Shown: in pieces, positions 1 through 52,047 of the stretch
Position numbering within the stretch: position 1 is the first letter of the stretch
Layout of the letters: every line of letters starts with the position of its first letter
Assembly: GCA_017477845.1 (NCBI GenBank)
Contig: JAFUTR010000004.1
Span: 1 to 52,047 of the forward strand
Source of the DNA: Bacilli bacterium
GTDB taxonomy: Bacteria; Bacillota_I; Bacilli_A; RF39; UBA660
Direction of reading: 5' to 3'
Length of the DNA: 52,047 bases
Position numbers and translations under genes: made by a program
Notes under the pieces: generated by a model
Database searches by the model: none
Seen by the model: the letters and a program-made list of their open reading frames with translations, nothing else
What the model was told of the DNA's origin: nothing

Positions 1-82
1 ATGGATATTATTTTACAATACGAATAGATTAAAGTCAAAAGTTAAGAAAAAGAGAAAAAATTACACAAAAAGAGAAAAATGA
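1..82 (+). CDS. C-terminal end of an unidentified protein (partial)
   Basis: A frame open from the left edge (second base) runs 26 codons to TGA at 80-82. It starts hydrophobic and aromatic and ends in a strongly basic lysine/arginine tail, as at the cytoplasmic end of a membrane protein. Its stop falls inside a terminator hairpin, a layout repeated by many genes in this window, which is the main support for it being real. The product cannot be identified. Another frame closes at base 32, so the assignment is weak. Confidence 0.35.
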   Translation, partial: WILFYNTNRLKSKVKKKRKNYTKREK

Positions 83-95
83 CTTTTCTCTTTTT
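67..95 (+). terminator. Intrinsic terminator upstream of the kinase remnant
   Basis: Arms 67-78 and 84-95 pair perfectly over 12 bases (AAAAAGAGAAAA with TTTTCTCTTTTT) around a 5-base loop and end in a T run. The left arm is also a direct repeat of 47-58. The hairpin closes the gene entering from the left and separates it from the histidine kinase remnant. Confidence 0.6.
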
Positions 96-115
96 AATTT
101 ACGGTTTTTTTATTG

Positions 116-736
116 ATGTCTACCAAACAGGGTTCACATCACATTACTATTTGCCTTGATAATGTGCTAGATAATCCTTATATTAAAGAAGATAAGAGAA
201 ATGAGTTTTTAATTGATATAAAAAAGGAAATAAATAATATTAACTTTCTTATTAAAAATCTTTTAGAACTTTCTAAATTTGATGCTAATACAATTAGTTT
301 TGATAGAAAAAATATTTCTGTTAATAGTTTATTAGATGAATCAGTTAAAAGAGTTGAATTATTAAGAGAGTTAAAAGCTGTTAATATAAAAATAAATGGT
401 GAAGACTTTATGATAAAAGGGGACTTTAATTGGGAAGTTGAAGCAGTATCTAATATTATTAAGAATGCAATAGAGTACTCTAAAGAAAAAAGTACTATAG
501 AAATAAAAAAAGAAAAATATAGTACTTATTCATCTATAAAAATTATTAATAATGGAATGATATCTAAAAAAGATATGGATAATATTTTTAAAAGATTTTA
601 TAAAGGTAAGAATAGTTCTTTCGATAGTGTTGGAATAGGGCTATCTCTTGCTAAAAAAATCATAGAAAATGATTTTGGTAAAATAAGTATTGAATGCAAA
701 AATAATAAAACTATATTTGATATTAAGTATTTTTAA
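116..736 (+). pseudogene. Truncated sensor histidine kinase (C-terminal dimerization and ATPase parts)
   Basis: The product keeps the second helix of a DHp domain, then a HATPase_c domain with N box (NIIKNAIEYS), F box (IFKRFYKG) and G2 box (VGIGLSLAKKII). The membrane sensor, HAMP region and intact phosphoacceptor motif (usually H-x-I/F-K-T-P) are missing; only SHHITI stands where the H box should be. A stop at 95-97 closes the frame upstream. A terminator directly precedes it, and I see no promoter, ribosome site or response regulator gene. It resembles the C-terminal half of VanS-like kinases of Firmicutes. I read it as the remnant of a kinase gene left by a deletion; an expressed stand-alone ATPase fragment is possible but less likely. 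Confidence 0.6.
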
Positions 737-800
737 TTCTAATAAAAGTAGAGTTTTTTAAGAATTTGTTTTATAATAAGATTGCAAAGTAGGTGTAAGC

Positions 801-1670
801 ATGTTTTTAGGTATTATATTTGCGATTTTAGTAGCAATATTATGGTCTATTGGTGAAGTTAGTTATTCGCGTTTATCAAGAAACTTAGATAGAGCAAATG
901 TATATTTATATCAGTACTTAGTAAGATCAATTGTATATTTAACAGTAGTTGTAATATTTAATATTAGTTTATTTACTACTTTTAATTTAAATCATTTTCT
1001 TGCTTTTTTACCTATTATACTTTGTGATTTATTTGCATCATATGTAATAAATATAGCGGTATCAAACGGAAAACTATCAGTAGTTAGTCCAATTATGGCA
1101 GCATATCCAATTATAGATATATTTTTAGCTATGGTATTGTTGAAAGAAAGAATGACAATATTAGAACTTCTATTAGTTATAATTATTACTATTTCAATAA
1201 TTGTGCTTGCAAATAATCAAAAAAAGACAAAAAACGCACCCCATCCATTTAAAGGTATTATTTTTTCTTTGGTATATATGTTTTTAATAGCGTTTTCTAC
1301 TTATTTTGAAAAAAGTATTTATATAGGGGATTTTTCTGTTTATGAACTATATTACTATAAAGGAATAGTATATTTCTTTACAAGTATGATTTTTATGGCT
1401 ATTATTGGCTTTTCACCTGTAAAATTAAAAAGATTAAATTTAAGCATTTTAAGAGGATCTATAATAACACCTATTGGGAATGTATTTAATTCTTTTGCAC
1501 TTTCTTTTACTAATATGGCTATAGTTAGTCCAATTAGTTCGATGTACTCAGTATTAACTGCCTATATTAGTAAAAAAGTTTTGAAAGAGAAGCTATCATT
1601 AAAGGAAAGTATTTGTATTTTTTTAATACTTAACTGTACTATTTTATTGATAACTATCGGCCTTGCATAA
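801..1670 (+). CDS. DMT-superfamily (EamA) transporter
   Basis: This 289-residue, almost entirely hydrophobic protein has about ten predicted membrane helices in two EamA-like halves, the usual size of drug/metabolite transporter superfamily members. Each half ends with the characteristic pattern: alternative transport-site helix, a short basic LKERMT- or LKEKLS-like loop, then a terminal helix. It should be an inner-membrane permease or exporter; the substrate cannot be told from sequence. The start ATG follows an AGGTG ribosome site at 791-795, and a TATAAT box lies at 772-777. It stands alone between the kinase remnant and the redox operon. Confidence 0.85.
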   Translation: MFLGIIFAILVAILWSIGEVSYSRLSRNLDRANVYLYQYLVRSIVYLTVVVIFNISLFTTFNLNHFLAFLPIILCDLFASYVINIAVSNGKLSVVSPIMAAYPIIDIFLAMVLLKERMTILELLLVIIITISIIVLANNQKKTKNAPHPFKGIIFSLVYMFLIAFSTYFEKSIYIGDFSVYELYYYKGIVYFFTSMIFMAIIGFSPVKLKRLNLSILRGSIITPIGNVFNSFALSFTNMAIVSPISSMYSVLTAYISKKVLKEKLSLKESICIFLILNCTILLITIGLA

Positions 1671-1710
1671 TATATAAAATGAAAGTTTTGTGAAATTTTA
1701 GATAAAACTA

Positions 1711-1740
1711 TTGACCTTTTTCAATGTTAATTTGTAAAAT
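1711..1740 (+). promoter_or_regulatory. Promoter of the peroxidase-thioredoxin operon
   Basis: TTGACC at 1711-1716 and TAAAAT at 1735-1740 are separated by 18 bases. This is the only good promoter before the four-gene redox operon, and it lies just upstream of a perfect palindrome. Confidence 0.55.
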
Positions 1741-1743
1741 TAT

Positions 1744-1755
1744 TTTGTATACAAA
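1744..1755. promoter_or_regulatory. Palindromic operator candidate (TTTGTATACAAA)
   Basis: A perfect 12-base palindrome sits between the -10 box and the ribosome site AAGGAGG (1762-1768), across the expected transcription start. MarR/OhrR dimers bind AT-rich palindromes of this kind, and an OhrR-like gene is the second gene of the operon. Autoregulation is inferred from position and family. Confidence 0.5.
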
Positions 1756-1776
1756 TGAATCAAGGAGGAAAGGTTA

Positions 1777-2316
1777 ATGAGTATTTACGATTACAAAGTT
1801 TTAAAACGAGATGGGAAAGAATTTGATTTAAGTAGTTGCAAAGGAAAAGTAATGGTTGTGGTGAACACTGCAACTGGATGTGGATTTACTCCGCAATATG
1901 AAGCTCTTGAGAATCTATATGAAAAGTATCATGATAAAGGACTTGAAATATTAGATTTTCCATGTAATCAATTTGGGCATCAGGCTCCAGGGGAAAACGA
2001 TGAAATTCATGAGTTTTGTACAGCAAAGTATAAAACACAATTTGATCAATTTGCAAAGATTGATGTAAATGGTGAAAATGAAAGTAAGTTATTTACTTAT
2101 TTAAAAAATGAAATTAAAGATGATGAAATAAAAGGGCTTAAGAATAAAATATCTATGAAAAGTATAGCTGCTATTAGTAAAACTTGTAAAAAAGATGGAG
2201 ATATTATTTGGAATTTTACAAAGTTTTTAGTTGATAGAGAAGGTAATGTAGTAAATAGATATTCTCCAACTTATGACCCAGCTGATATGGAAGAAGATAT
2301 TAAAAAGTTGATGTAG
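1777..2316 (+). CDS. Glutathione-peroxidase-family thiol peroxidase
   Basis: The 179-residue protein has the GPx fold signatures: peroxidatic Cys35 in TGCGFTPQY (cysteine, not selenocysteine), FPCNQFGHQAPG with a second cysteine and the conserved glutamine, and WNFTKFLVDREG with the conserved Trp-Asn pair. It is about 20 residues longer than typical bacterial GPx because of an extra lysine-rich segment before the WNF motif. Cysteine GPx enzymes in Gram-positives usually take electrons from thioredoxin, and thioredoxin plus its reductase are encoded just downstream. It should reduce hydrogen or organic peroxides in the cytoplasm. A strong AAGGAGG ribosome site precedes the ATG. It is the first gene of the operon. 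Confidence 0.92.
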   Translation: MSIYDYKVLKRDGKEFDLSSCKGKVMVVVNTATGCGFTPQYEALENLYEKYHDKGLEILDFPCNQFGHQAPGENDEIHEFCTAKYKTQFDQFAKIDVNGENESKLFTYLKNEIKDDEIKGLKNKISMKSIAAISKTCKKDGDIIWNFTKFLVDREGNVVNRYSPTYDPADMEEDIKKLM

Positions 2317-2326
2317 GTGTATAGAT

Positions 2327-2770
2327 ATGAAAGAAAAATTGGAATCATTAAAATTGAAAAATCAAATTAGTTTCCCAATATATTTATGTTCAAAAGAAAT
2401 AATTAGGAAATATACCCCATTTCTTGATGAATTAGACTTAACTTATACTCAATATATTGTAATGATGTATTTTTGGGAACAAAAACAATCAAATGTAAAA
2501 GATCTAGGTGATGTTATGTTACTTGATTCAAGTACATTAACACCTCTTTTGAAAAAACTCGAAAAAAAAGGATATTTAAAAAGAGTAAGATCAACAGTAG
2601 ATGAAAGAAATCTTTCTATTACATTAACTAAAGAAGGAGAACGTCTAAAAGAAAAAGCTGTAGATATTCCAGAGAAAATAAAGAAATGTATAAATATTAG
2701 TGATGAGGAAATTAAAAAGTTATATGCACTAATTTATAAAATATTAATCAATATTGAAAAGGAGGATTAA
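2327..2770 (+). CDS. OhrR/MgrA-type MarR-family redox regulator
   Basis: This 147-residue winged-helix protein matches the OhrR branch of MarR: helix 1 with NQISFPIY, LDLTYTQYIVMMYFWE, the recognition region LLDSSTLTPLLKKLEKKGYL, wing residues STVDERN, and KEKAVDIPEKI near the C-terminus. In OhrR the reactive cysteine lies in NQLCF at residue 15 (Bacillus numbering); here that position is Ser15, and cysteines occur instead at 21 and 121. It lies 10 bases behind the peroxidase gene and should repress the operon through the palindrome at 1744-1755, releasing on oxidation. The sensing mechanism is uncertain because of the shifted cysteine. Confidence 0.88.
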   Translation: MKEKLESLKLKNQISFPIYLCSKEIIRKYTPFLDELDLTYTQYIVMMYFWEQKQSNVKDLGDVMLLDSSTLTPLLKKLEKKGYLKRVRSTVDERNLSITLTKEGERLKEKAVDIPEKIKKCINISDEEIKKLYALIYKILINIEKED

Positions 2771-2771
2771 T

Positions 2772-3083
2772 ATGAGTGTTCTTGTAGCAAATAATGATAA
2801 CTTTGAAGAGTTGGTATTAAAGTCTAAAAGAAAGGTTTTAGTTGATTTTAATGCTGATTGGTGTGGTCCATGTCAAATGTTAAAACCTATAATAGAAGAA
2901 GTAGCAGATGAAAATAGTGATGTGAGTGTTTTGTCTATCAATATAGATGATAATGATGTATTAGCAGAAGATTATAATATTCAATCTATTCCATGCCTTG
3001 TAGTTTTTAAAGATGGAAAAGAAATTAAAAGAAGTGTTGGATTAATTTCAAAGGAAGAAATTGAAGGATTGTTAAATGAATAA
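2772..3083 (+). CDS. trxA: Thioredoxin
   Basis: The 103-residue product has the thioredoxin fold with active site WCGPC at residues 30-34 and a later SIPCLVVF segment holding the cis-proline. I chose the ATG at 2772 because the AAAGGAGG ribosome site at 2758-2765, which overlaps the end of the regulator gene, is correctly spaced for it; an in-frame TTG at 2754 lies upstream of that site. It is the cytoplasmic dithiol donor, here most likely for the peroxidase encoded upstream. Its end overlaps the start of trxB. Confidence 0.95.
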   Translation: MSVLVANNDNFEELVLKSKRKVLVDFNADWCGPCQMLKPIIEEVADENSDVSVLSINIDDNDVLAEDYNIQSIPCLVVFKDGKEIKRSVGLISKEEIEGLLNE

Positions 3084-3990
3084 TTTATATGACATTATAA
3101 TTATTGGAGCAGGACCAAGTGGGTTAACTGCTGCTATATATGCAAGGCGTGCTTTAAAAAGTGTTTTAGTACTTGAAGCTAAATCTTATGGTGGACAAAT
3201 CATAAATACACTTGATATTGAAAATTATCCGGTTGAAGCTCATATATCTGGAATTGATTTTGCTACAAAACTTTATAATCAAGCTAAAAATTTGGGAACA
3301 GAAATAAAGTTTCAAAAAGTTGTTGATATTAATTTAAATAAAGATTTAAAAGAAGTTATAACTACTAAAGAGAAATATATATCAAAAGCAGTTATTATTG
3401 CTACAGGAAATGAAAATAGAAAATTAGGGCTTTTAAAAGAGGATACTTTAGTTGGTAAAGGTGTTTCTTACTGTGCTACTTGTGATGGTAATTTTTATAA
3501 AAAGAAGAGTGTTGCAGTTGTAGGTGGTGGGAATACTGCTTTAGAGGATGCATTATACTTAAGTGATATTGCAAGTGTTGTTTATCTAATTCATAGAAGA
3601 GATGAGTTTAGAGGTGAAGAAAAGACGGTTTCTAAACTTAAAGAAAAAGATAATGTTGAATTCGTTTATAATAGTAATGTTACTAAGTTAAATGGAGAAG
3701 AAAAATTAGAAAGTATTGAGGTTACAAATAAAGATGGTACTATTAAAGAAATAGAAGTGGCAGGTTTATTTATAGCAGTTGGAAGAGTACCAGAAAATGA
3801 AAACTTTAGAAAAGTAATTGACTTAGATGAAAATGGATATGCAAAATCAAGTGAGGACTGTAAAACAAAAACAAATGGTATTTTTGTTGCAGGTGATAAT
3901 AGAGTAAAAGAAGTAAGACAGCTTGTTACGGCAGTTAGTGATGGTGCAGTAGCAGCTACAAATGCTATAAAGTATATTAATAATATGTAA
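3076..3990 (+). CDS. trxB: Thioredoxin-disulfide reductase
   Basis: A 304-residue low-molecular-weight NADPH-dependent flavoprotein: FAD-binding GAGPSG at residues 11-16, redox-active CATC at 133-136, NADPH-binding GGGNTALEDA near 150-159 with the following HRRDEFR that selects NADPH, and a C-terminal GDNR FAD motif. It regenerates reduced thioredoxin. The ATG overlaps trxA by 8 bases, so translation is coupled. It closes the four-gene redox operon and is followed by a strong terminator. Confidence 0.96.
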   Translation: MNNLYDIIIIGAGPSGLTAAIYARRALKSVLVLEAKSYGGQIINTLDIENYPVEAHISGIDFATKLYNQAKNLGTEIKFQKVVDINLNKDLKEVITTKEKYISKAVIIATGNENRKLGLLKEDTLVGKGVSYCATCDGNFYKKKSVAVVGGGNTALEDALYLSDIASVVYLIHRRDEFRGEEKTVSKLKEKDNVEFVYNSNVTKLNGEEKLESIEVTNKDGTIKEIEVAGLFIAVGRVPENENFRKVIDLDENGYAKSSEDCKTKTNGIFVAGDNRVKEVRQLVTAVSDGAVAATNAIKYINNM

Positions 3991-3995
3991 AAAAG

Positions 3996-4020
3996 AGCCT
4001 TATTATGTAAGGCTTTTTTA
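3996..4020 (+). terminator. Terminator of the redox operon
   Basis: AGCCTTA (3996-4002) pairs with TAAGGCT (4008-4014) around TTATG, followed by a T tract; flanking A and T runs lengthen the stem. Confidence 0.85.
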
Positions 4021-4055
4021 ATTTTTAAAAAATATTTTTATTTTTTTAATATGTA

Positions 4056-4064
4056 TGTTATACT
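4056..4064 (+). promoter_or_regulatory. Extended -10 promoter of the SDR gene
   Basis: TGTTATACT is an extended -10 (TG-n-TATACT) without a convincing -35. Transcription would begin near 4071, which excludes the upstream in-frame ATG at 4051 as the start of the following gene. Confidence 0.55.
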
Positions 4065-4080
4065 AACGTGGGTGTTTTTT

Positions 4081-4797
4081 ATGAGAACTGTTTTAATTAC
4101 TGGTGGGGCTAGTGGCCTTGGAAAAGAATTATGTAAAATGTTTAAAAATAATAATTATAATGTTTTATTTACTTATAATAGTGCTATTTTAGATAATGAG
4201 TTAGATGGATGTATTGGTTTTAAATGTGATTTAAAAGAGGAAGAAGATATTCATAAATTACTTGATGAAATAGATTCTAAATATTCTGTTGATATTTTAG
4301 TTAATAATGCTGCAATAGAATTTAATACATCATTTGATGAGAAAACAAAAAGTGATTTTATTAATGTATTAGAAGTTAATTTAATCGCTCCATTTCTATT
4401 AAGTCGCTTTTTTGGGACTAAAATGAAAGAAAGAAAATATGGAAAAATAATTAATATTTCTAGTAATAATTCTATCGATAAATTTGATCCTATAACTCTT
4501 GAGTATGATGCTTCTAAAGCTGCACTTAATAATTTAACTAAAAACCTAGCAGTAGAGTTTTCTCCATATGTAATGGTGAATGCTATTGCACCAGGATGGA
4601 TATTAACTGATAAAGTTAAAAGTCTTAATGAATCTTTAAATAATAAATTAGAAGAGGAAGAAGGTAAAAAGATATTATTGAATAGATTTGCAACTTGTAA
4701 AGATATAGGGAATCTTGTTTTATTTCTTGCAAGTGATAAATCTAATTATATAAATGGAGAAATAATAAGAATAGATGGTGGAAGTTATGATAGATGA
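4081..4797 (+). CDS. Short-chain dehydrogenase/reductase
   Basis: A 238-residue classical SDR: nucleotide-binding TGGASGLG near the N-terminus, the NNAA motif, ISS serine region and catalytic YDASK, with APGWILT after it and a C-terminal substrate region ending RIDGGSYDR. This is the FabG-like layout of NAD(P)-dependent oxidoreductases; the substrate is unknown. The ATG at 4081 is preferred over 4051 because the latter lies upstream of the -10 box. The end overlaps the PLP-enzyme gene by 11 bases, so the two proteins are probably co-translated. Confidence 0.88.
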   Translation: MRTVLITGGASGLGKELCKMFKNNNYNVLFTYNSAILDNELDGCIGFKCDLKEEEDIHKLLDEIDSKYSVDILVNNAAIEFNTSFDEKTKSDFINVLEVNLIAPFLLSRFFGTKMKERKYGKIINISSNNSIDKFDPITLEYDASKAALNNLTKNLAVEFSPYVMVNAIAPGWILTDKVKSLNESLNNKLEEEEGKKILLNRFATCKDIGNLVLFLASDKSNYINGEIIRIDGGSYDR

Positions 4798-6028
4798 GAG
4801 ACTTGTAAAATTATTTGAAGAATGTGAAGAAGAAGTTAGTGAAGAGTTTAAAAAAGTAGATTTATTATGTGATAAAAATAGTTTAAAAGTATTAAATGCA
4901 TTTAGAAATAATAAAATATCAGAGATTCACTTTAATTCTACTAGTGGATATGGATATAACGATATAGGTCGCGATGCTATTGAAAAAGTATTCAGTGAAG
5001 TACTAGGAGGAGAAGATAGCTTAGTAAGGGGACAATTTATTTCTGGAAGTCATGCTCTAACTGTTACTTTATTTGCGCTATTAAGGCCAAATGATACTCT
5101 TTTAAGTATTACAGGTAAACCATATGACACTTTAGATGAAGTAATTGGTATTGTTGATAATCCTAGTTCATTAAAGTCATTTAATATTAATTATGAGCAA
5201 ATTGATTTAGTAGATAATGATTTTGATTATGCTAAGATAAAAGATATTTTAAAAAATAAGAAAATTAAGGTAGTAGAAATACAAAGGTCTAAAGGATATT
5301 CAACAAGAAAAAGTATTACTATTGATAAGATTGATATGGTTATTAAATTTATAAGAGAAATAGATAAAGATGTAATAATAATGATTGATAATTGTTATTG
5401 TGAATTAGTTGAAGAAAAGTCACCTCTAGAAATAGATAATTCTGCTGATATAATTGTGGGATCTTTGATTAAGAATTTAGGTGGAGGAATATCTCCAAAT
5501 GGGGCATATGTATCTGGAAGAAAAAAATTAATTGATTTAGTAGCAGATAGACTTACTGTTCCAGGTGAAGGAAGAGAAGTTGGACCAACTCTTGGTATTA
5601 ATAAAATGTTTTTACAAGGTATTTTCTTTGCTCCAAGTGTTGTTTCATCAAGTGTAAAAGTAGCTATTTTAACAAGTAAAGTTATGGAAAAATTAGGATT
5701 CGATGTTGAACCAAAGTATAATGATAATAGAGCAGATATTGTTCAAAATATTATTTTCCATGATGAAAATAAATTAATAAAGTATTGTCAAGGAATACAA
5801 GCGGGATCTCCAATTGACTCTAATGCAGTTGCACTTCCTTCTGATATGCCAGGTTATATTGATCAAGTTATTATGGCCTCTGGAGCATTCACGCAAGGTT
5901 CTTCAATTGAGATATCTTGTGATGGACCAATTAGAGAGCCATATATCGCATATCAACAAGGTGGCCTTACTTATAACTATGGTAAACTTGCCGTTATGGA
6001 AGCAGTAAAAAAACTCTTAGATAAATAA
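4787..6028 (+). CDS. Methionine gamma-lyase-like / YnbB-type PLP enzyme
   Basis: A 413-residue fold-type I PLP enzyme related to Bacillus YnbB ('aluminium resistance protein', Cys/Met-metabolism family). SLIKNLGGG carries the expected PLP lysine, the preceding IMIDNCYCE provides the cofactor aspartate, and the conserved GEGREVGPTLG segment follows. The family has the fold of cystathionine gamma-synthase and methionine lyase, but its substrate is poorly established. The start at 4787 follows GGTGG at 4777-4781 and overlaps the SDR gene; ATG 4775 would add four residues. The coupling to the SDR is notable, but I cannot name a joint pathway. Confidence 0.82.
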   Translation: MIDERLVKLFEECEEEVSEEFKKVDLLCDKNSLKVLNAFRNNKISEIHFNSTSGYGYNDIGRDAIEKVFSEVLGGEDSLVRGQFISGSHALTVTLFALLRPNDTLLSITGKPYDTLDEVIGIVDNPSSLKSFNINYEQIDLVDNDFDYAKIKDILKNKKIKVVEIQRSKGYSTRKSITIDKIDMVIKFIREIDKDVIIMIDNCYCELVEEKSPLEIDNSADIIVGSLIKNLGGGISPNGAYVSGRKKLIDLVADRLTVPGEGREVGPTLGINKMFLQGIFFAPSVVSSSVKVAILTSKVMEKLGFDVEPKYNDNRADIVQNIIFHDENKLIKYCQGIQAGSPIDSNAVALPSDMPGYIDQVIMASGAFTQGSSIEISCDGPIREPYIAYQQGGLTYNYGKLAVMEAVKKLLDK

Positions 6029-6043
6029 TTTACATGTTATTAT

Positions 6044-6080
6044 AAAGAAACAATTTTAATATTGTAATTGTTTCTTTTTT
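6044..6080 (+). terminator. Terminator after the SDR/PLP-enzyme operon
   Basis: A perfect 12-base stem (AAAGAAACAATT at 6044-6055 with AATTGTTTCTTT at 6066-6077) encloses a 10-base loop and ends in a T run. Confidence 0.88.
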
Positions 6081-6109
6081 GATGTATTTTTATAGTAAGG
6101 AGAGAATGT

Positions 6110-7228
6110 ATGGAAGAGAATAATGAATTAAATGAAATAAAATCAAAGAAAGATAAAAAAAATATTATTATTATTTGTTTAATTGTGATAATAATATTAT
6201 TAATTTCTTTACTTGTATTTGTTTTTTTAAATAATGATAAAAAAGAAAGCAATTCAGGTAAAACTGATAAAACTGATAAACATGTTGTAGAAGAAAAAAA
6301 AGATAACAATAATAATATAGAAGAAACTGAAGAGTTAATTAAAGATGCAACATATATTGATTTAAATGTGAAAAACTTAGATGCTAGCAAAGACTATAAA
6401 ATTCAACTTGTAAGAAAAAATACAGAATCAAGTTATGAAAATCAAGATGGTACTGTATATGCTTATTATAATAAAACAGATAAAAAAATGATAACAGGTT
6501 TTGATTACATTAATGTAACTTGTGGAGGAAAATGTAGTGATGATGCTACAACATATGGTTGTATTGAAAAAAATAATAATTCATATTTATTTAATATGAA
6601 TAATAAAGATTATCTATATGCTTATGTTTCAGATCTTAATTTATGTGGTGGTATAGAAGGGAAAGCTTTTTTATATAATTTAACTGATAGAAAAATAGAA
6701 TTTGAAAAAAATAATGCTACAAAAGATGTGTTTATAACTAAGGATAGTATTATTTTAAGACTTAGAAATGCTGGCGATGATATAGTTGGTGGATCATGGG
6801 CAGATGAATACTCTGAACTTTTTAATGGTGTAACTTCTGGATTCTTATTTGGAACAGGTGATACTTTTACTGAAATAATGGGAAATAGTACAATGTATTA
6901 TGATTCAAAGTATTATGTTGTACGTTTAGTAAATAAAAAAAATAAAGAATTAGCAATTGATGTTTATAATCAGAAAGGAGTTAAAACAGAAACAATTGAT
7001 AAAGTTGTTGCAGTTAATGAAGAATATTATGTATTACGTGATGATAATAAACTTAATATTTTCGATTTATCTAAAAAACTAGTAGGAACAATAAGCTTTG
7101 ATAGTAGCACTTATTCTTCAGTAATTTTTAATCCATCTTTAAAAAAAGAAGATAACAAACTACAATTAGAGTATGTAAAAGTTGAAGATAAAAATAATTC
7201 TTTATATTTATATTGCAATTTAAAATAA
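6110..7228 (+). CDS. Membrane-anchored protein of unknown function
   Basis: A 372-residue protein: short acidic and lysine-rich cytoplasmic head, one long isoleucine/leucine membrane helix at about residues 22-44, a low-complexity Lys/Asp/Asn linker (about 47-80), then a globular extracytoplasmic domain of roughly 290 residues. The domain contains paired cysteines in VTCGGKCSDDATTYGC and LCGG, suggesting disulfides or metal binding. I recognise no family. An AAGGAGAG ribosome site precedes the ATG, and terminators flank it upstream. The neighbours do not suggest a role, although the next gene begins a sporulation block. Confidence 0.75.
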   Translation: MEENNELNEIKSKKDKKNIIIICLIVIIILLISLLVFVFLNNDKKESNSGKTDKTDKHVVEEKKDNNNNIEETEELIKDATYIDLNVKNLDASKDYKIQLVRKNTESSYENQDGTVYAYYNKTDKKMITGFDYINVTCGGKCSDDATTYGCIEKNNNSYLFNMNNKDYLYAYVSDLNLCGGIEGKAFLYNLTDRKIEFEKNNATKDVFITKDSIILRLRNAGDDIVGGSWADEYSELFNGVTSGFLFGTGDTFTEIMGNSTMYYDSKYYVVRLVNKKNKELAIDVYNQKGVKTETIDKVVAVNEEYYVLRDDNKLNIFDLSKKLVGTISFDSSTYSSVIFNPSLKKEDNKLQLEYVKVEDKNNSLYLYCNLK

Positions 7229-7309
7229 AAAATTGATAAAGATTATTCTTTATCTTTTTTGTTCTATTTTTTCTCTTTTGAAATAATATTTAATGAAAGA
7301 GAGATTAAT

Positions 7310-7813
7310 ATGATAAATAAAGAACATTTGTGGTTTTTAACACTTTTTTCATTAATACTTGTATTATCAGTTTATTATATTACAATGCCTAATGACTTAC
7401 TTTTAAGTAATCAAGTATTTAAAGAAAATGATAAAAGTGAAAGTGATAATGTTGCAGTAGAAGTAGTAGAAGATGATATATTAGTATCATTAAGACTAGA
7501 TAAAGATGAAGAACGTGAAAATGAAAAAAAGACGCTTCAATCAGTTTTGACAAATACTGCTGCAAGTATTGATGAAAAAAATGAGGCATATGAAAAACTA
7601 ACATATTTAAATAATGTTTATGGTGAAGAAGAAAAACTTGAGAAAAAAGTTAAAGAATGCTGTGATATAAGTTCTTTTATTGAAGTTAATAATAACGAAA
7701 TAAACGTGGTTGGAATATCTAAAAATCACAGTGTTAATCTTGCTAATAAAATAATGAGAGCTATACAAGAAGAATATCCTCAAAAAGTAAATGTAACAGT
7801 AAGTTTTAAATAG
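7310..7813 (+). CDS. spoIIIAH: Stage III sporulation protein AH (SpoIIIAH-like)
   Basis: The 167-residue product starts with the SpoIIIAH-type anchor (HLWFLTLFSLILVLSVYYI), then an acidic spacer, LRLDKDEERENEKKTLQSVL, DEKNEAYEKL, and a C-terminal ring-building domain (ring-building YscJ/FliF-like family) ending NVTVSFK. SpoIIIAH is the mother-cell channel protein that pairs with SpoIIQ of the forespore in the feeding-tube complex. The other spoIIIA genes (AA-AG) are not in this window. The ATG at 7310 follows GAGAG; a TTG 17 codons upstream has no ribosome site. It is shorter than the Bacillus protein because of a shorter linker. Confidence 0.85.
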   Translation: MINKEHLWFLTLFSLILVLSVYYITMPNDLLLSNQVFKENDKSESDNVAVEVVEDDILVSLRLDKDEERENEKKTLQSVLTNTAASIDEKNEAYEKLTYLNNVYGEEEKLEKKVKECCDISSFIEVNNNEINVVGISKNHSVNLANKIMRAIQEEYPQKVNVTVSFK

Positions 7814-7837
7814 TACTATTAGCCCTCAACTAAAGAT

Positions 7838-7867
7838 AAAATTCTCATAAAATAATATGAGAATTTT
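7838..7867 (+). terminator. Hairpin between spoIIIAH and gerE
   Basis: A perfect 12-base stem (AAAATTCTCATA 7838-7849 with TATGAGAATTTT 7856-7867) and 6-base loop end only 3 bases before the gerE ATG. It could end spoIIIAH transcripts, but the trailing T run is short, so a role in controlling gerE translation is also possible. Confidence 0.55.
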
Positions 7868-7870
7868 ATT

Positions 7871-8089
7871 ATGAGGAGGGATAGTATCAAAAGTATATTA
7901 ACAAAAAGAGAAAAAGAAATATTTAATCTATTAATAGATAACATGACAACTAAAGAAATAGCAGATAAACTTTTAATAAGTGAAAAAACAGTTAGAAATC
8001 ATATTTCTAATACTATGCAAAAACTTGGTGTTAAATCAAGAAGTGGTGCTGTAGTAGAATTAATAAAATTAAGAGAATTATCTTTATAA
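7871..8089 (+). CDS. gerE: GerE, late sporulation transcription factor (LuxR-type HTH)
   Basis: The 72-residue product is essentially one LuxR/GerE helix-turn-helix domain: LTKREKEIFNLLI, TTKEIADKLLISEKTVRNHI, MQKLGVKSRSGAVVEL. It closely matches Bacillus GerE in length and sequence, with no receiver domain. GerE acts with sigma-K on spore coat and maturation genes in the mother cell. The start is unusual: the ATG follows a hairpin directly, while a perfect AGGAGGG (7874-7880) lies inside the first codons and would suit initiation at ATC 7886. gerM follows 29 bases downstream; gerE and gerM are also near each other in Bacillus. Confidence 0.92.
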   Translation: MRRDSIKSILTKREKEIFNLLIDNMTTKEIADKLLISEKTVRNHISNTMQKLGVKSRSGAVVELIKLRELSL

Positions 8090-8118
8090 ATTTACATATT
8101 ATTTATTAGGTGATAAAA

Positions 8119-9042
8119 ATGTTAAGAAGAAAAGCATTAAAAAAGATTATAATTACTACTTTTGTATTGTTTGTAGTATTAACATTTTATATGATTCCAT
8201 CAAAGAAAAAAGATGATGATATAAGTTATCATTATGTGGATGTTAAAGATGTTAGTGTTTATTTATTAAATAATAATGATCAATTAACTAAAGTTGATTT
8301 TAAAGTTAATGATGGCACATTAAAAGATATTTTAACATTAGTTATTTGTAAATTAATAAAATCTAATGATGATACAATTCCACATAATTTTAAACAAGTT
8401 ATTCCCCATGATGTTAAAATACTTGATTTAAATATTGATGAAGGGATAGTAAGTATTAACTTTTCAGAGGAATTTTTAAATATTAAAAATGATGATATTG
8501 AAAAAGTTGTAGAAGCTATATCATATTCTTTGTTTGATTTTAAAGAAGTTAGTGGAGTATCACTTTATATTGAAGGAGAAAATATATCTAAATATTTTTC
8601 TAGAAAAATACCTGATATAATTAAAAAAGATTATGGAATAAATAAAAGATTCGAACTTAAGAATTTAAATGATGTATCTAAAGTAGTTATTTATTATATA
8701 GATAATGTTGATGATAAAGATTATTATGTTCCAATAACAAAATATGTAAATGATGATAGAGATAAAATTAAAATTATTATAGATGAATTATCTAGTAATT
8801 ATGTTTATGAATCTAATTTAATAAGTTTATTGGATAAAAATATTGAGTTATTAGATTACGAGATTAAAAATGATGTTATGACTCTTAACTTTAATAATAG
8901 TATTTTCATGACAAATGATGATATTTTAGAAGAGGTTGTATATTCAATTAGTTATTCAGTTTTTGCTAATTATGATGTAAATGAAGTTATATTTAAGGTA
9001 GATGGGGCTGATTTTACCAAAAAAAATACAAAAAGTTATTGA
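8119..9042 (+). CDS. gerM: GerM-like sporulation protein (two GerMN domains)
   Basis: A 307-residue protein with one N-terminal membrane anchor (about residues 9-26) and two repeated GerMN-type domains, each with an acidic strand, I/L-rich turns and the patterns GIVSINFSEEFLNI and VMTLNFNNSIF. In Bacillus, GerM localises SpoIIQ on the forespore side of the SpoIIQ-SpoIIIAH channel, so its presence near SpoIIIAH is functionally coherent. AGGTGA at 8108-8113 fits ATG 8119; GTG 8110 would lie within that site. The stop overlaps the -35 box of the tRNA-Arg promoter. Confidence 0.87.
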   Translation: MLRRKALKKIIITTFVLFVVLTFYMIPSKKKDDDISYHYVDVKDVSVYLLNNNDQLTKVDFKVNDGTLKDILTLVICKLIKSNDDTIPHNFKQVIPHDVKILDLNIDEGIVSINFSEEFLNIKNDDIEKVVEAISYSLFDFKEVSGVSLYIEGENISKYFSRKIPDIIKKDYGINKRFELKNLNDVSKVVIYYIDNVDDKDYYVPITKYVNDDRDKIKIIIDELSSNYVYESNLISLLDKNIELLDYEIKNDVMTLNFNNSIFMTNDDILEEVVYSISYSVFANYDVNEVIFKVDGADFTKKNTKSY

Positions 9043-9067
9043 ATTATCAAAGAGTTTTTGATATAAT
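9039..9067 (+). promoter_or_regulatory. Promoter of tRNA-Arg
   Basis: TTGAAT at 9039-9044, a 17-base spacer and TATAAT at 9062-9067, preceded by TGA (extended -10). The -35 overlaps the gerM stop codon. Confidence 0.7.
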
Positions 9068-9087
9068 CATAAATGTATTTGAGTTAT

Positions 9088-9164
<77 letters not shown>

Positions 9165-9176
9165 TTTATGATAAAG

Positions 9177-9198
9177 ACTAGCATAAGCTAGTTTTTTT
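9177..9198 (+). terminator. Terminator after tRNA-Arg
   Basis: ACTAGC (9177-9182) pairs with GCTAGT (9187-9192) around ATAA, followed by seven T. Confidence 0.8.
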
Positions 9199-9218
9199 GT
9201 TTATATATATTAAGTGCA

Positions 9219-9249
9219 ATTTCAAAGTGCAAATTTTGCACTTTGAAAT
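9219..9249. repeat. Near-perfect 31-base palindrome
   Basis: ATTTCAAAGTGCAAA (9219-9233) and TTTGCACTTTGAAAT (9235-9249) are exact reverse complements around a single T. The word AAGTGCAA occurs twice (9212-9219 and 9225-9232). No T run follows on either strand, so it is not a typical terminator. It lies about 65 bases upstream of the -10 box of the NERD gene. It could be an operator, a stabilising hairpin or a scar of a mobile element; nothing visible decides between these. Confidence 0.8.
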
Positions 9250-9313
9250 ATAAATAATAACTACAAAATATATAGCAGGAGTTTCAAGTTATTTTTTTAA
9301 TATTTATAATTTA

Positions 9314-9322
9314 TGTTATAAT
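9314..9322 (+). promoter_or_regulatory. Extended -10 promoter of the NERD gene
   Basis: TGTTATAAT lies 16 bases before the ATG at 9339, with GGTGATG as ribosome site in between. Confidence 0.6.
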
Positions 9323-9338
9323 TTTATTTGGTGATGTT

Positions 9339-10067
9339 ATGCTTGATACCTTATATTGGATATATATCATTGTAGGAATACTGACCATAATATTATTGAG
9401 CATTTATAGTTCAAAAATAATAGGTTGGTTTGGAGAATTATGGACAAAAAGAGAAATAAAAAAACTACCAAAGGAAGAATATAAAATTATCAATGATGTT
9501 TTAATTTTTGTTAATAATACAACACATCAAATAGACCATGTGATAGTATCAAAGTATGGCATTTTTTCTATAGAGACAAAACAATATAATGGATTTATTA
9601 CTGGTAACAAATATGATAAAAAATGGATAAGACATGTTGGAAAAAAGAAATATTATTACACAAATCCAATTAGACAAAATTATGGGCATATAAAATCTTT
9701 ATCTGAATTACTAAATATAGATGAATCACACATATATAATATAGTATGTATTCCAAGTAAAGCTAAATTGAAAATTCAACACGATGGAGAATTAGTAAAT
9801 CTTGATACAATAATAGACAAAATTAAATCTTATAATAGTATTGTAATTAACGATGTAGATAAAATCATTGAGTTAATAAATAATAGCAATATAAAAGATA
9901 AAAAAATAAAAAAAGAACATATAAAAAATATTAAAGAAAAAATAATTGATGATAATCAAAATAAATGCCCTAAGTGCGGTGGAATGTTATTAGAAAGAAA
10001 AGGTAAGTATGGATATTTTATTGGATGTAGTAACTATCCAAAGTGTAAATATACAGAAAATGAATAA
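9339..10067 (+). CDS. NERD-domain protein with C-terminal topoisomerase-type zinc finger
   Basis: The 242-residue protein has an N-terminal membrane helix (about 5-25), a NERD (nuclease-related) domain with HQIDHVIVSKYGIFSIETK and NPIRQNYGHIKSL, and a C-terminal zinc finger of the topoisomerase I type (CPKCGGMLLERKGKYG...CSNYPKC). The aspartate in IDHV and the glutamate-x-lysine in IETK fit the nuclease core. This combination is common in Firmicutes, but the physiological role is unknown; a membrane-tethered DNA-processing enzyme is inferred. It is alone between tRNA-Arg and a terminator. Confidence 0.85.
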   Translation: MLDTLYWIYIIVGILTIILLSIYSSKIIGWFGELWTKREIKKLPKEEYKIINDVLIFVNNTTHQIDHVIVSKYGIFSIETKQYNGFITGNKYDKKWIRHVGKKKYYYTNPIRQNYGHIKSLSELLNIDESHIYNIVCIPSKAKLKIQHDGELVNLDTIIDKIKSYNSIVINDVDKIIELINNSNIKDKKIKKEHIKNIKEKIIDDNQNKCPKCGGMLLERKGKYGYFIGCSNYPKCKYTENE

Positions 10068-10088
10068 ACAATAGTTTGCATAAATAAT

Positions 10089-10128
10089 GATATATAACAA
10101 AAAATGGATATGTGTTATATATCTTTTT
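10089..10128 (+). terminator. Terminator after the NERD gene
   Basis: GATATATAAC (10089-10098) pairs perfectly with GTTATATATC (10114-10123), followed by five T. Confidence 0.75.
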
Positions 10129-10152
10129 ATATTATAATAAACCTTAATTCTA

Positions 10153-10161
10153 TGATATAAT
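10153..10161 (+). promoter_or_regulatory. Extended -10 promoter of the lipoprotein gene
   Basis: TGATATAAT gives a leader of about 70 bases before the ATG at 10238. A second TATAAT at 10197-10202 could serve a shorter transcript. I recognise no riboswitch in the leader. Confidence 0.5.
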
Positions 10162-10237
10162 ATGTATTGTTAGAGATTGCAAAGGATATAATCTTTATAC
10201 AAGTAAATAAAAAATCATTAATCAAAAGGAGTTTATT

Positions 10238-11155
10238 ATGAAAAAGAATTTATTAAGTATTTTATTAATTATTGTAATAGTTATTTCTTTAACTGGATGT
10301 GGAAGTAGTAAAAAGGAACAAAATCAAAACGAAAAAGAAGAAAAAATTGATGTAATGCCTCTTTATGAAGAGTACTTAAAAGGTGAAAAATATAAAGAAT
10401 TGTTTAAAGATGGTGAAGCTAAAAACTACACATTTAAAGATTTAAATAAAGATGATATAATTGAATTAATAATTGAAGGAACTTATTTAAAAGACTATAT
10501 TAGAACTATTATAGTGGCATATAATACAGAAACTAAACAAGCTTATGTTGTAACTAATACATATACTACTTCTGGACTATTATATAACGAAGAAGAAAAT
10601 AACATATTATTTATAACTCGTGATAGGGCTAATACAATTAGATATGGATATAGTAAGTTAATTAAAAACAAAGAAAATTTAGAAACAGTTAAGGGCTATA
10701 GCTATAGTTTAGAAAAAAATACACTTGATACATATGATTATCTAAAAAATGAAAAAGGTACAATTGATGCAATGGATGCAAGAAAAGAAGCAGATACATA
10801 TACATATGTTGGTATGAAATATTTAATTGATGGAACTCTAATAGAAGAAACTACAAGAAATATTTTTGAAGAATATGATATTAATGGGTTTAAAATTAAT
10901 AATGTAGTATTAAATTATGGACTGTATAAAACTAATAATGGTAACTTATCTATAAATTTATTCCCAGATGGTACATGTCGTTATATAGGTGTATCTAATA
11001 GATATAAAGGTGGAGATTTCAATGTTACATGTTTCTACCATGCAAAAGCTAACATAATAGAATTATGGACAGATAGCCTATCTAAAGAAGAATTAACTGT
11101 ATCAAAAAACGATAATATGTATAGTAGTTGGCTAGATTTAAATATAGTAAAATAA
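10238..11155 (+). CDS. Predicted lipoprotein of unknown function
   Basis: A 305-residue protein with a lipoprotein signal peptide: basic start, hydrophobic core and lipobox LTGC with Cys21, followed by a short polar linker. It should be lipid-anchored on the outer face of the membrane. The mature part has mixed beta-rich sequence without a motif I recognise; the FKDLNKDDIIELII segment resembles the D-x-N-x-D motifs of small calcium-binding or repeat proteins, but not clearly. An AAAGGAG ribosome site precedes the ATG. It is monocistronic, bounded by terminators on both sides. Confidence 0.78.
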   Translation: MKKNLLSILLIIVIVISLTGCGSSKKEQNQNEKEEKIDVMPLYEEYLKGEKYKELFKDGEAKNYTFKDLNKDDIIELIIEGTYLKDYIRTIIVAYNTETKQAYVVTNTYTTSGLLYNEEENNILFITRDRANTIRYGYSKLIKNKENLETVKGYSYSLEKNTLDTYDYLKNEKGTIDAMDARKEADTYTYVGMKYLIDGTLIEETTRNIFEEYDINGFKINNVVLNYGLYKTNNGNLSINLFPDGTCRYIGVSNRYKGGDFNVTCFYHAKANIIELWTDSLSKEELTVSKNDNMYSSWLDLNIVK

Positions 11156-11163
11156 AGAATTAA

Positions 11164-11187
11164 AGTCTCTTTTAAAAGAGGCTTTTT
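11164..11187 (+). terminator. Terminator of the lipoprotein gene
   Basis: AGTCTCTTTT (11164-11173) pairs with AAAAGAGGCT (11174-11183, one G-T pair), with the central bases forming the loop, followed by T residues. Confidence 0.75.
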
Positions 11188-11203
11188 ATCTTGTTTAAAA
11201 GTA

Positions 11204-11212
11204 TGATATTAT
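11204..11212 (+). promoter_or_regulatory. Extended -10 promoter of the prenyl synthase-folD pair
   Basis: TGATATTAT lies 21 bases before the ATG at 11234, with AAGAGGAAA as ribosome site. Confidence 0.45.
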
Positions 11213-11233
11213 ATTATCAAGAGGAAATTAATT

Positions 11234-12304
11234 ATGGAAAATATTGAATTATTTAATGAGTATTATAAAAAGATAAAAAATGAGCTAGAGAAAAATATTA
11301 ATGAATTTAATAATGCTTTAAAAAATAATAAAAATGGTTATTTAAAAGAAAACTTAGAACTATTTACTAATTTAAATAGTGATGGAAAACTAGTAAGAGC
11401 TTTTTTAATTACTTTAGGATATAAGGTTGCTAAAAATAAAAAAGTAGAATATAGTTATCCTTTGGCAGTAGCATATGAACTTTTTCAAACATCAGTACTT
11501 ATTCATGATGATATTATTGATAATGATAATTTAAGACGAGGAAAAGAAACTATACATTATCATCATTTTAAAAAAAATAAAAAATATAATTTAGAGGATT
11601 CAATTAATCTTGGTAAATCGCTAGCTATTTGTATGGGAGATTATGGATTTTTTGAAGCTAATAAATTAATAATTAATAATTATTCTAAAGATGAAAATTT
11701 CTCTCGTGTATTTGATTACTATAACGATATAGTATTAAGAACAATAGAAGGAGAATTAATTGATGTTCATCTTTCTTTTGATGGAAGATATAAACTAAAT
11801 AAAACAAATATAAAAGATAATGTAATGTTAGTTTATAAACTTAAAACGGCATATTATACAATTATTGGACCACTTAGTCTTGGACTTATTTTAGGTGGTG
11901 TTAATAATACAAATCTAGAAAGCGTAAAGTCTTTTGGTGAAAAGATTGGTATAGCTTTTCAAATACAAGATGATATTTTAGGTATCTATAATGATATGGG
12001 AAAAGTTATTGGATCTGATATAAAAGAATATAAACAAACTATATTATTCTCATATGTTATAGAAAATAAAAAATATAAAGATGAACTCTTAAAATATTAC
12101 GGGAAAAAGAATTTAACTAAGAAAGATTTATTAGCAGTAAGAAAAATATTTAATGAAAGTGGAGCATATACTTATGCATGTGATTTGATGAATAAACTAT
12201 ATGATGATGCAACAGAAGAAATAGATAATGTTAATTGGATTAATGATAATGAAAAGAATATTTTAAAAGGATTCATCGAGTATTTAAGAAATAGAAATAA
12301 ATAG
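11234..12304 (+). CDS. Polyprenyl diphosphate synthase (trans-isoprenyl)
   Basis: A 356-residue all-helical isoprenyl synthase. The first aspartate-rich motif is DDIID (residues 92-96) followed by RRG, and the second is QDDILGIYND; an early DGKLVRA corresponds to the GGKRLR substrate motif. It condenses isopentenyl diphosphate units into a linear prenyl diphosphate. Chain length cannot be read with confidence: it may make farnesyl/geranylgeranyl or a longer chain for quinone or cell-wall carrier lipid. It is followed after 8 bases by folD. Confidence 0.9.
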   Translation: MENIELFNEYYKKIKNELEKNINEFNNALKNNKNGYLKENLELFTNLNSDGKLVRAFLITLGYKVAKNKKVEYSYPLAVAYELFQTSVLIHDDIIDNDNLRRGKETIHYHHFKKNKKYNLEDSINLGKSLAICMGDYGFFEANKLIINNYSKDENFSRVFDYYNDIVLRTIEGELIDVHLSFDGRYKLNKTNIKDNVMLVYKLKTAYYTIIGPLSLGLILGGVNNTNLESVKSFGEKIGIAFQIQDDILGIYNDMGKVIGSDIKEYKQTILFSYVIENKKYKDELLKYYGKKNLTKKDLLAVRKIFNESGAYTYACDLMNKLYDDATEEIDNVNWINDNEKNILKGFIEYLRNRNK

Positions 12305-12312
12305 GAGATTAT

Positions 12313-13161
12313 ATGGAACTATTAGATGGAAAAAGAGTAAAAAAGGAATTTTTTGAAAAATTAAAAGAAGAAATATCTAAACTAGATAGAGCGCCAGGAC
12401 TTGCAGTTATTCAAGTTGGAAACGATCCAGCAAGTGAAGTTTATGTAAGACAAAAAGAAAAAATGGCTAATGGCTTAGGATATTTGTTTAAACATATTAA
12501 ATTAAATGAAGATGTTAAAGAAGAAGAGTTACTTAATATTATTGATGAATTAAATAATGATGATAATATCGATGGTTTTTTAGTTCAAATGCCAATTCCT
12601 AAACATATTAATCCATATGTAGTTCAAAATAGAATTAATTATTTAAAAGATGTTGATGGATTAACTGATATTAATATGGGAGCATTAGTTCATAATAAAG
12701 AGTTTCTAGTAGCATGTACTCCTCAAGGAATAATGGATTTACTTGAATATTATAATATTGATATAAGTGGAAAAAATGTAGTAATTGTTGGAAGAAGTGA
12801 TTTAGTTGGTAAACCACTTGCTAGTTTAATGACTAATAGTAATGCAACAGTATCATTATGTCATTCAAAAACAAATAATTTGAAGTCATTTACTAAGAGA
12901 GCTGATATATTAGTAGTAGCTGTTGGAAAGCCTAATTTTATTAAAAAAGAAGATGTTAAAAATAATGCTGTTATAATAGATGTTGGTATTAATAGACTTT
13001 CAGATGGAAGTTTATGTGGGGATGTTGATTTTGAAAGTGTTAAAGAAAAAGCATCTTTTATAACACCAGTACCAGGTGGAGTTGGACAAATGACGGTCAT
13101 GGAACTTGCAAAAAATACTTATAAAGCTTATAAATTATTGAAAACTAATGTAAAGCATTAG
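12313..13161 (+). CDS. folD: FolD, methylenetetrahydrofolate dehydrogenase/cyclohydrolase
   Basis: The 282-residue bifunctional enzyme shows the family hallmarks: YVRQKEKMA with the catalytic lysine, VQMPIPKHI, KDVDGLTDINMG, the NADP-binding VVIVGRSDLVGKP and the C-terminal PGGVGQMT (usually PGGVGPMT). It interconverts 5,10-methylene- and 10-formyl-tetrahydrofolate in one-carbon metabolism. The last codons and stop lie inside a terminator stem, so the C-terminal residues are partly fixed by that hairpin. It is translated just behind the prenyl synthase. Confidence 0.96.
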   Translation: MELLDGKRVKKEFFEKLKEEISKLDRAPGLAVIQVGNDPASEVYVRQKEKMANGLGYLFKHIKLNEDVKEEELLNIIDELNNDDNIDGFLVQMPIPKHINPYVVQNRINYLKDVDGLTDINMGALVHNKEFLVACTPQGIMDLLEYYNIDISGKNVVIVGRSDLVGKPLASLMTNSNATVSLCHSKTNNLKSFTKRADILVVAVGKPNFIKKEDVKNNAVIIDVGINRLSDGSLCGDVDFESVKEKASFITPVPGGVGQMTVMELAKNTYKAYKLLKTNVKH

Positions 13162-13169
13162 TTTTTTTT
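13141..13169 (+). terminator. Terminator overlapping the folD stop codon
   Basis: AAAACTAATG (13141-13150) pairs with CATTAGTTTT (13156-13165) around TAAAG and runs into a T tract. The folD stop TAG is inside the right arm. Confidence 0.85.
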
Positions 13170-13189
13170 AAAATTATTTTTTAAATTTT

Positions 13190-13198
13190 TGTTATAAT
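13190..13198 (+). promoter_or_regulatory. Extended -10 promoter of the PAP2-vanY pair
   Basis: TGTTATAAT lies 16 bases before the ATG at 13215; a GGGG ribosome site follows it. Confidence 0.6.
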
Positions 13199-13214
13199 TG
13201 TTTTGGGGATAAAT

Positions 13215-13874
13215 ATGATTACAAAAATTAATAAAAATAAAAAAATAATTATTCTTACATTTTCTATTTTAATATTTATATTTATCTTAATGGATGTTTA
13301 TAAGTATGAAGTAACATCATATGATAACTGGGCATATTTAACATTTGTTGAAAATGGAAGAAGTGATATGATGACTAATATTATGAAATTTATAACTTCT
13401 TTTGGAAGTGCATTATTTCTAATAACTGGATTATTTTTAATTCTTTTATTTGCAGAAGAAAAGAAGTATTTTTTATATGGTTCAATTAATTTACTATTAG
13501 TAACTATTATTAACAATGCTGTTAAAATAATTGTTAGAAGACCAAGACCTAGTGGATATAATTTAATTGTAGAATCTAATTTCAGTTTTCCATCAGGTCA
13601 TTCAATGGCTTCTACTGCTTTTTATGGTTTTTTAATTTATTTAGTTTATAAAAAAATTAAGGATAAAAGATTAAAATATTTCTTAATATCAGTTTTATTT
13701 ATTTTAATAGTGTCAATATGTATAAGTAGAATTTATTTAGGAGTACATTATTTAAGTGATACTTTGGCAGGTTTTTTCTTTTCTTTAGCATATCTAATGG
13801 TCTTTGTTACAGTTATTTCAAAATATGAATTAAAAAGAGGCAAAATGTATGAAAAAAAGAAAATTAAAGATTAA
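13215..13874 (+). CDS. PAP2-family membrane phosphatase
   Basis: A 219-residue protein with about six membrane helices and the three PAP2 phosphatase motifs: KIIVRRPRP, FSFPSGHSMAS, and SRIYLGVHYLSDTLAG with the catalytic histidine. Such enzymes dephosphorylate lipid phosphates such as undecaprenyl or phosphatidylglycerol phosphate on the outer membrane face. Which lipid it acts on here is not visible. ATG 13215 is chosen because the GGGG ribosome site precedes it; a TTG at 13203 lies too near the -10 box. The end overlaps vanY by 26 bases, so the pair is probably co-transcribed for cell-wall work. Confidence 0.9.
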   Translation: MITKINKNKKIIILTFSILIFIFILMDVYKYEVTSYDNWAYLTFVENGRSDMMTNIMKFITSFGSALFLITGLFLILLFAEEKKYFLYGSINLLLVTIINNAVKIIVRRPRPSGYNLIVESNFSFPSGHSMASTAFYGFLIYLVYKKIKDKRLKYFLISVLFILIVSICISRIYLGVHYLSDTLAGFFFSLAYLMVFVTVISKYELKRGKMYEKKKIKD

Positions 13875-14925
13875 AAGAAGAAATATTATCATTTTAGTTT
13901 TAATACTATTATTAGTTGTTTTTTATAAACCGGTTTCAAGTGTTATAAGTATTAAAGGAAAAGGTTATAGCCTTTCTTCATCAAGAAAGATTTATAAATA
14001 TGGTATTAAAGATATTGTTTTAAATAAGGATTATTCTATTATACTTGATGATATTATTACCACGGACTTATATAATGAAGCTTATTTAGATGATTATTTT
14101 AAAATTGATTATTATGAAAAAGAAAATTTCTTAAGTACTATTACTAATTTACTAAATGTTGGATATAAGAATGATTCGATAAATGTTATTTTAAAAAAAG
14201 ATGATAATGTAATAAAAGTATTAGAGAATAGGTATATTGATGATATCAATAATTATTTAAGTTACGATTATTTTAGAATAGATAATTTAGATAGATATTT
14301 AAACTATTTTAATGGTGATTATAAAGATACAATTATAAGAGTAAATATTGGGCTTGATAAAGAATACTATACTGATCCAGTAGTTATTTCAGAGTACTCA
14401 AAAGAAATGGTTGTTAATAAGTATAATAAGTTAGATGAAAATGTTAAACTAGATTTAGTTCTGTTAACAAAATGTGCAGAGAATGGTGAGTATTTAGTTC
14501 GTGAAGCAAAAGAAGCATATGACCTTTTGTGCGATGCTAGTAAAAAGGATGGCTTATCTCTTAGTACAACATCCTCTTATAGAAGTTATAAAGAACAAGA
14601 AAGTACTTATAATTATTATTTAAAAAATAATGGCGAAGAGTATGCTAAAAACTATGTGGCAAGAGCAGGGTTTTCAGAACATCAGACAGGACTTGCTGTC
14701 GATGTAAAATCACTTAATGCAAGTCCATTTAAGTCATCACGTGAATATAAATGGATGATTGATAATTCTTATAAATATGGTTTTATTTTAAGATATCCAC
14801 AAGGTATGGAAGAATTTACTGGATATAGTCCAGAATCATGGCATTTTAGATATGTTGGAATAGATATAGCTAAATATATTCACGATAATAATATTACTTA
14901 TGAAGAATATTGTGCTACGCATTAA
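13849..14925 (+). CDS. VanY-family D-Ala-D-Ala carboxypeptidase
   Basis: A 358-residue protein with an N-terminal membrane anchor (about residues 13-30), an acidic stalk-like region and a C-terminal VanY peptidase domain. The zinc-site motifs are SEHQTGLAVDV (His and Asp ligands) and SWHFRYVG (third ligand), with SSYRSYKEQ before them. It should trim the terminal D-alanine from peptidoglycan stem peptides outside the membrane. No van resistance ligase cluster is near, so a housekeeping wall-maturation role is more likely than vancomycin resistance. It overlaps the PAP2 gene. Confidence 0.9.
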   Translation: MKKRKLKIKRRNIIILVLILLLVVFYKPVSSVISIKGKGYSLSSSRKIYKYGIKDIVLNKDYSIILDDIITTDLYNEAYLDDYFKIDYYEKENFLSTITNLLNVGYKNDSINVILKKDDNVIKVLENRYIDDINNYLSYDYFRIDNLDRYLNYFNGDYKDTIIRVNIGLDKEYYTDPVVISEYSKEMVVNKYNKLDENVKLDLVLLTKCAENGEYLVREAKEAYDLLCDASKKDGLSLSTTSSYRSYKEQESTYNYYLKNNGEEYAKNYVARAGFSEHQTGLAVDVKSLNASPFKSSREYKWMIDNSYKYGFILRYPQGMEEFTGYSPESWHFRYVGIDIAKYIHDNNITYEEYCATH

Positions 14926-14953
14926 AGAAATAATGTAAATAATTGAAATGTTG

Positions 14954-14985
14954 ACCTGTCTTAAGTTAATTTAGGACAGGTTTTT
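14954..14985 (+). terminator. Terminator after vanY
   Basis: ACCTGTC (14954-14960) pairs with GACAGGT (14975-14981), extended by further A-T pairs inside, followed by a T run. Confidence 0.85.
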
Positions 14986-15036
14986 ATTATATTATTTAAA
15001 AAAAGTTTAAAATAATTTTAGATTTTTCTTTTACTA

Positions 15037-15065
15037 TTGAAAAAAAAGTAAAAAAAAGTTATATT
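15037..15065 (+). promoter_or_regulatory. Promoter of the tRNA-Gln-gltX unit
   Basis: TTGAAA at 15037-15042 and TATATT at 15060-15065 with a 17-base spacer, 14 bases before the tRNA. Confidence 0.55.
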
Positions 15066-15079
15066 ATATATGTGTTTAT

Positions 15080-15154
15080 TGCCCATTAGCCAAGCGGTAA
15101 GGCGGAAGACTCTGAATCTTTTATGCACTAGTTCGAATCTAGTATGGGCAGCCA
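15080..15154 (+). tRNA. tRNA-Gln (CTG anticodon)
   Basis: A 75-base cloverleaf with encoded CCA: acceptor TGCCCAT/ATGGGCA, discriminator G, anticodon loop CTCTGAA (anticodon CTG) and T loop TTCGAAT. It reads CAG. No terminator follows; the gltX ribosome site begins 16 bases after the CCA, so the tRNA and the synthetase are probably on one primary transcript. Confidence 0.93.
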
Positions 15155-15182
15155 AATTGAATTTTTAGTAGGAGATGGTAAA

Positions 15183-16850
15183 GTGACAGATAAAGAATTA
15201 GCGGAATTATTATTCCCAAACGTAGATAAAACACCAGAGGATTATGAAAAAATATATCCTAAAAGAAACCTAAAAGAAGGTGCTGTAGTATCTCGTTTTG
15301 CACCAAGCCCAACAGGATTTGTACATATGGGAAGCCTTCTTACTACTTTAATAGCTAGAAAAATACCTGATGAAACTGATGGAGTATTTATATTAAGAAT
15401 TGAAGATACTGACCAAAAAAGAAGTGTAGAAAATGGAATTGGTGGTATAGTAGATGATTTAAATAACTTCGATATCAAAATTGATGAAGGTGCTCTTGGA
15501 GAAGACTCTTTTGTAGGAGATTATGGACCATATATTCAAAGTCAAAGAAAAGAAATATATGAGTGTTATGCTAAAAGTTTAGTAGAAAGAGGTCTTGCAT
15601 ATCCTTGCTTCTGTAGTGAAGAAGAACTTGACGAAACAAGAAAACTTCAAGAACTAAATAAAGAAAGAATAGGGTATTATGGATCCTTTGCTAAATGTAG
15701 AGATTTATCAAATGAAGAAAGAAAAGAAAGAATACTAAGAGGAGATCCTTATGTAATTAGACTTAAATCTCCTGGAGTATATGAGAAAAAAGTTATATTT
15801 AATGATTTAGTAAGAGGGAAAATTGTTTTTCCTGAAAATGACCTTGATGTCGTATTGATTAAAAGCGATGGACTTCCAATATATCATTTCGCACATGTAG
15901 TAGATGATCACTTAATGAGAACAACTCATGTTCTTCGTGGAGAAGAATGGTTATCAAGTGTTCCAGTTCATATACAATTATTCGACTTATTAGGTTTTGA
16001 ACTTCCTAAATTTGCTCATTTAGGTTTAGTTATGAAAATAGATGAAGAAACTGGTCAAAAAAGAAAACTATCTAAAAGGAAAGATAAAGAAGCTGCTGTT
16101 AGCTATTATCATGAACAAGGAATACCTGTTATGGCAGTTAAACTTTATTTAATGACTATTGGTAACTCTAATTTTGAAGAGTGGTTAAATCAAAATCCTG
16201 GACGTGATTATAATGAATTTAAGTTTGATTTCAAAAAGATGAGTGCATCAGGAAGTTTATTTGATTTAGAAAAACTTATTAATATATCAAGAAACTATAT
16301 AAGTAGACTAACAGCACAAGAAGTATACGATAATGCTTTAAAGTATTATCAAGAATATGATGAAGAATTCTATAATTTATTAGTTAAATATAAAGATTAT
16401 GCAATTAATATGTTTAATATTGAAAGAAATCAAAAGAAACCTAGAAAAGATTATGCTAAATATAGTGATATAAAAGGTTACACTTGGTATATGTTTGATG
16501 AATTATTTGCTAAAGAAGAAAATAAAAAATATGAATATCAGGGAATAACTGATAAAGAAGAAATTAAAAAGATTCTTAAATTATATCTTGAAAAGTATTA
16601 TCATGAAGATGATGATGAACAAACTTGGTTTGAACGATTAAAAGATTTATCTGAAGAGATGGGATACTCAAGAGAAGTAAAAGATTATAAAGAAAATCCT
16701 GATAAATACAAAGGACATGTTGGTGATATAAGTATGGTATTAAGAGTAGCTGTTACAACGAAAGCTCAAACACCTAATTTATATCAGATAATTAAGTTAT
16801 TTGGAAAAGATAGATTAGAGAAGAGATTAAATGAAGTAATTTTAAAATAA
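15183..16850 (+). CDS. gltX: Glutamyl-tRNA synthetase (probably non-discriminating)
   Basis: A 555-residue class I synthetase: SPTGFVHMGSLLTT carries the HIGH-like motif (HMGS), and KRKLSKRKD the KMSKS-like loop. I chose GTG 15183 because AGGAG (15170-15174) fits it; the in-frame ATG at 15144 lies inside the tRNA-Gln 3' end. Its direct linkage to a tRNA-Gln suggests it charges both tRNA-Glu and tRNA-Gln, with an amidotransferase (GatCAB) elsewhere correcting Glu-tRNA-Gln; this is inference, as in most low-GC Firmicutes. It is longer than the E. coli enzyme, as in related Bacilli. The stop lies in a terminator. Confidence 0.94.
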   Translation: MTDKELAELLFPNVDKTPEDYEKIYPKRNLKEGAVVSRFAPSPTGFVHMGSLLTTLIARKIPDETDGVFILRIEDTDQKRSVENGIGGIVDDLNNFDIKIDEGALGEDSFVGDYGPYIQSQRKEIYECYAKSLVERGLAYPCFCSEEELDETRKLQELNKERIGYYGSFAKCRDLSNEERKERILRGDPYVIRLKSPGVYEKKVIFNDLVRGKIVFPENDLDVVLIKSDGLPIYHFAHVVDDHLMRTTHVLRGEEWLSSVPVHIQLFDLLGFELPKFAHLGLVMKIDEETGQKRKLSKRKDKEAAVSYYHEQGIPVMAVKLYLMTIGNSNFEEWLNQNPGRDYNEFKFDFKKMSASGSLFDLEKLINISRNYISRLTAQEVYDNALKYYQEYDEEFYNLLVKYKDYAINMFNIERNQKKPRKDYAKYSDIKGYTWYMFDELFAKEENKKYEYQGITDKEEIKKILKLYLEKYYHEDDDEQTWFERLKDLSEEMGYSREVKDYKENPDKYKGHVGDISMVLRVAVTTKAQTPNLYQIIKLFGKDRLEKRLNEVILK

Positions 16851-16864
16851 TTACTTCTTTTTTT
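16833..16864 (+). terminator. Terminator overlapping the gltX stop
   Basis: GAAGTAATT (16833-16841) pairs with AATTACTTC (16849-16857), followed by a T tract. The stop codon 16848-16850 is at the edge of the right arm. Confidence 0.8.
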
Positions 16865-16882
16865 CGTTTTTTAATGTAAATA

Positions 16883-16891
16883 TGATAGAAT
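16883..16891 (+). promoter_or_regulatory. Extended -10 promoter of the GH25 gene
   Basis: TGATAGAAT lies 15 bases before the ATG at 16907, with GGTGA as ribosome site. Confidence 0.4.
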
Positions 16892-16906
16892 TAAAATGGT
16901 GATAAT

Positions 16907-18112
16907 ATGAGTAAGAAAAAAATAATTTGTGTGGTAGTTATATTTGCTTTTATTATGATTATCGGATTAATATATTTTTTTAATAAAAATAATGCCCAAA
17001 TAGAAAAGAGCTTGGTTGATTTAGGAGAAGCAAACTTAATAAAAGATAATATTGAAGTATATGATGAAGTATTACTTAGTGATATTGTTGATTTAAATGG
17101 TAAAAAACTTATTAATGATTATAAAATAGATACATCTAAAGTTGGAAATATTAAACTTGATATAAATTATTATGACTCTGATAATAATGAAAGAAGTGGA
17201 TTTATTGATGTGGAAATTAAAGATTTAGTTCCACCTGTTATTAATATCGGTAAAAGTTATAATCATATAATAGATACAGATTTTACATTTGAAGGAGACA
17301 TTTTATGTGCAGATAATTATGATAAAAATGTAAGATGTGGGATACTTGGTGATTATGATTTAGATAAACTTGGTTCAAACAATGTTAAAGTGTTTGCAAC
17401 TGATTCAAGTGGTAATAGGACAGAAAAAGATATAGTAATAAATGTTATTGAGAAACCATCATCAGCAAATAAAAAAAGGGAATATATAAACCTTGAAAAT
17501 GTAATTAGTAATCTTGATGATGAAGAAATAATGATAGATGTTTCAAAGTGGCAAGGTGAAATAGATTGGGAAAAAGTACATGAAGCAGGTATTAATTATG
17601 CAATGATGAGGCTTGGAACTCAAAAAGCAATTGATGAAGAATCAGTTGTTGACCAATATTTTGAAAGAAATATAAAAGAAGCAAGAAAAAATGGTATCAA
17701 AGTAGGGGTATATTATTTCTCTTATGCTAATGATGTTGATGACGCAAAAATTCAAGCAGAATGGGTTGTTGATATTTTAAAAGATTATAAAATTGATTTA
17801 CCTGTTACTTTTGACTGGGAATGTTTTGGATACTTTAATCAGTTTAATTTAAACATTCATGAATTAAATCAAATATCTAAAACTTTTTATGAAATTATAA
17901 AAGATAATGGCTATGACGTTATGCAGTATGGAAGTAAAAATACGCTTTTAAATTTTTGGGATACTACTAATATAAAAGTGTGGCTTGCTCATTATACAGA
18001 AAAAACTGATTATGATAAGGCTTATGTAATGTGGCAGTTTAGTGATAGTGGTAAAGTTCCTGGAATAAAAGATCCAGTTGATTTAAATTATATTTATTTA
18101 AAAAACTTTTAA
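16907..18112 (+). CDS. GH25 lysozyme-type muramidase with N-terminal Ig-like domains, membrane anchored
   Basis: A 401-residue protein: N-terminal membrane anchor (about 5-24), a beta-rich region of one or two bacterial Ig/cadherin-like domains (to about 190; pattern GDYDLDKLGSNNVKVFATDSSGN), and a C-terminal GH25 muramidase domain. The catalytic barrel shows IDVSKWQGEIDWEKV, GVYYFSYA and VTFDWECF with the acidic catalytic residues. It should cleave the MurNAc-GlcNAc bond of peptidoglycan outside the cell. GH25 enzymes serve wall remodelling, phage lysis or competition; absence of phage genes and the membrane tether favour remodelling. Confidence 0.9.
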   Translation: MSKKKIICVVVIFAFIMIIGLIYFFNKNNAQIEKSLVDLGEANLIKDNIEVYDEVLLSDIVDLNGKKLINDYKIDTSKVGNIKLDINYYDSDNNERSGFIDVEIKDLVPPVINIGKSYNHIIDTDFTFEGDILCADNYDKNVRCGILGDYDLDKLGSNNVKVFATDSSGNRTEKDIVINVIEKPSSANKKREYINLENVISNLDDEEIMIDVSKWQGEIDWEKVHEAGINYAMMRLGTQKAIDEESVVDQYFERNIKEARKNGIKVGVYYFSYANDVDDAKIQAEWVVDILKDYKIDLPVTFDWECFGYFNQFNLNIHELNQISKTFYEIIKDNGYDVMQYGSKNTLLNFWDTTNIKVWLAHYTEKTDYDKAYVMWQFSDSGKVPGIKDPVDLNYIYLKNF

Positions 18113-18116
18113 AATG

Positions 18117-18125
18117 TGATATAGT
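18117..18125 (+). promoter_or_regulatory. Possible extended -10 before the TraB/GumN gene
   Basis: TGATATAGT, just after the GH25 stop and 16 bases before the ATG at 18142; AGGAGGAT is the ribosome site. The box is imperfect. Confidence 0.35.
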
Positions 18126-18141
18126 TTATTAGGAGGATAGG

Positions 18142-19158
18142 ATGGAAGAAGTAAAAGAAATAAACGATAAAAAAAATAATAAATTATTGATAAGAATTAT
18201 CGCTATCTTATTAATAATAGCAATTTTTGTATGTTCTTGGTTTTTGTTTGGAAGAAGTACTACTGAAGAGAAAAGTGATAAAGAAGATAATCAAAAATTT
18301 GAAATAAAAAAGGAAAATATTACACCTTTGATGTATAAAATTACTAAAGATGGAAGTGATAATGTAATTTATCTATTTGGAAGTATGCACCTTGTAAATT
18401 TAAATGAATTTGATTTTCCAGAATATGTAATGAATGCTTATAATGATAGTAATTATTTGGCATGCGAATTTGACTTAATTGAATATGAAAGAAATCTTGA
18501 TACATCTAAGTATATTGAAGAATTAATGTATAAAGATGGTACTACTATTAAAGATCATATAAGTGGAGAAACTTATACAAAATTAGTTAAGTTTTTACAA
18601 GAACATTATACTTATAATGAAAGGCTAGATTATTTTACTGCATATTATTTTGAAAGTTTAATATCTAATATGATTTATAAAGATTCTGGAATAAAATCAT
18701 CTGGAGTGGACACATATTTTTTGAAAAAAGCTAAAGAAGATAATAAAATAATTTTAGAAGTTGAAACACCAGAATTTCAACAAAGTATTTTAACTGGATT
18801 CCCAGATAGACTTTATGAAATGTCTATACTTGATATGATTGACAATTATGAAGAATCTATTGCTGATGCAAAAACACTTTATAAAGCATGGAAAGATGGA
18901 GATGTCGATAAGTTAATTGAACTTGAAAAAGATATTGATGATGATAGAGAATATACAGAAGAAGATTTAAAGTTAATTGAAGAATATAATAAAAAACTAT
19001 TAACTGATAGAAATATTTTAATGACTGATAAGTTAGTTGAATACTTTACAAAAGAAGAAGATGTCTTTTATATGGTAGGTGCTGCCCATTTAGTAGGGGA
19101 TGATGGTATTGCTAAATTATTAGAACAAAGAGGATTTAATGTTACTCTTGTAAATTAA
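18142..19158 (+). CDS. TraB/GumN-family membrane-anchored protein (Tiki-like metalloprotease fold)
   Basis: A 338-residue protein with a short cytoplasmic head, one membrane helix (about 18-36) and an outward TraB/GumN domain. Family marks are IYLFGSMHLV near the domain start (G-x-x-H), ACEFDL, and the C-terminal FYMVGAAHLVGDDGI (second G-x-x-H) followed by LLEQRGF. Eukaryotic relatives (Tiki) are metal-dependent proteases; bacterial GumN-like proteins are thought to be hydrolases, with unknown targets. It follows the GH25 gene closely and may be partly co-transcribed. Confidence 0.85.
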   Translation: MEEVKEINDKKNNKLLIRIIAILLIIAIFVCSWFLFGRSTTEEKSDKEDNQKFEIKKENITPLMYKITKDGSDNVIYLFGSMHLVNLNEFDFPEYVMNAYNDSNYLACEFDLIEYERNLDTSKYIEELMYKDGTTIKDHISGETYTKLVKFLQEHYTYNERLDYFTAYYFESLISNMIYKDSGIKSSGVDTYFLKKAKEDNKIILEVETPEFQQSILTGFPDRLYEMSILDMIDNYEESIADAKTLYKAWKDGDVDKLIELEKDIDDDREYTEEDLKLIEEYNKKLLTDRNILMTDKLVEYFTKEEDVFYMVGAAHLVGDDGIAKLLEQRGFNVTLVN

Positions 19159-19174
19159 AAATGAAAAAATAAAG

Positions 19175-19203
19175 TTGTCTAGATATTAATTTTGTGTTAA
19201 AAT
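19175..19203 (+). promoter_or_regulatory. Promoter of tRNA-Glu
   Basis: TTGTCT at 19175-19180 and TAAAAT at 19198-19203 with a 17-base spacer, 20 bases before the tRNA. Confidence 0.6.
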
Positions 19204-19223
19204 ACTTCTAGAAACTTTTTTAT

Positions 19224-19300
19224 GGCTCGTTGGTGAAGTGGCTTAACACATTGCCCTCTCAAGGCAACATTCATGGATTCGAATTCCATACGAGTCACCA
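19224..19300 (+). tRNA. tRNA-Glu (CTC anticodon)
   Basis: A 77-base cloverleaf with encoded CCA: acceptor GGCTCGT/ACGAGTC (one G-T pair), anticodon stem TTGCC/GGCAA around CTCTCAA (anticodon CTC), T loop TTCGAAT. It reads GAG; a TTC-anticodon isoacceptor must exist elsewhere for the far commoner GAA. Confidence 0.93.
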
Positions 19301-19310
19301 TTTAGAAATT

Positions 19311-19338
19311 AACCCTTATTTATTAAGGGTTTTAATTT
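19311..19338 (+). terminator. Terminator after tRNA-Glu
   Basis: AACCCTTA (19311-19318) pairs perfectly with TAAGGGTT (19324-19331) around TTTAT, then T-rich sequence. Confidence 0.8.
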
Positions 19339-19400
19339 GCCTATCTTTACAAATTCAAGATTTTGTAGTATAATAGCCAACTAGTTTGAGGGTGGTTAGA

Positions 19401-21455
19401 ATGAATATAAAGGATAATGAAGAACAAATATATTTAGATAAAACAATGGATATAATAAAAAAAGAAATAAGTAAGCAAGAAGATACTTGTGAAAGTGGAA
19501 TTGAATATATTCAAGAATTAAGTAAATATCATTGGGAAAATAAAGAAACTATGGATGATATTGAATTTGCAAATAGTGTTCATTTTATTAATCATAGTGC
19601 ACTTTTAACTAATAATCAGATTGATAGGTTGAGAAAACTTAGAAGATCTTTGAAAAATCCATTTTTTGGAAAAATAGAAGTTGACTTTGATGATGATGAA
19701 GTTGAAAGTATATACATTGGGTTTACCGATATAATGGATAGTTATGATCAAGTTGTAAGTGATTGGAGAAGTCCAATAGCAACTTTGTTTTATAACTCTA
19801 AACTAGGAAACACCCATTATGATGCACCTATGGGAAGAATAGATTGTAAACTTTTAAATAGAAAACAAATTAAGATTTCTAATGGAAAGATAGAAAGAGT
19901 TGTAGAAAGTGATATTCATTTAGGTGACGATGAGTTACAAGAAGTTTTAAGTAAATCTAGTGATGGAAAAATGAAAAATATTGTTACTACTATACAAGAA
20001 GAGCAAAATAATGTTATAAGAAATGTTAAAGACAAAAAACTAATTGTTCAAGGTTGTGCTGGCAGTGGAAAAACTAGTGTTGCACTTCATAGGCTTGCTT
20101 TTTTATTGTTTAACGATAAAAAATCAAATTCTTCAAATATGCTTATCTTATCTCCTAGTGATACATTTTCAAAATATATATCTAATGTCTTACCTGATTT
20201 AGGAGAAAGTAATGTTATGGAAACTACTTTTTCTGACTTTGCAAATGCTTTTATTAATAGATTTGATAAAATAGAGTCTTATACTGAATTTGTATCAAAG
20301 TATTATGATGAATTAAATAGTGAAGGGGAAAATAAACTAAATAAATTTAAATTCTCTAGCTTATACAAAGATGCTATACAAAAATTTATAGTAAAAGAAA
20401 CTGATACTTATAGATTTAATAATAATGTAATAATTGGAGATGTAATTATTCCATATGGAGTTTTAAATACCTTATTAGCATCATCAGCATATAAGAATTT
20501 TGGGTTGCAAGAAAGACTTGATTTATTAGCAGATGATGTTAAAACTTTGTCTAAAAAATATGCTAATTTTAATAGTAATAGTATTAGAAAAGTTTTAGAA
20601 AAAGAATTAATAAATAAAAGAGTTGATCCAAGAATTTTATATAATAGATTTTTAGAGTCAGATGAATTTAGAGAAGCATATGGTAAAAAAGGAAATAAAC
20701 TTAATAAGAAATTACTAAGTTATGCTGACTTATCTGGAATGCTTTACTTATATTTTGAAATAGTTGGATATCCAGATAATAATATTATTCATCATTTAGT
20801 AATTGATGAAGCTCAAGACTATTCACCAATACAAGTAGAAATGATTTCTAAAATGTTTAAAGGAGCATCAATAACTTTACTTGGTGATTGTAATCAAACA
20901 ATTAATCCTTATCATAAATATAAATCTTTAAAAGAAATGCAAGATATAATTAAGGACTCTAAATATGTTGAACTTAATAAAGCATATAGATCAAGCCCTG
21001 AAATTATGAATTATGTAAGTAAAATAATTGATGATGATAAAATAATACCTGTTAGAAATAGTAACAATAAAGAGATTAAAGTTAAAGAAGTTTCAAAAGA
21101 TGAGTTATATAAGAAATTAGTAAGTGACTTGTTAACACTTAAAGAAAATGGTGCAAAAAGAATATGTATTATTACTAAGAGTACTAAAGAGTCTAAAGCA
21201 ATATTTGACACTTTAAAAGATACTGTAGATGATTTAACTGTTATAAACGAGAATAATGATTTAACTGATACATGTATTTCCCCATCATATTTAGCTAAAG
21301 GGCTAGAATTTGATGCTGTAATATTGTATAATGATATTGAAAACACATATAATAGTGAAGATAAATATTTATATTATGTGGCATGTACTAGAGCTCAACA
21401 TGATTTAATTATTTATAATGAGCCAGATGATATTAAGAAGAAAGTTTTGAGGTAA
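19401..21455 (+). CDS. helD: HelD-type UvrD-like ATPase (RNA polymerase recycling factor)
   Basis: A 684-residue SF1 helicase-like ATPase. A charged N-terminal coiled-coil (about 1-90) is followed by the HelD-specific YIGFTDIMDSYDQVVSDWRSP region, then Walker A GCAGSGKTS (218-226), a Walker B-type HLVIDEAQDYSP, the GDCNQTI motif, NKAYRSSPEI and YVACTRAQHDLIIY. In Gram-positives HelD enters RNA polymerase through its coiled-coil arms and releases it from stalled complexes. ATG 19401 follows GAGGGTGG; a TTG at 19386 precedes it. A small membrane-like protein follows 4 bases downstream. Confidence 0.92.
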   Translation: MNIKDNEEQIYLDKTMDIIKKEISKQEDTCESGIEYIQELSKYHWENKETMDDIEFANSVHFINHSALLTNNQIDRLRKLRRSLKNPFFGKIEVDFDDDEVESIYIGFTDIMDSYDQVVSDWRSPIATLFYNSKLGNTHYDAPMGRIDCKLLNRKQIKISNGKIERVVESDIHLGDDELQEVLSKSSDGKMKNIVTTIQEEQNNVIRNVKDKKLIVQGCAGSGKTSVALHRLAFLLFNDKKSNSSNMLILSPSDTFSKYISNVLPDLGESNVMETTFSDFANAFINRFDKIESYTEFVSKYYDELNSEGENKLNKFKFSSLYKDAIQKFIVKETDTYRFNNNVIIGDVIIPYGVLNTLLASSAYKNFGLQERLDLLADDVKTLSKKYANFNSNSIRKVLEKELINKRVDPRILYNRFLESDEFREAYGKKGNKLNKKLLSYADLSGMLYLYFEIVGYPDNNIIHHLVIDEAQDYSPIQVEMISKMFKGASITLLGDCNQTINPYHKYKSLKEMQDIIKDSKYVELNKAYRSSPEIMNYVSKIIDDDKIIPVRNSNNKEIKVKEVSKDELYKKLVSDLLTLKENGAKRICIITKSTKESKAIFDTLKDTVDDLTVINENNDLTDTCISPSYLAKGLEFDAVILYNDIENTYNSEDKYLYYVACTRAQHDLIIYNEPDDIKKKVLR

Positions 21456-21459
21456 TTAA

Positions 21460-21654
21460 ATGATTAAGAATTTAAAAATTAATGAAGGTGTTAATGATTT
21501 AAGAAATCTAGGTCAAATGTTTTTAGACCTTGGAGTTGTTAATTTAGTTCTTTCTAAAAGTGGAGTTTTATTAGGTGCCGTAAGTGGTTTTATGATTGGT
21601 AATTACTATGTAAGAAAGAATAATGCTAAGAAATTAGAAAAAACTTTGAAGTAA
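21460..21654 (+). CDS. Small protein of unknown function with a glycine-containing hydrophobic segment
   Basis: A 64-residue basic protein beginning 4 bases after helD, with its ribosome site GAGGTA overlapping the helD stop. The centre (about 22-50) is hydrophobic with spaced glycines (GVLLGAVSGFMIGNYY), compatible with one weak membrane helix, and the ends are lysine-rich. I recognise no family. The tight spacing suggests co-translation with HelD, and a terminator follows it. Confidence 0.65.
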   Translation: MIKNLKINEGVNDLRNLGQMFLDLGVVNLVLSKSGVLLGAVSGFMIGNYYVRKNNAKKLEKTLK

Positions 21655-21659
21655 GTAAT

Positions 21660-21690
21660 AAAAGTGCTGTAGAAATATAGCATTTTTATT
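21660..21690 (+). terminator. Terminator of the helD operon
   Basis: AAAAGTGCTGTA pairs with TATAGCATTTTT (with G-T pairs) around a short loop and ends in a long T tract (21660-21690). Confidence 0.65.
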
Positions 21691-21700
21691 TTTTTATTAA

Positions 21701-21727
21701 TTAGCAATCTATGTTGACAAGTGCTAA
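21701..21727. promoter_or_regulatory. CIRCE operator (HrcA site) of htpG
   Basis: TTAGCAATC (21701-21709), nine bases, AAGTGCTAA (21719-21727). The consensus is TTAGCACTC-N9-GAGTGCTAA; the right half deviates once and the left half once. It overlaps the -35 box of the htpG promoter, the usual place for HrcA repression. A perfectly symmetric version lies before clpB in this window. Confidence 0.82.
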
Positions 21728-21742
21728 AAATAGTGTTAACAT
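21714..21742 (+). promoter_or_regulatory. htpG promoter
   Basis: TTGACA (21714-21719), 17-base spacer, TAACAT (21737-21742) with TG before it. It is embedded in the CIRCE element, so HrcA binding should block it. Confidence 0.7.
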
Positions 21743-21778
21743 TGTTTTTGTAGGTATAAAAGGAAAGGTGATTAATAA

Positions 21779-23647
21779 ATGAAAAAGAAACAATTTAAAG
21801 CAGAATCAAAGAGACTTCTTGATTTAATGATTAATTCAATTTATACAAATAAAGAAATATTTTTAAGGGAACTAATATCTAATGCAAGTGATGCGATTGA
21901 TAAACTTTATTATAAGTCTTTAACAGATCGTAAAGTAAAATTAGAAAAAGAAGATTTTTATATTAAAATTGACTTGGATAAAGATAAGAATACACTTACT
22001 ATTAGAGATAATGGTATAGGAATGAATGAAGAAGAGTTGGAGGAAAACTTAGGTACAATTGCACAGTCTGGAACTCTTTTATTTAAAGAAGAAAATAAAA
22101 ATAAGGAAACAGAGTGTATTGGACAATTTGGAGTAGGTTTTTATTCAGCTTTCATGGTAAGTGATGAAATAGAAGTTAAAAGTAAAAAGTTTGGTGAAGA
22201 TAAAGCCTATATTTGGAAATCTAGTGGAGTAGATGGCTATACAATTGATGAATGTAAAAAAGATGAATATGGTACAGAAATTACTCTTCATTTAAAAGAT
22301 GATACTGATGATGATAAATATTCTAAATATAGTGATGAGTTTACTATTGAAGGACTTGTTAAAAAGTATTCTGATTATATTAAATATCCAATTAAAATGG
22401 ATTTAACTCATGAGCATCAAGATAAAGATGGAAAGAGTGAAAAACATACTGAAGAACAGGTATTGAATAGTATGATTCCATTATGGAAAAAGAACAAAAA
22501 TGAAGTAAGTGAAGATGACTATAATGCTTTTTATATGGATAAATTTTATGATTATGAGAAGCCATTAAGTATAATACATAGCAGTGTAGAGGGAAAAATC
22601 TCATATAATGCTTTGATGTATATTCCTTCAAAAGCACCATTTGATTTTTATAATAAAGATTATGAAAAGGGACTTGAGCTATATTCTAATGGAGTTCTAA
22701 TAATGGAGAAATGTGGAGATTTGCTTCCAGATTATTTCAGTTTTGTTAAAGGACTAGTTGATACACCTGACGTTTCACTTAATATTTCACGTGAGATTTT
22801 GCAGCAAGATACACAAGTTAAAAATATTGCTAAAAGTATTGAAACTAAGATTAAAAAAGAACTTGAAAGTATGCTTTCAGAAAGACGTGAAGATTATGAA
22901 AAATTCTTTAAAGTATTTGGTATTAATTTAAAATTTGGTATATATAATGGATTTGGGCAAAATAAAGATGTTTTAAAAGACTTGTTGATGTTTTATTCAT
23001 CAAAAGATAAAAAGTTAACTACTTTAAAAGAATATGTTGAAAGAATGAAGGAAGGGCAAGATAAAATTTATTATGCTTGTGGAGAAACAATTGATAAAAT
23101 TGACTTACTTCCTCAAACAGAAAAATTAAAAGAAAAAAATTATGAAATATTATATTTTACTGAATATGTAGATGAGTTTGCTATCCAAATGCTTATGGAT
23201 TATGATGGTAAAAAATTTGTTAATATTTCTTCTGAAAATTTGGATCTTGATTCAAAAGAGGAAAAAGAAGAATTAGAAAAAGCCAATAAAGAATGCAAAG
23301 ATATGTTTGATTTGATGAAAGGTGAAATAGATGTTAAGAGTGTAAGATTTACTAAGAAATTAAAAAATCACCCAGTATGCTTGACAACTGAGGGTAATGT
23401 TTCTGTTGAGATGGAGAAGGTAATTAATGCAATGCCTACTAATGAAACAGTTAAAGCAGAGAAGGTTCTTGAAATAAATGAAGATCATCCAATTGTAAAT
23501 AAATTAAAGAAGTTATATGAAACTGATAAAGAAGAGTTGAAAAAATATACAAAAGTATTATATGCTGGTGCACGACTTATTGAAGGGCTTCCTGTTGATA
23601 ATCCAACTGAAATTACAAATTTGATTTGTGATATAATTACTGAATAA
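21779..23647 (+). CDS. htpG: Molecular chaperone HtpG (Hsp90)
   Basis: A 622-residue Hsp90 of normal bacterial length: the GHKL ATPase domain shows ELISNASDAIDKLYY, DNGIGMNEEEL, GTIAQSGT and GQFGVGFYSAFM; the middle domain follows with NISREILQQD, and the C-terminal dimerization domain ends the protein. It is an ATP-driven cytoplasmic chaperone. A GGAAAGGTGA ribosome site precedes the ATG. The CIRCE element places it under HrcA. In B. subtilis htpG is not a CIRCE gene, so this regulation is a difference worth noting. Confidence 0.97.
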   Translation: MKKKQFKAESKRLLDLMINSIYTNKEIFLRELISNASDAIDKLYYKSLTDRKVKLEKEDFYIKIDLDKDKNTLTIRDNGIGMNEEELEENLGTIAQSGTLLFKEENKNKETECIGQFGVGFYSAFMVSDEIEVKSKKFGEDKAYIWKSSGVDGYTIDECKKDEYGTEITLHLKDDTDDDKYSKYSDEFTIEGLVKKYSDYIKYPIKMDLTHEHQDKDGKSEKHTEEQVLNSMIPLWKKNKNEVSEDDYNAFYMDKFYDYEKPLSIIHSSVEGKISYNALMYIPSKAPFDFYNKDYEKGLELYSNGVLIMEKCGDLLPDYFSFVKGLVDTPDVSLNISREILQQDTQVKNIAKSIETKIKKELESMLSERREDYEKFFKVFGINLKFGIYNGFGQNKDVLKDLLMFYSSKDKKLTTLKEYVERMKEGQDKIYYACGETIDKIDLLPQTEKLKEKNYEILYFTEYVDEFAIQMLMDYDGKKFVNISSENLDLDSKEEKEELEKANKECKDMFDLMKGEIDVKSVRFTKKLKNHPVCLTTEGNVSVEMEKVINAMPTNETVKAEKVLEINEDHPIVNKLKKLYETDKEELKKYTKVLYAGARLIEGLPVDNPTEITNLICDIITE

Positions 23648-23676
23648 GATTCTGTTAATATCAGAATCTTTTTTTG
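23646..23676 (+). terminator. htpG terminator
   Basis: AAGATTCTG (23646-23654) pairs perfectly with CAGAATCTT (23662-23670) and continues into seven or more T; the stop codon overlaps the left arm. Confidence 0.88.
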
Positions 23677-23714
23677 TAAAGGTATGTAAATGAATGTAGA
23701 AAAGTGTCGAATAA

Positions 23715-23745
23715 TTGTCACAAAAATGTAAATATATTATATACT
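23715..23745 (+). promoter_or_regulatory. Possible promoter of the long VanW gene
   Basis: TTGTCA (23715-23720) and TATACT (23740-23745) with a 19-base spacer, 23 bases before the ATG. The spacing is long, and TATATT just upstream is an alternative -10. Confidence 0.4.
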
Positions 23746-23768
23746 TTACTTATAGTGAGGTGACAATT

Positions 23769-24989
23769 ATGAACAAACAAAAAAGAATGGCTGCAGTGTT
23801 TATGGGGATTTCGTTTATTTTTTTCTCATTGTCACTTTACATTATTTATGGGATAAATATTAGAATTAATGCTAGTAAAGATAAAGTTGAGATTAATAGT
23901 TTTGTTGGAGAATATGAAATATCTAATACGGATTTTAATAAATTCAAAGAAAAAATGGATAGTATTGAAAAAGATTTAAGAAGTAAGATGATTACTCTTG
24001 TTATAAATAATGATGAGTATAAATATACTTTAGGAGATTTAGGAATTAGATTAAATCAAGATGAATTATTAAAAGAAATAAGTGAGTATCAGGATAGTTT
24101 AGATTATTGGACGCTTTATAATAACTATAGTAAAAATAATTTTGAAAAAATAATATATGACTATGATTTTGTTATTGATGAAGATGAACTTCGTGAAACA
24201 CTTGTTAATGCAAAAAAAAATGTAGATGTTAAAGCTGTAGCTGGAAAGCTTTCAATGGGAAATGATAGAGTATTAAGATATATAAATGAAAAAGTAGGTT
24301 TTAGCCTTAATGTTGATGAAAATATTCAATTAATTAAAGAAAACTTTAAAACTATGAACTATAATGAAAATTTAACTTTAGTAGGAGATCCAGTTTATAC
24401 AACAGATAAAATGAAAAATATGACTACTAAAATATCAAGTTTTACTACTACTTTTGATGATACTGTATCAAGAAAATTTAACTTAATTGCTGGTGCAAAA
24501 TATATCGATGGTGTTATTTTATTACCTGGAGAAGTATTCTCATTCTATAATCATGCTGGGCCTTTCAATAAAGAAGGATATACTTATTATCTTGGTGTAA
24601 TAGGAAATGGTGTTTGTCAAGTAGCGTCTACACTATATAATGCACAACTTCTTGCAGGACTTGAAACTGTCTTAAGGTATAATCATGGAGTTAAATCAGT
24701 TTATGTACCTGGTGGGTTTGATGCAACAGTTGCATCAACTAAAGGTGTTATAACTGATTATAAATTTAGAAATAATCTTAAATATCCTGTTTATATTTCT
24801 GCATTTGTTGATGGTGGAAAGTTAACGGTTGAGATGTGGTCAAGTGATAATGCTCTTGATGGTAAAACATATGAAACTGAATCTGTTAAGTTAGGGTATG
24901 GTAGTTATAGAGCATTAAGACATGTATATAAGGATGGTAAGAAAATAGAAACACAAGATTTAGGAATATCATATTATTTTAGTGAATAA
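23769..24989 (+). CDS. VanW-family wall protein with N-terminal peptidoglycan-binding-like domain (YoaR type)
   Basis: A 406-residue protein with an N-terminal membrane anchor (about 8-29), a helical peptidoglycan-binding-like domain (about 60-220) and a C-terminal VanW domain: LPGEVFSFYNHAGPFNKEGY, GVCQVASTLYNAQLLAGLE and DATVASTKGVITDYKFRNNL. This is the layout of Bacillus YoaR. The VanW biochemical role is unknown, but the domain occurs with cell-wall and vancomycin-resistance genes. GAGGTGA precedes ATG 23769; a GTG at 23715 overlaps the -35 box. A second, shorter VanW lies at 34538. Confidence 0.9.
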   Translation: MNKQKRMAAVFMGISFIFFSLSLYIIYGINIRINASKDKVEINSFVGEYEISNTDFNKFKEKMDSIEKDLRSKMITLVINNDEYKYTLGDLGIRLNQDELLKEISEYQDSLDYWTLYNNYSKNNFEKIIYDYDFVIDEDELRETLVNAKKNVDVKAVAGKLSMGNDRVLRYINEKVGFSLNVDENIQLIKENFKTMNYNENLTLVGDPVYTTDKMKNMTTKISSFTTTFDDTVSRKFNLIAGAKYIDGVILLPGEVFSFYNHAGPFNKEGYTYYLGVIGNGVCQVASTLYNAQLLAGLETVLRYNHGVKSVYVPGGFDATVASTKGVITDYKFRNNLKYPVYISAFVDGGKLTVEMWSSDNALDGKTYETESVKLGYGSYRALRHVYKDGKKIETQDLGISYYFSE

Positions 24990-25014
24990 AAAAAGAGTAT
25001 TTCTCTCTTTTTTA
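24988..25014. terminator. Bidirectional terminator shared by the VanW and alpha-CTD-like genes
   Basis: AAAAAAGAG (24989-24997) pairs with CTCTTTTTT (25005-25013) around TATTTCT, giving a T run on both strands. The stop codons of the two convergent genes touch its two arms. Confidence 0.8.
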
Positions 25015-25233
25015 ATATGTTTTTTTATTTAGGTCATATCCTTTTAACTGAAGTTTAATAATTATTTGATTTATTTCACTATCAGAAAGATTATAACTTT
25101 TCAAATCTTTTCTTTTTAAACTCCATACGTCTTTTATTGTTATTATATTATTTTCCTTTAGTTTTTTTGTAATTGATTCTTTTAAATTTAATTCTTCTAT
25201 TTGATTATTTAGAAATTTCATATTTTTTAACAC
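25012..25233 (-). CDS. Small protein resembling the RNA polymerase alpha C-terminal domain
   Basis: A 73-residue protein. LNLKESITKKLKENNIITIKDVWSLKRKDL followed in frame by a second helix pair resembles the helix-hairpin-helix fold of the alpha-subunit CTD, which normally reads LxLSxRxxNxLxxxxIxTxxxL and then LGxKSxxEI; here the second hairpin has lost the conserved glycine-lysine pattern (NLSDSEINQI). The start is uncertain: GTG 25233 is very close to GAGG, ATG 25221 is far from it. It overlaps the end of the CarD gene and is therefore coupled to it. A role modulating RNA polymerase with CarD is inferred from fold and context. Confidence 0.6.
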   Translation of the reverse strand: MLKNMKFLNNQIEELNLKESITKKLKENNIITIKDVWSLKRKDLKSYNLSDSEINQIIIKLQLKGYDLNKKTY

Positions 25234-25678
25234 ATTCCTCTACATATTTTTTAGTATCTTCAAAACTTTTGTTAAGAACAATTGAGAACTCTGTATATAA
25301 ATATTTTTCTGCTAAGATAAAGTAATCTTTATCTTTTTCACTTAGTTTTTTCTTTTCATTGATTCTTTTTTGATTTCTTAAATATGTTGTTTTTATTATT
25401 GATATTAGACTTTCGAAACTTCCATCTTTTAAAAGTTCTTTATACTGATTTTCAATTAATTTGTCATTTTCATTTATAATTTTAATATTTGGGATATTAT
25501 TAATTATTTTATTAATTTCTTTTATAGATATTAATGACCTTATTAGTTTACTGTTTTTTAATGCTTTTATTGTAAGTGTTTCATCATTAATTGGTTTTAG
25601 AACATAATAATCGTCATTTGTATCAATTACTTTGCATACATCTTTTTTATACACTATTATATCATTTTCTTTATACAT
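25205..25678 (-). CDS. CarD/CdnL-family transcription regulator
   Basis: A 157-residue protein with an N-terminal CarD/TRCF RNA-polymerase-interacting (Tudor-like) domain (NDIIVYKKDVCKVIDTNDD, YYVLKPINDETLTIKAL) and a helical C-terminal domain rich in lysine and glutamate (about 60-155). CarD/CdnL proteins bind the RNA polymerase beta subunit and stabilise open promoter complexes. The domain order and length fit. The gene has its own promoter, a hairpin with T run between promoter and ribosome site, and a CGGAGG ribosome site. It overlaps the alpha-CTD-like gene by 29 bases. Confidence 0.88.
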   Translation of the reverse strand: MYKENDIIVYKKDVCKVIDTNDDYYVLKPINDETLTIKALKNSKLIRSLISIKEINKIINNIPNIKIINENDKLIENQYKELLKDGSFESLISIIKTTYLRNQKRINEKKKLSEKDKDYFILAEKYLYTEFSIVLNKSFEDTKKYVEECVKKYEISK

Positions 25679-25692
25679 AATATCCTCCGAAT

Positions 25693-25735
25693 AAAAAATA
25701 GCTAATCAACTGGACTTATGCCAATTAATTAGCTA
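25693..25735 (-). terminator. Leader terminator (attenuator candidate) before the CarD gene
   Basis: On the minus strand, 25735-25721 (TAGCTAATTAATTGG) pairs with 25713-25699 (CCAGTTGATTAGCTA) over 15 bases, including two G-T pairs, around a 7-base loop, followed by six T (25698-25693). The ribosome site (25689-25684) and start codon follow 5 and 15 bases later, and the -10 box is just upstream, so the whole hairpin is in the 5' leader. Confidence 0.75.
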
Positions 25736-25749
25736 CACGTTGCAATTAA

Positions 25750-25758
25750 ATTATAACA
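25750..25758 (-). promoter_or_regulatory. Extended -10 promoter of the CarD gene
   Basis: On the minus strand this reads TGTTATAAT. Transcription would start near 25743, a few bases before the leader hairpin. Confidence 0.6.
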
Positions 25759-25839
25759 AATTTTAAAAAAATTCGTAAGTAAAAAAACAAAAAATAAATT
25801 ATGTGATATGCTATATATGTGATAGATTGGAGATTAGTT

Positions 25840-26244
25840 ATGAATTTTTATTTAATTAATGATAATTATAATGAAGTTGTTAAACTTATAAGAAATGCTT
25901 TTGAAATAGATAATAATTCTTTTTGTGAATTACTTTCTAATCAGCGCTTTTTAACTTTAAAAGTAAATGGTAATTTGATAGGAGCACTTTTAATTAGTTT
26001 AGAAAATGATCCTATTAAGGATGTTAAAGGCTTTTATATTGATTATGTTTGTATTGATGATAAATATAGAAATAAAGGTTATGGAAGAATGATGCTGGAA
26101 GAAGTTATTAGAATTGCAAAAGAAGAAAATGTTAATTATATGAGGTTAACTTCTAGTAGTAAGAGAGTTTTTGCAAGAAAGATGTATAATTCAATAGGTA
26201 TGAAATCTCTTGATACTGATCTTTTCTATATTGAAGTGAGGTAG
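25840..26244 (+). CDS. GNAT-family N-acetyltransferase
   Basis: A 134-residue GNAT protein: IDYVCIDDKYRNKGYGRMMLEEVIRIA contains the acetyl-CoA-binding R/Q-x-x-G-x-G/A loop (RNKGYG), followed by the usual helix, a strand (YMRLTSS), and the terminal MYNSIGMKSLDTDLFYIEV. It should transfer an acetyl group to an amine; the substrate is unknown. ATG 25840 follows GGAG (25829-25832); GTG 25819 lies upstream of it. A membrane protein gene begins 1 base after the stop. Confidence 0.88.
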   Translation: MNFYLINDNYNEVVKLIRNAFEIDNNSFCELLSNQRFLTLKVNGNLIGALLISLENDPIKDVKGFYIDYVCIDDKYRNKGYGRMMLEEVIRIAKEENVNYMRLTSSSKRVFARKMYNSIGMKSLDTDLFYIEVR

Positions 26245-26245
26245 T

Positions 26246-26848
26246 ATGAAAATATATAAATGTGATAGAAAAAGTGTTAAATGGTATAAAAAAATAAATT
26301 ATCTAGTTGTTTTTTTGATTATTGCTATTAGTATTCCTATTTTTATGTTGATATTTAATATTTTTGATAATGGAGATAATATTAATTCTGTAATAAGACA
26401 TTCAATTATTGTTACATTTTTAATTTTGCTTGATTATATATCTAGGCAATTACTTGAAAATAGGGATAAAGTATTTTTAGTAAAAGGAAATAAAGTATCA
26501 TATATTGGAATTCATGATAGTCGTGATGGAAAGTTTCTGAGTGATAAAGAATATTACGATATGTTAAATGAAACAAGCCCTAGTGAAATATATAAGAATT
26601 TAGAAAAGTATTCTGGTATTGATAGAACTGATATAATAGAAGTGTTAAAGGCTAGAAAAAAATGTAATGGTGTTAAACTTGTAGTTAAAATATGTAGTAA
26701 AGAGTGGAAAGCACGTAGTTTCTTTTCATCGGATATTTACCTTGTTGATAAAGAATATAATAAAAAAATATTCATACCAAAGGACTATGAAAAATATGAT
26801 GAATTATGTAATATTCTTTTGAAAAATATGCCTAAAATTGACAAATAA
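26246..26848 (+). CDS. Two-helix membrane protein of unknown function
   Basis: A 200-residue protein with a basic N-terminus, two membrane helices (about 19-40 and 51-69) and a cytoplasmic C-terminal domain of about 125 residues. The domain has a beta-rich tail (GVKLVVKICSKEWKARSFFSSDIYLV, IFIPKDYEKYDEL) reminiscent of PH-like membrane proteins, but I do not recognise a family. It starts one base after the acetyltransferase stop, with GTGAGG as ribosome site, so the two are co-expressed. A promoter for the next gene lies in its last codons. Confidence 0.7.
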   Translation: MKIYKCDRKSVKWYKKINYLVVFLIIAISIPIFMLIFNIFDNGDNINSVIRHSIIVTFLILLDYISRQLLENRDKVFLVKGNKVSYIGIHDSRDGKFLSDKEYYDMLNETSPSEIYKNLEKYSGIDRTDIIEVLKARKKCNGVKLVVKICSKEWKARSFFSSDIYLVDKEYNKKIFIPKDYEKYDELCNILLKNMPKIDK

Positions 26849-26866
26849 TGTAAAATATGATATAAT
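26838..26866 (+). promoter_or_regulatory. Strong promoter of the 26896 gene
   Basis: TTGACA (26838-26843), 17-base spacer, TATAAT (26861-26866) with TGA before it: a consensus promoter with extended -10. Its -35 box overlaps the end of the previous gene. Confidence 0.85.
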
Positions 26867-26895
26867 TTGCGTACAAATTGGGGGAATTATAATTA

Positions 26896-27696
26896 ATGAA
26901 AAATGATAATGGAAACGATAGATCACTTAATAATGTGCACCTATCGTTAAAAAGAGATTATTCTAAATTAATATCTCTTGGAATAAAAAATAAGAACTTT
27001 AAAGCAGTTATGAAAGATGATAATAGCGAGATTAGAAATCTTGTAGCTACATCTTGTATACCATTTGCTATAACTTTTGGTGGAACTGTTGTTGGAGTTT
27101 TAACTCTTGGAACAGCATTTGCTTTTTCTCTTTTTAATCCAAGACTTGGAACGGATAGTAGGGTCTTTTGTGATATAGTAAATGCATCAAGTGCGACTAT
27201 TAAAAATATGGGAGCATTATCAATTACATCACTTACTTTACCAGTTGTAATGTCTACTTTAACAAAAAAATCAATTATTAATAAGACAGAGAAGTATAAA
27301 AATGGTAAATATTATACAAAAGATTCAATTAAAAAAATTGATGAAAAAGAAGCAACTCTAAGATTTGTTAATGATTTAATTAAAGATAAAGATGATAAAA
27401 CACTTTCGTTTGCAAAAGATTTTTTATCTAATGTTGATATATCTAATAACCAAAAAAGGTATAATAAAAAGTTGTTTGAATATATGGCTTCTTATAGAGA
27501 ATCACTTAAAGTTGGTACTACTGTTGAAGAAGTAGCAAATCAACTAGAAAAAATGAAAGAATTAAAAACTTTTATTAGAGAATCTAAAGAAAGTGATGGA
27601 GCTTCTTTAGAATTCTTAGATAGTGATTATATTAAAGAATTTATAAAAGATAAGAAAAATAAAAGAAAAAATAAAACAATTAAGCGTAGAAACTAG
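26896..27696 (+). CDS. Membrane protein of unknown function with charged helical C-terminus
   Basis: A 266-residue protein: polar N-terminus (about 1-48), two hydrophobic segments (about 52-78 and 98-117), then a charged, helix-prone region to the end with lysine-rich tail. I recognise no family. It has a consensus promoter of its own, so expression may be high. A GGGGG ribosome site lies 11 bases before the ATG. The stop overlaps a terminator arm. Confidence 0.7.
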   Translation: MKNDNGNDRSLNNVHLSLKRDYSKLISLGIKNKNFKAVMKDDNSEIRNLVATSCIPFAITFGGTVVGVLTLGTAFAFSLFNPRLGTDSRVFCDIVNASSATIKNMGALSITSLTLPVVMSTLTKKSIINKTEKYKNGKYYTKDSIKKIDEKEATLRFVNDLIKDKDDKTLSFAKDFLSNVDISNNQKRYNKKLFEYMASYRESLKVGTTVEEVANQLEKMKELKTFIRESKESDGASLEFLDSDYIKEFIKDKKNKRKNKTIKRRN

Positions 27697-27714
27697 AAAT
27701 AGTTTCTTTTTCTT
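27689..27714 (+). terminator. Terminator overlapping the stop of the 26896 gene
   Basis: GAAACTA (27689-27695) pairs with TAGTTTC (27700-27706) around GAAA, followed by a T-rich tract. Confidence 0.78.
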
Positions 27715-27723
27715 TTGAAATTA

Positions 27724-27732
27724 TGTTATAAT
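27724..27732 (+). promoter_or_regulatory. Extended -10 promoter of the Hpt-receiver gene
   Basis: TGTTATAAT, 24 bases before the ATG at 27757, with TAGGAGATG as ribosome site. Confidence 0.6.
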
Positions 27733-27756
27733 CAATTTGTTATAGGAGATGATAAA

Positions 27757-28527
27757 ATGTTTGATACAAAAATACTTACAGATAATGGTGTCAATCTAGA
27801 AAAGAGTTTGGAATTATTTGGAGATATTGCAACATACAACGATAATCTAGATGAATTTATTGATGGAGTAGAAAGTCGTCTTGGTGATCTTGATAGATAT
27901 AAAAAAAATGCAGATATGGCAAATTATGCTATAATAGTGCATTCTATAAAGAGTGATGCTAAATATTTTGGATTTGAACATTTAGCTGAATTATCTTTAA
28001 ACCATGAATTAAAAAGTAAAGAGAATGACTTGAATTACGTTTATGCTAATTACGATGAATTAATTAATGAAATAAATAGAATTATTACACTTGTTAAAGA
28101 GTATATGGGATGGGACTATGAGAAAAAAGAAAGAGATAGAACTTTAGAACTTATTCCTAATAGTGCTATTTTAGTTGTCGATGATTCTAATGTCATATCT
28201 AATTTTATAACTAAAATATTTAATAACTCATATAATGTTATAGTAGCAAAAGATGGTCAAGAAGCAATTGATAAACTTTCTAATATGACTCAGGAGATTG
28301 CTGCTATGTTGCTTGATCTTAATATGCCTAATGTTGATGGGTATGAAGTTTTAAAATTTATGAAAACTAATGATATATTTAAATATATAAATGTTGCAAT
28401 AATAACAGGTACTGAATCTAATAAAGTTCTAGAACTTACAAAAGATTATCCAATTAAGGCAATTTTAGAAAAGCCATTCAATGAACAAAATATTAGAAAA
28501 GTAGTAGAAATGGTTGTAAAAAAATAA
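27757..28527 (+). CDS. Hpt-receiver fusion (phosphorelay protein)
   Basis: A 256-residue cytoplasmic protein with an N-terminal histidine phosphotransfer domain (about 10-117; phosphoacceptor His62 in VHSIKSDAKYFG) and a C-terminal receiver domain (about 135-256; acidic Asp142/Asp143, phosphoacceptor Asp187 in LLDLNMPNVDG, IITGT and Lys239 in LEKPF). It has no kinase or DNA-binding output domain. It probably relays or stores phosphate from a kinase encoded elsewhere. ATG 27757 is chosen from the ribosome site; a TTG at 27715 lies upstream of the -10 box. No kinase or partner is adjacent. Confidence 0.88.
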   Translation: MFDTKILTDNGVNLEKSLELFGDIATYNDNLDEFIDGVESRLGDLDRYKKNADMANYAIIVHSIKSDAKYFGFEHLAELSLNHELKSKENDLNYVYANYDELINEINRIITLVKEYMGWDYEKKERDRTLELIPNSAILVVDDSNVISNFITKIFNNSYNVIVAKDGQEAIDKLSNMTQEIAAMLLDLNMPNVDGYEVLKFMKTNDIFKYINVAIITGTESNKVLELTKDYPIKAILEKPFNEQNIRKVVEMVVKK

Positions 28528-28530
28528 AAT

Positions 28531-28560
28531 AACATTTGTGTATAATCGCAAATGTTTTTC
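28531..28560 (+). terminator. Terminator after the Hpt-receiver gene, with a TATAAT in its loop
   Basis: AACATTTG (28531-28538) pairs with CAAATGTT (28548-28555), then T residues. The loop contains TATAAT (28541-28546), so a transcript begun there would lack the left arm and could express the CDF gene. Confidence 0.6.
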
Positions 28561-28573
28561 TTAGGAGATTTTT

Positions 28574-29461
28574 ATGAAAAAAAATAATATAGCTTTTAAG
28601 GTATCAGTTGTCACTATAATAATAAATACACTTCTTTCAATTATAAAATTAATTGCAGGTATTGTATCTAATAGTGATGCTATGATATCTGATGGCATTC
28701 ATACAATTTCAGATGTTTTTACAACTATAATTGCAATTATTGGTATTCTAATATCAAGTAAAAAAGCAGATGATGGACATAGATATGGACATGAAAGACT
28801 TGAGTGTATTGCTTCTTTAATACTTTCGTTTTCTCTATTTTTAACAGGTGTAGGAATAGGTTATAGTGGCATTTTATCTATTATTAATAAAGAATATGTT
28901 GATACTATCTCACCTGGAGTTTTTGCACTTATTGTAGCAATTATTTCAATTGTAGTTAAAGAGTTAATGTATCAATATACAATAAAAGCTGCAAAAGTGA
29001 TTAATTCAGATGTTTTAAAGGCAGATGCATGGCATCATAGAACGGATTCTATTTCTTCAGTGGGAGCATTACTTGGAATTATTCTATCACGTATTGGGTA
29101 TAAGTATTTTGATCCTCTTGCAAGTGTCTTTATTTCAATCTTTATTTGTAAAGTTGCAGTAGAAATATTTATGGATGCTACAGACAAATTAGTTGATAAA
29201 TCTTGTGATATAGATAAAGTTAATGCAATTAAAAAGGTAGTTTTACATGAAAAAGGTGTTTTAGGTATAGACGATATAAAAACAAGAATGTTTGGAAATA
29301 AGGTATATGTAGATATTGAGATTTCTTTAGATGGAAATAAAACTCTCTTTGAAACACACAGTGTAGCAGAAAGAGTTCATGACAAAGTAGAAAAAAATTT
29401 CCCTGAAGTTAAACATTGCATGGTTCATGTTAACCCATATTTGGATGTGTTAAAAAAATGA
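28574..29461 (+). CDS. Cation diffusion facilitator (CDF) metal exporter
   Basis: A 295-residue protein with six membrane helices and a cytoplasmic C-terminal domain, matching CDF/FieF transporters. Metal-site residues appear in SDAMISDGIHTISDVFTT (helix 2) and DAWHHRTDSISS (helix 5), and the C-terminal domain holds HEKGVLGIDDIKTRMFG and VKHCMVHVNPY. It should export Zn2+, Fe2+, Mn2+ or Co2+ by proton antiport; the metal is not certain. Its stop overlaps the next start by 4 bases (ATGA). Confidence 0.93.
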   Translation: MKKNNIAFKVSVVTIIINTLLSIIKLIAGIVSNSDAMISDGIHTISDVFTTIIAIIGILISSKKADDGHRYGHERLECIASLILSFSLFLTGVGIGYSGILSIINKEYVDTISPGVFALIVAIISIVVKELMYQYTIKAAKVINSDVLKADAWHHRTDSISSVGALLGIILSRIGYKYFDPLASVFISIFICKVAVEIFMDATDKLVDKSCDIDKVNAIKKVVLHEKGVLGIDDIKTRMFGNKVYVDIEISLDGNKTLFETHSVAERVHDKVEKNFPEVKHCMVHVNPYLDVLKK

Positions 29462-30666
29462 AAAAAATATTAGAATTTTTGCTTTTATTTTTACTTATTG
29501 GATGTTCTATAAATAAAAAAGAACCTGTAAATAACGAAACATATCATAGTAAAGATATGAAAGCAATAGAAGATAAAGTAGAAAAAATTATGGATGATAT
29601 GACTATTGAAGAAAAGATAGGTCAAATGATTTTTGCGTTTTATAATAAAGATGTAGTAGATGATGAATTAAAAGATATTATAACAAATACTAAAATTGGT
29701 GGTTTTGTTCTATTTGCTAAAAATTTTTCTACGTATGAAAAAACACTTAGTTTTATAAAAGAGGTTAAGAAATATAATTCCATTCCACTGTTTATTTCCA
29801 TCGATCAAGAAGGTGGAAAAATACAGAGACTAAATGAACTTAGAGATGTATCTGTCTCAGATATTCCTTATATGTATGATTTAGGAAGTATGAATGATAA
29901 AGAATTATCTTATAATGTCGGTAAAGTTATTGCTGAAGAACTACGTGTTTTTTGTATTAATATGGATTTTGCACCTGTTCTTGATATTTACTCGAATAGT
30001 TTAAATACTGTTATTGGCAAAAGAGCATTTGGGAGTGATTATAAAACAGTAACAGATAATGCCCTTTCTCTTGCTAAGGGATTAGAAGATAACGGAATAA
30101 TACCTGTTTATAAACATTTTCCAGGGCATGGTGATACTATTATTGATTCACATGAAGATTTACCAATTATTACAAAATCACGTGAGGAATTATTAAATTT
30201 TGAATTAATACCATTTAAGAGGGCAATAGAAAGTGGAGCAAATATTATAATGGTTGGGCATCTTGCTGTACCATCAATTACAAAAGATAATATCCCAGCT
30301 TCTTTATCAAAGAAATTGATCAGTGATTTCTTAAAAGATGAACTTGGCTATCGTGGACTTGTTATAACAGATGCTTTGAACATGAAAGCATTAACAAATT
30401 ATTACAGTGAGGATGAATTATGTCCTATTGCAGTTAAGGCAGGAGTTGATTTACTTCTTATGCCACCATCTCCTAAAGTTTGTTTAACATCAGTTATTAA
30501 TGAAATACAAAAAGGAAATATATCTATTGATAGAATTAATGAGTCTGTAAGAAAAATACTTAAACTTAAGTATCTAAAAATAGATGAAAACTATAATAAT
30601 TATTTACCAAAAGAATTCTTAAATAGTAATAGTCATAAAAAAATATTGAATGGAGTAAAACAATGA
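29458..30666 (+). CDS. nagZ: GH3-family beta-N-acetylhexosaminidase, lipoprotein (NagZ-like)
   Basis: A 402-residue lipoprotein with lipobox LIGC (Cys16) and a GH3 catalytic domain. Motifs are FISIDQEGGKIQRL, GKRAFGSD, KHFPGHGDTIIDSHEDLP (the acid/base His-Asp dyad of NagZ enzymes) and VITDALNMKAL with the nucleophilic aspartate. It should release N-acetylglucosamine from wall fragments outside the cell, for wall turnover or muropeptide recycling. It overlaps the CDF gene upstream and the polymer ligase downstream by 4 bases each, indicating tight translational coupling. Confidence 0.93.
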   Translation: MKKILEFLLLFLLIGCSINKKEPVNNETYHSKDMKAIEDKVEKIMDDMTIEEKIGQMIFAFYNKDVVDDELKDIITNTKIGGFVLFAKNFSTYEKTLSFIKEVKKYNSIPLFISIDQEGGKIQRLNELRDVSVSDIPYMYDLGSMNDKELSYNVGKVIAEELRVFCINMDFAPVLDIYSNSLNTVIGKRAFGSDYKTVTDNALSLAKGLEDNGIIPVYKHFPGHGDTIIDSHEDLPIITKSREELLNFELIPFKRAIESGANIIMVGHLAVPSITKDNIPASLSKKLISDFLKDELGYRGLVITDALNMKALTNYYSEDELCPIAVKAGVDLLLMPPSPKVCLTSVINEIQKGNISIDRINESVRKILKLKYLKIDENYNNYLPKEFLNSNSHKKILNGVKQ

Positions 30667-32183
30667 AAAAAAAAGAAGATTATTTATTAGAAAAACTATC
30701 TGATTTTTATATTTTTATAATACTACTGATATTCCCAATTGCAGTAAACCATACAGGATTTTTTCATATCTTAGAATTTAAATGGAGCCTATATTTTGTT
30801 ATTACTATTTCTTACATTTTATTATGCACATTTATATTTTTATATTTTCTAATTGCTAAAAAAAATAACTACTTTAAAAATAGAAAAATAAGTAAAGTAG
30901 AATGGTTAATGCTTTTGCTCTTGGCAATAAATATTCTTTCATATCTATTATCACCATATAGAAAAAGCCATAATTTATTTTTAGGAGCAGGACGTGGAGA
31001 AGGACTTTTGATGAGTTCTTTATATATCATTTCATTTTTGTTTCTATCATTTTTTACTAAGTTTAAGAAAAGACACATAAATTATTTTTCAATATCATCG
31101 ATTATTTTTAGTTTTATTGCTATTTTACAATATATTGGATTTAATCCATTTAATATTTATCTAAATGGAATAGGAACATTTAATACAAGTTTTATTGGAA
31201 CAATTGGAAATGTTGACTTTGTATCTGCTTACTACACAATGTTTCTTTCAATTTCTTTTTCTTCTTTTGTCTTTTTAAAAGAAGAAAAATGGGAAAAAAT
31301 TATTCACTTTTTATCATTTTTAATGGGATTTTTTGTCTTTGGTGTTATAAGTGTTAAAAGTGGTGTAGTAGCATTTGCTCTTTCTTTTGTTATATTAGTC
31401 CCATTCTTATTTTCAAATAATGAAAGATTATCAAGGACGATTTTATTATCAAGTTCTTTACTATTTGCTTATGCATTTAATATATTTTTAAATCCAGTTT
31501 ATTATTATGGAAAAAATAGAATACTATTAGAATGGAATTTTAGTTTAAAATTTTTAATATTTATTATAATTATAGTTTTTATGGTTTTATTGTCTTTCTA
31601 TGTAAAAGGAATAAAATTTGATTTATCTAAAAAGAAGGAACTTTTAAAAAAATATTATTTATTTTTAGTTTGTATGGTTGGTTTTGTAATAGTTTTTTTA
31701 TTTCTTTTTGATTTTAAGAGTGGTTTTTTCCATGAGATTCATTGTTTGCTTCATGGTGATTTTAATGATAATTATGGTACATATAGAATTTTTTTGTGGA
31801 AAAGAACTTTAAATATGATTGAACGTCCATTATTTGGTATAGGTCCTGATGCTTTTGCAATTCCATTTATGCAGAGATATACATTGGATATTATTAAAAT
31901 TGGACCATATTCAATAAATGATACAGCTGCCAATATTTATTTAACTATGCTTATAAATATTGGTATAGTAGGGCTAATGACTTATATTTTGTTTATTATT
32001 GAGCAAGTAAAAGTTGGAATTAGAAAAATGAACAAATATAATTATGTCTTTTTAATAGCGATTATTTGCTATTCTATTCAAGCATTTTTTAATCTATCAG
32101 TAGTTTTAATAACTCCATTTATCTATTTGATTTTTGCACTAAGTCATGTCTCTATTATTGACAAAAATAAAAGTGGGTTATAG
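30663..32183 (+). CDS. O-antigen ligase-like polytopic membrane protein
   Basis: A 506-residue protein with about 11-12 predicted membrane helices and a large central loop characteristic of the O-antigen ligase/Wzy superfamily. The conserved WKRTLNMIERPLFGIGPDAF segment after the long loop, with catalytic arginine and glycine-rich stretch, matches this family. Gram-positive members polymerise or attach wall glycans; the substrate is unknown. It overlaps the NagZ gene. Neighbouring wall genes support a role in surface polysaccharide. Confidence 0.82.
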   Translation: MKKKEDYLLEKLSDFYIFIILLIFPIAVNHTGFFHILEFKWSLYFVITISYILLCTFIFLYFLIAKKNNYFKNRKISKVEWLMLLLLAINILSYLLSPYRKSHNLFLGAGRGEGLLMSSLYIISFLFLSFFTKFKKRHINYFSISSIIFSFIAILQYIGFNPFNIYLNGIGTFNTSFIGTIGNVDFVSAYYTMFLSISFSSFVFLKEEKWEKIIHFLSFLMGFFVFGVISVKSGVVAFALSFVILVPFLFSNNERLSRTILLSSSLLFAYAFNIFLNPVYYYGKNRILLEWNFSLKFLIFIIIIVFMVLLSFYVKGIKFDLSKKKELLKKYYLFLVCMVGFVIVFLFLFDFKSGFFHEIHCLLHGDFNDNYGTYRIFLWKRTLNMIERPLFGIGPDAFAIPFMQRYTLDIIKIGPYSINDTAANIYLTMLINIGIVGLMTYILFIIEQVKVGIRKMNKYNYVFLIAIICYSIQAFFNLSVVLITPFIYLIFALSHVSIIDKNKSGL

Positions 32184-32214
32184 AATAAAAATATATGATA
32201 ATAAGGAGTAGTTT

Positions 32215-33849
32215 ATGAAGTATTTTAAATCTTTGAGGAATAATATGACAGTTACTTTTTTAGCTGCATTCATATTTGTTATAGGGGTGATTTTTGGTAA
32301 TAATTTAAATAGAAGTTTAACTTTTATTGGTGACTTTTTCTTTGCAAGAGGTTCAAGTGAAAGTGCAACTAATGCTAATTATGCAACTGGAACTGACTAT
32401 GCAACAGGAGCTAACTATATTTTTGCAACAGGAGCAAATTATGCAACTGGAACTAACTATGCAACAGGAACTAATTACGCAACGGATGCTAATTATGGAG
32501 CTTTAGATTATGTAATGGATTTATTACATTTCTCGTTTGATTCAAATAATGTAATGCCATCTCAAAACTTAATCGTTAATTTAATCACTTATGGAGCTAA
32601 TTTAAGTTATGGGGAAGTAACTCTTGTTTCCGAAAACTTAATGGAATATATTACTATGCCTATTGAAGAATTAACTACATATAATACTAAATATGTAACA
32701 ATCCCATCAAGTGCTTTACCTGGTAAGTATATGCTATTAAATGTTTATTTATCAGGAGTAAATAGTGATGGTTCAACTTTCTATAAATTATTTAGAAATA
32801 GTAATATAAAGAGTATTTCCTATTATGATGAAGTACTAATTGATTACGATGATAAATTAACTATTGGATCTCAAAAGAATAGTTCAGACTTTTTAGTTTC
32901 TAATTTTAAAATAGGTAGAGATAGTGTTGTTCAAGGTGAAAAACTTACACTTTTATATGATTCAAATCAACCTTTAACATCTTTGAATGTCTTATTTAAA
33001 AATACTAAAACTAACGAATACTATAATGTTAATGCAAGAGACTTAGATTACTCTCCATATATTAAGATTGGCTCTAATTTAGAAAAAGGTGAATACGAAT
33101 TATATGGAATTCTTGCAGTAAGTGGTGATAATAGATATTTCGATAATAATATGTCACTTCAATTTAATGTAGAAAGTACAAATAATAAAAATGAGTATTA
33201 TATTGTTAATAATTATTTAATTGGTGATAGTCTAGTTGAGAAATATGACAAATTAATTTTAGATGCTACTAACAATCCACTTGTTAGCTCAGCTATATTT
33301 AACTACATTAAAGATTATAAAACATCATTAGTAATAAATTATAATGATAATGAAATGATTTTTGATGGAAATGATATTGAGAATACTGATAGTATAAAAG
33401 ATATTAATTCTCTTATAAATGTTTATAAAATAGATTCTGATTATAATTTGTATGACAAGGTTAAAAAGGGTGTAGCTGTAGAATTTGCTTCAAATGGTAA
33501 ACTTCCTGCAAAAGCAACTGTAAAAATAAAAAATAACTCTGAACTTGGTCTTTCTGATTCAGTTTATGTTTACTATTACAATGAAGAAAATGGATTGTTT
33601 AGAGAAGAAACAATGGCAACTTTAAATGGTGATTATTATGAGTTTGAAATTGATCATAACTCAACATTTGTTCTTGTAAATAATAAATTATCAAACAAGT
33701 TAATAGATTCTGGAAGTATAGTAAAATTCCAAGAAAGTAATACAGTTCATTTATTACTAATTGGTATGGGAATCTTATTATTAATAATTTTCTTCCTATT
33801 CATATTATTAGTTAAAAAGAATAAGAAAAAAGAAGAATTTAATATGTAA
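32215..33849 (+). CDS. Surface protein with hexapeptide repeats and two membrane segments
   Basis: A 544-residue protein: N-terminal membrane segment (about 15-29), a repeat region of seven hexapeptides of type ATGxxY (residues 51-94, with IF inserted once), a large beta-rich outward domain with at least two Ig-like units (about 100-480), and a C-terminal membrane helix (about 517-536) with a basic cytoplasmic tail. The protein should span the membrane at both ends with its middle part outside. I recognise no family. An AAGGAG ribosome site precedes the ATG. It follows the glycan ligase by 31 bases, so it may be in the same operon. Confidence 0.78.
   Translation: MKYFKSLRNNMTVTFLAAFIFVIGVIFGNNLNRSLTFIGDFFFARGSSESATNANYATGTDYATGANYIFATGANYATGTNYATGTNYATDANYGALDYVMDLLHFSFDSNNVMPSQNLIVNLITYGANLSYGEVTLVSENLMEYITMPIEELTTYNTKYVTIPSSALPGKYMLLNVYLSGVNSDGSTFYKLFRNSNIKSISYYDEVLIDYDDKLTIGSQKNSSDFLVSNFKIGRDSVVQGEKLTLLYDSNQPLTSLNVLFKNTKTNEYYNVNARDLDYSPYIKIGSNLEKGEYELYGILAVSGDNRYFDNNMSLQFNVESTNNKNEYYIVNNYLIGDSLVEKYDKLILDATNNPLVSSAIFNYIKDYKTSLVINYNDNEMIFDGNDIENTDSIKDINSLINVYKIDSDYNLYDKVKKGVAVEFASNGKLPAKATVKIKNNSELGLSDSVYVYYYNEENGLFREETMATLNGDYYEFEIDHNSTFVLVNNKLSNKLIDSGSIVKFQESNTVHLLLIGMGILLLIIFFLFILLVKKNKKKEEFNM
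32365..32496 (+). repeat. Tandem 18-base repeat array inside the surface-protein gene
   Basis: Seven in-frame copies of an 18-base unit (typical GCAACTGGAACTAACTAT), encoding ATGTNY and variants: ATNANY, ATGTDY, ATGANY, ATGANY, ATGTNY, ATGTNY and ATDANY, interrupted once by two codons (Ile-Phe). The units are nearly identical in DNA, so copy number may change by slippage. Confidence 0.92.
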
Positions 33850-33878
33850 AAAAGAGTGTTTAATTAGCACTCTTTATT
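33849..33878. terminator. Shared terminator of the surface-protein and PPTase genes
   Basis: AAAGAGTG (33851-33858) pairs with CACTCTTT (33868-33875). The T run is strong on the minus strand (six A at 33848-33853) and weak on the plus strand. The stop codons of both convergent genes are adjacent to or inside it. Confidence 0.75.
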
Positions 33879-34444
33879 ATTGAAATAAAGTAATTGTTTA
33901 TAATTTTTGTTTTAATTTTAATATTTTCTTTTGTTATTATTTCTCTATTATTTAATATAAACTCTATACTTTTTAGATTAAATAAATCTTCTCCCAGCAT
34001 TTTAAAGTATGCTTCTTTTAAAGTATATAATTTATAATAATCTATGTTATTATTTATATATCTTTTTTCATTTTCACTAGATATATATTTTAAAATATCT
34101 TTATTAAACTCTTTAATTTCTTCAATATCTATACCAACTTCTTTCGTCGATACTATAATACATGAATAAATTCCTTTGTGACTAATGTTATAAAAAATAT
34201 TATTATTTTCTATGTAAGGTTTATTATTTTTATTATATTTTATATTTATTTTATCGTAATCTATTTTTAATTCTTTTAAACTTTCAATTAATAAATATTC
34301 TCCTAGAATACTTCTTTTTTTATCATCTTGATTTACTAATTTTTTAATTTTTTCTTGTTTTTCTTTTTTTATTATTTTTAAAACTCTTTCATAAAAATCA
34401 TTGTTATAATTATTTATATTATCTATTTTGAAAATATCTCTCAT
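33860..34444 (-). CDS. 4'-phosphopantetheinyl transferase (Sfp type)
   Basis: A 194-residue enzyme with the Sfp-family motifs in order: NISHKG (86-91), GIDIE (104-108; magnesium-binding residues) and LYTLKEAYFKMLGE (KEAxxK, 143-148). It should attach the 4'-phosphopantetheine arm from CoA to a serine of a carrier protein. The carrier encoded in the divergent operon (36712) is a natural candidate, although fatty-acid ACP is possible. The promoter faces that of the VanW gene across 93 bases, which is why I place it in the same module. Confidence 0.9.
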   Translation of the reverse strand: MRDIFKIDNINNYNNDFYERVLKIIKKEKQEKIKKLVNQDDKKRSILGEYLLIESLKELKIDYDKINIKYNKNNKPYIENNNIFYNISHKGIYSCIIVSTKEVGIDIEEIKEFNKDILKYISSENEKRYINNNIDYYKLYTLKEAYFKMLGEDLFNLKSIEFILNNREIITKENIKIKTKIINNYFISIIKSAN

Positions 34445-34468
34445 ATAAACACCTAATCTCTTTTAGTT

Positions 34469-34477
34469 ATTATATCA
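34469..34477 (-). promoter_or_regulatory. Extended -10 promoter of the PPTase gene
   Basis: On the minus strand this reads TGATATAAT; the start codon is 25 bases downstream, with AGGTG as ribosome site. Confidence 0.6.
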
Positions 34478-34508
34478 GTTTTTTCTATTTTTAAATATAA
34501 TAATGTTA

Positions 34509-34517
34509 TGATATACT
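34509..34517 (+). promoter_or_regulatory. Extended -10 promoter of the vanW-dltA-dltC-like operon
   Basis: TGATATACT, 20 bases before the ATG at 34538, with GAGG as ribosome site. It is about 30 bases from the divergent PPTase promoter. Confidence 0.6.
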
Positions 34518-34537
34518 AATTATTGAGGTAAAAAAAT

Positions 34538-35365
34538 ATGAGGAAGTTATTTTGTGAAATCAATCCTTTTTGTTATCAAATTTCTTTAAAGAAAGAGAGA
34601 TTTAAAAGACGAATTAAAAATGTTGTTAATAATAATAAAATAGCAAAAGAAAAAACTAGTAAAGAATTTCCTTATGTAATAAAGGGACACTCATCTATAA
34701 TTTTAAGAAAACTCTATGGAGTAGACTTTAAATTGCAAGAGAATAAAGTTACTAATATTGAGTTAGCATGTAAGAAAATAAATGGATTAGTAATACATCC
34801 AAATGAAATATTTTCTTTTTGGAAAACAATTGGTTATCCATCTAAAAGGCATGGATATAAAGAAGGATTAGTTATAAAGAAAAATAGAGTCTTAGCTAAA
34901 GGTTATGGTGGGGGACTTTGTCAAATGGCAAATCTAGTTCATTATCTTGTATTAAATAGTCCCCTAGAAGTTGTGGAATTACATCATCATAGTGATGCAC
35001 TATTTCCAGATGAAAGAAGAAGAGTACCATTTGGTACGGGGACTTCTGTATTATTTAATCATGTTGATTATCGTTTTAAAAATAATTTGAAATTTGATAT
35101 CCAACTATTAACATGGGTTGATGATGGAGTAGTTTATGGTGAACTAAGAGCAGTTAATGATATTCCCAATAGATATAAATTAGTTGAAGAAGATCATCAT
35201 TTTAAAAAGGAAGATGATAAATATTATAGAATTTCAAAAGTATATAAAATTACTATTAACAAAAAAAATAACAAAGAAATAAAAAAAGAATTAATATTGG
35301 ATAATCATTCTTTAGTTATGTACGATTATAATTTAATTCCAGAAAAGGAAATAAGAAATGATTGA
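34538..35365 (+). CDS. VanW-family protein (short form)
   Basis: A 275-residue VanW protein without evident signal peptide or membrane anchor: HPNEIFSFWKTIGYPSKRHGY, KGYGGGLCQMANLVHYLVL and ELHHHSDALFPDERR are the family blocks, and the LFNHVDYRFKNNL segment ends the core. It is of the same type as VanW of vanB clusters, whose biochemical role is unknown. It overlaps the DltA-like gene by 8 bases, so VanW, activating enzyme and carrier are made together. A cytoplasmic location is suggested by the lack of a signal sequence. Confidence 0.88.
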   Translation: MRKLFCEINPFCYQISLKKERFKRRIKNVVNNNKIAKEKTSKEFPYVIKGHSSIILRKLYGVDFKLQENKVTNIELACKKINGLVIHPNEIFSFWKTIGYPSKRHGYKEGLVIKKNRVLAKGYGGGLCQMANLVHYLVLNSPLEVVELHHHSDALFPDERRRVPFGTGTSVLFNHVDYRFKNNLKFDIQLLTWVDDGVVYGELRAVNDIPNRYKLVEEDHHFKKEDDKYYRISKVYKITINKKNNKEIKKELILDNHSLVMYDYNLIPEKEIRND

Positions 35366-36719
35366 TGTAATAAGTAGAATATTAAAATATAAAGATAGTG
35401 AGGCTAAATGCTATGTTAATGAATCTACAAGTATTACTTATAAAGAATTAATTAGTTTATCTTTAAAATATAGTAAATTATTAAATAGGGAAGGAACCTC
35501 TCCAGTTATTATTTATGGCCATAAGAGTATTGATATGATAGTTTCAATAATATCTTGTATTATGGCAAACAGATGTTATGTTCCAGTTGATGTTTTTACT
35601 CCAATTAATAGGTTAAAGAAAATTATTTTAGATACTAAATCTACTTTAATAATTAATAATAGTGATATTGAAATAGAAAATTCATATAGATTGAAAGAAC
35701 TTGAAAAATTTAGTAATAATAGTGAAGAAAAAAATAATAATGATTTATGCTATATTATTTTTACATCTGGTAGTACAGGAGATGCTAAAGGAGTTTTAAT
35801 TACTAGAAATAATTTAAATAATTTTGTTAATTATATGTTAAAGTTTAATAGTAAGTATAAAGGTAAGAATGTATTAAACACTGCTAGTTTTAGCTTTGAT
35901 TTATCCGTTGCTGATATTTTCTTTTCATTATGTAGTGGGGGATGTCTTTATTCAATCGATAACTTTGATAATCTTATATATATGTATCAGTTTATTAAAA
36001 ATAATAATATTAATTATATTGTTTCAACTCCAACATTTTCAAAGTTGTTGTTATTAGATAAGTCTTTTAATAGTAAAAATTTTCCATCTATAGAATGTTT
36101 TTATTTTTGTGGAGAAACATTTGATAGAAGTATATATTTAAAACTATCGGAGAGATTTCCTTATATTGATATCATTAATGCTTATGGCCCAAGTGAAGCA
36201 TGTTCTGCTATATCTATGATAAAAATTGATAAAGACTATAACGATTTGTTTCCAGTTGGTAAAATTGATGATTTAGCAGTTGATGTTAAAATAATAAATA
36301 ATGAGATTTTTTTATCTGGAAAGAGTGTCTTTAAAGGATATTTAAATAGTAATTCATCTAATGGAGTTTATTACACTGGAGATTTAGGTTATTTTAAAGA
36401 TGGCTTACTTTATTGCGTTGGAAGAAAAGATAATCAAATAAAATATAAAGGTTATAGGATAGAATTATCAGATATAGAAATAAATTTAAAAAAATGTAAT
36501 GGAATTAAAGATGCTATAGTAGTTGCTAAAAAAGATAATGGCACTGTTAAATATATTAAGGCATTTGTTATAGCAGATAATTTTGATTATGATTTAGTGA
36601 TAAAAGAATTAAAAGAGAATATTCCATTCTATATGATTCCTAAAACTATAAAAGTTTTAGATAATTTTCCAATTACAAATAATAATAAAATAGATAGGAA
36701 AGTGTTAGAAAATGATTGA
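35358..36719 (+). CDS. DltA-like amino-acid-activating adenylation enzyme
   Basis: A 453-residue ANL-superfamily adenylating enzyme: FTSGSTGDAKG (A3, 135-145), FYFCGETFD with Cys251, NAYGPSEA (A5), YYTGDLGY (A7), GRKDNQIKYKGYRIEL (A8) and catalytic Lys444 in NNNKIDRK. FCGE plus YGPSEA is the pattern of D-alanine:carrier ligases (DltA), where this cysteine lines the D-alanine pocket. It should activate an amino acid, probably D-alanine, and load it on the carrier encoded next. It is shorter than Bacillus DltA (about 503 residues). Unlike dlt operons, no DltB or DltD gene is present. The start overlaps vanW by 8 bases. Confidence 0.85.
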   Translation: MIDVISRILKYKDSEAKCYVNESTSITYKELISLSLKYSKLLNREGTSPVIIYGHKSIDMIVSIISCIMANRCYVPVDVFTPINRLKKIILDTKSTLIINNSDIEIENSYRLKELEKFSNNSEEKNNNDLCYIIFTSGSTGDAKGVLITRNNLNNFVNYMLKFNSKYKGKNVLNTASFSFDLSVADIFFSLCSGGCLYSIDNFDNLIYMYQFIKNNNINYIVSTPTFSKLLLLDKSFNSKNFPSIECFYFCGETFDRSIYLKLSERFPYIDIINAYGPSEACSAISMIKIDKDYNDLFPVGKIDDLAVDVKIINNEIFLSGKSVFKGYLNSNSSNGVYYTGDLGYFKDGLLYCVGRKDNQIKYKGYRIELSDIEINLKKCNGIKDAIVVAKKDNGTVKYIKAFVIADNFDYDLVIKELKENIPFYMIPKTIKVLDNFPITNNNKIDRKVLEND

Positions 36720-36939
36720 TGCAAAAAAAATATTGATGGAAATTTGTGAAGATGAAAGGGTGCTTGACGATAATCAAGAATTAATAGAGTCTGGTATTTT
36801 AGATTCATACGCTTATATCATGCTTTTTTCAAAACTTGAAGATTTAGGTATTGCAATTGTTCCAACAAGAGTAGATAAGAATTATTTGAAAACTCCTATG
36901 GGAATACAAAAAATGATAGATGAAGCACAAAAAAAGTAA
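36712..36939 (+). CDS. DltC-like phosphopantetheine carrier protein
   Basis: A 75-residue acidic carrier protein with the arm-bearing serine in ESGILDSYAY (Ser32) and the DltC-like tail LGIAIVPTRVDKNYLKTPMGI. The sequence around the serine and the IxVPxxxxxxxxxxTP pattern match DltC more than fatty-acid ACP. It should carry the amino acid activated by the upstream enzyme. It starts inside the adenylation gene (8-base overlap), and its stop lies in the arm of a terminator shared with clpB. Confidence 0.85.
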   Translation: MIDAKKILMEICEDERVLDDNQELIESGILDSYAYIMLFSKLEDLGIAIVPTRVDKNYLKTPMGIQKMIDEAQKK

Positions 36940-36964
36940 TTACGAAATTTGTAATTACTTTTTT
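36931..36964. terminator. Bidirectional terminator containing the stop codons of the carrier and clpB genes
   Basis: AAAAAGTAATTAC (36931-36943) pairs perfectly with GTAATTACTTTTT (36951-36963) around GAAATTT. The carrier stop (36937-36939) is in the left arm and the clpB stop (36955-36957) in the right arm, with T runs on both strands. Confidence 0.9.
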
Positions 36965-39063
36965 ATATATAATTCATTGCCATTTATATCAATAGTTATT
37001 GTAGAATTGTATTTAATTTCTTCATTAATTATTGCTTTAGCAATTAATGTTTCAATATTTCTTGAGACAAATCTTTTTATTGGTCTTGCGCCATATTTTT
37101 CATCATAAGAATTATCAATTATATACTTTTTAGCTTCTTCAGTTAAAACAATTCTTATTTTTTTATCATCTAATCGATTATTAACATCATTTATAATTTT
37201 GTCTAATATTTGATAAATAACATCTTTATTTAATGAATCAAATATTATTATTTCATCAATTCTATTTAAGAATTCTGGTTTAAATGTTTGCCTTAATTCT
37301 TTTAAAACTAGATTGTTTGCATCATTTACTTTTTCAAGTATATATTCACTTCCAAGATTAGATGTCATTATTATAATTGTATTTTTAAAATCAACAACTC
37401 TTCCTTGTGAGTCTGTGATTCTTCCATCATCTAGTATTTGAAGTAAAATATTGAAGATATCTTTATGAGCTTTTTCTATTTCATCGAATAGTACAATACT
37501 ATATGGATTTCTTCTTACTGCTTCAGTTAACTGCCCACCATCATCATATCCAACATAACCTGGAGGTGATCCAATTAATCTTGCTACTGAATGACTTTCC
37601 ATATATTCAGACATATCAATTCTTATCATATGACGTTCATCATCAAATAATTCATAGGCAAGAGTTCTTGCAATTTCTGTTTTACCAACTCCTGTAGGAC
37701 CAAGAAATATAAATGATCCAATAGGGCGGTTAGGGTCTTTAATACCACTTCTTGCACGAAGGATGGCATCGCTTACAAGGCTTATGGCATTATCTTGTCC
37801 CATAACACGTTTTTTCATATTTTTTTCAAGATTTAATAATTTATCTTTTTCTTCATTTACTAATTTACTTACTGGAATATTAGTCCATTTTGAAATAATC
37901 TTTGCGATTGATTCTTCGTCTATCGTGTCACTTAATATTTCATTTTTATTTTGTGCTTGCAATTCTTTTAATTCTTTTTCAAGTTGTGGAATTACACCAT
38001 GTTTTAGAATAGCGGCATTTTCAAGATCATAATTATCTTCTGCATATTCTAACTCACGTTTTTTCTTTTCAATTTCCTCTTTCTTTTTACTTATTTTATT
38101 GTTAATATCTTTCTCACTTTCCCAATCATTTCTTAATTTTGTTTCTTTATCTTTTAAATTTTTGATTTCATTATCAAGTTCATCTATTCTATGTTTAGAA
38201 AAATCATCTTTTTCTTTTGTTAGAGCATGTTTTTCAACTTCTAATTGCATTATTTTTCTAGTTAGTGAATCAAGCTCTGTTGGAACTGATTCCATTTGAA
38301 CTTTTACTGTAGCACAAGCTTCATCTACTAAATCGATGGCTTTATCAGGTAAAAATCTATTTGTAATGTATCTATTTGATAAAGTAGCTGCTGCAATTAA
38401 TGCTTTATCTTTTATATTTACTCCATGATATACTTCAAATCTATCCTTTAATCCACGTAATATAGTTATAGTGTCTAAAACAGTTGGTTCACTTACTAAA
38501 ACTCTTTGAAAACGTCTTTCTAGAGCTGAATCTTTCTCTATATATTTTCTATATTCATTTAAAGTAGTTGCACCAATACAGTGAATTTCTCCACGAGCAA
38601 GCATTGGTTTTAACATATTTGATGCATCAGCACTTTCTCCACCTGTACCTACTATCATATGAATCTCATCGATGAACATAATTATTTCACCATCAGAATC
38701 TTTAACTTCTTTTAAAACAGCTTTAAGTCTTTCTTCAAATTCACCACGATACTTGGCACCTGCTATTAAAGCGCCCATGTCAAGTTCCCAAATAGTTTTA
38801 TTTTTTAGGCTATTTGGGACATCCCCTTTAACAATTCTTTGGGCAAGCCCTTCAACAATAGCAGTTTTTCCAACTCCAGCTTCACCAATTAATACGGGAT
38901 TATTTTTTGTTTTTCTTGATAGAATTCTAGTGATACTTCTTATTTCATCATCACGCCCAATTACCGGATCAATTTTTCCATCTTTAACGGCTTTAACTAT
39001 ATCACGCCCGTATTTTTCTAAAACATTTTCTAGATTATCTTGATATGGATTTTGATTATTCAT
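36955..39063 (-). CDS. clpB: ClpB disaggregase lacking the N-terminal domain
   Basis: A 702-residue Hsp100 chaperone with two AAA+ modules (Walker A1 GEAGVGKTA near residue 60; Walker A2 GPTGVGKTE in the second half) and the middle coiled coil between them (about 265-385, rich in Glu/Lys), followed by IPVSKL. The usual N-terminal Clp_N repeat domain of about 150 residues is missing: the protein starts just before the linker ([11 protein letters not shown]). No upstream start is possible because the CIRCE and promoter lie there. It dissolves protein aggregates with DnaK. It is under HrcA control through the perfect CIRCE at 39101. Confidence 0.96.
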
Positions 39064-39086
39064 AAAATCACTCCTTTTCTGTAATC

Positions 39087-39114
39087 ATTATATCACTAAA
39101 TTAGCACTTGTCAA
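39087..39114 (-). promoter_or_regulatory. clpB promoter
   Basis: On the minus strand: TTGACA (39114-39109), 16-base spacer, TATAAT (39092-39087) preceded by TGA, so a consensus extended -10 promoter overlapping the CIRCE element. Confidence 0.85.
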
Positions 39115-39127
39115 GCAAGAGTGCTAA
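39101..39127. promoter_or_regulatory. CIRCE operator (HrcA site) between clpB and Fic
   Basis: TTAGCACTT (39101-39109), nine bases, GAGTGCTAA (39119-39127): only one mismatch to TTAGCACTC-N9-GAGTGCTAA. It overlaps the clpB -35 and lies 3 bases from the -35 of the divergent Fic gene, so HrcA could affect both. Confidence 0.93.
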
Positions 39128-39129
39128 AA

Positions 39130-39158
39130 TTGACAAAATTTGAGAAATATGTTATAAT
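39130..39158 (+). promoter_or_regulatory. Consensus promoter of the Fic gene
   Basis: TTGACA (39130-39135), 17-base spacer, TATAAT (39153-39158) preceded by TGT. It is divergent from the clpB promoter. Confidence 0.88.
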
Positions 39159-39210
39159 AGCAAACAACAAATAGGGGTTATGACGTTTATAGAAAAAGGG
39201 GGTTTTCTAA

Positions 39211-40080
39211 ATGTCAGAAAAAGAAATACAAGAATTAATGGTAACTATTTTTTTAGGTTATAAATATCGTAAACAACATGATATGTTATATTCACAAGAT
39301 GCAAAAGTTCCTATGTCTTTGATTAAGCTTTATTATTCAGATAAAATGAATAGACTTGATGTTAATAGTGTTAGTCAAAACTTTATTGGTCGATACATAA
39401 AAAATGAAAGCTTCGTTGAAGAAGTTCATGATGCAGATGAAATAAAAGGCCTTGGAGTTATGTATGATACTATGCAAAATATGACTGAAGATGAATTTGA
39501 ACTTTTCTCACTTCCAACACTTCATAGGGCACTTTATTCTAAATGTGAATTTAATGATTTTGGTGGAAAACTTAGAACTTCTTCAGCTTATTTAAAAGGT
39601 TGTCAAGTTGATTTATCAGAACCTGGCGATATCTTAATGGATTTAATAAATGTAGAAGACGTGTTCAACAATTTAAAAAGTTTTGCAATAGCAATGAGAG
39701 AATCTAATGACTATAGTCAAATAAGACCATTTATAAGGGAATGTATAAAATTAAAATGTAGATTAATAAAAATTCACCCATTTCAAGATGGTAATGGTAG
39801 AACTATTAGATGTTTCATTAACAAGTTGTTTGAGCTTGCATCAATTCCACCAGTATATATTAGTAAAAATGAAAAAGATGAATATAAAGATGCAATGAAT
39901 GAAGCTTTAAGATATAGATCTTGCGGTGAAATTGATGATGATTCAAAATACGATAAAATCGCAAATTTTTACCTTTATAAAATATGTGATTCTATAATTG
40001 AACTTGATATTAATAAAAGAATACAGAAGGAAAAAGGAGAAGGAGTTTACGAAAAACGTAAAGTTTCTTCAAAAAAGTAG
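39211..40080 (+). CDS. Fic-domain protein (probable AMP-transferase)
   Basis: A 289-residue protein with the complete Fic active-site motif HPFQDGNGR (189-197), with the catalytic histidine and phosphate-binding loop. Fic enzymes transfer AMP (or another nucleotide part) to hydroxyl groups of target proteins, and class I-III members are held inactive by an S/T-x-x-x-E-G/N helix. The nearest candidate here is SFVEEV (about 67-72), a degenerate match, so inhibition may be weak. It lies divergent from clpB behind a strong promoter and AAAGGGGG ribosome site; no adjacent antitoxin gene is visible. Confidence 0.9.
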   Translation: MSEKEIQELMVTIFLGYKYRKQHDMLYSQDAKVPMSLIKLYYSDKMNRLDVNSVSQNFIGRYIKNESFVEEVHDADEIKGLGVMYDTMQNMTEDEFELFSLPTLHRALYSKCEFNDFGGKLRTSSAYLKGCQVDLSEPGDILMDLINVEDVFNNLKSFAIAMRESNDYSQIRPFIRECIKLKCRLIKIHPFQDGNGRTIRCFINKLFELASIPPVYISKNEKDEYKDAMNEALRYRSCGEIDDDSKYDKIANFYLYKICDSIIELDINKRIQKEKGEGVYEKRKVSSKK

Positions 40081-40104
40081 TTAAAATTTAGGAAATTTAT
40101 AAAG

Positions 40105-40139
40105 AAGTGTTTAATAATATTATTATGAACACTTTTTTT
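40105..40139 (+). terminator. Terminator after the Fic gene
   Basis: AAGTGTT (40105-40111) pairs with AACACTT (40128-40134), and the intervening TAATAAT/ATTATTA lengthens the hairpin; seven T follow (40133-40139). The T run ends exactly before the start codon of the next gene. Confidence 0.7.
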
Positions 40140-41585
40140 ATGCATAAAACAATTGAATTTAATGGTATTAAACTCGATAAGTATCAGTCTAAAGTAGTGA
40201 TGTGTAATCATAAAAGTTATCTTGTAGTTGCAGGAGCTGGAAGTGGTAAAAGTCTAACTATTGCTGCTAAAATTGATTATTTAATAAAAAATAATATAAG
40301 TCCAAACAAAATATTGTGTATTTCTTTTACAAATGAGTCTGTTAATTCTTTGAAGAATGTTTTAGAAAAAAATAATATAGAGGTTGATGTAAAAACGTTT
40401 CATAGACTTGCTTTGGATATTATTGGAAAAGAATATTCTATTTCTAGTAGTGATTATCTATTATATATTACAGAAGAATATTTTAATTCTTACGTTTATT
40501 TAGATAAAACATATCTTTTATTAGAAGATTATTTATCTAATAATAAGAAACTAAAATTTCTTATAAATACAATTGTGACTTTTATTCATTATATGAAATC
40601 CTTACTTATAGATTTAGAATACTTGTTAAAACTAATTAAAAATAAAGATATTGATATCAACAATCGTGTAATTCTTTTAGTTATTTTAAAAATTTATATT
40701 CTTTATTATCAAGAACTTAAAAGTGTAAATAGAATAGATTTCGATGATATGATTAATAAAGCACAAGACAAAGTTTTATCTTTAAAATATTTTAAATATA
40801 GCCATATAATCATAGACGAATATCAAGATACATCTTATGGAAAGTATAAATTAATTAAAAATATTAAGGATAAATTTGATATAAACTTGATGGCAGTTGG
40901 TGATGATTATCAATCAATTTATTCTTTTACAGGATGTGATTTATCACTTTTTACAAAATTTAAAAAGTTTTTTCCTAAGTCAAAAATTATAAAACTTAAA
41001 TATACTTATAGAAATCCTAGTGATATTGTGGAAATATCTAAAAGATTTGTAATTAAAAATAGGAATCAGATAAATAAAAAACTCATCTCTAAAAAATATA
41101 TTGCTAAATCAATAAATGTTGTTTATATAGATAATTATGTTGAATCATTTATAAGCATTATAAAAGAGCTAAATAATGTTTTAGTATTGGGTAGGAATAA
41201 TAATGATATTGATAAAATAATTGATAATGATAAGTTAGTTATTTATGATTACAAGATTATATATAAAGATGATGAATCACTTAATATTAAGTTTTTGACA
41301 GTTCATTCATCTAAAGGCCTTGAAGAAGATAATGTTGTAATACTTAATAACGTTGATGATGTTTTAGGTTTTCCAAATAAAATTATAGAAAATGAAGTCT
41401 TGGATTATATTTTTATTAATAAGCAAAAAGAAGAAGAAAGAAGACTATTTTATGTAGCACTTACAAGAGCTCGAAAAAAGGTATTTCTTTTTACAATAAA
41501 AAACAAAGAATCAATTTTTGTAAAAGAATTATTAAGAGATTTTAAATATAAAATAAATATTATTGATTTATCAAAAAAACTTTAA
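40140..41585 (+). CDS. Compact UvrD/Rep-like SF1 helicase
   Basis: A 481-residue ATPase with all SF1 motifs: VVAGAGSGKSLT (I), FTNESVNSL (Ia), HIIIDEYQDTS (II), MAVGDDYQSIYSF (III), LKYTYRNPSDI (IV), VHSSKGLEEDNVVI (V) and YVALTRARKK (VI). It is shorter than UvrD/PcrA (about 720-740), so the 2B subdomain and C-terminal tail are reduced. It should unwind DNA, possibly in repair. ATG 40140 follows the Fic terminator; GTG 40107 and ATG 40125 lie inside that hairpin. It lacks an obvious ribosome site. The expression mode is therefore uncertain. Confidence 0.85.
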   Translation: MHKTIEFNGIKLDKYQSKVVMCNHKSYLVVAGAGSGKSLTIAAKIDYLIKNNISPNKILCISFTNESVNSLKNVLEKNNIEVDVKTFHRLALDIIGKEYSISSSDYLLYITEEYFNSYVYLDKTYLLLEDYLSNNKKLKFLINTIVTFIHYMKSLLIDLEYLLKLIKNKDIDINNRVILLVILKIYILYYQELKSVNRIDFDDMINKAQDKVLSLKYFKYSHIIIDEYQDTSYGKYKLIKNIKDKFDINLMAVGDDYQSIYSFTGCDLSLFTKFKKFFPKSKIIKLKYTYRNPSDIVEISKRFVIKNRNQINKKLISKKYIAKSINVVYIDNYVESFISIIKELNNVLVLGRNNNDIDKIIDNDKLVIYDYKIIYKDDESLNIKFLTVHSSKGLEEDNVVILNNVDDVLGFPNKIIENEVLDYIFINKQKEEERRLFYVALTRARKKVFLFTIKNKESIFVKELLRDFKYKINIIDLSKKL

Positions 41586-41603
41586 ATAAATTGTGAGATA
41601 TAC

Positions 41604-41609
41604 TATAAT
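41604..41609 (+). promoter_or_regulatory. -10 box of the 41628 gene
   Basis: TATAAT, 18 bases before the ATG at 41628, with AGGTG in between. A -35 box is not clear. Confidence 0.4.
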
Positions 41610-41627
41610 TATTGTATGAGGTGTCAT

Positions 41628-42275
41628 ATGAAGAATAAAAAGTTAATAATATATGTAGGGTTAGTTATTTTAGTTCTAGGTGTCTTATTGTTTGTTTTAC
41701 AAAAGCCAAAGAATGAAAAAGTATATATTAATGATAATAATACTTTATCAAAAGAAGAGGCAAATTCAATTATTAGTGAAGTAGTCAGAACTGTAATAAA
41801 TGTTTATGAAGATCCAGGTAAAGTTTTTGAAGTAGAGGAATTACCTGAAATAGTTGCTGATACTATTAATGGAGAAGTTTTAAGTCAAGAAGATCTTGCA
41901 AAAAATATTAAGAGTTATACTTATTTAAAGATAAATAATTACGAGGAAAAAATAAATGATATCTTTACTTTAAATGGGCAAAATGAATTAGAAAATACTC
42001 TTTTTGGTGAAGAGAAATTCTTTATTAATGATCAAGATGATGGTTATTTATTTTATAGAAATATTCCTGAATCTAATAAATATATTAATAGTACTATTAG
42101 TGTTGATAATATAGAAGTAAAAGATGATGAGATAAATGCAGAAGTTAGACTTACTACTTATAGTTTGGATACAGAAGATGATGATATATTGTCCTTTTAT
42201 GTGGTAAAGAAAAATATTAAACTTATAAAAGAAAATGAAGTATGGTTAGTAGATACATTCTTATATAATAATTAA
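41628..42275 (+). CDS. Membrane-anchored extracytoplasmic protein of unknown function
   Basis: A 215-residue protein with a basic start, one membrane helix (about 6-24) and an acidic extracytoplasmic domain of roughly 185 residues. The domain begins with a helical part (EEANSIISEVVRTVINVYEDP) and continues with beta-rich sequence. I recognise no family. AGGTG at 41619-41623 fits ATG 41628; ATG 41616 lies upstream of that site. The Tam41-like gene follows 12 bases downstream, probably in the same transcript. Confidence 0.72.
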   Translation: MKNKKLIIYVGLVILVLGVLLFVLQKPKNEKVYINDNNTLSKEEANSIISEVVRTVINVYEDPGKVFEVEELPEIVADTINGEVLSQEDLAKNIKSYTYLKINNYEEKINDIFTLNGQNELENTLFGEEKFFINDQDDGYLFYRNIPESNKYINSTISVDNIEVKDDEINAEVRLTTYSLDTEDDDILSFYVVKKNIKLIKENEVWLVDTFLYNN

Positions 42276-42287
42276 AGGAGATAAATT

Positions 42288-43220
42288 ATGCAAAATATGG
42301 GAATTAGAGAAAGAATTTTAAAATTTGTAGATACACTTCCAGAAGTTGTTTCAGTAAAAGCTTATGGCTCTAGTATTGCGTATCAAGCAGGATATAAAGA
42401 AAATGAGAAAAAACAAGTTGACTTAATAGTAGTTGTTGATGATATAAAAAAATTCTATGAAGAAAATCTTAAAAGAAATAAATATATGTATAAGTTTACT
42501 CCTAAAATGTATTTTAAACATGCTTCAAGTAAATTACTTAAAAAAGCTGCTGGTATTTGTTATACAACAGATATTAATTATGGTATAGATACATTTAAAA
42601 TGGGTGTAATTGAGAAAGTTGATGTCTTAGATGATTTATTAAATTGGAAAACATTTTATATAGCTGGAAGATTTCAAAAAGAAATGTATACAGCGATTGC
42701 GGATAAAGAAATAGAAAGTGCTAATGAAGTTAATAAGAAAAATGCATTAACAATTGCATTACTATTACTAGATAAAGAAAACCCTTCTTTGCAAGATTTA
42801 TATGAAAAAATTTGTTCATTATCATATACTGGAGACTCTAGAAAAAATTTTAAAGCAGAGGATCCTAATAAAATAAAAAAATTAGCTAGTGGTAGCAAAG
42901 ACCATTTTGATAAAGAATATAAGGATAAAACAGATTTATTTAAAGTTGATAAATTTAATAATATTAAAATTGATTATAAAAAAGTATATGATTCTATTGA
43001 TTATTTGCCAACAAATTTAAAGAATAAAATAAAAGAAATAAAAGTAAAAGATAAAGAAGCAAAAATAATAGAAATTAGAAAAGTAATTATTGACTATTTA
43101 ACTGTTATTATTAAGGGTTCAAGTCTTGGTCAAACTAAAAAAGGAATATTAACAACAGGACCTAAAAACTCTTTTAATTATGCGATTTCTAAATTAAAAA
43201 AAGGAAGAAAAAAAGAGTAA
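42288..43220 (+). CDS. Tam41-type CDP-diacylglycerol synthase homologue
   Basis: A 310-residue protein that matches the mitochondrial Tam41/Mmp37 family along its length: nucleotidyltransferase block VKAYGSSIAYQAGY, VDLIVVVDD (45-52), FYEENLKRN, KMGVIEKVDVLDDLLNWKTF, YIAGRFQKEM, LSYTGDSRK, EDPNKIKKL, and the C-terminal SSLGQTKKGILTTGPKNSF. Tam41 makes CDP-diacylglycerol from phosphatidate and CTP for cardiolipin and phosphatidylglycerol, unlike the integral membrane CdsA of most bacteria. Here it would be a peripheral, membrane-associated enzyme. AAAGGAGAT precedes the ATG. Whether the organism also has CdsA cannot be seen. Confidence 0.85.
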   Translation: MQNMGIRERILKFVDTLPEVVSVKAYGSSIAYQAGYKENEKKQVDLIVVVDDIKKFYEENLKRNKYMYKFTPKMYFKHASSKLLKKAAGICYTTDINYGIDTFKMGVIEKVDVLDDLLNWKTFYIAGRFQKEMYTAIADKEIESANEVNKKNALTIALLLLDKENPSLQDLYEKICSLSYTGDSRKNFKAEDPNKIKKLASGSKDHFDKEYKDKTDLFKVDKFNNIKIDYKKVYDSIDYLPTNLKNKIKEIKVKDKEAKIIEIRKVIIDYLTVIIKGSSLGQTKKGILTTGPKNSFNYAISKLKKGRKKE

Positions 43221-43243
43221 TAATTTCTAGAAGAAGGTGAAGT

Positions 43244-44317
43244 ATGAAAACTGTTGACCATAAATGTCCTAGTTGTAATGCTAGTATTAGTTATAATCCA
43301 AAAGAAAAAAACTGGGTTTGTGAATATTGTGGTAGTAAATTTACTTTAAAAGAATTGAAAGAAAATGAGAAGAATTTTCAAGGCACAAATACTAATAATT
43401 CAAAAGAGTTAAAAAAGAATAAAAATGAGAATAAAAATATTATTTTGATGGATGAATACTACTGCGAAGATTGTGGTGCTAAAATAGTTGCAGATATAAA
43501 TACAGCGGCTACTTTTTGTGTATATTGTAAGAATACAGCTATATTAAAAACGAGATTAGTTGATAAATTTTCACCATCAAAAATTATTCCTTTTTCTAAA
43601 ACAAAGGAAGATGCTATTAATGCGTTCAAAAGTATAGGAAAAGGTAAGTTTCTTATGCCTAAAGCTTTTTCTGATACTAAAAATATAGAAGAACTTAAAG
43701 GTATTTATATTCCTTTTTGGCTATATTCTTGTGTAATGAAAGGTCATGTTAAAGGAAAAGGAACACGTGTTATGAGTTGGTCTGATTCTAACTATATTTA
43801 TACAAAGACTGACACTTATAATGTGGAGAGAGATTGTACTTATAATTTTGATAACATACCAGTTGATGGTTCAATAAGATTTAATGATGCAATAATGAAT
43901 TCAATTGAGCCTTTTGATTATAGTGAATTAACTGATTTTAGTTACTCTTATTTGTCTGGCTTTCTAGCTGAAAAGTATGATTTAGAGAAGGAAGATGCTA
44001 AGAAGATAACTATTGATAGAGCTATGCAAACAGTTTATTCTGATATTCAAAGAAAAGCTTCGAGTGGGGGATACTCTTCATTCATTCCAGAAGAAAAGGA
44101 TACTAATATTGAAAGTGAAACAATTGATTATGTATTACTTCCTGTTTGGATGGTTAATATAAAATATGAAGGAAAGTTTTATACTTTTGCAATGAACGGA
44201 CAAACAGGTAAAATGATTGGAGATATTCCATATTCTAGAAAGAAAGCATTATTAATGTGGATATTAATATTTATTGTTATATTTGCTATTATTGCACTTA
44301 TATCATATATTGTTTAG
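43244..44317 (+). CDS. Double-zinc-ribbon membrane protein, copy 1
   Basis: A 357-residue protein with two N-terminal zinc ribbons (C8/C11/C26/C29 and C74/C77/C92/C95), a linker, a conserved middle domain (IIPFSKTKEDAINAFK, IYIPFWLYSCVMKG, IDYVLLPVWMVNIKYEGK, AMNGQTGKMIGDIPYSRKK) and one C-terminal membrane helix (about 335-355). The role of this domain is unknown. It is directly followed by a TPM-domain gene, and both have paralogues at 46910 and 48615. GAAGGTGAA is the ribosome site. Confidence 0.82.
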   Translation: MKTVDHKCPSCNASISYNPKEKNWVCEYCGSKFTLKELKENEKNFQGTNTNNSKELKKNKNENKNIILMDEYYCEDCGAKIVADINTAATFCVYCKNTAILKTRLVDKFSPSKIIPFSKTKEDAINAFKSIGKGKFLMPKAFSDTKNIEELKGIYIPFWLYSCVMKGHVKGKGTRVMSWSDSNYIYTKTDTYNVERDCTYNFDNIPVDGSIRFNDAIMNSIEPFDYSELTDFSYSYLSGFLAEKYDLEKEDAKKITIDRAMQTVYSDIQRKASSGGYSSFIPEEKDTNIESETIDYVLLPVWMVNIKYEGKFYTFAMNGQTGKMIGDIPYSRKKALLMWILIFIVIFAIIALISYIV

Positions 44318-44334
44318 CAAAGGCGGAGGGGAAA

Positions 44335-45201
44335 ATGAAGAAATTATTTATATTAATTATTACTTTATTATTTTTTATTCCGTATTATGTAAATGCAGAG
44401 GTGCTTGTGCCTTCTGTTGATAGTAGTGAAAAAATATATGATTATGCTGATCTATTAACTAGTGAGGAAGAAGAAAAATTACGTAATGATATTTTAGATG
44501 TTATTGAAAAATATAATATTGATATAGTTTTTGTAACTTTGGAAACTAATCCTTATGGATTTGATGAAGAAGATACTAAAGAGTATGCATCAGACTTTTA
44601 TGATTATAATAGATTCGGTGTTGGAGAAGAAAGAAGTGGTGTTATCGTTGTAGTAGATATGGGAAATAGATATCAATTTTTTGAAACATCTGGATCTTCT
44701 ATCTTAGTATTTGATGATAGTATAATTTCTTTAATGAGAGATAGTGCAGCATATTATTTGACTGATGAAAAGTATTATGAAGCATTTAATTCATATTTAG
44801 ATGATATTAAGGATTATACTTCAAATGGTAATAGTCTTTCTAATGTTAATTTTTGTATTGATGAAAATGGAGAATATTATAAATGCAGGGAAGATGAGGA
44901 AAAACCAAAAGAAGTTAATTGGTTTGTTTCATTGTTAACCGGTGCTGTTGGTAGTTTCATTTCAATATTTGCACATACAAAAAAATATAAAGGTGTTCAT
45001 TTGGCTACTAATGCAAATTCATATTTAAAAGATTCAACAATTGATAATAAAGTTGATCAATTTATGACAACATTTACTTCGAGAGTACGAATAACTGATA
45101 CTTCAAATAATAATGGTGGTGGACCATCACTTGGTGGAGGAAGTTCTGTATTTAAAGGAAGTAGTGGAAGAACTCATGGCGGTGGAGGAGGCCATTTCTA
45201 A
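44335..45201 (+). CDS. TPM-domain protein with glycine-rich tail, copy 1
   Basis: A 288-residue secreted membrane protein: signal peptide ending about VNA-E (residues 1-22), a TPM domain (about 35-170; IYDYADLLTSEEEEKLR, DIVFVTLETN, RSGVIVVVDMGNR), a membrane segment (about 198-217) and a glycine-rich C-terminus with final GGGGGHF. TPM-domain proteins such as YgcG are membrane-linked and act in photosystem or envelope repair; the exact activity here is unknown. GGAGGGG precedes the ATG. Frames starting further upstream are excluded because they run inside the preceding gene. Confidence 0.87.
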   Translation: MKKLFILIITLLFFIPYYVNAEVLVPSVDSSEKIYDYADLLTSEEEEKLRNDILDVIEKYNIDIVFVTLETNPYGFDEEDTKEYASDFYDYNRFGVGEERSGVIVVVDMGNRYQFFETSGSSILVFDDSIISLMRDSAAYYLTDEKYYEAFNSYLDDIKDYTSNGNSLSNVNFCIDENGEYYKCREDEEKPKEVNWFVSLLTGAVGSFISIFAHTKKYKGVHLATNANSYLKDSTIDNKVDQFMTTFTSRVRITDTSNNNGGGPSLGGGSSVFKGSSGRTHGGGGGHF

Positions 45202-45210
45202 GGAGGATAT

Positions 45211-46818
45211 ATGAAGAAATTTAATAAAAAAATAATTTTAAATATTTTAATAACATTAGTAATTAGTTTTATTCTATTCTATTTATTTTTACCACCACTT
45301 AATGTACATGTTATACAGTTTTGGATATTTATTATATTTATATTTGGAATATTTATGACTCTTAACTTTTTTACTTTTATTGGATATGTATCACTTAAAG
45401 GTAATTTGTCTACCATAAAACTATCTAAAGGATTTAAAATTTCTTTAGGGATTATTCCTTTAATAATTGTATTAATAATACTTACTAATATTGTTTTTTC
45501 ACCAATATTTTCTTCTAGAAGTTATGCTAATAGAATTGAAATAACTGAGGGTAAAGTATTTGAAGAAGAAGTAAAAGAAGTTGATTTAAATAAAGTTCCA
45601 TTACTAGATAGAGATTCTACTGCTAAAATTGGTGATAGAGTTATGGGTGAAATGACAGATTTAGTTTCTCAATTTACTGTATCTAATTTATATACTCAGA
45701 TAAACTATAATGATAAAATTGTTAGAGTTACTCCTTTAGAGTATGATGGAATGATTAAGTATTTTACTAATAGGGGTAAAGGAATAACTGGATATATTAT
45801 TGTTGATTCTGTTACTGGTAAGGCAGAACTTGTAAGACTAAAAAAAGGTATGAAGTATATGCCTAGTGCAATGTTTAATGAAAATTTATTTAGAAAACTT
45901 AGATTTAGTTATCCAACGGAGGTTTTTGGAGAAGAAAACTTTGAACTTGATAATGAAGGTAATCCTTATTGGATTGTTCCAACACTTAGATATACAGGAG
46001 TTGGATTAAAAGAAGAAGTGTCTGGTGTAGTTATTTTAGATCCAATTACTGGTAAATCAAAAAAATATGATGTTGATAAAGTTCCTTCTTGGGTTGATCA
46101 TGTTTATAGTGCTAACCTTATTATGGAACAAGTTAATGATTGGGGACTATATAATGGAGGATTTTTAAATAGCATTTTTGGTCAAAAGAATGTTGTTGCA
46201 ACTACTGAAGGATATAATTATTTGATACAAGATGATGATGTTTATTTGTATACTGGAATTACTAGTGTAGCAAGTGATGAGTCTAATCTTGGATTTATTC
46301 TTACAAATATGAGAACAAAAGATACTAATTACTATTTGATTCCTGGTGCTGAAGAGTTTTCGGCAATGGCTAGTGCTGAGGGTCAAGTTCAACAAATGAA
46401 ATATAATTCTACTTTCCCATTACTTATTAATTTAAATGGAAAAGCTACATATTTAGTATCACTTAAAGATAATGCTGGACTTGTAAAAATGTATGCATTT
46501 GTCGACGTACAAGATTATCAGAAAGTCGTGGTGACAGATGCACAAGAAGGAATATTAAAAGCTAAAGAAAACTATTTAAAAAATAGTGGAATTAAGAAAG
46601 ATGCTCAGTTAATAGAAGGAAGTATAGGTATTAAAAATATTTCAAGTGCATATATAGATGGAAATACATATTATTATATTGAAGCATTTGATGGAAATAA
46701 ATATAAAGTATCTATAAAAGTTAATGAAGATTTACTACCATTTTTCAAAAATGGTGATGAGTTTACAGCTATGTATATAGATAGTGAATCAGTTAAAGAA
46801 ATAACATTAATTAAATAA
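45211..46818 (+). CDS. Large membrane protein of unknown function
   Basis: A 535-residue protein with three N-terminal membrane helices (about 8-27, 35-61 and 75-98) and a long, beta-rich extracytoplasmic domain. Conserved-looking blocks include YFTNRGKGITGYIIVDSVTG, TEVFGEENFELDNEGNPYWI, ATTEGYNYLIQDDDVYLYTG and ASAEGQVQQM. I believe the same family occurs in other gut Firmicutes, but I know no function for it. AAGGAGG precedes the ATG; it follows the TPM gene by 9 bases and is bounded by a terminator. Confidence 0.8.
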   Translation: MKKFNKKIILNILITLVISFILFYLFLPPLNVHVIQFWIFIIFIFGIFMTLNFFTFIGYVSLKGNLSTIKLSKGFKISLGIIPLIIVLIILTNIVFSPIFSSRSYANRIEITEGKVFEEEVKEVDLNKVPLLDRDSTAKIGDRVMGEMTDLVSQFTVSNLYTQINYNDKIVRVTPLEYDGMIKYFTNRGKGITGYIIVDSVTGKAELVRLKKGMKYMPSAMFNENLFRKLRFSYPTEVFGEENFELDNEGNPYWIVPTLRYTGVGLKEEVSGVVILDPITGKSKKYDVDKVPSWVDHVYSANLIMEQVNDWGLYNGGFLNSIFGQKNVVATTEGYNYLIQDDDVYLYTGITSVASDESNLGFILTNMRTKDTNYYLIPGAEEFSAMASAEGQVQQMKYNSTFPLLINLNGKATYLVSLKDNAGLVKMYAFVDVQDYQKVVVTDAQEGILKAKENYLKNSGIKKDAQLIEGSIGIKNISSAYIDGNTYYYIEAFDGNKYKVSIKVNEDLLPFFKNGDEFTAMYIDSESVKEITLIK

Positions 46819-46821
46819 TAT

Positions 46822-46870
46822 AAGCCATAATCAAGTTTGTAAAACTACATTTGATTGTGGCTTCTTTTTT
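46822..46870 (+). terminator. Terminator after the 45211 gene
   Basis: AAGCCATAATCAA (46822-46834) pairs with TTGATTGTGGCTT (46851-46863) with one G-T pair, followed by a long T tract. Confidence 0.85.
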
Positions 46871-46884
46871 TTATTGATAAAATG

Positions 46885-46893
46885 TGATAGTAT
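46885..46893 (+). promoter_or_regulatory. Possible extended -10 before the second zinc-ribbon gene
   Basis: TGATAGTAT, 16 bases before ATG 46910, with GGTGA as ribosome site; the box is imperfect. Confidence 0.35.
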
Positions 46894-46909
46894 TATTATA
46901 GGTGATAAA

Positions 46910-48622
46910 ATGATAAAATGTCCAAATTGTAGTGCTGAATTATATTTTAGTCCAAGTGAAAAAATAATTAAATGTGATTATTGTGGTTCTTCTTTTAGTC
47001 CTGAAGAATTGAATGAATCTGTTAAATATTCAGAGGAAAATATAGTTTTGGATGAGGCAAAAGAAAAAACTGAAGGTAAAAGTTATTGTTGTTCTTCTTG
47101 TGGTGCAACATTATTAACATTTGATGAAACTGCTATTACTTTTTGCAGTTATTGTGGTTCTCAGGCAATGATTGAATCAAAAATGATGAAAATAAATAAT
47201 CCTGATTATATAATTCCTTTTTCTAAGACGAAGGAAGAATGTGTTAATAATTATAAGAAAAAAATAAAAAAACATTTTTTTGCTCCAACATATATGAAAA
47301 ATGACATTGTAGTTAGTAAGTTTAGAGGTATTTTTATGCCTTATAGTATTTATAATTTATCTTATCATGATACATGTATTAATAAGGGAAGTGTGTATAG
47401 TCATAGATCAGGTGATTATAAGATATATAATGATTACAGCATTTCTTCCAAAGTTGATGCTGATTATGATGGATTGTCTTATGACTTATCTTCTAGGTTT
47501 TTTGACAAATATAGTCATTCTATTCCTTTTGATTTTAATGAATGCAAAGAATTTAATCCTAATTATTTGCTTGGATTTTATGCAGATGTAAAAGATGTTA
47601 ATGATAAAGTATATAATCCTTTTGTTGAGGCAATTGCATCAAGTGATTGTTCTTATAAATTAAGTAAAGATAGACAATTTAGACATTATGGTTGTTATAG
47701 CCCTATTGTTCCTATAAAAGTTAAGGATAGTAAAATTGGTATGTTTCCTGTGTATTTTCTTGCTATAAGGAATGAGAAAAAAGGAACTATTAATTATGCT
47801 GTTGTAAACGGTCAAACAGGTAAAGTTGCTTTTGAAACACCGATTGATTTTAAAAAGTATATTGGTATATCATTTGTTTTAGCAATTATAGTATTTTTAT
47901 TGATTAACAATTATATATTAATACTTCCTAAAAACGTTTTAATTTTTTCTTTAATTATGTCGATTATTAGTTTCTTTATTTCAAATAATCAATTAAATAA
48001 AATATTTGTAAATAGACATCATTATGATGATTTAGGAGTTAACGATGCTTCAAATAATAGTGAAAATGATTCTAATGATAAAAGTGAAGAACAAAAGAAA
48101 GTTGAAGTTAAAACTGAAATTAAGAATGAAGCAGGTTTAAACTTATTTGCCACATTTTTTAAATTTATTTTTGCAATATTTTTTATTCCATTTTATTTAT
48201 CTATTTCCATATCCTTTTCCATATTCCTTTCTAAGATGTTTGAAGGAAAGAATGAAATTGGGTCTTCTTTTTCTGTAATTTGGATTGTTATGACAATTAT
48301 TACAGTTGTAATTGCTTTGCTTATTAAAAAGTCTTTGGATAATAGGGGTGTTCATCAAAATATAAAAGTAAATGTAATTAAGAAAAAACCACCATTTAAA
48401 GAGAAATTTAAGAAATATTTATATAAGCAGTTAATTGCTATTATCATTAGCATTGTAATTATCATATTAAATCCATTTGAAGACAGTTACTATTATGGAA
48501 CTGCTATATTATCATTTTTGTTAACAATTATATCTTTTTATGATTTAGTAAATGAACATAATGAGTTAGTAAGTAGTAAATTACCTCAACTTGAAAAAAG
48601 AGGAGGGGATGAAAATGCTTAA
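46910..48622 (+). CDS. Double-zinc-ribbon membrane protein, copy 2
   Basis: A 570-residue paralogue of the 43244 product: two zinc ribbons (C4/C7/C22/C25 and C61/C64/C79/C82), the same middle domain (YIIPFSKTKEECVNNYK, GIFMPYSIYNLSY, VVNGQTGKVAFETPIDFKK), but a much longer C-terminal part with about six additional membrane helices in three groups separated by an acidic loop. ATG 46910 follows GGTGA. It overlaps the following TPM gene by 8 bases. It is about 210 residues longer than copy 1, so the two cassettes have diverged in membrane topology. Confidence 0.8.
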   Translation: MIKCPNCSAELYFSPSEKIIKCDYCGSSFSPEELNESVKYSEENIVLDEAKEKTEGKSYCCSSCGATLLTFDETAITFCSYCGSQAMIESKMMKINNPDYIIPFSKTKEECVNNYKKKIKKHFFAPTYMKNDIVVSKFRGIFMPYSIYNLSYHDTCINKGSVYSHRSGDYKIYNDYSISSKVDADYDGLSYDLSSRFFDKYSHSIPFDFNECKEFNPNYLLGFYADVKDVNDKVYNPFVEAIASSDCSYKLSKDRQFRHYGCYSPIVPIKVKDSKIGMFPVYFLAIRNEKKGTINYAVVNGQTGKVAFETPIDFKKYIGISFVLAIIVFLLINNYILILPKNVLIFSLIMSIISFFISNNQLNKIFVNRHHYDDLGVNDASNNSENDSNDKSEEQKKVEVKTEIKNEAGLNLFATFFKFIFAIFFIPFYLSISISFSIFLSKMFEGKNEIGSSFSVIWIVMTIITVVIALLIKKSLDNRGVHQNIKVNVIKKKPPFKEKFKKYLYKQLIAIIISIVIIILNPFEDSYYYGTAILSFLLTIISFYDLVNEHNELVSSKLPQLEKRGGDENA

Positions 48623-49385
48623 AAAATATATAAAACTATTAATTATATTACTAGTTATTCCTTTTATTATTGAAAATGTAAATGCTATTACTATGGAAAA
48701 TGATAATGGTTATAAATTAGTTATAGAAGATGATGCTAGTTTATTAAGTGATGAAGAAATTAATAAATTAACAGATGAAATGTATTCATTAACAGAATAT
48801 GGTAATATTGCTTTTAAAAGTATTTCTAATAATTATACATCTACAGATTCTTATGCTAGAAATTATTATCATGAATTGTTTTCAAATCAAAGTGGTACTT
48901 TATTTTTAATAGATATGGATAGAAGAAATATTTATATATTTTCTGACGGTGCTAATTATAGAATAATAAATAATGATAAGGCATACATTATTACTGATAA
49001 TATTTATAGGTATGCTTCTAGTGAAGAATATTATGAATGTGCAAGTGAAGCATTTAAAGAGATTGGAATTTTACTTAATGGTGGTAAAATTCTTGAACCA
49101 ATGCGCTATATTAGTAATGCTGTTATTTCTATAACAATAGCTGCTTTTGTAACATTTATAATTGCTATTATTAATTCACGAGTTAAAAAGGCTAAAGATA
49201 GTGATGTATTATCATTTTCAAAGTCAAGTTTTTCAAACAGTGATTTTTATGCGAGAAAAACTGGTACACATATGGTTTATAGTCCTGTTTCTGATAGTTC
49301 TTCTAGCAGCGGAGGAGGAGGCGGCTCTTCTGGTGGTGGCGGAGGCGGTGGCTCTTCTGGCGGTGGAGGAGGACATGGCTTTTAA
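48615..49385 (+). CDS. TPM-like protein with glycine-rich tail, copy 2
   Basis: A 256-residue paralogue of the 44335 product with a signal peptide (about 1-25), a TPM-like domain (about 35-160; YKLVIEDDASLLSDEEINKL, GTLFLIDMDRRN), a membrane helix (about 170-190) and a C-terminal tail of Gly/Ser runs ending GGGGGHGF. It is more diverged than copy 1: the middle part has little of the RSGVIVVVDMGNR sequence. ATG 48615 follows GGAGGGG (48602-48608); ATG 48609 is less well spaced. It is coupled to the zinc-ribbon gene upstream. Confidence 0.8.
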   Translation: MLKKYIKLLIILLVIPFIIENVNAITMENDNGYKLVIEDDASLLSDEEINKLTDEMYSLTEYGNIAFKSISNNYTSTDSYARNYYHELFSNQSGTLFLIDMDRRNIYIFSDGANYRIINNDKAYIITDNIYRYASSEEYYECASEAFKEIGILLNGGKILEPMRYISNAVISITIAAFVTFIIAIINSRVKKAKDSDVLSFSKSSFSNSDFYARKTGTHMVYSPVSDSSSSSGGGGGSSGGGGGGGSSGGGGGHGF

Positions 49386-49411
49386 AAACTATTTCTTTTT
49401 AGATAGTCTTA

Positions 49412-49423
49412 TGATATTATAAT
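49412..49423 (+). promoter_or_regulatory. Possible promoter of the ABC-F gene
   Basis: Overlapping TGATATTAT and TATAAT (49418-49423) lie upstream of the leader hairpin; no other -10 box fits between hairpin and start codon. Confidence 0.45.
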
Positions 49424-49436
49424 TAAATAGTAAGTA

Positions 49437-49473
49437 AAAAATTGTTTATATATTATTAAACAATTTTTCTTTT
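49437..49473 (+). terminator. Terminator-like hairpin in the leader of the ABC-F gene
   Basis: AAAATTGTTTA (49438-49448) pairs with TAAACAATTTT (49457-49467), extended by one more A-T pair, around TATATTAT and followed by T-rich TCTTTT. The ribosome site GAGGTGG follows at once and the ATG at 49488. It is between the only plausible promoter and the gene, as in attenuated ABC-F genes. Confidence 0.7.
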
Positions 49474-49487
49474 GTCGAGGTGGAAAT

Positions 49488-51080
49488 ATGATACAAGTTA
49501 ATAATGTAACATTGAGATTTGGTAAAAGAACTCTTTTTGAAGATGTTAATATAAAGTTTACGAAAGGTAATTGCTATGGGTTAATAGGAGCAAATGGAGC
49601 TGGGAAATCAACTTTTTTAAAACTACTATCTGGAGAAATTGAAACAACTCATGGTGAAATTGTTATTTCAAAAGATGAGCGAGTAGCAGTTTTAAAACAG
49701 AATCATTATGAGTATGATCAATACACTCCAGTTGATACAGTTATAATGGGGAATTCTAAACTTTATCAAATAATGAAGGAAAAGGATGCAATGTATTCTA
49801 AAACTAGTTTTACTGATGAAGATGGAATTCGTCTTGGAGAACTTGAAGCTGCATTTGCAGAACTTGATGGATGGAGTGCAGAAAGTGATGCAAAGGAGTT
49901 ACTTAATAATTTAGGAATACCAGAAGAAAGCCATTACATGTTGATGAAAGATCTTCCAAATAATGAGAAAATTAAAGTGTTGCTTGCTCAAGCTCTTTTT
50001 GGTAATCCTGATATTTTATTACTTGATGAACCTACTAATAATCTCGATATTGATGCAATTAATTGGCTTGAAGAATTTTTAATTAATTGTGATAATATTA
50101 TAATTGTTGTATCACATGATAGACACTTTTTAAATAAAGTGTGTACTCATATTGCTGATATAGATTATGGTAAAATTAAGTTATATATTGGTAATTATGA
50201 TTTCTGGTATGAGTCTAGTCAACTAGCTTTAAAACAAATGAAAGAGTCAAATAGAAAAAAGGAAGAAAAAATAAAAGAATTACAGGCATTTATTGCAAGA
50301 TTTTCTGCTAATGCTTCTAAAAGTAAACAGGCAACATCAAGAAAGAAGATGCTTGAAAAAATAGAACTTGATGAAATAGTTCCATCTTCTAGAAAATATC
50401 CTTTTATTGAGTTTAAGCCTCAAAAAGAATCTGGAAAGCAAATACTGGAAGTTAAGAAATTATCAAAAACTATTGATGGTAAAAAAGTTTTAGATAACGT
50501 ATCTTTTATAGTTGAAAAAGGGGATAAGATTGCTTTTGTTGGTACTAATAATATCGCTAAAACAACTTTATTTAAAATTTTGATGGGAGAAGAAAAATTT
50601 GATTCTGGAACATTTAGTTTTGGAAATACTATTACAAAATCTTATTTTCCACAGGATAATAATAAGTATTTTGAAAAAGAAGAAAGTATAGTTAAATGGA
50701 TAGGGGAATTTTATAACATTGATGATGAGACATTACTCCGCGGATTTCTTGGAAGAATGTTATTTAGTGGTGAAGAAGTATTCAAGAATGTTAATGTATT
50801 GTCTGGTGGCGAAAGAGCAAGATGTATGCTTTCAAAATGTATGTTAGAAGCATCTAATTTTTTAATACTTGATGAACCTACTAACCATTTAGACCTTGAA
50901 AGTATAACATCACTTAATAATGGGCTTATTAAGTATAGTGGTGAATTATTATTTGCTTCTCACGATCATCAATTTATTGAAACTATAGCAAATAGAATTA
51001 TTGAATTTGATGAATATGGTAAAATTATAGATAAAAAATGTTCATATGATGAATATTTAGAATTAAAAAAAGCAAAGTAG
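49488..51080 (+). CDS. ABC-F ATPase (YkpA/YbiT-like)
   Basis: A 530-residue protein with two ABC domains and no membrane segment. Domain 1: Walker A GANGAGKS (34-41), signature LPNNE (156-160; the family normally has LSGGE/LTGGE), Walker B with ILLLDEPTNNLD. A linker of about 60 residues (240-300) follows. Domain 2: Walker A GTNNIAKT (352-359; atypical), signature LSGGE (438-442) and LILDEPTNHLD. ABC-F proteins bind the ribosomal E site and relieve stalled translation, and some give antibiotic resistance. The linker is short, so a housekeeping factor is as likely as a resistance factor. The leader hairpin suggests translation-linked control. Confidence 0.9.
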   Translation: MIQVNNVTLRFGKRTLFEDVNIKFTKGNCYGLIGANGAGKSTFLKLLSGEIETTHGEIVISKDERVAVLKQNHYEYDQYTPVDTVIMGNSKLYQIMKEKDAMYSKTSFTDEDGIRLGELEAAFAELDGWSAESDAKELLNNLGIPEESHYMLMKDLPNNEKIKVLLAQALFGNPDILLLDEPTNNLDIDAINWLEEFLINCDNIIIVVSHDRHFLNKVCTHIADIDYGKIKLYIGNYDFWYESSQLALKQMKESNRKKEEKIKELQAFIARFSANASKSKQATSRKKMLEKIELDEIVPSSRKYPFIEFKPQKESGKQILEVKKLSKTIDGKKVLDNVSFIVEKGDKIAFVGTNNIAKTTLFKILMGEEKFDSGTFSFGNTITKSYFPQDNNKYFEKEESIVKWIGEFYNIDDETLLRGFLGRMLFSGEEVFKNVNVLSGGERARCMLSKCMLEASNFLILDEPTNHLDLESITSLNNGLIKYSGELLFASHDHQFIETIANRIIEFDEYGKIIDKKCSYDEYLELKKAK

Positions 51081-51097
51081 GTTTACCTTGCTTTTTT
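51066..51097. terminator. Bidirectional terminator between ABC-F and the kinase-like gene
   Basis: AAAAAAGCAA (51066-51075) pairs with TTGCTTTTTT (51088-51097), with a further AGGT/ACCT pairing inside. The ABC-F stop (51078-51080) and the far stop of the interrupted gene (51083-51085) both lie between the arms. Confidence 0.8.
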
Positions 51098-51859
51098 CTT
51101 TTTAGTTATTTCTTTTTCTTTTTCTTCTTTAAATTCATTAATATTATTATAATTAGAAATGCTATTAAATAATTTGTCAATATCAAGACTTCCCATATAA
51201 TTGTATAATTTTTCATATTCTTCGTAAATGGCTCTATTTTTTAAATTTAAACTATTATAAAGTTTATAAATAAAAAGTTTTCCATAAAGTTGTGAAAGCC
51301 TTTTTTCATTGTGCTTGTAATAGTCATGTTTGTATATTGCTCTTTCTTTTTATATTTCCATACAATTATCTGTTATATCTCTATCATGATCTATTAATAG
51401 TAATTTATTATCATTTGATATTATAATATTTTGAGGATTTGTGTCCATAATAGCAATTTTATTATTTGTTAATAGTTTGTGAGTTTCTTCTCTTAAAGAT
51501 GATAATTCTTGTATTAGTAAATTTCTATCCATACTTTCAATTTCTTTTTTTACTAGGAAATATCTTTGTGTGTAGCCAAAAAGTGGAGTAACTTTCATTT
51601 TTTTGATTTTTTCTTTTGGATTAAAAACAATTTTTTCAGGGATAATGATTCTAGATTTTAAGAAATCTTCTTCATTATTGAAAGATTTTTCTTTTGCTTT
51701 TCTGAAATCTTCTAATTTTTCTAATGTCATTTCACCAGATAATGATATTTTTATTATTATATTTTCATATAAATATAATATACCATCTTTTCCATTTGCA
51801 ATTTTTTTTAAATTATAAGTATCTATTAAATCTTTTTTATCTTCTATTCTTATTAGCAT
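51083..51859 (-). pseudogene. Kinase-like (protein kinase/APH fold) gene interrupted by an in-frame stop
   Basis: From ATG 51859 a 169-residue frame ends at TAA 51352-51350, but the same frame continues without interruption for 89 more codons to TAA 51085-51083 inside the shared terminator. The first part resembles a kinase fold: GKDGILYLYENIIIKI (lysine strand), KIAIMDTNPQNIIIS (catalytic-loop-like D-x-x-x-x-N) and LLLIDHDRDI (DFG-like metal site). The part after the stop is helical and lysine-rich, as expected for the C-lobe end. GGAGGGG precedes the ATG. I read it as a nonsense-interrupted gene; read-through or a shortened functional protein are alternatives. Confidence 0.7.
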
Positions 51860-51889
51860 AAAACCCCTCCATCCTCATTTGTTCTGTGT

Positions 51890-51898
51890 ATTATACCA
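51890..51898 (-). promoter_or_regulatory. Extended -10 promoter of the kinase-like gene
   Basis: On the minus strand this reads TGGTATAAT, about 30 bases upstream of the start codon. Confidence 0.55.
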
Positions 51899-52047
51899 CA
51901 TTTTTAATAAAGGTGAAATGAAAAATTAAGTGCAACATGCATTTAATCTTTTCATATTATTTAAAATTGAAGGACTAAATGAAACAAAAAGAAGTAATTT
52001 TTCTAAAAAAAATACAATATATGTGTTCAAGTTAGTATTTCAGGGCA
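51899..52047. other. Right-edge intergenic sequence without a supported gene
   Basis: AT-rich sequence to the window edge. An 18-codon frame begins at ATG 51979 behind AAGGA and ends at 52035; it is too short to support without more sequence to the right. The word TTAAGTGCAA (51926-51935) also occurs at 9210-9219, but this alone is not evidence of a shared element. Confidence 0.5.

Follow-up and report, generated by a model that had tools for sequence, protein, structure and literature searches.

Which proteins does a pair of overlapping genes encode, and what decides whether RNA polymerase reaches them past a terminator in their leader? The question is raised by a short minus-strand locus (25012-25779) of a Bacilli bacterium (GTDB lineage Bacillota_I; Bacilli_A; RF39; UBA660; assembly GCA_017477845.1, contig JAFUTR010000004.1, positions 1 to 52,047). 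The window is this whole stretch of 52,047 nucleotides. A preliminary description, made from the letters without database searches, had read the locus as a pair of RNA-polymerase-associated factors under transcript-level autocontrol. Transcription would start near 25743, as placed from the promoter sequence, and the features of the locus are the following.

25775 to 25779, minus strand: CTTAC box in the -35 region, 19 nt ahead of the -10 hexamer
25750 to 25755, minus strand: extended -10 with hexamer TATAAT and a TG one base ahead of it, read from the sequence
25706 to 25742, minus strand: conserved RNA core of 37 nt, from the match to covariance model R1 and covariation
25742 to 25739 with 25710 to 25707, minus strand: P1 stem of the core (CAAC/GUUG)
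Within the core, minus strand: internal loop GUGUA / AUAAGUCCA, and P2 formed by GC/GC plus one pair
25698 to 25736, minus strand: terminator hairpin of type I, its 5' arm formed by the core's 5' half
25690 to 25697, minus strand: terminator U-run TTTTTATT
25684 to 25688, minus strand: ribosome binding site GGAGG, read from the sequence
25205 to 25678, minus strand: CarD/CdnL-family open reading frame of 157 aa, from profile and predicted model
25012 to 25221, minus strand: stand-alone RNA polymerase alpha-CTD-like open reading frame of 69 aa (ATG at 25221, stop ending at 25012)

The CarD-family protein and its alpha-CTD-like partner

The first gene encodes a protein with an N-terminal CarD/TRCF RNA polymerase-interaction domain and a helical CarD C-terminal domain, which places it in the CarD/CdnL family as the preliminary description had proposed. 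The single sequence remains below the Pfam cut-off (E 0.0016 and 0.017). A profile of 13 relatives matches CarD structures of the PDB over the whole protein length (2lwj, E 1.9e-11; M. tuberculosis CarD, 3.7e-9), and among the 13 aligned members RID is matched by ten and CarD_C by eight at E<=0.01. The predicted model combines a beta barrel with five helices at a pLDDT of 94. CarD/CdnL proteins bind the RNA polymerase beta subunit and stabilise the open complex. The window protein shares both domains with its mycobacterial, Thermus and Myxococcus counterparts, but differs from them in being often paired with an alpha-CTD-like protein and in lying behind a likely switch. A weak CarD-like match was also seen in a 4466-codon open frame of another genome (L025; G048:C6).

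The second gene overlaps the 3' end of carD by 17 nt, in line with the overlap described earlier, and its product would have 73 rather than 69 residues if the GTG at 25233 served as start. Its profile matches the alpha-CTD structure 3ihq_B (E 1e-4). In fold comparison, the predicted model (pLDDT 79, built from eight sequences) is close to alpha-CTD (Z 9.7). The N-terminal domains of RAD51-family proteins score nearly as high (up to 9.4), so that the sequence profile decides the assignment. This genome has a second carD, and the paralogue encoded behind it scores above the alpha-CTD threshold of Pfam. Profile and model point to a helix-hairpin-helix alpha-CTD fold, and the structure prediction that had been set beforehand as a refuting test came out in its support. 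RpoA, encoded elsewhere in the genome, retains its own CTD and is separate from the alpha-CTD-like gene.

The partner resembles the polymerase alpha-CTD in fold and sequence profile, but differs in standing alone, in its length of 69 residues and in its DNA-contact positions. The alpha-CTD of E. coli contacts DNA through R265, N268, G296, K298 and S299. An alignment to a Bacillus-type alpha-CTD, in which these residues were sought in the window protein, shows them replaced by S17, K20, S47, S49 and E50, respectively. Given these replacements, UP-element binding is unlikely, and action through a protein contact is the better guess. Among 29 distinct homologues of the alpha-CTD-like protein found, 24 lie directly behind carD, which indicates that the pair is real. 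Two RNA-polymerase-associated families lie in one transcription unit, as had been suggested.

Divergently from the pair runs a gene (25819-26244, plus strand) assigned by eye as a GNAT-like acetyltransferase. Between the alpha-CTD-like gene and a convergent gene (23715-24989), a short A/T-rich inverted repeat at about 24990-25015 has T-runs on both strands and is likely a two-way terminator.

The leader terminator and the conserved core

Between the promoter and the ribosome binding site, the preliminary description had seen a hairpin of 15 pairs followed by a T-run. The hairpin is there with a stem of 16 pairs (four of them G-C; 25736-25698) and runs into TTTTTATT. It is the sole terminator-like site in the 1-kb region scanned (mean in shuffles 0.0), with a fold energy of -19.8 kcal/mol (z = -3.45).

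Comparison of carD leaders from the same family and class revealed a core of 31-38 nt in about 40 of 98, with the consensus NAAY-GWGUAGC-N(4-12)-GYRUAARUCC-A-RUUN and a 5' end close to the putative transcription start. The window core matches covariance model R1 at 49.2 bits, with the window copy among the training sequences and E-values of the model being rough. NAAY pairs with RUUN to form P1. Its first pair is C-G, U-A or A-U, its third A-U or G-C, and its fourth C-G or U-A. Across P1 and P2, 98.1% of cells are paired and 18 double changes occur versus 4.3 in shuffles; none of 500 shuffles equalled the pairing or the double-change figure. Two P1 pairs have the highest mutual information of all column pairs (147 distinct copies). 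The inner P1 pair is formed in 76 of 77 exact-pattern matches for which the pattern left the P1 5' strand free (C-G 36, U-A 34, U-G 6, other 1; Fisher 9e-16). Part of the apparent core conservation stems from the way copies were collected, with a model and a pattern of the core itself, and relatives are not independent.

The P1 fold and the terminator are mutually exclusive, and the conservation of P1 can therefore not be a by-product of terminator conservation. In the window leader the terminator reaches -19.7 kcal/mol versus -2.5 for the bare core, and by these predicted energies the leader should be OFF unless assisted. With a covarying structure that excludes an intrinsic terminator ahead of several gene families, the element has the features of a terminator-controlled cis-regulatory RNA.

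An intrinsic terminator takes its 5' arm from one core half in 161 of 172 distinct copies. The arm is the 5' half in 69 copies (type I) and the 3' half in 92 (type II), with 11 unclassified. In type I leaders, to which that of the window belongs, a downstream GCUAC or variant of it is the pairing partner of GUAGC; in type II leaders the other half GCGUAAGUCC pairs with GGACUUACGC. An extra upstream strand complementary to the terminator 3' arm is found in 34 of 84 type II leaders versus 1 control. The -10 hexamer lies 3-14 nt ahead of P1 in 62 of 69 type I copies (the start site itself being placed by inference), which leaves no room for a further 5' domain. A single conserved core destroyed by either terminator resembles a sensing domain with exchangeable expression platforms. 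The leader terminator of the preliminary description is thus conserved and likely regulatory, and an alternative leader fold, which it had envisaged, is provided by the P1-closed core.

The CTTAC box probably constitutes a second cis-signal. About 19 nt ahead of the -10 hexamer, it is found in 31 of 40 carD leaders that have the element, in 19 of 56 that lack it and in 48 of 87 MATE leaders with a -10 hexamer, set against a background of 7 among 1485 -10-like hexamers in the window. The spacing is exactly 19 nt in 42 of 50 cases. All three element loci of the source genome have CTTACGA at 19 nt from TATAAT; a loose CTTAC pattern gives 14 matches in this genome, the three loci included, with a control count of 17. 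Of 16 element loci from genomes where CarD was undetected, 11 also retain the box. Its recurrence at a fixed spacing, also without the element or CarD, probably reflects an additional factor acting at the DNA level or an unusual -35. An RNA-DNA pairing of a core GUAAG with the -35 CTTAC was considered and rejected, since AUAAG and CTTACG of the window could pair only in part and carD leaders that lack the core still have CTTAC.

Distribution and controlled genes

With a model built from carD leaders, the element was detected in 79 of the family's 386 genomes, and other families of the class have it too. Cultured carriers include Ruminococcus flavefaciens, Anaerorhabdus furcosa and Floccifex porci. 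The exact-core pattern matched at more than 115 places in Bacilli, Clostridia (Ruminococcus, Lachnospiraceae, Blautia and Desulfosporosinus) and one Spirochaetales assembly. A phage or plasmid origin was rejected, as the pattern was unmatched in viral contigs and the locus in plasmids. Behind 179 distinct copies, which like the 172 above still include a few of the chance-like regex matches (L041 and L109, both carD leaders, L144(+), L232(+), L275 and L302), lie MATE exporters in 91 cases, carD in 57 and an alpha-CTD-like gene alone in five. The rest comprise 13 copies before other genes and 13 without a readable gene.

The source genome has three copies, ahead of both carD/alpha-CTD-like pairs and of a MATE gene fused to a kinase-like Cytidylate_kin2 domain. 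In this MATE (L159, minus strand from 3032, G000:C21), the C-terminal domain (PF13189) is matched at E 4.8e-55. Four further MATE proteins under the element (L168, L171, L255 and L284) also have a C-terminal Cytidylate_kin2 domain, judged by resemblance.

Among 91 carD genes of the family, 41 have the element directly ahead and 10 lie 1.4-2.1 kb behind one, with a MATE gene between in those examined. The remaining 40 lack an element, both directly ahead and a short way upstream, so control by the element appears optional. CarD was undetected in 24 of 77 element-bearing family genomes; many of the genomes analysed are incomplete assemblies. Element and carD co-occur in 53 genomes versus 17.6 expected, but relatives are counted as independent here and we build nothing on this excess. 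At one locus several stops break carD, with the element ahead of it intact (L130; G055:C2:717-1187).

Tandem copies of the element occur ahead of MATE genes, and Ruminococcus flavefaciens YAD2003 has carD, a gene for a 79-aa small protein and MATE in a row, each with one copy. Proteins of about 79-82 aa with CICQTLHF near the start have their own copy at five clostridial loci (L205, L212, L217, L225 and L280). Their gene adjoins MATE or carD where seen (L212, L225), and a search of Pfam and NCBIfam gave nothing above cut-off. Membrane proteins of about 190 aa lie directly behind the element at L201, L286 and L293; that of L201 had no Pfam match. At L118 (from 1500), the gene behind the element encodes 69 residues resembling a helix-turn-helix protein (HTH_28, E 0.001), a possible regulator of the set.

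Candidate mechanisms

We suggest that the leader is probably a transcription-attenuation ON-switch with a conserved sensing core, either riboswitch- or RAT-like, and the several unrelated gene families under the element support an attenuator. By default, the nascent leader is predicted to form the terminator, and RNA polymerase would halt near nucleotide 50, ahead of carD. In the ON state, a ligand might bind the internal loop of the short P1-closed hairpin and hold one core half, blocking the terminator and allowing carD and the alpha-CTD-like gene to be transcribed. As the same element precedes MATE exporters, one signal would turn on export together with RNA-polymerase-bound factors. The most likely signal is hence a small toxic compound or a stress resulting from it. 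With a core of about 32 nt, a four-pair stem and a cost of about 17 kcal/mol relative to the terminator, capture would have to be fast or strongly assisted.

A more specific version, which we put forward tentatively, is a new riboswitch class of unusual compactness, with this core of about 32 nt. It would sense a toxic, possibly RNA-polymerase-directed or nucleotide-like compound and induce MATE, sometimes as a cytidylate-kinase-like fusion, together with CarD and the alpha-CTD-like protein. Either terminator would then consume one aptamer half.

The core could instead be held by a trans-acting RNA-binding protein, as by LicT or BglG on the RAT hairpin, which we regard as unlikely. RAT hairpins (LicT/SacY/BglG) are also short, have conserved internal loops and exclude a terminator; a conserved asymmetric internal loop over the terminator arm is the RAT layout. 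A core of 32 nt is small for a small-molecule aptamer, and the common CTTAC box shows that a trans-acting factor could exist at the DNA level too. However, no single regulator gene accompanies the exporters, carD, alpha-CTD-like and small-protein genes, no BglG-type gene was seen among the controlled genes, and the sequence of RAT hairpins presumably differs from the core. A near-invariant core from Bacilli and Clostridia to one Spirochaetales assembly suits a small ligand equally well or better.

It is quite improbable that the element senses the state of the polymerase, with the hairpin contacting RNA polymerase or its folding tracking elongation speed, so that an inhibited or altered enzyme would pass the terminator. 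In that case CarD and its partner would protect or retune the polymerase, and MATE would expel the inhibitor. Two of the controlled gene families are polymerase-associated, and given the close -10 hexamer in most type I copies, the core would be the first RNA to leave the enzyme. The invariance of the core across two terminator designs, however, points to recognition of the core and not to timing alone.

Autocontrol was the proposal of the preliminary description. In the form of either protein of the pair attaching to the leader of its own transcript, we find it highly improbable. The element does stand directly ahead of many family carD genes or of the alpha-CTD-like gene alone, but most copies precede exporters, and both the element and its CTTAC promoter persist in genomes where CarD is undetected. 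The alpha-CTD-like protein also lacks the DNA-binding residues of alpha-CTD. A sensorless leader, with a plain terminator or a hairpin that stabilises the 5' end, is hardly credible, as P1 covaries although its formation disrupts the terminator, and the internal loop hardly varies between phyla, even though the window hairpin by itself is a good terminator.

As a putative attenuation ON-switch, the element can be compared with described classes. The window region has no match in Rfam 15 at E<=5, eight element loci gave only chance-level Rfam matches with none on the element, and its description was not found in open-access full texts. The guanidine-IV (mepA) riboswitch and its variant, the Gd4v motif (PMC7736828, PMC9788692), are likewise leader ON-switches at an intrinsic terminator, with MATE among their genes and a presence in Bacillota and gut bacteria. 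They span about 88-95 nt and consist of two hairpins joined by a pseudoknot, whereas the core here is one hairpin of 31-38 nt, beginning at or close to the putative transcription start. Identity with them was rejected because the -10 spacing of type I copies leaves no space for the 5' hairpin; the distinction is thus one of layout, not of consensus sequence. The guanidine-IV paper makes no mention of CarD. A SugE search for guanidine-IV leaders was positive in 5 of 120 genomes of the class, and Rfam labelled none of three leaders tried. The orphan Gd4v motif has a link to GNAT (PMC9788692); the GNAT-like gene beside the carD pair is possibly a coincidence. The HMP-PP (thiS) riboswitch, whose aptamer is embedded in a terminator (PMC6478431), also shares aptamer nucleotides with that terminator but controls thiamin genes, whereas the element has no Rfam match at all.

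Ahead of carD and MATE genes in many gut bacteria, this RNA resembles a genetic switch of a kind not yet described. Covariation, terminator exclusion and the shared gene set turn this into an idea testable at the bench, and the element would be one of the smallest natural RNA switches available for study. CarD in these bacteria gains a functional neighbourhood and a control that is likely inducible. Identifying the ligand or factor would show which signal many gut Bacillota encounter that requires a drug exporter and, at the same time, a change affecting RNA polymerase itself.
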